Below, piece by piece: positions 1-26,835 of a stretch of DNA of 26,835 bases. The stretch lies in the IMG/VR virus record IMGVR_UViG_3300033150_001001, positions 1 through 26,835 of that record, one strand, 5' to 3'. Position numbers and translations under genes: made by a program. How positions within the stretch are numbered: the stretch's first letter is position 1; every line of letters begins with the position of its first letter. Under the pieces are notes generated by a model. The model was not told the origin of the DNA, did not search any database, and saw only the letters and a list, made by a program, of their open reading frames with translations. This DNA comes from a virus.

Positions 1-411
1 ATCGTGACGGCGGGCATCCTCGCACCGAACGTCGTGGACAAGACCGCCGCGAACCCGGACGGTACGCCCACCGGGGCCGTGGGGGACATCTACGACGACG
101 AGGCCATCCGGCAGGCGATGTACTGGTACATGGAGCGGTGCAGGGACGTGGGTGTGCTCCACTCCGTGCACGGGGGCTGGTCCGTGGGCGAGGACGACAT
201 CGTGCTGCTGGAGAACTGGCAGAAGCGCGGGGAGAGCAAGGTCGGCGAGCGGACGGTCAAGGCGGGCACCTGGATGCAGACCCACAGGATTCGGAACACG
301 GACATCTGGACCGCCATCAAGTCCGGCAAGCTCAAGGGCTGGTCCCTCGGGATGCGGATCGAGGCGCGGATCGAGGAGGTCCCGGAGGACGAGGTGGAGA
401 TCGTGGGGTAG
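1..411 (+). CDS. Prohead protease, XkdF-like (Peptidase S78_2), 5' end cut off by the window
   Basis: The frame is open from the first base, so the gene begins upstream; the GTG at 4 is internal. The visible part starts with IVTAGILAPNVVD and continues with GDIYDDEAIRQAMYWYME, then LENWQ and GTWMQTHRIRNTDIWTAIKSG, and ends near KGWSLGMRIEARIEE. This is the pattern of the XkdF/S78_2 family: a V.APNVVD...GD strand, a motif around GTW, and a final GWS.G strand. Such proteases are known to process the scaffold and capsid N-terminus during head maturation. Its position just before scaffold and capsid genes fits. It ends at a TAG (409-411), and the following scaffold-like gene is in the same reading frame. 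The catalytic assignment is inferred from family resemblance, because the N-terminal part is missing. Confidence 0.8.
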   Translation: MVTAGILAPNVVDKTAANPDGTPTGAVGDIYDDEAIRQAMYWYMERCRDVGVLHSVHGGWSVGEDDIVLLENWQKRGESKVGERTVKAGTWMQTHRIRNTDIWTAIKSGKLKGWSLGMRIEARIEEVPEDEVEIVG

Positions 412-480
412 CCCGCCCGAGATACCTCCGGAAAGAAAAAGTTGCGCCCCCTCGGGAGAAGGGGGCAAGATAACAGCAAG

Positions 481-1491
481 ATGGCCGAGGAGGACTCCAG
501 GAAGAGACGGAAGAAGCGCACCCTGAAGGTGCGCCGGCTCCTCCGAATGTGGCCGTTCGAGAACCGGCTGGTTCCGGCCGGGGCGAACGGCATGGACTTC
601 GCGGTCGTCAAGGCCCTGGAGGCGAACATGAAGAATCTCGACCCTGCCAAGCTGGAGGAGGCCATCGCCTCGCTCCAGGAGGTGCACAAGGCCGCGAAGG
701 CCGAGGGCCGCCTGGACGACGCCGCGTCCAGGAAGGTCGGGGACCTGCTGGCCGGCGTGATGGGCTCGCTGGCTCCCATGCTGGATGCCCCGTCCGGCAC
801 GGTCCCGGCGAACGCCCTCGAGGAGGTGGCCAAGGGCATGGACGCCCTCGCCACGGACCTCCAGGCCGTGGACGTGAACGCGGCCATGGAGCTGGAGGAC
901 CTGCGGGCGAAGCTGGAGGCCGCCATCAAGGACGCCGAGGCCGCGGGGGAGCCCGAGAAGCCAGAGGCAGAGGCGGAGGAAGCCGAGGAGCCGGAGGCAG
1001 CCGAGGTGGAGGAGGGCGAGCCGGAGGCCAAGGAGCCCGAGAAGGCCGAGGCGTCGGACCAGGAGGGCGAGGGGAAGTCGGGGAAGGGCGAGGTGGAGGC
1101 CGAGTCAGGGAAGGACGGGGAGAAGGCCGGGGAGGAGAAGGCCGGAGAGGGAGATGAGGAGGAGACCGGGGAGAAGGAGGGAGAGAAGGAGGGCAAGGGG
1201 GAGCCCTCTCCGGAGAAGGCGGAGTCCACGCCCGTGACCCGGGAGGAGCTGCGCGAGTTCGGCAAGAGCCTGGCGGCGACCCTGCGCACCGAGCTTCAGG
1301 GTCTCGTCAGCGAGGTAACCAAGAGCCTGAAGCCCGGGGGCCCGGATGGCCCCGCGACGGTGCCCTCCTCGCAGGAGGTCGTCGCCGGGCAGGGCCAGGG
1401 GCGGGACGACGGCCCACTGGTCCGCGTCTACAACGACCTCTCCGATCCGGATGTCCTCGAGAGGATCTCGGACGAGGAGCTGGGCCTGTAG
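481..1491 (+). CDS. Acidic scaffold-like head protein with XkdF-type 'VPAGAN' segment
   Basis: About 336 residues from ATG 481. A TTG at 442 is an alternative start; a GA-rich stretch at 457-466 is a distant ribosome binding site. The protein begins with a basic stretch (KRRKKRTLKVRRLL). Next comes NRLVPAGANGMDFAVVK, which resembles the segment following the protease domain in XkdF-like proteins (usually a VDRGAN/VPRGAN motif). Then follow helix-forming segments and a long, low-complexity Glu/Ala/Lys region (about residues 155-260). Highly charged helical proteins between protease and capsid genes are typically scaffolds. It lies in the same frame as the protease, separated by a single TAG and 23 codons, so it may derive from, or be, the C-terminal half of a fused protease-scaffold. 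The scaffold role is inferred from position and composition. Confidence 0.7.
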   Translation: MAEEDSRKRRKKRTLKVRRLLRMWPFENRLVPAGANGMDFAVVKALEANMKNLDPAKLEEAIASLQEVHKAAKAEGRLDDAASRKVGDLLAGVMGSLAPMLDAPSGTVPANALEEVAKGMDALATDLQAVDVNAAMELEDLRAKLEAAIKDAEAAGEPEKPEAEAEEAEEPEAAEVEEGEPEAKEPEKAEASDQEGEGKSGKGEVEAESGKDGEKAGEEKAGEGDEEETGEKEGEKEGKGEPSPEKAESTPVTREELREFGKSLAATLRTELQGLVSEVTKSLKPGGPDGPATVPSSQEVVAGQGQGRDDGPLVRVYNDLSDPDVLERISDEELGL

Positions 1492-1505
1492 CCCGGGAGG
1501 CGAAC

Positions 1506-2453
1506 ATGCTGGAGAATCGCAAGATCAAGGACATCGTGGCCAAGGCCGACCTCGCGGTCGATGATCTCACCTCGGGCGGCCTGGAGGTCCGGGAGCAGGT
1601 CACCCGGTTCTTCGTGGTGATGATCAAGAAGACCGTGGTGCTCCCCATGATCCGGACCATGACCATTGGCCGGAACCAGCGGGAGATCCCGAAGATGACC
1701 ACCTTCGGGAGCAACGTGATGCACCCAGCTGTGGAGGCCCAGGCGCTCACCTACGCGCAGCGGGTGAAGCCGGGCTTCGATCAGGTGATCCTCACCACCT
1801 ACAAGGGCAAGTGCCAGGTGGACTTCCCCGAGGAGGTGCTGATCCGCCAGGTGGAGGGCCCCAGGTTCAAGAGCACGATGATGTCCTACCTGGCCCTCCA
1901 CGTGAAGCGGGACATCGAGGACAAGCTGATCAACGGCGACACCACCAACGGCTCGACCCCGTGGCTGCGGCAGGCCAACGGCATGATCGCCCTGGCCACC
2001 TCGAACACCTACGCGGCCGGCGGGGTGGACCTGTCCGGGAGCGTCCTGGACACCGCCATCCTGACCATGCCCGAGGAGTTCGAGGACGTGGAGCAGCGGG
2101 CCGTGTTCCTGACCAACCGGAACGCCTACGCGGCCTACCGGCGGGAGCTGGGCCTGCGCGTCGGCGGGCTGGGCGACAGCCACGTCGTGAACAAGCGGCC
2201 CCTGTACTACGACGACATCGAGGTCAAGAAGGTTCCGCTGTTCCCGAACGACCTGGGCGCGGGCGCGGACGAGACCGTGGTGCTCTACCTCGATCCGAAG
2301 AACATGATCTACGCCATCGAGGAGAACCTGAAGGTCTACAGCGAGTTCGCCGTCCGCGAGGGCGTGTGGACCGTGGTGATGACCATCACCTACGCGCAGC
2401 AGTACGAGCACGAGCCGATGGTCGTCAAGGTGACCGGCGTCAACGGGTCCTAG
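1506..2453 (+). CDS. Major capsid protein (HK97-like fold expected)
   Basis: A 315-residue protein from ATG 1506 with a good ribosome binding site (GGGAGG, 1496-1501). It lies directly after the protease and scaffold genes and before a small decoration-like gene, the usual capsid position. Visible features include an N-terminal helical segment, a central EEVLIRQVEGPRFKSTMMSY stretch (an E-loop to spine-helix-like region), HVKRDIEDKLINGD, then a region rich in aromatic residues and asparagine (FLTNRNAYAAYRRELGLRVG), and a C-terminal beta part ending in EHEPMVVKVTGV. These are characteristics of phage coat proteins of about 300 residues. Shell formation is inferred from order and general pattern; no single diagnostic motif is present. 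Codon use is strongly GC3, as expected for a highly expressed gene in this genome. Confidence 0.8.
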   Translation: MLENRKIKDIVAKADLAVDDLTSGGLEVREQVTRFFVVMIKKTVVLPMIRTMTIGRNQREIPKMTTFGSNVMHPAVEAQALTYAQRVKPGFDQVILTTYKGKCQVDFPEEVLIRQVEGPRFKSTMMSYLALHVKRDIEDKLINGDTTNGSTPWLRQANGMIALATSNTYAAGGVDLSGSVLDTAILTMPEEFEDVEQRAVFLTNRNAYAAYRRELGLRVGGLGDSHVVNKRPLYYDDIEVKKVPLFPNDLGAGADETVVLYLDPKNMIYAIEENLKVYSEFAVREGVWTVVMTITYAQQYEHEPMVVKVTGVNGS

Positions 2454-2469
2454 CAAGCCTGATCAGTGA

Positions 2470-2493
2470 CCGGGACCGCCACGGCGGACCCGG
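2470..2493 (+). promoter_or_regulatory. Hairpin immediately upstream of the decoration gene's ribosome binding site
   Basis: The transcript can fold as CCGGG-A-CCGCC-AC-GGCGG-A-CCCGG: two perfect 5-bp stems separated by an A-A mismatch. It is followed directly by AAGGAGG (2494-2500) and ATG 2506. There is no T-tract, so it is not a standard terminator. A role in mRNA stability or in setting the capsid/decoration expression ratio is inferred. Confidence 0.5.
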
Positions 2494-2505
2494 AAGGAGG
2501 AGAAC

Positions 2506-2865
2506 ATGGCGATCACCAACGCCGCGGCCGCGGGCACCCAGGGGCTCCGGGCTCCGCTGAAGGTCCAGTCCATCGGCCGGCTCGACTTCGATCTCGACAA
2601 CAGCTACCCCACCGGGGGCTACGCCGACTTCGCCAACGCCTCCGGCGGAACCATCCAGGGCATCTCGACCTTCACCGGGGTCACGGTGATCGAGATCCCG
2701 GACAAGTTCGTGCTCAACTCGGACGGGTCCGCCGGCGTGATCCTGCACTGGGACCGGGCCAACGACAAGCTCATGTGCATGGATCCCACCACGGGCAAGG
2801 AGGTCACGAACGGGACCGACCTGTCCAAGTTCACGGATGTCGAGCTGAGCTTCTACTACATCTAG
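2506..2865 (+). CDS. Small head decoration-like virion protein
   Basis: A 119-residue protein with a strong AAGGAGG site seven to eight bases before ATG 2506. It starts with a short Ala-rich segment (MAITNAAAAGTQGLRAP). The remainder is beta-rich with small polar residues: DLDNSYPTGGYADFANA, then a hydrophobic strand VTVIEIPDKFVL, and HWDRANDKLMCMD. No cysteine pair or membrane segment suggests another role. Small beta proteins encoded next to the capsid are commonly decoration or stabilisation proteins bound to the outside of the shell. The DNSYPTGGY signature occurs in phage proteins at this position as far as I recall, but the assignment rests on position and size. It is flanked on both sides by gaps containing hairpins. 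Confidence 0.6.
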   Translation: MAITNAAAAGTQGLRAPLKVQSIGRLDFDLDNSYPTGGYADFANASGGTIQGISTFTGVTVIEIPDKFVLNSDGSAGVILHWDRANDKLMCMDPTTGKEVTNGTDLSKFTDVELSFYYI

Positions 2866-2887
2866 GCGTCGCATCCCTCCATTCCCC

Positions 2888-2916
2888 GCCCTGACGGGCT
2901 GACAACGTTCAGGAGG
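2888..2916 (+). promoter_or_regulatory. Leader element: hairpin + CTGACAACGTTCA + ribosome binding site (copy 1)
   Basis: A GCCC-TGAC-GGGC hairpin (2888-2899) is followed by CTGACAACGTTCA (2899-2911) and GGAGG (2912-2916), six bases before ATG 2922. The same 13-mer in the same arrangement recurs at 10936-10948. The 13-mer contains the palindrome AACGTT. The repeated layout suggests a dedicated post-transcriptional or protein-binding element; its function is not known to me. Confidence 0.55.
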
Positions 2917-2921
2917 CCCCC

Positions 2922-3758
2922 ATGAGTTCCCTACACGAGCAGATCCAGAAGGCTATCCTCGAGGGCCGGAAGGAGGACGCGCTCGCGCTCCTCGCCCGCC
3001 TCGGAAAGCAGCCGTCCCGGTTCGCATCCGGTCTGGCGGACGACGTGTTCGCCGGGTGCGAGACCGTGTTCGTCCGCCTCAAGCCCTACGACCCGTCTGC
3101 GGGCCAGAAGGTGCGGCGTGCGGCCGTGCCGGAGATCACGCGGGTCCGGACGCGGGCTCAGCCCAGGCTGGACCCCGCGACCGGGCGGATCGTCCAGGAG
3201 CAGGTATCCGAGCCGATGCCCAGGGTCCTCCGGGGCGGCACGGGCATGCCCGGCGACATCCCCGAGTGGGTGGAGGTGCCCGTGGAGGTGGGCCGCGCCG
3301 TGCTCAAGTACAGGCAGGATCCCCGGAACCCCAGGTCCCCGGCCCTGTTCGACGTGGTGACCCCGGAGGAGCGGGCCATGATCGACGAGGCGGAGCAGCG
3401 CGCCCGCGAGCGGGCCATCGCCATGAACGACCCGGAGCAGGTCCGGCGGCAGACCGTGGCCCAGGTCACCGCGGCCGGCGTCCGGGGCAAGGAGGTGGCT
3501 CCCGTCCGCGAGGCTCCCTCCGTGGCGCAGGCCGCCGAACGGTTCCTCGAGGCTCCAGCCGTCGAGGATGCTCGTCCCTTGTCCCCTGCGGACAGGAGCC
3601 GGCTGGCCGCTGCCCTCGGAGGCGACGCCGGGGCGGGGGGTGAAGGAAAGGCCCCCGTGGACCTGTCCGCAGAGACCCCGGACATCCCGGATCTCGAGGA
3701 GGACATGGCCGAGGTCGAGCGGGCGGGCAGGGCCCCCAAAGCCCGGGTGACTCCGTAG
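2922..3758 (+). CDS. Unknown head-region protein with proline/alanine-rich C-terminus
   Basis: A 278-residue protein of unrecognised family. The N-terminus is helical (MSSLHEQIQKAILEGRKEDALALLARLG). A central part has many Arg and Pro residues, including GDIPEWVEVPVEVGRAVLKY and VTPEERAMIDEAEQRARERA. The C-terminal third is low-complexity, Ala/Pro/Glu-rich and probably disordered (about residues 180-278). GGAGG lies six bases before ATG 2922, so the start is secure. It sits between decoration-like and connector genes, suggesting a minor head or head-completion component, but nothing visible gives a biochemical role. It is preceded by the repeated hairpin/13-mer leader. Confidence 0.6.
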   Translation: MSSLHEQIQKAILEGRKEDALALLARLGKQPSRFASGLADDVFAGCETVFVRLKPYDPSAGQKVRRAAVPEITRVRTRAQPRLDPATGRIVQEQVSEPMPRVLRGGTGMPGDIPEWVEVPVEVGRAVLKYRQDPRNPRSPALFDVVTPEERAMIDEAEQRARERAIAMNDPEQVRRQTVAQVTAAGVRGKEVAPVREAPSVAQAAERFLEAPAVEDARPLSPADRSRLAAALGGDAGAGGEGKAPVDLSAETPDIPDLEEDMAEVERAGRAPKARVTP

Positions 3759-3769
3759 CGGGGGCCGGC

Positions 3770-4069
3770 GTGGCGGGCGCATCCAGGACGGCGACCACCA
3801 TCCGGAACGGGGAGTACGTCACCGTCTGGAACCTGGACGTGGCCATCTTCGCGGCCGCGTGCGGGCTACCCTACGTGGAGGCGCGGAGGGTGGGGAAGGG
3901 TAAGCACGAGATCACCTTCCATGATCCCGGCGGGGCCTTCCGCGGCCTGGAGATGCTCTACAACAACGGGGGAGCCATCCCGGCCATCCGGCTGATGGCG
4001 ACTCAGCGGGCGCTCAAGTCCTTCATGCGCCGATGCGCCCGGGAATCTGGCCGGAACCAGGGCGAGTAG
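3770..4069 (+). CDS. Small protein resembling DUF5659
   Basis: 99 residues from GTG 3770, 11 bases after the preceding stop. The core runs YVTVWNLDVAIFAAACGLPY, then a basic turn (RRVGKGKHEITFHD), then GLEMLYNNGGAIPAIRLMAT and LKSFMRR. The order (a T/V-x-D-L-x-x-A-A-x-x-x-x-G helix, a K.xx.F.F.D strand, a short helix, an NGG turn, then a helix ending LKS) resembles the DUF5659 proteins known from phages and their hosts, whose function is unknown. The similarity is by eye only. Its place in the head operon suggests co-expression with virion genes rather than proving a structural role. No membrane or metal-binding motif is visible. Confidence 0.55.
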   Translation: MAGASRTATTIRNGEYVTVWNLDVAIFAAACGLPYVEARRVGKGKHEITFHDPGGAFRGLEMLYNNGGAIPAIRLMATQRALKSFMRRCARESGRNQGE

Positions 4070-4071
4070 CG

Positions 4072-4077
4072 TATACT
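4072..4077 (+). promoter_or_regulatory. Candidate -10 box placed for a leaderless start
   Basis: TATACT lies six bases upstream of ATG 4084, the spacing at which transcription would begin at or near the start codon. There is no convincing -35 hexamer at 16-18 bases and no good ribosome binding site for this gene, which makes a leaderless or weak internal promoter possible. The match is short, so confidence is low. Confidence 0.25.
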
Positions 4078-4083
4078 TGGCTC

Positions 4084-5199
4084 ATGGTTCCAGGTCTCGT
4101 CCAGGGAGAGCCGTCCAGCAAGAGCGTGCCCCTGCTCCAGCTCCTCTGCCGCTGGGGAGAGACGCTCAAGGACCCCGTGTCCGCCACGTTCCGCATCGAG
4201 GACGTCCACGATCCGTCCGCCGCGGCGACGACCGTGGTGGCGACCACATCCCTGGGGGCCGCGAACAAGCTGGGGACGGGCCGGTACGCGCTGCCCACGG
4301 GGGATACCTCCGGGTGGAACGTGGGAACGCACAGGGCCGTCTGCGAGTACGTGATGTCTGCGGGAGGGCCGACGCACACGCACATCCTGGAGTTCGAGGT
4401 TCTGGACCCGCTGGACTGGACGACCGGGGTGGACTTCCTCGGGCTGGCCACGACCCGGGACCTGTACCTCGACGAATACGTGGCGTCCACGGTGACCCGC
4501 AGGCAGGTCCACAGGTGGCTGAACCAGTGGTCCTGGGACCTGGAAGCGAAGCTGGGGCGACGCTTCGGCCCCCGGTACATGGTCGTCCGGGTATCCGGCA
4601 GGGAGTCGCCCATGCTCCTGCTGCCGGAGGCCCTGCTGGCCATCGAGAAGGTCGAGGCCGTGTGGAAGGACTCGGACGGCGAGGAGGTCACCTACGAGTA
4701 CGACAACGCCTACTTCCGGGTGCTGAACCGCCACCTGGACGACCCCATGGTCGGGGAGGACGACAGGTACGATCCCAGGCTGGAGATCACGGGGTGGACC
4801 GACCCCGTGTCCTTCATCTCCACCTTCGACTGGCCGTGGGGCAGGCAGAACGTCAAGATCACGGGGGTCTGGGGGTTCACGGACCCGACGCCGCACCCCT
4901 CCGGGGAGCAGGTCCCCTGGGGCCGGCGGCCCCGGGAGCTGACCCAGGTGCTCGGGGCGCTGGTGTCGCGCTCCCTCGAGGACCCGACCATGACCGACCC
5001 GACCGTCTGGAGCCCGGGCAGCATCCAGCAGATCAAGACCCGGGACCAGTCCTTGAAGTTCGGTGGGGGCTCGGGAGGAGGCGGCTTCCGGCCCGCGCCC
5101 GACTCCCCCACGGGGGACCCCGCGCTGGACCGGCTGCTGCTGCGGTTCATGCAGCCCGTATCCTCGGACTACTCCGGGAAAGAGGAGGAGGACCTGTGA
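4084..5199 (+). CDS. Head-tail connector (gp6-like) with extra N-terminal beta domain
   Basis: About 371 residues from ATG 4084 (MVPGLVQGEP); an upstream in-frame ATG at 4033 lies inside the previous gene and is less likely. Residues about 20-105 look like a beta-sandwich: VSATFRIEDVHDP, then GTGRYALPTGDTSGW, HRAVCEYVM and ILEFEVLDP. This is a pattern often found in front of phage connector domains. The rest matches gp6-type connectors: HRWLNQWSWDLEAKLGRRFG, a PMLLLPEALLAIEKVEAV strand pair, YFRVLNR, and RQNVKITGVWGFTDP. In HK97-like phages gp6 forms the ring below the portal. Its C-terminus (GGGSGGGG linker and acidic tail) overlaps the next gene by GTGA. The fused domain could contact the neck exterior (inference). 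Confidence 0.75.
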   Translation: MVPGLVQGEPSSKSVPLLQLLCRWGETLKDPVSATFRIEDVHDPSAAATTVVATTSLGAANKLGTGRYALPTGDTSGWNVGTHRAVCEYVMSAGGPTHTHILEFEVLDPLDWTTGVDFLGLATTRDLYLDEYVASTVTRRQVHRWLNQWSWDLEAKLGRRFGPRYMVVRVSGRESPMLLLPEALLAIEKVEAVWKDSDGEEVTYEYDNAYFRVLNRHLDDPMVGEDDRYDPRLEITGWTDPVSFISTFDWPWGRQNVKITGVWGFTDPTPHPSGEQVPWGRRPRELTQVLGALVSRSLEDPTMTDPTVWSPGSIQQIKTRDQSLKFGGGSGGGGFRPAPDSPTGDPALDRLLLRFMQPVSSDYSGKEEEDL

Positions 5200-5495
5200 G
5201 CGGTGACAGAGATACCTGGGACGAGCTGGCCGGGTTCGCCGGTCTGGAGAACCTGAGCCTGCCCTGCCCACCCTTGGACGATCTCCCGGAGGGACGGCGG
5301 AGGGAGATCATCCTCGATGATCCCGGGGAGGGGACGAGGCGGGGCGAGGTTCACAAGGTCATCCGCAAGGAGAAGGGCAAGTGGATCCTGTACGACTCCT
5401 CCGGCAAGAAGCGCCTCGGGACCCATGACACCTACGCCTCCGCGCTGCGGCAGGAGCGGGCCATCCAGATGGCCAAGCGGCGTCGAGGAGGCTGA
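5196..5495 (+). CDS. Small head-region protein with basic C-terminal 'KW-LGTH-T' motif
   Basis: 99 residues from GTG 5196, which overlaps the connector stop as GTGA; GAGGAGG just upstream supports the start. The N-terminal half is acidic and unstructured-looking (SGDRDTWDELAGFAGLENL). The C-terminal half, GKWILYDSSGKKRLGTHDTY followed by a basic Arg-rich helix, matches a short motif common in phage proteins: a two-strand turn then a helix, with consensus KW.l.s..GkkLG.h.T...A...E. This motif is often a C-terminal appendage, here a separate gene. Its function is unknown to me. The long open frame upstream of 5196 in this frame is a shadow of the connector gene. Confidence 0.6.
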   Translation: MSGDRDTWDELAGFAGLENLSLPCPPLDDLPEGRRREIILDDPGEGTRRGEVHKVIRKEKGKWILYDSSGKKRLGTHDTYASALRQERAIQMAKRRRGG

Positions 5496-5498
5496 CCC

Positions 5499-6011
5499 GT
5501 GCCGCCCAGCGTCCCGCTCATCTTCCCGGTCGAGGCCGTGATTCACCGGCTGGACATCACGGCCACCCGGGCCGTGGATCCCCCGGGACCGGACGCCGCG
5601 GGCTTCGACGACGTGCTGGGCGAGCCGCTGGGCTACGCGGGGGTGGGAGGCGAGAGGACGGCTCCCAGGCAGGAGATGGCCCCCATCCGGGTCAAGTGCC
5701 AGGTGGAGACCCGGACCTTCGAGGAGCTGCGCATGATCTTCACGGGCAACGACCCCGTGGGGAACCTCGTGCTGGTCTGCCACCGGAGGCTGCTCCGGCG
5801 GCAGGGCCTCATCGACGCCTCGACGGGACGGTGCCTGCTCAAGTCGGGAGACCGAATCGAGAAGCTGGAGCGGGGTGGACGGACGGTCATGCAGCCCGTC
5901 AAGCCCCTGTACGTCTACGCCGTGCTGCCGGCCTCCTGGGGGCTGGGCGCGGACGGGTACGACCTTGAGGTGGTCTACACCACCGAGCGGACCGCGTACC
6001 CCATGAGCTGA
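5499..6011 (+). CDS. Probable head closure / neck protein
   Basis: 170 residues from GTG 5499, three bases after the previous stop, with GAGGAGG at about 5487-5493. The start reads VIFHRL-like (FPVEAVIHRLDITATRAVDP), then a PIRVKCQVETRTFEELRM strand-helix, NLVLVCHRRLLRRQGLID, GRCLLKSGDRIEKL and a final strand DLEVVYTTERT. This beta-barrel-like arrangement, with a 'GRCLLKxGDRI' segment, occurs in head-closure-type proteins lying two genes after the connector. Here it follows the gp6-like connector, as expected for the stopper that seals DNA before tail joining. The assignment is from position and secondary structure pattern rather than a diagnostic motif. Confidence 0.55.
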   Translation: MPPSVPLIFPVEAVIHRLDITATRAVDPPGPDAAGFDDVLGEPLGYAGVGGERTAPRQEMAPIRVKCQVETRTFEELRMIFTGNDPVGNLVLVCHRRLLRRQGLIDASTGRCLLKSGDRIEKLERGGRTVMQPVKPLYVYAVLPASWGLGADGYDLEVVYTTERTAYPMS

Positions 6012-6022
6012 CGGAGAGGTCG

Positions 6023-6748
6023 GTGCGGCTAACCTTCGACAAGGAGAGCTTCAAGCACTACTACAAGCTCCTCGAGCTGTTCAATCACTTCTGCATCGAC
6101 CTGGCCAATCCGGGGCTGGGGCGGACCGCCAAGGTCACGCATAGCTCGTTCGTTCAGATGGGGCTCACGATCCGCTCGGCTGTCCGGGCGCGGTACTACT
6201 CCGCCGTGCAGGACGAGTCCCTGATCGCCAGGTTGGCCAAGCAGCAGGGCAAGGCGGCCGGAGCGGAGCTGCCTGCCAGGCAGCCGGCCCCCCGCTGGGT
6301 CAACCGCGGGTACATCTACTTGGGGCAGGCCGTCACCAGCAAGACCACGAGGCGGAAGCACGAGAGCACCATGGACATCGGCATCCGCCCGAGCGCCCTG
6401 GACTGGCGGGGGTATCCCTTGTGGATCATTGCCAAGAACCTCGAAGATCCGCCTCCGATGATCGTCATGCGGCGGACGCTCCGGATGCACATCTACATCG
6501 AGATGCTGAAGAAGCACTGGGCCGGCCCCGGAAAGCCCAAGACAGGAAAGCACCTCCCAGACATGGATGTCGGACCGCCCATCGTGTTCCATCCTCAGCC
6601 CGTCCCGATCTGGCGGTCCGTGTTCGAGGACTTGGGGTGGAAGCACGAGGCGTTCAAGAAGTTCAACATTGAGCTGTCCCTGAAGCTCAACGGGGTGGCC
6701 CGGAGGTACGGGGCCAGGATCACGCCGATGAAGGAGCTGTTCGGGTAG
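6023..6748 (+). CDS. Probable tail completion/neck protein of unrecognised family
   Basis: 241 residues from GTG 6023, with CGGAGAGGT immediately upstream. It is basic and helical at the N-terminus (KESFKHYYKLLELFNHFCID), followed by VRARYYSAVQDESL, a proline stretch (ELPARQPAPRWVNRG), and an aromatic C-terminal half with HIYIEMLKKHW and IWRSVFEDLGWKHEAF. I do not recognise the family. In contractile-tail phages the gene between the head closure and tail terminator genes usually encodes a tail-completion or HK97-gp10-type protein, so that is the working guess. The next gene begins five bases after its stop. No signal peptide or membrane segment is visible. Confidence 0.5.
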   Translation: MRLTFDKESFKHYYKLLELFNHFCIDLANPGLGRTAKVTHSSFVQMGLTIRSAVRARYYSAVQDESLIARLAKQQGKAAGAELPARQPAPRWVNRGYIYLGQAVTSKTTRRKHESTMDIGIRPSALDWRGYPLWIIAKNLEDPPPMIVMRRTLRMHIYIEMLKKHWAGPGKPKTGKHLPDMDVGPPIVFHPQPVPIWRSVFEDLGWKHEAFKKFNIELSLKLNGVARRYGARITPMKELFG

Positions 6749-6752
6749 GCCG

Positions 6753-7739
6753 ATGGCGCAGCCCACGATCACACAGGTCACCCCGTCGTCCGGTCCGGCT
6801 ACGGGGTACACGTGGGTCGAGATTGCCGGGACGAACTTCCGCACGCCCACGGTGACGCCGACCCCGACCGGAGCCGGGACGGCCCCGACCACTGTGTCCG
6901 TCCTGTTCGGGACGAAGGCGGCACTGGACGTGGAGGTGTGGAGTTCCGGGCTCGTGCGGGCGCAGGTGCCCTCCCTGGGCGGAGACGCCGGTGTCTCCGG
7001 GACCCAGGTGGACATCACGATCACAAACCTGGACGACGCTGGCAACCCGATGTGGCCCTTGGAGCGGGTCACGCTGTCCAAGGGGTACACGTACACCTAC
7101 TGGGGCCTGCGGGCACCCAGGGCCAGGCCGACGTTGCTGGAGGTGCTGCGGGCCTTCGTGCTCCGGGTGCAGCGGGCGCTGGGCGTGGCCGTGGGCGCGG
7201 GGCAGCACGTGGAGTACGCCCCGGCTGGAGCCACGGTCACGGAGCTTGCCACCATCCCGTGCGTGGCCATCACGCGCATCGAGGTCCCCAGGGACAGGGA
7301 GTACGGGTTCACGGACAACGAGCCCATCCAGGTATCCAGGGCGGACGGAAAGGTGGACGAGTACCGGGGCCAGACCACCCGGATGCTCGTCATGGACCTC
7401 GTGCTGGCCGGGGGCTCGGACGTGGGTGGCATCACGGAGAGCCTGTACCTGCTGGAGAGCTTCCTGGAGGACATCGAGCTGCACCCCTACCTGGACGTGG
7501 AGGTGGCCTCGGGTCCCTACCAGGGGGAGACGAACCAGTACGTCATTGACGTGCCGTCCGACCCGGTGCAGGTGGGTGCGGAGGGCAACGCGGGGATCGT
7601 GGCCTGGCGAACGCGGGTGCAGGTGCGCGGAATCACGAGCATGCCCGACTACCCGACCGGGCTTTTGGAGACGGCCACGGGCATCGTGCTCCTCGCGGGT
7701 AGCCTGTCCGGAACGGCGGTGGAGAGTGTGCCGGTCTGA
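6753..7739 (+). CDS. IPT/TIG-domain virion protein, possibly fused tail terminator
   Basis: 328 residues. Residues about 3-112 form a recognisable IPT/TIG immunoglobulin-like domain: PTITQVTPSSGPATGYTWVE, then GTNF, VLFGTKAALDVEVWSSGLVR and VDITITNLDDAGNP. The second part is different: LLEVLRAFVLRVQRALGV, CVAITRIEVPRDREYG, and a long strand/helix region TRMLVMDLVLAGGSDVGG with LLESFLEDIELHPYL. This would suit a tail-terminator-like alpha/beta fold. Its position, directly before the sheath cluster, fits a protein capping the tube and sheath. The IPT/TIG call is fairly secure; the terminator role is inference. TIG domains are known as surface-exposed adhesive modules on phage tails. Confidence 0.6.
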   Translation: MAQPTITQVTPSSGPATGYTWVEIAGTNFRTPTVTPTPTGAGTAPTTVSVLFGTKAALDVEVWSSGLVRAQVPSLGGDAGVSGTQVDITITNLDDAGNPMWPLERVTLSKGYTYTYWGLRAPRARPTLLEVLRAFVLRVQRALGVAVGAGQHVEYAPAGATVTELATIPCVAITRIEVPRDREYGFTDNEPIQVSRADGKVDEYRGQTTRMLVMDLVLAGGSDVGGITESLYLLESFLEDIELHPYLDVEVASGPYQGETNQYVIDVPSDPVQVGAEGNAGIVAWRTRVQVRGITSMPDYPTGLLETATGIVLLAGSLSGTAVESVPV

Positions 7740-7749
7740 CACGGGAAAC

Positions 7750-7779
7750 TTGCGCGGAGGGTGCCTGCCGGGGTAGAGT
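7750..7779 (+). promoter_or_regulatory. Candidate sigma70-type promoter before the sheath cluster
   Basis: TTGCGC (7750-7755), an 18-base spacer and TAGAGT (7774-7779) lie in the 77-base gap before the small gene at 7817. The match is partial at both hexamers. It would start a transcript a few bases before the GGGCCC hairpin, placing sheath and tube under an extra promoter (inference). Confidence 0.3.
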
Positions 7780-7788
7780 ATCCAGTGC

Positions 7789-7803
7789 GGGCCCATCGGG
7801 CCC
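7789..7803 (+). promoter_or_regulatory. GGGCCC-ATC-GGGCCC hairpin next to the ribosome binding site
   Basis: A perfect 6-bp stem with a 3-base loop is followed at once by TGGAGG (7804-7809) and ATG 7817. Both arms are the palindrome GGGCCC. There is no T-tract. It matches the arrangement of hairpin then ribosome binding site seen in other gaps of this window. Confidence 0.45.
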
Positions 7804-7816
7804 TGGAGGCTAGCCG

Positions 7817-8125
7817 ATGGTCATCTTGAAGAACGTCAGCCGGCACCTGCCGTTCCAGATCACCCTGGCTCACGAGGTGGTCTGCGCACGGACCGGGGAG
7901 TGCCTGTGCGAGACCCGGCGGAGGATGGTGCCGGGCAAGACCAAGCCCGTCGTGGAGCGCATCCCACGGAGCATCCAGCTCATGCCGGGGGAGACATCCG
8001 AGCCGCTGCCAATGGCCGTGAAGGCCATCGGGCAGGTGAGGGTGGCCCTGGAGCGGGGCGTCATCACGATGGAGGAGCTGCCCATCCAGCCCGTCCTCGT
8101 CCCGGCAGAGGGAGGTGACGCATGA
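7817..8125 (+). CDS. Small protein upstream of and overlapping the tail sheath gene
   Basis: 102 residues with a good GGAGG site (7805-7809). It begins MVILKNVSRHLPFQITLAHE, continues with CARTGECLCETRRRMVPG and SIQLMPGETSEPLPMAVKA, and ends LPIQPVLVPAEGGDA. Its TGA overlaps the sheath ATG as ATGA, indicating translational coupling. The strand-rich pattern with an 'IPRSIQLMPGETSEPLP' segment suggests a small beta protein; two close cysteines (CARTGECLC) could bind metal or pair, but this is only a possibility. Small genes directly before the sheath are common in myophages and generally uncharacterised. A structural role in the tail is inferred from coupling. Confidence 0.6.
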   Translation: MVILKNVSRHLPFQITLAHEVVCARTGECLCETRRRMVPGKTKPVVERIPRSIQLMPGETSEPLPMAVKAIGQVRVALERGVITMEELPIQPVLVPAEGGDA

Positions 8126-10398
8126 TCTCCGGACGGTCCAGGATCGACATCAAGGACGGGTCTCCGTCCGTCCCGAGCGTCCAGTCCCTCGAGTACGACG
8201 TGGTGCTCATGGAGGGCGTCACCGAGTGGGGTCCGCTGGAGGCCACGGAGATCACCTCGTTCGCCCAGTTCCAGGAGATCTTCGGCGGGTACATCTCCGG
8301 GAGACAGGCCCCCGTCCAGGCCCAGGTCCTCTTCGACATGGGCGTGCACAAGATCATCTTCGGTCGCGTGGTTCACATGAGCGGATCGTCGCCAGCGTCC
8401 GCCGCCAAGGCGAGCCACACGGCCCAGACATCTTCGGGAGCTCAGACCACGGGCACCGTGACTGGCACCGTGGCCGCCCCGTTCGCGCTGGACAATGGGG
8501 AGACGCTGGTCGTGTCGGTGGACGGAGGCGCGGACCAGACCGCCACGTTCTCGGCGGTCGCCGCGAGCATGACCTCCGGGGAGGCCGAGACCTACGCCCT
8601 GTCCGATGGGGATACCCTGGTCATCCGGGTGGACGGAGGCTCCGATCAGACCGTGACCTTCTCCGCGGGCGACTTCGTGGACATCACGAAGGCCCTCGCC
8701 TCCGAGGTGGCAGCGGTCATCCAGACCCAGGTGACCGGCGTGTCCGCATCCGCGTCTGGCGGCAAGGTCACGGTGACCTCCCTGCGCAAGGGCACGGCCT
8801 CCAGCATCCAGGCCGTGCAGCAGGGCGGCGGGGTCTACGGGACGGACGCCAACTCGGAGCTGCACTTCCCGGTGACCGCGCAGACCGGCTCCGGGGACTG
8901 CGCCAATCACAACTCCGTCACCCTGTCCGAGGTCAAGACCTGGGCTGAGGCCGCCATCGTGGGCATCACCGTGGGCTCCTCGGGCTCCTACCTGACCATC
9001 GCCACGAACACGGCGGGCGCGGCCGGGAGCATCCAGGTCCAGCCCGTGTCCACGGCGGATACCCCGCTGGGGCTGGACAACGACCTGCACGTGGGCAAGG
9101 ACGCGGGAGCGCAGGACACCCTGAAGATCTCCGGGAAGTACTACGGAGCCAAGGGCAACCGCATCTCCTACATCATCTCCGATGCCACGGACGGCGTTGC
9201 CTCCCACTTCGATCTCGCGGTGTACCTGGACGGGGTGTTCCAGACCAAGTACACGAACAAGACCATGGACCCCTCGTCCACGGACTACATCGTGACCGCG
9301 GTGAACACGGATGGAGGAGGGTCCAAGCTCATCGAGGTCACGGACATGAACGCGGGGGGCACCGTGCTGGAGCGGCGGCCCGCGAACAACTCCTCGGCGC
9401 AGGTGCTCTCCGGCGGCGCGGATGGGCTGTCCGGCCTGGACTACAACGACTTCCTCGGCTCGGAGACCTACAGGACGGGCCTGTACAGGTTCCTGGCGCT
9501 CGCCCAGGGCGACATCCTGCTCTGCCCGGACGAGACATCCACCTCGTTCCAGAACGGGGCGATCTCCTGGTGCGAGGACCAGAAGAAGGGCAAGGTCATC
9601 TTCGTGCCGGAGACCCCGGCCAGCTCCGACAAGGCGGCGGCCGTCTCCCACGCGCAGGCGCTCACGCCCTCCGAGAAGGCCACCGGGGTCTACTGGCCCT
9701 GGATCAAGATCAGCAACCCGGACAAGAGCGTGTACGGCCAGTCGGACACCATCACCATCGCGCCCTCCGGCGCCGTGGTGGGCAGGTACGTGAAGAACTC
9801 CTCCCTGTACCGGGAGAAGATGGCGAAGCAGCCTGGCAACGCGACCTACGGCGCGCTGGACGTGGCCGTGGACGTGGAGACGGCAGAGGTCAACGACCCG
9901 AGCGTCCGGGACTACGTGACTCCCAAGCGGGTCAACCCCATCGTCGCGGACATCGACCCGCAGACCGGCTCGTTCGGCGTCTGGATGGACGACGTGATGT
10001 CCCTCAAGGGCACCGGTAACTGGAAGTCCGTGGGCCAGATCCGGTTCGTGGCCTATGTCAAGAAGGTGATCGCCGCGTACCTGGACGGGTTCCGCACGCA
10101 GGGGATGAGTCCCCACTTCCGCTACCAGATCAAGTCCGGCATCACGGCATGGCTGCTCCAGTGGCTCGGGGACGACATGGACGTGTTCGCGTCCGCGAAG
10201 GCGTCCGAGGCGTTCTACGTGGAGACCGACGTGGAGGGCACCGGCCTGAACAACCCGCAGGTCCAGGCCAACGAGCAGTTCAAGGTCATCGTGGGGCTGG
10301 CCCTGGCCGAGGCCGGCAGGTTCGGGGAGCTGACCATCACCAAGGACGACAGGGCCTTCCAGACCTACGTGCAGAAGGCCCTCGCCGGTAGCGCCTGA
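8122..10398 (+). CDS. Contractile tail sheath protein with large insertion
   Basis: 758 residues from ATG 8122 with GGAGG just upstream. The N-terminal part (SVPSVQSLEYDVVLMEGVTE...SFAQFQEIFGGY) and the C-terminal part (GITAWLLQWLGDDMDVFASA, YVETDVEGTG, QFKVIVGLALAEAGRFGELT) match the phage sheath family; the C-terminal strand and helix form the interlocking arms of the contractile sheath. Between about residues 92 and 330 is an inserted beta-rich module in which an element recurs: LDNGETLVVSVDGGADQT near 122-140 and LSDGDTLVIRVDGGSDQT near 160-177. The insertion likely sits on the outer face. At 758 residues it is longer than the minimal sheath (about 400-500). The tube gene follows. Confidence 0.9.
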   Translation: MISGRSRIDIKDGSPSVPSVQSLEYDVVLMEGVTEWGPLEATEITSFAQFQEIFGGYISGRQAPVQAQVLFDMGVHKIIFGRVVHMSGSSPASAAKASHTAQTSSGAQTTGTVTGTVAAPFALDNGETLVVSVDGGADQTATFSAVAASMTSGEAETYALSDGDTLVIRVDGGSDQTVTFSAGDFVDITKALASEVAAVIQTQVTGVSASASGGKVTVTSLRKGTASSIQAVQQGGGVYGTDANSELHFPVTAQTGSGDCANHNSVTLSEVKTWAEAAIVGITVGSSGSYLTIATNTAGAAGSIQVQPVSTADTPLGLDNDLHVGKDAGAQDTLKISGKYYGAKGNRISYIISDATDGVASHFDLAVYLDGVFQTKYTNKTMDPSSTDYIVTAVNTDGGGSKLIEVTDMNAGGTVLERRPANNSSAQVLSGGADGLSGLDYNDFLGSETYRTGLYRFLALAQGDILLCPDETSTSFQNGAISWCEDQKKGKVIFVPETPASSDKAAAVSHAQALTPSEKATGVYWPWIKISNPDKSVYGQSDTITIAPSGAVVGRYVKNSSLYREKMAKQPGNATYGALDVAVDVETAEVNDPSVRDYVTPKRVNPIVADIDPQTGSFGVWMDDVMSLKGTGNWKSVGQIRFVAYVKKVIAAYLDGFRTQGMSPHFRYQIKSGITAWLLQWLGDDMDVFASAKASEAFYVETDVEGTGLNNPQVQANEQFKVIVGLALAEAGRFGELTITKDDRAFQTYVQKALAGSA
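8480..8680 (+). repeat. Duplicated beta element inside the sheath insertion
   Basis: Two copies of an approximately 25-residue motif lie about 38 residues apart in the sheath protein, with the pattern L.[ND]G[ED]TLV[VI].VDGG[AS]DQT.TFSA. The DNA also retains clear similarity (GACGGAGGC[GT]C.GA.CAGACC). This indicates an internal duplication of a surface module. Confidence 0.6.
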
Positions 10399-10431
10399 TC
10401 CGCGCTCCGGGTAGACGAGTAGGAGGCACCC

Positions 10432-10908
10432 ATGCCCGCTCCAGCACGGAACCGACAGTTCAGGATGTCCTATCGGTTCCAGGTCATCGTGGACGGCTTC
10501 ACCTCGTTCGCCTTCAAGGCGTGCACGGGGCTGGAGATGACCGTGGCCGTGGCCACCTACGGGGAGGGCGGGGCCATGGCCCCCATGAAGGAGCCGGCCA
10601 AGGCCGACTTCTCCAACGTCACCCTGACGAGGGGCGTCGGGCTGAACACGGAGATGTGGTACTGGATGCTCGACTGCGTGGACATGGGCAGCAAGCTGCC
10701 CATCGGCGTCGGGGCCAAGTTCGCGGATCTGGCCAAGACCGTCACCATCGCGGAGATGGACCGGAAGGCCGTGGACGTGGTGTACTGGGACCTCTACTCC
10801 GCGTTCCCCGTCCGGTACAAGCCGGGCGAGTGGGACTTCGACTCGGACGACGTGAACATCGAGGAGCTGGAGATCGCCTACTGGTACTTCGACAGGAAAA
10901 CGTCCTAG
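10432..10908 (+). CDS. Tail tube protein, T4 gp19-like
   Basis: 158 residues with a strong TAGGAGGC site before ATG 10432. The sequence follows the gp19/contractile tube pattern: MSYRFQVIVDGFTSFAFKAC, TGLEMTVAVATYGEGGAM, FSNVTLTRGVGLNTEMWYWM, then a VTIAEMDRKAVDVVYWDLYS strand pair and a final VNIEELEIAYWYFD strand. Tube proteins of this class form stacked hexamers inside the sheath and are shared by T4-like phages and extracellular contractile injection systems. The size (about 160) is typical. It lies between sheath and chaperone genes as expected. The family call is firm; the exact subfamily is not. Confidence 0.85.
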   Translation: MPAPARNRQFRMSYRFQVIVDGFTSFAFKACTGLEMTVAVATYGEGGAMAPMKEPAKADFSNVTLTRGVGLNTEMWYWMLDCVDMGSKLPIGVGAKFADLAKTVTIAEMDRKAVDVVYWDLYSAFPVRYKPGEWDFDSDDVNIEELEIAYWYFDRKTS

Positions 10909-10920
10909 CTCCGTTTCCCT

Positions 10921-10953
10921 GGGGCGATTGAGCCCCTGACAACGTTCAAGGAG
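10921..10953 (+). promoter_or_regulatory. Leader element: hairpin + CTGACAACGTTCA + ribosome binding site (copy 2)
   Basis: GGGGC-GATTGA-GCCCC (10921-10936) is followed by TGACAACGTTCA (10937-10948), completing the 13-mer from 10936, then AGGAG (10949-10953) and ATG 10959. It is the same arrangement as at 2888-2916. Here it separates the highly expressed tube gene from the low-copy chaperone gene. Confidence 0.55.
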
Positions 10954-10958
10954 CCGCC

Positions 10959-11783
10959 ATGCTCGTCAAATGCCTCACCGGCCTCACGTTCGAGGCCCGT
11001 CCCTGGAACCTCGGAGACATCGAAGCCCTGCTGGAGCCCACGGACCTCGAGTCCGCCACGCTCCAGACCCGGATGCTCTCCCTCGTGGCCGGCAAGGTCA
11101 CGGATCCCGGCCCCTACAGGTTCGAGGTCGGCTCGCCTCCGGACGTGGACGAGATGTCCGTGTCGGACATTACCCTGGCCTGCATCAGCATCCGAGCCAG
11201 GACACCGCCGAAGGAGCTGGAGCCCGAGATTCCCTGCTCGAGCTGCGGAGACGTCAAGGTGCGGGAGGTCCGCTTCGAGGACTTCCCCGTTGCTCCCTAC
11301 TCGGACGAGGCCCGGGAGGCCCTGGCAGCGGGGCAGCCCGTCGAGCGGACCTACGACCTCGGGGACGGCAAGCCCGTGAGGGTCCTGCTCGTGGATAGCT
11401 TGGGCAAGGACATCCTACGGGCAGCCAAGTACGCCGAGGGGAACCCCGTCAAGATCCTGGCCGTCCAGAACTGCCAGCACATCCACTCCGTGAAGCAGGG
11501 CCGGAAGGAGTACGTGGGGCTGCACGAGGTCTTGCAGTTCTACAGGCGTGCCCCGTGGACCTTCCAGGACGCTCTGGAGAGGGACATCGACAGCCTGTTC
11601 GGGGGCGTGGACACCTCCATCGAGTTCACCTGCCCGGCCTGCGGGCTGAAGCAGACGGCGGTGCTCCCTTTGGACCTCGCGTTCTTTGGCCTCGACCCCG
11701 AGAGGCGGCAGAGGCGGTCGCAGGGCTCCTCCTCGGATGCAGCCTCCGAGCAGAAGATTACGCTCGGCTCGTATTTGGCCTGA
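10959..11783 (+). CDS. Tail assembly chaperone, T4 gp26-like with two zinc-ribbon CxxC pairs
   Basis: 274 residues from ATG 10959. It begins MLVKCLTGLTFEARPWNLGD, has a first CxxC pair at C93/C96 (IPCSSCGD) and a second at C225/C228 (FTCPACGLKQTAVLPLDLAF). The 'CxxC then hydrophobic strand then FF' ending is typical of the T4 gp26/gp51-related baseplate or chaperone proteins found in this slot. Two pairs could bind one zinc ion. It sits between tube and tape measure, the place of tail assembly chaperones. The C-terminus (SSSDAASEQKITLGSYLA) is followed in the -1 frame by an open extension to 11992, so a longer frameshift product is probable. Confidence 0.65.
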   Translation: MLVKCLTGLTFEARPWNLGDIEALLEPTDLESATLQTRMLSLVAGKVTDPGPYRFEVGSPPDVDEMSVSDITLACISIRARTPPKELEPEIPCSSCGDVKVREVRFEDFPVAPYSDEAREALAAGQPVERTYDLGDGKPVRVLLVDSLGKDILRAAKYAEGNPVKILAVQNCQHIHSVKQGRKEYVGLHEVLQFYRRAPWTFQDALERDIDSLFGGVDTSIEFTCPACGLKQTAVLPLDLAFFGLDPERRQRRSQGSSSDAASEQKITLGSYLA

Positions 11784-11992
11784 CCTGGCGGGAGGCGGAA
11801 GCCTCCCACATCGCCCTGGGAGGCTACAGGGACATCCGGGAGATACCCGTGTGGCTCCTCGGCGAGCTGGAGTACCACGTGCAGAAGCGCATCTCCAAGG
11901 TATCCCACACGCCGCAGCGAGGGTCGCGCTACGCCGCAATGGATCCTCGTTCCTCCGGAGGCGACGTGGTAGACTCGGGACAGGGAGGCTGA
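11720..11992 (+). CDS. Probable -1 frameshift extension of the tail assembly chaperone
   Basis: In the frame one base back from the chaperone, an open stretch reads AEDYARLVFGLTWREAEASH, then LGGYRDIREIPVWLLGELEY and HVQKRISKV, ending at TGA 11990-11992. It has no ATG, GTG or TTG that would include the conserved-looking YARLVFGLTW part, so it must be reached by frameshifting. It fills the entire space between the chaperone stop and the tape measure. This copies the gpG/gpGT arrangement of tail chaperones, where a minority of ribosomes shift -1. The precise shift point is uncertain: somewhere between 11720 and 11780. The start given here is the approximate earliest point, not a codon. Confidence 0.55.
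   Translation, partial: AGLLLGCSLRAEDYARLVFGLTWREAEASHIALGGYRDIREIPVWLLGELEYHVQKRISKVSHTPQRGSRYAAMDPRSSGGDVVDSGQGG
11790..11807 (+). promoter_or_regulatory. Perfect hairpin GGGAGGC-GGAA-GCCTCCC after the chaperone stop
   Basis: A 7-bp perfect stem capped by a GNRA-type GGAA loop begins six bases after the chaperone TGA (11781-11783) and nine bases after the sequence T TTG GCC (11774-11780). That distance suits a stimulatory structure for -1 frameshifting. It lies inside the extension reading frame. Confidence 0.5.
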
Positions 11993-11998
11993 CGCACC

Positions 11999-14734
11999 GT
12001 GGCGCGTAACCAGGGACTCTGGCAGGGCATGCTGAGGCTCGTCCTCAAGGACGACGTGAGCAAGCCCGCCAAGCGCGTCGTCGAGTCCACGAAGAAGGTC
12101 GTCCGCGAGACGAAGGCCATGGGAGACGTCGCGGACAAGACGGCGCCCAAGGTCAAGGTCCTCGCGGGCAACTTCAAGAACTTGGCGGGGGCCTTCACCG
12201 GGCTCATGGTGGCGCGCTACGTGGCCCGGGGCATCGCCGGCATGGTGAAGCCGGCCATGAGCCTCCAGCTCACCCTGACCCGGCTTCAGACAATCACGGG
12301 AGCCACCACGCAGGAGATGGACCGCTTCCGCAAGGTGGCCTTCGAGGTGGCCAGGACCGCGCCCTATGGTCCCCAGGAGGTCCTGGACGCCATGCTGGAG
12401 CTGCGGCGGGCCACGGGCTCCACGGCGGCCACCCTTCGCGGAATCAGCGGCGCGGTCGGCCTGGCCATGGCTTCCTTCGGCAAGATGCCGCTCGAGCAGG
12501 GCGCCAAGATGATGGCCGACCTGACGCGGGCCTTCGGGATGTCCGGGGCACAGGCAACCGTGGCCGCCGAGAAGATCGTGGCGGCGTCCCGGGCCATGGG
12601 GATTCCCATCGAGGACCTCTCCAAGATCATGGGCAAGCTGGCCATGGCGGGCCTGCTCGGCCAGCAGTCCTTCGACGAGATGCTCAAGTCCATCCTGCTG
12701 ACCATGGGCGTCACGCGATCCGCGGAGCGGGCGGGCACCCGCCTCATCTCCCTGATGGCCAGGTTCAGCAGGCCCAAGCTGCGTGAGGTGTTCGAGCGCC
12801 TGAACATCCCCATCGAGGACGCCCGGTACAACATGCTGAGCATGAGCGAGATCCTGATCTTGCTCGCACAGCGGGCGTCCCAGAACATGACCGTCGTGCG
12901 GGATGCCCTCCAGGAGGCGTTCGGGCAGAAGGCGGTCAAGCCCATCCTCGCTCTGCTGGGGAGGCTCAAGAACGGCATCCGAACCCAGCGCGGGGAGGTC
13001 ATCAAGCTGGGGAAGGTCTACAAGTACCTGGACAAGGTGCTCAAGGGAAGCCAGGGCACCATCGGGGACATGCAGGAGAAGTACCTCGGCACCATGGAGG
13101 CCAAGGTCGAGATCCTGAAGGAGGCATTCGACAAGCTGCGGATCGTCCTCGGGGAGAAGCTGATCCCCATGCTGCGTCCCCTCGTCACGATCTTCACCCG
13201 GCTGTTCGAGGCCATGGGCAAGATCCTGTCGTCGCCCATCATCGGGTGGCTGGGGGGCCTGGCCCTCCAGATCGCGGCCATCCGGACGGCGCTCTGGGGC
13301 GTCGCGGCGGCCATCCAGGGCATCAGCCGCATCCGGCAGGTCGTGTCCATGAACCTGGCCGAGAGCTTGCTCGCCGGCAGGATCGGCGTGGGGATGGGCG
13401 CCGTGGGCGCAGGGGCCGGGGTGAGCGCGGGCACGGCGGCAGCGGCCGGCGCGGTCGCGGGAGGAGCCGCTGCGAGGGGAGCCGCGGCGAGAGCGGCGGC
13501 TTCCACCGCCACGGGAGGGGTGAATCCTGCCAGCTTGCAGGCCATTCGCTCCAGCATGTTCGCCGGGGTGGGGGTCGCGGGGGCAGGAGCGATACTCGGA
13601 GGCGTCATCAAAGGCTTCGCCCGCCTCGTTGGTCCCCTCGGGCTGGCCATCCTCGGCTTCGAGGCGCTCAATCTCGTCATGGATCAGTTCAAAGAGACGG
13701 CAAAGGAGAAACGGGCGGTCCTCATCGCCGCAGAGAAGCTAGCTCGGCTCCTGACCGAGGGAGAGTTGATGCCCGAGGAGGCGTTCGAGAGGGCTACCAA
13801 GAGGATCTACTCCGCGTGGGGGGACTTCGTGCGCTGGTGGCACGATGAGAAGCTAGGCTATCAGCTCGTCGAGGAGCAGATCGCCAAGATCAGGGCGGAG
13901 CATCAGGAGAAAGAGTATCAGAACGCGCTGAAGATCCTGGACATGCGCGAGCGGCAGTGGCGCGAGGAGCACAAGTACCACGACAGGACGTACAGCGCCC
14001 TCCAGCTCGGGACCAAGCGCCTTGAGACCCTGATGGGGAAGCTGGGCCTCATGGGTACCTACAAGCCCGCCATCGTGGATCGCAAGGCTTACGAGGTCTT
14101 GAAGGCCCAGATCGAGCGGGCAAGGGGCGTCGTGCACCGGCAGGCGCTCAGGGAGCAGTTAGAAAAGGGCAGAGTGTCGGACCGGACGTATGCCCTGCTG
14201 CGGGAGCTGGACACTGCGGCGGCGCTGGCCCCCGAGAAGATCGAGCCCATCATGAAGAAGATGGTCAGGGGCGCCGCCAAGCCGGAGGAGGTCAAGAGCA
14301 TCATGCCCTACCTGATCCAGATGAGGGCAGTCGGGCTCGGCGCGGCCTACGAGCACCCGGAGCTGGGCGTGACGAAGCAGGCCGCGGAGGCGTTCGGGAA
14401 AAAGGTCATGGTCCCTCTGTCCAAGATCAACGAGCCCGCCGCCCGGATGTACGCCGCCGCCCGTGTGCGGGCGAGGGAGGGCTACCTGTTCACCCAGACG
14501 ACCCAGGAGATCAAGGGATACGACCCGGAGACCGGCCAGATCGTCAAGACGGAGCGGGACAGGGTGTACGAGGAGGTGACCCGCTCCTACGAGGAGATGC
14601 GCAAGACCCTGGATGCGCTGCGCAAGGAGCTGGGCGGCGTGCTGACCTCCGGCGACATCCGGGCCAAGGTGACGCTGGAGAACGCGAGGGACCCGGCGAC
14701 CGCTCCGGTGCCCATGGGACCCGGGGCGTTCTAG
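11999..14734 (+). CDS. Tape measure protein, TP901-type
   Basis: 911 residues from GTG 11999, with CAGGGAGG about eight bases upstream. It is the longest gene of the window, and its position after the chaperone is diagnostic. The N-terminus is basic and helical; about residues 85-330 match the TP901 minor-tail/tape-measure core (LQLTLTRLQTITGATTQEMD, AMLELRRATGSTAATLRG, GLAMASFGKMPLEQGAKM, LREVFERLNIPIEDARYN, then ALLGRLKNG). Hydrophobic segments occur near residues 415-440 (IIGWLGGLALQIAAIRTALW) and 520-560, around an Ala/Gly-rich low-complexity stretch (about 465-510). The C-terminal third is helical and charged. Tape measures set tail length and can contribute to DNA passage across the membrane. 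Confidence 0.9.
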   Translation: MARNQGLWQGMLRLVLKDDVSKPAKRVVESTKKVVRETKAMGDVADKTAPKVKVLAGNFKNLAGAFTGLMVARYVARGIAGMVKPAMSLQLTLTRLQTITGATTQEMDRFRKVAFEVARTAPYGPQEVLDAMLELRRATGSTAATLRGISGAVGLAMASFGKMPLEQGAKMMADLTRAFGMSGAQATVAAEKIVAASRAMGIPIEDLSKIMGKLAMAGLLGQQSFDEMLKSILLTMGVTRSAERAGTRLISLMARFSRPKLREVFERLNIPIEDARYNMLSMSEILILLAQRASQNMTVVRDALQEAFGQKAVKPILALLGRLKNGIRTQRGEVIKLGKVYKYLDKVLKGSQGTIGDMQEKYLGTMEAKVEILKEAFDKLRIVLGEKLIPMLRPLVTIFTRLFEAMGKILSSPIIGWLGGLALQIAAIRTALWGVAAAIQGISRIRQVVSMNLAESLLAGRIGVGMGAVGAGAGVSAGTAAAAGAVAGGAAARGAAARAAASTATGGVNPASLQAIRSSMFAGVGVAGAGAILGGVIKGFARLVGPLGLAILGFEALNLVMDQFKETAKEKRAVLIAAEKLARLLTEGELMPEEAFERATKRIYSAWGDFVRWWHDEKLGYQLVEEQIAKIRAEHQEKEYQNALKILDMRERQWREEHKYHDRTYSALQLGTKRLETLMGKLGLMGTYKPAIVDRKAYEVLKAQIERARGVVHRQALREQLEKGRVSDRTYALLRELDTAAALAPEKIEPIMKKMVRGAAKPEEVKSIMPYLIQMRAVGLGAAYEHPELGVTKQAAEAFGKKVMVPLSKINEPAARMYAAARVRAREGYLFTQTTQEIKGYDPETGQIVKTERDRVYEEVTRSYEEMRKTLDALRKELGGVLTSGDIRAKVTLENARDPATAPVPMGPGAF

Positions 14735-14743
14735 GAGGCACCC

Positions 14744-15379
14744 GTGCCGCGAAGCATGACCGACATCAAGCCCTACCAGGCACTCGGTCGAGTCGCGTTC
14801 ATCGAGGCCGTCAAGGGACGGGCCGCCGTGTACCTGGCGCTGAACCCCGCCGCCCTGAACGCGACGGGCTCCCAGGAGGTGGGCAAGCTCTACACCCCCG
14901 GGTACAGCCACCCGACCTTGCAGAGCGCCTTCACCCGGGAGATCACATACAAGGTGGACCTGGTGTTCTCCCAGTACCTCTACGCCAAGCTGGGGTTGGA
15001 GCAGTTCTACATCGAGGAGGCAATCGCCTGGTTCGAGGGGGCCGTCTACCCCGAGAAGCTCGGGCAGGCCCCACCCATCCTCCGCATGGTCTGGCCCCAC
15101 GTGAGGACCGCCCAAGTGATCGTCCAGGGCTGGACCACTCAGCGCAGCCTGTTCGACCCGTTCCTGCGGACCCGGATCGCCAAGATGACCCTGAACCTCA
15201 TCGAGATCCGCAAGTCCTTCAAGACATGGGTGCGGCACAGGGCCTACGAGGGGCACGGGGCCATGGGGGACGAGGCGTTCGCCCAGGGCAGCTACGTCGC
15301 CGGGGGAACGGTGGGCTGGGTGGGCGTGGACACGATGAACATCCCTGGGAGGGGCAAGACCACATCCGTCGGAGGATAG
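14744..15379 (+). CDS. CIS tube initiator / baseplate hub adaptor-like protein
   Basis: 211 residues from GTG 14744; the ribosome binding site TAGGAGG overlaps the tape-measure stop. The sequence FIEAVKGRAAVYLALNPAAL, then SAFTREITYKVDLVFSQYLY and FIEEAIAWFEG followed by PPILRMVWPHVRTAQVIVQG and AKMTLNLIEI, resembles the CIS-tube family (Afp7/Pvc7-like, T4 gp54-like), whose members have an NP-containing first strand, a hydrophobic V-x-L-x-F strand, and a P-x-x-x-x-x-W segment. These proteins link the first tube ring to the baseplate hub. It is followed three bases later by a LysM-like protein, the usual pairing in contractile injection systems. The C-terminal 30 residues are Gly-rich. Confidence 0.65.
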   Translation: MPRSMTDIKPYQALGRVAFIEAVKGRAAVYLALNPAALNATGSQEVGKLYTPGYSHPTLQSAFTREITYKVDLVFSQYLYAKLGLEQFYIEEAIAWFEGAVYPEKLGQAPPILRMVWPHVRTAQVIVQGWTTQRSLFDPFLRTRIAKMTLNLIEIRKSFKTWVRHRAYEGHGAMGDEAFAQGSYVAGGTVGWVGVDTMNIPGRGKTTSVGG

Positions 15380-15382
15380 CCA

Positions 15383-15748
15383 ATGGCCGTCGAGATGCTG
15401 AGCATCCCCCTGCGGGACTTCAACAGGCACGGAAGGGCCTACAGGGACACCGAGACGGGCGTGGTCCATCTCACGCTCCCGGAGCGCATGGCCTACGTGG
15501 ACGTGCCCGGCATCATCTTCCACACCGCGTCGGGCAAGGAGACCGTCCTGCACCTCGCGGTGCGGTACTACCGGGGCCACTACCGGAACCCGGTGGCCAA
15601 GGCCCCGGTCATCCAGCAGTTCCAGCCCGTGCCCATCCTGAATCCATTGGAGCCCATCCCGGCCGGGCAGACCGTGTACATTCCTCCGGTGGAGTACATC
15701 GAGGGCATCGCCCTGTCGGACTCGCTGGTGGAGAACCCACAACTGTAG
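15383..15748 (+). CDS. Small LysM-like baseplate protein (gp53-like)
   Basis: 121 residues from ATG 15383, with GGAGGA just upstream. The N-terminal part is beta-rich (VVHLTLPERMAYVDVPGIIF, ETVLHLAVRYYRGHY). The C-terminal part VPILNPLEPIPAGQTVYIPP has the form 'I-NP-x-x-I-x-x-G-x-x-x-x-IP' of LysM-like repeats, as found in T4 gp53 and the tail X/Pvc LysM proteins. Such proteins hold the baseplate hub to the wedge; LysM may also contact peptidoglycan. It forms a tight pair with the preceding tube-initiator-like protein and precedes the gpD-like hub. The LysM resemblance is moderate, the positional support strong. Confidence 0.6.
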   Translation: MAVEMLSIPLRDFNRHGRAYRDTETGVVHLTLPERMAYVDVPGIIFHTASGKETVLHLAVRYYRGHYRNPVAKAPVIQQFQPVPILNPLEPIPAGQTVYIPPVEYIEGIALSDSLVENPQL

Positions 15749-15758
15749 ACGAGGCGGC

Positions 15759-17153
15759 ATGGACAGGGACGCCCGATACATCTGGAACCGGCAGCTCCAC
15801 ATCGGGGTCAGCCAGGGAGGTCTGCCGCCGTCGCTCCTGCGAGACAGGACGATCAACCTCATCTACACGGACAGGCTGCGCAACTTCGACCACATCGAGT
15901 GGATCCTGGACAACTGGGACGGAGCCTTCACCAAGCTGGAGAACCTGCTGGCCGGGCTGGTGGTCCAGATCCGCATCGGCTACCTGGACGGGGCATTTCC
16001 CTGGAGGAGCTTCGTCATCAACCGAGTACGGGGAGGCGTGGGCGTGGCGAACAAGGCACGGCCCATGGTCGGGGACAACGAGCGGAAGCTCATCTACTAC
16101 GGCAGGAACCGGAACGCTCCGGGCGGAGGGCGCCCGACGAAGATGTCCTGGTCCAGAACGGCCAAGCCCCCGCCCAAGCGGAACCGGACCTACCCGCCCA
16201 CGGAGGACATCGCGGGCAGGGACATGGTGCTGCGGATGAACCATCCCCGGACCGTGGAGGGAGCCACCCTGTACGAGATCGTGTCCAGGATAGCCGAGCG
16301 CAACGGGTTCACCGGGGCCTACGCCAAGATCGAGCCCAGCGCGGATCCCGTGATGGGCGGGGCCGTGACCATCCCGGAGGGCCTGTCCGATGGGCAGTTC
16401 CTCGAGCGGCTGGCTCGAATGAAGGGCTGGGTGTTCAAGGTGGACGAGAAGGGGCTGCACTTCTACTCGGCCACGTGGGCCGGGACCAAGCGGGACGTGC
16501 TGCCCACCATCGTCTACGGGGCAGGCAACGACATTATCACCCTGGACATCGACGGGGACTTCCGATTGCCTCTGCCATCCAACGTCAAGGCGAAGGCTTG
16601 GGACCCGGATACCCGGGCCATGATAGTCGCGGACCTCAAGGAGATGCAGTACGGCTCCCACGCGGTGAACGTCTCGGTGGTCTACGAGCGCATCTACAAG
16701 GAGCAGCCCCAGACGTGGAAGGCCCTGTCTCGGGAGGAGACCGTGGTGGCCCTCGGGCACCCCGGGTCCGTGTCGGAGCGGGCCAAGGCCCGGTTCCTGG
16801 CAAGGCATCTGCGGGCGTTCCAGCTCAACGTGCGAACCGTGGGCAACCCCGCGTATCTGGCCGGGAAGCTCCTGCCCATCTCCGGGACGGGTTCGCCCTT
16901 CGTGGACGGGCTGTGGCTCATCGACGAGGTGCGGCACATCTACTCCCCGGAGACCTACGTCACGGAGCTGCACCTGAAGCAGCCTCCCCGGAGGGAGGGA
17001 CTGACCGGCGGCGACAGGCTGGCCCCGTTCATCATCTACTCGCCCAACTACTCCAGGGCGCAGGGCAAGCCGTCCCTGTCCGCCGGCTACATCCGGAACC
17101 CGGGGAACTGGATCCAGGAGGAGGCGCCTCCGAGCCTCCGCGGAGGGACCTAG
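15759..17153 (+). CDS. Baseplate hub protein, gpD/gp27-like
   Basis: 464 residues. It begins with a short segment ending in INLIYTDRLRNFDHIEWILD, then a possible inserted low-complexity linker with Arg/Lys/Pro (about residues 115-150, RNAPGGGRPTKMSW). The central and C-terminal parts carry the late-control-gene-D pattern: TLYEIVSRIAERNGF, GLSDGQFLERLARMKGWVFK, GLHFYSATWAG, and, near the end, NPAYLAGKLLPISGTGSPFV followed by GLWLIDEVRHIYSPE and VTELHLK. Trimers of gpD-like hubs occupy the centre of the baseplate between tube and spike. The spike gene follows three bases downstream, as is normal. Confidence 0.8.
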   Translation: MDRDARYIWNRQLHIGVSQGGLPPSLLRDRTINLIYTDRLRNFDHIEWILDNWDGAFTKLENLLAGLVVQIRIGYLDGAFPWRSFVINRVRGGVGVANKARPMVGDNERKLIYYGRNRNAPGGGRPTKMSWSRTAKPPPKRNRTYPPTEDIAGRDMVLRMNHPRTVEGATLYEIVSRIAERNGFTGAYAKIEPSADPVMGGAVTIPEGLSDGQFLERLARMKGWVFKVDEKGLHFYSATWAGTKRDVLPTIVYGAGNDIITLDIDGDFRLPLPSNVKAKAWDPDTRAMIVADLKEMQYGSHAVNVSVVYERIYKEQPQTWKALSREETVVALGHPGSVSERAKARFLARHLRAFQLNVRTVGNPAYLAGKLLPISGTGSPFVDGLWLIDEVRHIYSPETYVTELHLKQPPRREGLTGGDRLAPFIIYSPNYSRAQGKPSLSAGYIRNPGNWIQEEAPPSLRGGT

Positions 17154-17156
17154 CCA

Positions 17157-17774
17157 ATGGACTTCGAGAACGTGCTGCCCGGTCCCATCTGGGGCAAGGT
17201 CACCAAGAACGACGATCCGGAGGCGCTGGGCCGGGTCAAGGTGTTCCTGCCCGGCCTGTTCGAGCCCGAGACGCCCTTCTGGGTCCTGCCCGTGGGATGG
17301 CCCGGAGCGGGCGGCATCGGGCAGGGCAGCCAGTACCAGGCACCGCCCGTGGGAGCCCAGGTGCTCGTCACCTTCGTCATGGGCATCTACCAGGGGCCGG
17401 ACGTGCAGGCCGTCTACCAGACCGGGTACTACGGGGTGGGCTCGGACGGGCTGTCCGCCGGGCCTTCCCAGATCAAGGCAGCCTCCACCCCGGCGAAGGC
17501 GAGGCAGCGCACCGTGGTCTGGGAGGACGAGTACGTCGCCATCACGGTCGTCGCGGAGGACGACGACCGCCGCGTGCTCATCCAGGGCAAGAAGCGGGGG
17601 TCCAAGATCGAGCTGGACGCCAAGGCCGGGGAGAACGGCACCTCCGAGGTGATCACCATCGAGGCCGCCACCGCCCTGTCCCTGTACTGCAAGGGGCAGA
17701 TCGACATCTTCTCGGATACCCTGGTCACCATCCAGGGCAGGAACGTCTCCAACATGGCCGTGAGCGACATCTGA
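17157..17774 (+). CDS. Baseplate spike, OB-fold gp5/gpV-like
   Basis: 205 residues from ATG 17157, with GGAGGG upstream. The N-terminal OB-fold reads LPGPIWGKVTKNDDPEALGR, VKVFLPGLFEPETPFWVLPV, PVGAQVLVTFVMG and GPDVQAVYQTGYYG, as in gp5/gpV/VgrG proteins (G-x-V-x-N-D-P-x-x-x-G-R-V-K-V). A second part (VVWEDEYVAITVVAEDDDRR, SKIELDAKAG, VITIEAATALSLYCKG) forms repeating short strands ending in IDIFSDTLVTIQG, a likely beta-helix tip like VgrG spikes. There is no lysozyme domain, unlike T4 gp5. It plugs the hub trimer and pierces the cell surface in homologous systems. Confidence 0.85.
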   Translation: MDFENVLPGPIWGKVTKNDDPEALGRVKVFLPGLFEPETPFWVLPVGWPGAGGIGQGSQYQAPPVGAQVLVTFVMGIYQGPDVQAVYQTGYYGVGSDGLSAGPSQIKAASTPAKARQRTVVWEDEYVAITVVAEDDDRRVLIQGKKRGSKIELDAKAGENGTSEVITIEAATALSLYCKGQIDIFSDTLVTIQGRNVSNMAVSDI

Positions 17775-17784
17775 CAGGTGCCCG

Positions 17785-18052
17785 ATGCCAGTGGGACCCA
17801 TCATCGTCAAGTGCACGGGCTGGAGCCTGCCCAAGCCCCCGCCGGGCATCCACGTCCCGACCTTCGGCTACCTGGAGAAGGCTCGGGCCGCGCTGGACCG
17901 CATCCCGGATCACGCAGACTACCTCGCCGCGTTCCAGGACCAGGTGGCGGCCGCGCTCGCGCCCATCAAGCAGCTCCTCGAGCTGGTCCAGGCCATCGCG
18001 GCCCTGTACAACTGCGTGACGGCCCTGCCCAAGGCCATGCGCCTACATCCCG
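17785..18052 (+). CDS. Baseplate-region helical protein, N-terminal part (frame broken)
   Basis: From ATG 17785 the protein reads MPVGPIIVKCTGWSLPKPPP, GIHVPTFGYLEKARAALDRI and then a helical segment ending IAALYNCVTALPKA at about 18036. Beyond that point the frame continues open to 19314 but gives Arg/Pro-rich sequence, in the wrong frame for the genes downstream. The sensible continuation is the next reading frame (+1), entered between 18020, after a TGA in that frame at 18017-18019, and 18052. Together the two parts make a protein of about 273 residues. I do not recognise its family; the position between spike and gp25-like wedge suggests a virion component. Confidence 0.55.
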
Positions 18053-18607
18053 ATGGCGCTGGACATCTGCTCCTACTTCATCGACCTGATCGACGAGATC
18101 GTCCGGCTGTTCCAGAAGATCGACGCCAAGCTGACCTCGCTGGTCAACATCTGGAACGACGCCGTGTCCCTGGCCGACAAGGAACTCCAGGCCGTCGTGG
18201 ACTGCGGGTTCTCCGAGACGAAGGCCATCGTGATCAACCTCAAGCCCCTGCTGACCTTCATCCAGCCCGCCTCGGATGTCTTGGGCGACATGTTCCTCCA
18301 GTTCATCCCGAACCAGCAGCTCCGGGACGCCATCGAGATGTACCGGGACGCGGCCACCTGGAACGCGCAGGCCATGGAGGCCCTGGGCACGGGCCTTCCC
18401 CTGCCGGACCTGCCCGGGTTCACGTCCCCGCCGCCGAAGGTCCAGCACGAGAAGGTAGCAGCAATCATCCCGCCCATGGCCCCGTTCTTCGAGAACCTGA
18501 ACAGGTCGCGGAACGCCATGGTCATGCTGTACAATACCCTTGCTCCCTGGGTGGGCCGGGATCCGGACAAGAGCCCCCGGACCATGCCGGAGTTCGTCAA
18601 CTTCTGA
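18053..18607 (+). CDS. Baseplate-region helical protein, C-terminal part (frame broken)
   Basis: 184 residues from ATG 18053, the first start codon in this frame, but with no ribosome binding site in front. The text upstream in this frame (CAYIPMALDICSYFIDLIDE) reads on naturally from the N-terminal part, so the ATG is probably internal to a longer protein. It is helical and hydrophobic: IVRLFQKIDAKLTSLVNIWN, LADKELQAVVDCGF, LKPLLTFIQPASDVLGDMFL, and ends with ENLNRSRNAMVMLYNTLAPW and TMPEFVNF. If separate translation occurs it would be uncoupled from any visible signal. Function unknown; location suggests a tail or baseplate protein. Confidence 0.6.
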   Translation: MALDICSYFIDLIDEIVRLFQKIDAKLTSLVNIWNDAVSLADKELQAVVDCGFSETKAIVINLKPLLTFIQPASDVLGDMFLQFIPNQQLRDAIEMYRDAATWNAQAMEALGTGLPLPDLPGFTSPPPKVQHEKVAAIIPPMAPFFENLNRSRNAMVMLYNTLAPWVGRDPDKSPRTMPEFVNF

Positions 18608-18622
18608 GGGAGTGGAGAGCAC

Positions 18623-19024
18623 GTGGAGCAGCCGCACGTCAAGGAAAACTGCACATGGCCGCTCCAGCAGGGAGAGAAGGGCTGGAGGCGGCTCCGGTTC
18701 ATGGACCGGCTGGACGCGGGCATCGGCCGGTTCGTGCTCGTGCCGAAGGGATCCCTGCTGGCCGACCCGGAGTTCGGCACCTCCTACGAGGAGTGCCGGA
18801 CCCAGGGCATCGGCTCGGGCCGGGCCGAGATGCTCCAGTCGGACGTGGAGGTCGGCATCCCGGCCCAGTTCCCGGAGGTGCAGGTCCAGGAGGTGCGCGT
18901 GGACATGGGATACCGGGTCGGGGAGGACGAGACCTTCAAGGTGGATGTCCGCTGGACGCTCGCGCTGCCCCTGGGCGGAGAGGTGCACGTGACCTCCACC
19001 AAGAACCTCGGCGTGTCCTACTAG
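18623..19024 (+). CDS. Baseplate wedge protein, gp25/GPW-like
   Basis: 133 residues from GTG 18623 with GAGGGAGTGGAGAG upstream. The core reads RLDAGIGRFVLVPKGSLLAD, PEFGTSYEECRTQGIGSGRA, then VEVGIPAQFPEVQVQEVRVD and a final VDVRWTLALPLGGEVHVTST strand. This corresponds to the gp25/GPW layout: a short helix, a V-P-x-x-x-L-x-D-P-x-F-G motif, a helix, then P-x-V-x-V-x-x-V strands. gp25 homologues initiate sheath assembly on the baseplate and partner with gpJ (T4 gp6), here the next gene 13 bases downstream. Divergent, but order and motif agree. Confidence 0.7.
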   Translation: MEQPHVKENCTWPLQQGEKGWRRLRFMDRLDAGIGRFVLVPKGSLLADPEFGTSYEECRTQGIGSGRAEMLQSDVEVGIPAQFPEVQVQEVRVDMGYRVGEDETFKVDVRWTLALPLGGEVHVTSTKNLGVSY

Positions 19025-19037
19025 ACGGGAAGCTGCC

Positions 19038-20603
19038 ATGCCCATCCCACTGCTACCCACCCGGACCCTGGACCTCACGGACCTCTCCCAGGAGGGGCTC
19101 CGTGAAAGATTACAGTATTTGTTCAATCAGGTCCGCCCCGAATGGACGGACTTCTCCCTGGCCTACCCGGAGAACCTGCTGCTCGAGGGGATGGCCCTGC
19201 TCGTGTCCGCCGGGGTGGAGCACTCCCGGGAGCTGGTCCGCCAGCTCGGCTGGTCTTTGGTCACCGACCGGCTGGCGGCCATCCGGCTGGGAAGGTCCTC
19301 CAACTTCGAGCTGACCGGAGCCACGGCCCCCACCGTGACGGGCACGTTCTCCCTGCCGGGTGGGGCTGCGGCGACCAAGGAGATCACCATCCCTGCCGGG
19401 ACCCGGGCCTCCTCCGGGAGCGTGATCTACAAGACCACCCAGGCGGCGACGATCACGGTGGGCTCCTCCAGCGTGGATGTCCAGATGGAGTGCGCGGAGG
19501 CGCAGTCCGAGACCATCCAGTCCACGGGGGAGAGCAACATCCACATCCGGCTGTCCCAGGCACCCTACGTGGAGGGCAGCATCCAGGTATCCGCGGCCAA
19601 CGGGACCTACACGAACCTGAACGCCAAGGGGCAGAAGTACCTCTCCTTCCTGGAGATGACCCCCGATACCCGGGGGTTCATCCTGCTCGTGGACAACTAC
19701 GGCTACGGACACGTCCTGTTCGGCAACTCCGTGTACGGTGCCGTGCCCCAGGGAGCGATTTCCATCACCTACAAGACCGGCGGGGGTAGAAGCTCGGCCG
19801 TGGCCGCCGGGGTCTCCTGGCGCATCCTGGACACGATCCTGGACGCTGGCGGGGACAGTGTGACCCTGGTGCTCACGAACGCCTCTGCGGCCTCCCCTGG
19901 GCAGGACCAGATGACCGTGGAGGAGGCCCGGGTGAGAGGCCCCCTCGCGTACAGGACCCTTGCCCGCGTGGTCAACGAGGAGGACGCCGAGTACGCGGCC
20001 ACGACCGTCGCGGGCATCGCCCGGGCGCTCTGCGCGACATCCGAGGACGACTCCTCGGTGCAGGAGGACGAGGCCGTGGTCCACCTCGTCGCGGAGGGGA
20101 CCCAGTACGACTCCGGGTACTACGCGCCGGCCACGCCCACCTCCGGGCAGATCGCGGACGTGGAGGCGCTGTACGCCGAGGGTGGAGCCTACGAGGCCCT
20201 GATGGGCGTGCGCATGGACGTGCGGGCCGCCACGTTCAGGGACATCACCGTGGCCTGTCGGATCCACAAGGACTCCGGGTACACGGCCTCTCAGGTCAAG
20301 GCCAACGTGACCGCAAACCTCCAGGACTTCTTCGCCGTCCAGGACGAGAACGGCGTGCCCAACATGCAGGTGGACTTCGGCTGCCGCCTGCTCGGGGCGG
20401 ACGGAAACCCGGACTACAAGATCGCCTGGTCGGACGTGTTCAACGTGATCAACGACACGGCCGGGGTCCGGGAGATTCCCCCCAGCTCGCAGGATCTTCT
20501 GCTGGCGGGCAGCCGCAACTCCGTGACCCTCCAGCCCTCCGAGTTCCCGAGGCTGTCCACGGTCACCCTGTACGACATGGACAACAACGGCCAGCAGATG
20601 TAG
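19038..20603 (+). CDS. Baseplate wedge protein, gpJ/gp6-like
   Basis: 521 residues from ATG 19038. N-terminal LTDLSQEGLRERLQYLFNQV, PEWTDFSLAYPENLLLEGMA and LVTDRLAAIRLGR are typical of Baseplate_J proteins. Next come beta-rich regions (EITIPAGTRASSGSVIYKTT, GFILLVDNYGYGHVLFGNSV YGAVPQGAISITY), then PGQDQMTVEEARVRGPLAYR, which matches the family's E-x-x-R-x-x-x-P-x-x-x-R-T-L signature. gpJ-type wedges form the baseplate ring around the hub. A short run of AT-ending codons (19101-19127) contrasts with its GC3-rich surroundings, and its last 13 bases are duplicated downstream. Confidence 0.85.
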   Translation: MPIPLLPTRTLDLTDLSQEGLRERLQYLFNQVRPEWTDFSLAYPENLLLEGMALLVSAGVEHSRELVRQLGWSLVTDRLAAIRLGRSSNFELTGATAPTVTGTFSLPGGAAATKEITIPAGTRASSGSVIYKTTQAATITVGSSSVDVQMECAEAQSETIQSTGESNIHIRLSQAPYVEGSIQVSAANGTYTNLNAKGQKYLSFLEMTPDTRGFILLVDNYGYGHVLFGNSVYGAVPQGAISITYKTGGGRSSAVAAGVSWRILDTILDAGGDSVTLVLTNASAASPGQDQMTVEEARVRGPLAYRTLARVVNEEDAEYAATTVAGIARALCATSEDDSSVQEDEAVVHLVAEGTQYDSGYYAPATPTSGQIADVEALYAEGGAYEALMGVRMDVRAATFRDITVACRIHKDSGYTASQVKANVTANLQDFFAVQDENGVPNMQVDFGCRLLGADGNPDYKIAWSDVFNVINDTAGVREIPPSSQDLLLAGSRNSVTLQPSEFPRLSTVTLYDMDNNGQQM

Positions 20604-20616
20604 CCAGCAGATGTAG
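20591..20616 (+). repeat. 13-bp tandem duplication across the gpJ stop codon
   Basis: CCAGCAGATGTAG occurs twice head to tail: 20591-20603, including the real TAG, and 20604-20616. The copy lies between the gpJ stop and the ribosome binding region of the next gene. It looks like a replication-slippage duplication that left both copies identical, implying a recent event or constraint. Confidence 0.85.
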
Positions 20617-20632
20617 GTGAAGAGGCGACCAG

Positions 20633-21241
20633 ATGGCGGACATCCAGAACCCCAGCTTCGAGGTCGAGGGCGCATCCCCCGGGGAGGCGGCCGACTGGAC
20701 CGAGAGCGGATCGGCCACGGCCGAGGACGTGATCCAGTTCCAGGGAGACGACCCGGCGGAGGTCTACCCGTGGGAGGCGTTCGAGGCCGGGTGGGCGACC
20801 GGGTGGGCCACGGCCTTCATCACCACGGACCTGGCCCGGGTCATGTTCGAGGGCGGCACGCGGAACGAGGAGTCCTTCGAGATGTCCTGGGTGGAGCAGG
20901 GCGGCTCGGGGCCACCGTACAACCACCTGGCCATCTGGGCCTTCGGCGCGGCCAACCTGGAGGTCATCCAGTTCAACGGGCTGGACCAGGAGGACTTCGA
21001 GGCCGACTGGGACAGCAACGAGCTGTGGCAGACCGCCTTCGGCGCGGGAGACATCTCCTCGGTCTCCTTCGACTCCGGGACCCCGGAGGCCGTGGAGGAC
21101 TTCGAGGAGGAGTGGCAGAGCAACGAGAATTACCAGTCCAGCTTCTCGCCCACGGACCTGTCGGCCGTGTCCTTCGACTCCGCCGCGCCGGAGAACGTGG
21201 AGGACTTCGAGGAGGAGTGGACATCCACCTTCGTCCCATGA
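20633..21241 (+). CDS. Acidic virion protein built of FE..W repeats
   Basis: 202 residues from ATG 20633. It opens with NPSFEVEGASPGEAADWTES, like the first strand of carbohydrate-binding beta modules, and then has five FE..W anchors at residues 50-54, 82-86, 122-126, 157-161 and 192-196. The last two complete units are nearly identical (VEDFEEEW.. and SVSFDS/AVSFDS), with a unit length of 35 residues. It is very rich in Glu, Asp, Phe and Trp. It lies between gpJ and gpI, which are normally adjacent, so it is an inserted virion component. An adhesion or Ca-binding role is possible but not shown. Confidence 0.65.
   Translation: MADIQNPSFEVEGASPGEAADWTESGSATAEDVIQFQGDDPAEVYPWEAFEAGWATGWATAFITTDLARVMFEGGTRNEESFEMSWVEQGGSGPPYNHLAIWAFGAANLEVIQFNGLDQEDFEADWDSNELWQTAFGAGDISSVSFDSGTPEAVEDFEEEWQSNENYQSSFSPTDLSAVSFDSAAPENVEDFEEEWTSTFVP
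20780..21236 (+). repeat. Degenerate repeats of about 105 bp encoding FE..W units
   Basis: The region from residue 50 on consists of units anchored by FE..W, 32-40 residues apart. The last units are conserved also in DNA (GTGGAGGACTTCGAGGAGGA and TCCTTCGACTCC recur 105 bases apart). The decline of similarity toward the 5' side suggests unit gain at the 3' end. Confidence 0.65.
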
Positions 21242-21249
21242 GGTAGACG

Positions 21250-21963
21250 ATGGCACAGGCAGACTGGAACGACCTCAGCTCCCCGGCGCTGGACACGTCC
21301 AAGGTTCACAGGGGCGTGTCCACCGCGTTCACGCCTCCCTCCGGGGGAGGCTCGTTCATCTACGCCTTCAAGTCCCTGGACACGTCCACCGGCGTCGCGG
21401 GGGAGTACTGCAAGGTGTCCGGGGCGGCACCCATCCCGGGAACCAAGAAGGGTGGGCGGATGTCCGCCGCGATCAAGAGGTACTCGGCCGGGACCGGGTA
21501 CGCGCCCTTCTTCGGGCTCATGGCCGGGACGAACGTCCAGACATCCTACGGGTACTTCCTGGGGCTGTCGAACGACTCGTCCTACAAGATCTGCCTGAAG
21601 AAGGGGCTCATCTCCGCCGGGCTGAAGGAGGGCGACTCGGATGTGCTCCGCAAGAGCACACAGGGGTACACGGATTCCGGGGACGGCACCTCCGGGTGGT
21701 TCCACCTGCGGCTGGACGTGCTGGTCAACCCGCATGGAGAGGTGATCCTGTCCGTGAAGCGAAACACGGGCAGCGTCACGTCCCCGTCCTGGGCCAGCAT
21801 CGACGGCATGGACGACTACACGGACGACGCCAACGGCATCCTGACCGGCTCCCTGCCGTACCTCCAGGGGTTCTACTTCGTGTTCGGGCACTACACGGAG
21901 GGCTCCTCGGGAGCAACGTCGTTCGTGGATCACATCGAGTGCTTCAAGCAGATCAACCCGTAG
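21250..21963 (+). CDS. Predicted concanavalin-like (jelly-roll) tail or baseplate protein
   Basis: 237 residues from ATG 21250, eight bases after the previous stop. Beta-rich, with SFIYAFKSLDTSTGVAGEYC, KGGRMSAAIKRYSAG and GYAPFFGLMAGTNVQTSYGY, then YKICLKKGLISAGL, SGWFHLRLDVLVNPHGEVIL and FVDHIECFKQI. The pattern of a 'G-W-F/Y-x-L-R-L-D-V' strand, a 'V-N-x-x-G-x-V' turn, and a final 'F-V-D-H-I' strand is frequent in lectin-like jelly-roll domains of tail proteins. The fibre at the end of the module shows the same closing pattern. Receptor or glycan contact is plausible; there is no specific match. Confidence 0.5.
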   Translation: MAQADWNDLSSPALDTSKVHRGVSTAFTPPSGGGSFIYAFKSLDTSTGVAGEYCKVSGAAPIPGTKKGGRMSAAIKRYSAGTGYAPFFGLMAGTNVQTSYGYFLGLSNDSSYKICLKKGLISAGLKEGDSDVLRKSTQGYTDSGDGTSGWFHLRLDVLVNPHGEVILSVKRNTGSVTSPSWASIDGMDDYTDDANGILTGSLPYLQGFYFVFGHYTEGSSGATSFVDHIECFKQINP

Positions 21964-21967
21964 TCCG

Positions 21968-22777
21968 GTGGCGTATCCGTACTGGAAATATCCAGGCACA
22001 CTGGAAGGCCGCATCCGGCCGGCCAACTCGGTCCCCTGCCAGGAGGCCGACCTGTACTACGGGTACGCCTACTCCGGGTACACGTACTACTACTCGGGCA
22101 ATGACTGGGTGTTCTGCCTCGGGGAGGACTCCAGTCCCTTCCAGGTCTACCGGCTCCAGGTGGACGACGCCCTGTCCGTGCAGCAGACCTTCACCCCGGC
22201 CTCCCCGCACAAGCTCCTCCGGTTCTGCTGGCACATGCGCCACCCGGAGATGCCCCAGGCCCGGGACATCGTGTCCGGAGGGGAGGTATCCTTCCTGGAC
22301 GGCGGGCTGGTCTCCAGGCCGGCCGGATGGCCGAGTCCCACGGGAGACGAGCTGTTCCTGGACGGCCCGGCGGACGGCCTGACTGGAATCCTCGTGCACG
22401 GGCAGCCCTCGGCGTTCACGCAGGAGGACCTCGAGCAGTGGGTCACCATCTCCGGCTCCTCCGGGGGCCTCAACGACGGCACCTTCAGGATCTCCGGGGT
22501 TCCGTGGGCTCTCGGTGCGGTGTCGGGCGGTGACCGGGCGGTGCTGAACGCGCCCATCTCCGATTCCATGAACGACACCGGGGTCACCATCCGCCTGCAC
22601 GGGCTGAAGTGGGTGGCCCGCCTGTACTACAACGACGGTGGGGGCTGGGAGGAGTACCTGTCCCACACGGAGGAGGCGGGAAGGACGGTGTACCGGGGCT
22701 CCCTGGCCCTGAACATCTCGAAGCTGTCCGGCCCGGTGGCGGTCAAGTTCGAGATGAAGCTGGAGCGGGTGACGTAG
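21968..22777 (+). CDS. Tyr-rich virion protein of unrecognised family
   Basis: 269 residues from GTG 21968. The ribosome binding site is weak (TAGTCCG), and coupling to the previous gene (stop 21961-21963) is likely. Residues 30-45 are Tyr-rich (YYGYAYSGYTYYYSG). Later parts are beta-rich: FQVYRLQVDDALSVQQTFTP, KLLRFCWHMRHPEMP, LEQWVTISGSSGGLNDGTFR and IRLHGLKWVARLYYNDGGGW. No catalytic or metal motif is visible. It overlaps the gpI-like gene by one base (TAGTG). Likely a baseplate or adsorption component, assigned by position only. Confidence 0.5.
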   Translation: MAYPYWKYPGTLEGRIRPANSVPCQEADLYYGYAYSGYTYYYSGNDWVFCLGEDSSPFQVYRLQVDDALSVQQTFTPASPHKLLRFCWHMRHPEMPQARDIVSGGEVSFLDGGLVSRPAGWPSPTGDELFLDGPADGLTGILVHGQPSAFTQEDLEQWVTISGSSGGLNDGTFRISGVPWALGAVSGGDRAVLNAPISDSMNDTGVTIRLHGLKWVARLYYNDGGGWEEYLSHTEEAGRTVYRGSLALNISKLSGPVAVKFEMKLERVT

Positions 22778-24555
22778 TGGCCGACGAGGTACGCGCAAAG
22801 CTCGGTGCCCTCTACGTCGATGGGCTCCGGTACGACGACCCCCCGGAGGCGGCCACCCTCATCAACATGATCCCTGGGGACGGGGAGATGGGCGTCCCGG
22901 AGGACGCCACGGTGTCCCTGGTCGTGGCCTCCCTGACCGCCGGGGCGCTCATCGGGGTCACGAAGGTCTGGATGACCCGGGCATCCGACCAGCTCCGGGT
23001 CCTCGCCTACGACCAAGCAGGGGGCGGGTTCCAGAACGGGTTTACCGGGACGGCCACGCCCAGGTCCTCGGTGGGCACGGTCACGCTGGACGAGCTGGCC
23101 CTGACCCTTGTACCGCCGGTCAACTTCCTCTCCCAGGACCTCATCACCGTGGAGGTCTACTGCGAGGTCGTGGGTGAGCCCCATGGCTTCAACCTGTCCT
23201 ACGGCTTCCAGATAGCCGACACGACCGCTCCGACCCTCTACGACATCTTCTGGCTGGACCCGCAGAAGGCCCGGGTGCAGTTCGACGAGCCCGTCCTCCA
23301 GTCCACGGCGAAGGGTGGGGCGCTCTACCTCCAGTCCACGGTGGGCGGGGTGGAGATCCTGTCGTCGAGCACGGTCAGGGTAACAGGGCTGCCCCCCTCG
23401 CAGGATTGGGTGGGCCTCTGGGCGGGCATCGCGGGATCGGCATGGCCGGCGAACAACGGCTACAGGAAGGTCACGGCGGTCAACGTCTCGGCCCGGACGG
23501 TCACCCTGGACACGACCGGGGACCGGGGGCAGATGGTCCCGGACGACGGCCGGGACCTGACCGACGAGGGCAAGCTGTTCCGACGTCGGGACCTGCGCTT
23601 CGTGGTGAGCCCCTACAGGATCAGGGCCAGGATGGACCTCGAGGCCCAGGGCTTGCCTCCCACGGACCCGGACGGCATCCAGTGCGCCTACGAGCCCCTT
23701 CCCACGAAGGTATCCTCGGTTCCGGCAGCGGAGCTGGCGTCGGGAGCGGACCCGGACGAGTTCGTCTACCTGGAGGTGCACGACCTGATCTCCTTCGGGC
23801 GGCGCTACCAGTTCCAGGCCACGCAGATCCAGGACCAGCACCAGAACACGGCCACGGACATCTCCCTGGTGTTCACAAGTCCGACATGGGGAATCCCGGG
23901 AAACACGCTGGGCTTCTGGTCCCCGGGCATCGTCGCGCCCAGGGATCCGGAGTGGGACATGGCGCACTCGGGGGAGCTACGCCGGATGGCCGTGGTGCTC
24001 CAGGACGGGCTGAACTGCCTGCACTGGCACAACCGGGTCATCGAGCTGCTGTACGAGGCGCACCTGGCCCCGGAGGACTGGATCGAGCACTGGCTGTACA
24101 CCCGGGGGATGCCCTTCAGGTTCGACCTCCAGACGCTCTCCACGATGCGGAGGCTGCCCGAGACCTTGCCGCGCCTGTACCGGAAGGTGGGCCTCGCCTC
24201 GGCCATCGAGGAGATGATCTTCGTCGTGCTCGGTCTGGAGATGGAGGTGCGCCCCTTCGTCACGGACACCTACTGGATTCTGGACGACGCCACGTGGTCC
24301 GTCCTGGACTACACCACGGTCCTCGGTCCGTCCACGGCCTTCCACCGGAACTGCTACGAGATCGTGTCGCCCAAGGACCTGACCGACGAGGAGCAGAACA
24401 TCGTCCGGCAGATCGCCGAGTGGGCGGACCCCATGAACATGCACCTGATCCGCATCCTCATGCCCTCCACGTACACGGGCGGGAGCGGCAGCTACGTGCC
24501 CCACTACTGGATTCTCGGTCAGGACACCCTGGGAGAATCCACCGTGCTGGGGTAA
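22777..24555 (+). CDS. Tail protein I-like baseplate component with N-terminal Big-like domains
   Basis: 592 residues from GTG 22777, which shares one base with the previous stop. The N-terminus has immunoglobulin-like elements: NMIPGDGEMGVPEDATVSLV, GTATPRSSVGTVTLDELALT, then TTAPTLYDIFWLDPQKARVQ FDEP, resembling Big_5-type 'P-x-x-G-x-x-x-V-x-x-x-x-x-I-x-V-x-F' domains. The C-terminal third matches the P2-I class: LLYEAHLAPEDWIEHWLYTR, MRRLPETLPRLYRKVGLASA IEEMIFVVLGL, and a final WILGQDTLGESTVLG tail. gpI connects the wedge to fibres in P2. It ends in the sole TAA stop I found, which overlaps a GGGTA-AAA-TACCC hairpin. Confidence 0.7.
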   Translation: MADEVRAKLGALYVDGLRYDDPPEAATLINMIPGDGEMGVPEDATVSLVVASLTAGALIGVTKVWMTRASDQLRVLAYDQAGGGFQNGFTGTATPRSSVGTVTLDELALTLVPPVNFLSQDLITVEVYCEVVGEPHGFNLSYGFQIADTTAPTLYDIFWLDPQKARVQFDEPVLQSTAKGGALYLQSTVGGVEILSSSTVRVTGLPPSQDWVGLWAGIAGSAWPANNGYRKVTAVNVSARTVTLDTTGDRGQMVPDDGRDLTDEGKLFRRRDLRFVVSPYRIRARMDLEAQGLPPTDPDGIQCAYEPLPTKVSSVPAAELASGADPDEFVYLEVHDLISFGRRYQFQATQIQDQHQNTATDISLVFTSPTWGIPGNTLGFWSPGIVAPRDPEWDMAHSGELRRMAVVLQDGLNCLHWHNRVIELLYEAHLAPEDWIEHWLYTRGMPFRFDLQTLSTMRRLPETLPRLYRKVGLASAIEEMIFVVLGLEMEVRPFVTDTYWILDDATWSVLDYTTVLGPSTAFHRNCYEIVSPKDLTDEEQNIVRQIAEWADPMNMHLIRILMPSTYTGGSGSYVPHYWILGQDTLGESTVLG

Positions 24556-24562
24556 AATACCC
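24550..24562 (+). promoter_or_regulatory. GGGTA-AAA-TACCC palindrome with embedded TAAAAT before the fibre gene
   Basis: A perfect 5-bp inverted repeat spans the gpI stop (TAA 24553-24555) and includes TAAAAT (24553-24558), a good -10 hexamer without a clear -35. GGAGG (24566-24570) and ATG 24580 follow. It could be a fibre-gene promoter, an operator or a leader hairpin; which one cannot be decided from sequence. Confidence 0.35.
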
Positions 24563-24579
24563 ACCGGAGGCAGAGCACC

Positions 24580-26397
24580 ATGCAGACGCGGTACAACTGG
24601 TACCTGGGACAGCTCGTGGGCGAGGCCGACCTGGACGCCCTCGAAGACGCCATCGAGAGCACGGAGTACGCCATCGTCCAGGCGGCCGGCATGCACCAGC
24701 AGGCACAGACGGCCACGCCCGGCCCTACCGAGTTCGGGGGCATCCGCTCCGGCCTCCGCGTGACCTGGGACGCGGCCAACACTTGCCTGAACGTCTCCGG
24801 GGGCATGGCCATCGACAATCAGGGCCGGCTCATCACCGTGCCCGCAGCCACGGTCAAGATCACGAACACCGGAACCACCACGGTCGGGGACTCCACGGAC
24901 GCCACGGGCAACGGGGCGCTGATCACCTCCTCGTGCGCCTCCGGCGACCGGATCGTGGCCAGCCTGTTCCTCGTCTACGACGAGCTGTCCTCGGACACCC
25001 GGACGGACGCCGCCAGCACCACGCTGTATTACCAGCAGGACGCCTCCTTCAAGTTCGACATCCAGATTGGCACCAGCTTCTCGGACCCGCCCACGTCCAC
25101 GCCCACCAGGTCGGCCCTGTCGGACGGCAAGGTGCTCCTGGCCGACATGGTGCTCACGAACAACGCCGGCACCATGGAGGTGGTCTCCGGGGGCATCTGC
25201 GTCGAGGACCAGGACTGGATCAACCTGGGCGGCAATTACGCCAACCTGACGGGGCGAAGGTCGGACTGGATGGCTCTGGACCAGGGGTCGGACTACCCCC
25301 GGAACGCCGAGCAGGGCATCTCCTACCGTGAGGGCAAGGCTCGTGCCATGCTCCGGCAGCTCATCCAGGACCTCCAGCGGGAGACCTCCGGGGGGAGCCG
25401 TCCGGCCGGAGCGGAGATCGTGTCGGCCCCTGCCGTGGTGGGCAACAACACGTTCAACAGCTACGCGCCCCTCAACCTGTCCGCAGGGAGCACCGCGTCT
25501 CCGCTCTCCGATCTGCTGGACCACCTCAACCGGAAGCTCTCCAGAGGCGGGGACACCCTCAAGCCCCAGGCCGGCCACGACGGCGTGATCCTGGATCCGG
25601 AGGACATGGACTACCCCGAGAGCCTCGCCAACATCAAGGCGTACCTCCCCGCGACTGGCTCGTCCCCGGCCCTGCACATCGGGAAGAAGTACGGGCACGT
25701 CGCCATGCCCAACCGGATCGTCGATCACTTCCTGTACAGGAACGACACGGCCGGCCCGGCCTGGTCTGGTGGCGACCGCTGGGGACCTCTGGCACTGTCC
25801 GGGAGCGGCGGCGTCTACATGGCCCCGGTGAACGCAGGGGATCCCAGCACAGGAGGCATCGTCGCCATCGAGACCTCCGGTGCGGTCGGAGACATGATGA
25901 GCCTGAAGCTGGGCTATGATCCGACGACCACCTACACGTCCATCTGGTTCCCGCTGGCTTCCGCGCCCTGGGCTCTGTTCTCCGTCCGCTTCCTCGTCAA
26001 GACGGTGACGGACATCCGCTTCTTCTTCGGGTTCTCCGACTCGACGGGCAACGAGTTCGCCACCGTCAACTTCGACTCGTCCAGCGCCAACAAGCTCCAG
26101 ACGGCCATCCAGGGCAACGCGGTCTCCGACACCGAGGACCTGCTGACCGGGCCTCCGACGACGGACACCTGGTACACGGTGCGGATCGCCATCACCTCCG
26201 TCACCCAGGCCGTCGCGCAGCTCAACAACGGGACCGCCATTCCCCTCGACATCTCCTCCGGAGGCGGAGGCTTCACGGCCTCGGCCTTCTACTTCCACGC
26301 CGTCGTCGAGGACAAGTCCGCGGGCGGCGCCATCAAGCGTCTCTTCATCGATCAGGTCGAGGTCGGGGAGCTTCTACTCCAGTCCGATATGTACTGA
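24580..26397 (+). CDS. Tail fibre / receptor-binding protein with lectin-like C-terminus
   Basis: 605 residues from ATG 24580 with GGAGG nine bases upstream. The N-terminal RYNWYLGQLVGEADLDALED is a baseplate-attachment motif found in phage fibres (N-W-Y-x-G-Q-L-V-x-x-x-D-L). The following region, about residues 70-230, contains beta strands and a likely self-associating domain (GLRVTWDAANTCLNVSGGMA, IDNQGRLITVPAATVKI). About residues 235-300 bear a helical linker (YREGKARAMLRQLIQDLQRE). The C-terminal part (about 430-600: SIWFPLASAPWALFSVRFLV, DTWYTVRIAITSVTQAVAQL and IKRLFIDQVEVGEL) resembles concanavalin-type jelly rolls. It is the last gene of the tail module, and host recognition is the expected role. 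No intramolecular chaperone motif was recognised. Confidence 0.75.
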   Translation: MQTRYNWYLGQLVGEADLDALEDAIESTEYAIVQAAGMHQQAQTATPGPTEFGGIRSGLRVTWDAANTCLNVSGGMAIDNQGRLITVPAATVKITNTGTTTVGDSTDATGNGALITSSCASGDRIVASLFLVYDELSSDTRTDAASTTLYYQQDASFKFDIQIGTSFSDPPTSTPTRSALSDGKVLLADMVLTNNAGTMEVVSGGICVEDQDWINLGGNYANLTGRRSDWMALDQGSDYPRNAEQGISYREGKARAMLRQLIQDLQRETSGGSRPAGAEIVSAPAVVGNNTFNSYAPLNLSAGSTASPLSDLLDHLNRKLSRGGDTLKPQAGHDGVILDPEDMDYPESLANIKAYLPATGSSPALHIGKKYGHVAMPNRIVDHFLYRNDTAGPAWSGGDRWGPLALSGSGGVYMAPVNAGDPSTGGIVAIETSGAVGDMMSLKLGYDPTTTYTSIWFPLASAPWALFSVRFLVKTVTDIRFFFGFSDSTGNEFATVNFDSSSANKLQTAIQGNAVSDTEDLLTGPPTTDTWYTVRIAITSVTQAVAQLNNGTAIPLDISSGGGGFTASAFYFHAVVEDKSAGGAIKRLFIDQVEVGELLLQSDMY

Positions 26398-26441
26398 TCC
26401 CCTGTTAAATCCGGGGGTTGCGCTTTGCTCCCACAGATGTA

Positions 26442-26470
26442 TTGACATTTTTTCAATTTAACCCTATCCT
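26442..26470 (+). promoter_or_regulatory. Sigma70-type promoter, TTGACA-17-TATCCT
   Basis: A consensus TTGACA (26442-26447), exactly 17 bases, and TATCCT (26465-26470) lie in the AT-rich patch. Transcription would start near 26477, running into a purine-rich leader. The -35 overlaps an inverted repeat ATTGA...TCAAT (26441-26457), a possible operator. In a GC-rich genome such a match is unlikely by chance. Confidence 0.65.
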
Positions 26471-26541
26471 GGAAGTCGGGTCGGGTGGGAGGAAGAGGGG
26501 AGGGGAGAGAGGGAAGGGAGGATGCCGGCTCCCGGGGGCGG

Positions 26542-26570
26542 TTGCCCCTTCCTTTGCAGGCTGGTAAAGT
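26542..26570 (+). promoter_or_regulatory. Sigma70-type promoter, TTGCCC-17-TAAAGT, for the terminal gene
   Basis: TTGCCC (26542-26547), 17 bases, TAAAGT (26565-26570), then seven bases to ATG 26578. Initiation would be at or next to the start codon, giving a leaderless or very short leader message. It lies exactly 100 bases downstream of the first promoter. Confidence 0.5.
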
Positions 26571-26577
26571 CTGGAGC

Positions 26578-26835
26578 ATGGGCGCTCCCCGCATCATCCC
26601 AGGCTGCGTGCTGCTGGCGCTGGTGGACTGCGAGGTAGGGGACGCCGGCAGCGTCCGTGCCTTCAAGGCGGCGGGCCGGATCGCGTCGCGGATGGGCCTG
26701 GCCTGGGTGTGCCCCGCCATGCAGTGCAGGCTGGTGTTCCCGGATGCGGAGGTGCGGAAGATGACCCGGAAGTGGGTAGCCTGGTGGGCTCGCCGGTGCA
26801 AGACGGTCTGGCTGTGCCGTGAGGCCCCCCAGAAG
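26578..26835 (+). CDS. Unknown protein, 3' end beyond the window
   Basis: 86 codons are open to the end of the window from ATG 26578, so the gene is incomplete. It begins MGAPRIIPGCVLLALVDCEV and continues with SVRAFKAAGRIASRMGLAWV, CPAMQC, FPDAEVRKMTRKWVAWWARR. It has four to five cysteines and an aromatic-basic segment (KWVAWWARR), with no domain I recognise. The N-terminal stretch is mildly hydrophobic but too short for a clear signal peptide. It has its own promoter candidate seven bases upstream and stands after the tail module, so it likely belongs to another functional block (lysis, regulation or accessory). Confidence 0.5.
   Translation, partial: MGAPRIIPGCVLLALVDCEVGDAGSVRAFKAAGRIASRMGLAWVCPAMQCRLVFPDAEVRKMTRKWVAWWARRCKTVWLCREAPQK

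Follow-up and report, generated by a model that had tools for sequence, protein, structure and literature searches.

The tail assembly chaperones of T4-like phages, which we take to be gp26 and gp51, were reportedly treated by Vladimirov, Gautam and Davidson in 2022 (Virology 566:9-15). That study is cited in PMC12846349 and PMC10274946, and according to the latter some T4-like phages encode the short form and the fused long form in separate genes and use no frameshifting. At lambda-type chaperone frameshifts, a stimulatory downstream RNA structure is often, although not always, present. Under the strict XXXYYYZ consensus the Z base is A, U or C, and other Z bases occur in phage data (PMC10274946). 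Within the Vandenendeviridae/Andersonviridae (phage Adele), comparative genomics has pointed to a conserved -1 frameshift in the chaperone gene at GTTTTT (PMC12846349). Here we analysed a 26,835-nt stretch of viral DNA (the window) and propose that a programmed -1 ribosomal frameshift very probably occurs at C_CCU_UUG (11666-11672) in its tail assembly chaperone gene.

Tail module, chaperone family and relatives

The window harbors a contractile-tail module, with sheath, tube, zinc-ribbon protein and tape measure genes on the + strand in this order, and then baseplate genes. The tail sheath protein (8122-10398) matches PHROG 15814 (E 6e-95), a PHROG without a named function, and Pfam PF04984, phage sheath, below the cut-off (E 0.0021). 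This sheath protein is large (758 aa) and displays an apparent internal duplication, DNGETLVVSVDGGADQTATFSA ... SDGDTLVIRVDGGSDQTVTFSAGDF, common to the relative L001. The gp19-like tail tube protein (10432-10908) was recognized by PF06841 (E 7.5e-25), and the tape measure protein (11999-14734, GTG start at 11999) by PHROG 28 (E 9e-26) and PF10145 (E 1e-15). These matches of the neighbours place the chaperone gene between the tail tube and tape measure genes, the classical context. The chaperone frame starts at 10959 and ends at TGA 11781-11783, giving a short form (TAC-N) of 274 aa with two zinc-ribbon-like CxxC pairs, C93/C96 and C225/C228.

As a single sequence, the short protein matched PF12322 (T4_baseplate) weakly, at 18.1 bits and E 0.0023, under the curated cut-off of 24.5, which is an annotation threshold and no biological feature; its match to PHROG 150 was also weak (E 0.0013). 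Profile-profile comparison by hhalign aligned the proteins of the window, L001 and L014 over 171 columns, most of the protein, with a profile of eight gp26-like proteins (Prob 97.7, E 2.2e-12), whose members L020 and GiJojo gp82 pass PF12322. A Foldseek search of the chaperone AlphaFold model (pLDDT 65.5) against BFVD returned 26 matches at E <= 0.001, with TM-scores of only about 0.3-0.4, and the highest-ranking named matches, with a best E of 7e-8 at probability 1.0, were T4-like baseplate hub (assembly) proteins. Comparison with the PDB, by sequence and by fold, yielded no significant match. By the profile-profile match and Foldseek, the short protein is a member of the T4 gp26-like family.

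All IMG/VR contigs were scanned with CCCTTTGG plus a degenerate pattern for the peptide downstream of it. Three contigs matched, the already known L001 and L002 and the additional L014, and each is a true relative with its match at this position. L001 and L002 do not differ in this region and encode a chaperone 51% identical to that of the window, so only three independent sequences (window, L001 = L002, L014) were found. L014, a 157 kb contig, is a true remote relative by pairwise BLASTP of its tube (E 3e-21), tape measure (E 2e-39) and chaperone (E 1e-12). Its chaperone stops 57 bases past the heptamer, after which its -1 frame stays open for a further 114 aa and closes shortly ahead of the tape measure gene. 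Because the search pattern contained the heptamer, the architecture of L014 counts as independent evidence and its heptamer does not. When the conserved peptide was used in a codon-independent scan, no relative lacking a heptamer turned up; the scan added L020 and L021 (511 kb and 28.5 kb contigs, with the same sequence over the compared stretch), in which C_CCA_AAG lies in frame beside the same LPLDLSFF motif and the -1 extension is also open. In cultured phages, tblastn for relatives of the chaperone and tube found none, and tblastn with the L001 chaperone gave chance-level matches only; a sheath scan of genome contigs had an injection-system locus as its sole result.

The -1 frame, the heptamer and the frame under selection

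The original prediction had seen the chaperone frame stop at 11783 and the -1 frame stay open to 11992 with no usable start, an observation that our analysis bears out. Uninterrupted from 11399 on, the -1 frame ends at 11992, just before the tape measure start. It contains no ATG, GTG or TTG between 11556 and 11848, and the only starts nearby are GTG 11555, deep within the chaperone gene, and CTG 11780, overlapping the stop. An independent ORF from GTG 11555 was considered and rejected, as the codon-usage profile (computed from 11600) lends that frame no support before about 11690.

In the window the extension spans 11672-11992, with its stop at 11990-11992, and adds 106 aa past the shift. It shares homology with the -1 extension of L001 (pairwise BLASTP E 6e-13) and could be aligned with that of L014, and both relatives keep it open to the tape measure gene. 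By codon usage, the -1 frame of the window is preferred beyond about 11755; in L001 the two frames score about equally well after about 5849, and the -1 frame scores better once the chaperone stop is passed. Homology to the L001 extension and codon usage together indicate that the -1 extension is genuine coding sequence. Pfam and PHROG searches with the window extension gave nothing of note. A comparison of the extension profile with ten gp51-like/DUF6760 C-domains (hhalign E 0.02, Prob 2%) did not establish a relation of the C-domain to gp51/DUF6760 by sequence. Its AlphaFold model is of low confidence (pLDDT 53) and only suggests helices at residues 9-21, 27-40 and 60-78.

C_CCT_TTG occupies 11666-11672 in the chaperone frame (CCT 11667-11669, TTG 11670-11672), some 110 bases ahead of the stop of that frame. 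Among about 6,460 codons of the window it is the sole in-frame XXXYYYZ with Y = A/T, and CCCTTTG is likewise the sole such site in L001 (5816-5822; about 2,280 codons) and in L014 (1836-1842; about 1,650 codons). Both codons are rare in the window, CCT making up 5.3% of Pro codons and TTG 5.1% of Leu codons, and codon frequencies put the probability that the peptide would be encoded with this heptamer at about 1 in 1,000 in the window and 1 in 300 in L001. The 16 bases around it, GGTGCTCCCTTTGGAC, are identical in the window and L001, even though the two chaperones are only 51% identical. With G as Z, CCCUUUG falls outside the strict consensus. The statement that no X_XXY_YYZ heptamer is visible was mistaken; this one lies just upstream of the stretch that had been searched. 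A slip site of a new type is not supported, and the heptamer is canonical and conserved in two divergent relatives. The fallback suggestion of an earlier shift, at 11720-11750, pointed in the right direction and did not go far enough upstream. Slippage in the CTCCTCCTC tract (about 11727-11737), judged from the sequence, was rejected, as it gives no plausible tRNA re-pairing.

Between the heptamer and the stop, the alignment of the window with L001 is free of gaps, and the frame under selection in the dual-frame overlap (11673-11783) was examined by resampling synonymous codons in one frame and scoring the other, a test based on these two sequences only. From 11673 to 11708, similarity in the chaperone frame exceeds what the -1 frame predicts (0 of 4,000 resamplings; reverse P 0.99), whereas from 11709 to 11780 similarity in the -1 frame exceeds what the chaperone frame predicts (P 0.0135; reverse P 0.24). 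Taken over the whole overlap, similarity in the -1 frame alone is not significant (P 0.25). As judged from these two sequences, the test shows that near 11709, well upstream of the stop, selection on the chaperone frame gives way to selection on the -1 frame.

Alternative explanations and RNA structure

The switch bears first on termination-reinitiation, by which the extension would be a separate gene started at the chaperone stop, a reading that we regard as improbable. Overlapping starts do exist: CTG 11780-11782 overlaps TGA 11781-11783 in the window, ATG 5933-5935 overlaps TGA 5931-5933 (TGATG) in the -1 frame of L001, and at an injection-system locus (L008) an ATGA overlap leads into a DUF6760 protein (E 3.6e-12) after a zinc-ribbon gene. 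However, CTG is the sole start on offer at the window stop, and L014 has none at its stop at 1899, its first -1 start afterwards being TTG 1938. Selection on the -1 frame is in force from about 70 bases upstream of the stop, which speaks against reinitiation at a CTG or ATG overlapping it; reinitiation would, moreover, drop the helix DYARLVFGLTW and leave a conserved heptamer of rare codons unexplained. Separately, ATG 5933-5935 could yield some reinitiation product beside the frameshift in the L001 phage.

Marginally less probable still is a -1 shift at a non-canonical site between 11673 and 11709. The constraint tests place the frame switch only at or before about 11709, which would accommodate such a site, but the 385-base frame overlap of the window contains no further X_XXY_YYZ, and the canonical heptamer is conserved in all three loci.

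The slip site originally proposed, T TTG GCC (11774-11780) aided by a GGAA hairpin, now appears very unlikely. The hairpin itself, GGGAGGC-GGAA-GCCTCCC at 11790-11807, is exactly as described and begins nine bases downstream of T TTG GCC. However, a shift there would re-pair poorly in the A site (GCC to GGC), the site is missing from L001 and L014, and selection on the -1 frame, in force from about 11709, starts about 65 bases upstream of it, which disfavours a shift at this position. Nor is the hairpin likely to have the role assigned to it. Five perfect 7-bp hairpins with 4-base loops occur in the window against 3.4 expected from Markov shuffles; because this count in a GC-rich window is no more than chance gives, such a hairpin is ordinary. 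L001 does not conserve it as such, the heptamer is 118 bases upstream of it, and it is probably incidental.

Directly downstream of the heptamer, a hairpin is significant only in L014, where it begins about 9 bases past the heptamer (z -2.6 against synonymous permutations, P 0.01). No downstream hairpin beyond chance was found in the window (z between -1.4 and +0.8) or in L001, no downstream RNA structure is common to the window, L001 and L014, and an Rfam search matched no family. A sequencing or assembly indel, or a decaying gene, is also very unlikely: the window is a single metagenomic contig, but the divergent L001 and L014 share its two-frame layout and the extension keeps its homology, and the relatives thereby contradict this reading.

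Programmed -1 frameshifting at C_CCU_UUG would proceed as follows. Most ribosomes would stay in frame and produce the short chaperone of 274 aa, in which the final 36 residues resemble a disordered tail. A minority would slip back by one base, with the P-site proline tRNA moving from CCU to CCC and the A-site leucine tRNA from UUG to UUU, and would add 106 residues in the -1 frame, giving a predicted long form (TAC-NC) of 344 aa (238 + 106) with a C-terminal domain predicted to be small and helical. If lambda gpG/gpGT is a guide, the tape measure protein may be coated by many copies of the short form and few of the long, and the C-domain of the long form may recruit tube subunits. What the sequences show is an open -1 frame with homologues in relatives, a heptamer conserved in frame, and a change in the frame under selection; slippage itself, its efficiency and the division of labour between the two forms we infer. 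The heptamer, the relatives and the frame test thus uphold the core of the original prediction, namely that a gp26-like zinc-ribbon chaperone encoded between the tube and tape measure genes is subject to programmed -1 frameshifting, with a conserved canonical heptamer replacing the new slip site and GNRA hairpin that had been proposed. The 106 residues of the long form would escape gene callers.

Second domains across the gp26-like family and known systems

A small second domain encoded in another frame follows other gp26-like genes as well; it often lacks a start and in most cases carries no annotation. In the -1 frame, heptamers accompany it in L020 (CCCAAAG, 5087-5093), Agrobacterium phage Atu_ph07 (TTTTTTC), Stenotrophomonas phage RAS14 (TTTTTTT) and LR756511 (GGGTTTT/TTTTTTC). 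TTTTTTC and TTTTTTT are weak evidence taken alone, because TTT TTT also follows from a conserved Phe-Phe motif. Jumbo-phage gp26-like genes with -1 extensions lie at L020 5087-5093, L027 2268-2513 and L029 2220-2477, where the heptamers CCCAAAG, TTTTTTC and TTTTTTT are in frame, and in the annotated genomes of Atu_ph07 and RAS14 the extension is absent from the chaperone annotation.

In the +1 frame, a conserved domain (for example YYIPGMTW..TESMAIFER) follows gp26-like 'baseplate hub' genes in Bacillus phage SP-15 (L022, 2126-2449), Listeria phage LIS04 (L023, 2117-2425) and Streptococcus phage GXN1 (L026, 2129-2497). It is unannotated in LIS04 and GXN1 and present only as a short fragment in the SP-15 annotation; CC CGA TTY just before the stop, common to all three phages, is a candidate +1 frameshift site. 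The gp26-like genes of Streptomyces phages GiJojo (L011, 10705-11007) and pSt2308 (L030, 7250-7507) end in CTC TGA, beyond which the +1 frame goes on to encode a small conserved domain (SEYEQLVDAYKWSLTEIRKLTFRERKHWL); the GiJojo annotation shows it as a gene with a TTG start, and the pSt2308 annotation lacks it. CTC TGA in these two phages is possibly an RF2-like +1 frameshift site. A second domain in the +1 frame is less clear in Slicko01 and LR756508.

With about even odds, in our estimate, the gp26-like family is a recoding hot spot, in which the same kind of C-domain would be reached by -1 shifts (CCCUUUG; CCCAAAG, UUUUUUC, UUUUUUU), by +1 shifts (CC_CGA_UUY; CUC_UGA) or through separate genes. 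If true, the direction of recoding would have switched repeatedly within one protein family. How the long form is produced seems to have changed several times, which is testable in the cultured phages SP-15, LIS04, Atu_ph07 and GiJojo.

A separate-gene version of the two-domain layout was observed in the contractile injection system of a Chloroflexi (L008), where an ATGA at 6869-6872 joins the zinc-ribbon stop to the DUF6760 start. Like the window, this system encodes a small helical protein in the -1 frame after a zinc-ribbon chaperone-like gene; unlike in the window, this protein has a separate ORF whose ATG overlaps the stop, and a frameshift is not needed. The T4-like gp26/gp51 chaperones belong to the same gp26-like family as the short protein of the window, whereas those T4-like phages that carry separate genes differ from the window, with its one gene and -1 shift. 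Phage Adele resembles the window as a myovirus in which a conserved -1 frameshift in the chaperone was inferred by comparative genomics, and differs in its slippery sequence.

Another of the closest known systems is lambda gpG/gpGT (PMC5009743), with which the window shares a gene between tube and tape measure, an in-frame XXXYYYZ and, here at the level of sequence, a -1 shift into a C-terminal extension with its stop ahead of the tape measure gene. Unlike lambda, the phage of the window is contractile-tailed, its chaperone is a gp26-like zinc-ribbon protein for which family searches revealed no similarity to lambda gpG, its heptamer is CCCUUUG, and the overlap after the site is long, at about 110 bases. 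We regard the locus as a genuine candidate for a -1 frameshift of the known lambda G/GT type, with a canonical conserved heptamer in a gp26-like chaperone, which would extend lambda-type chaperone frameshifting to the gp26-like zinc-ribbon chaperone of an uncultured contractile phage lineage.
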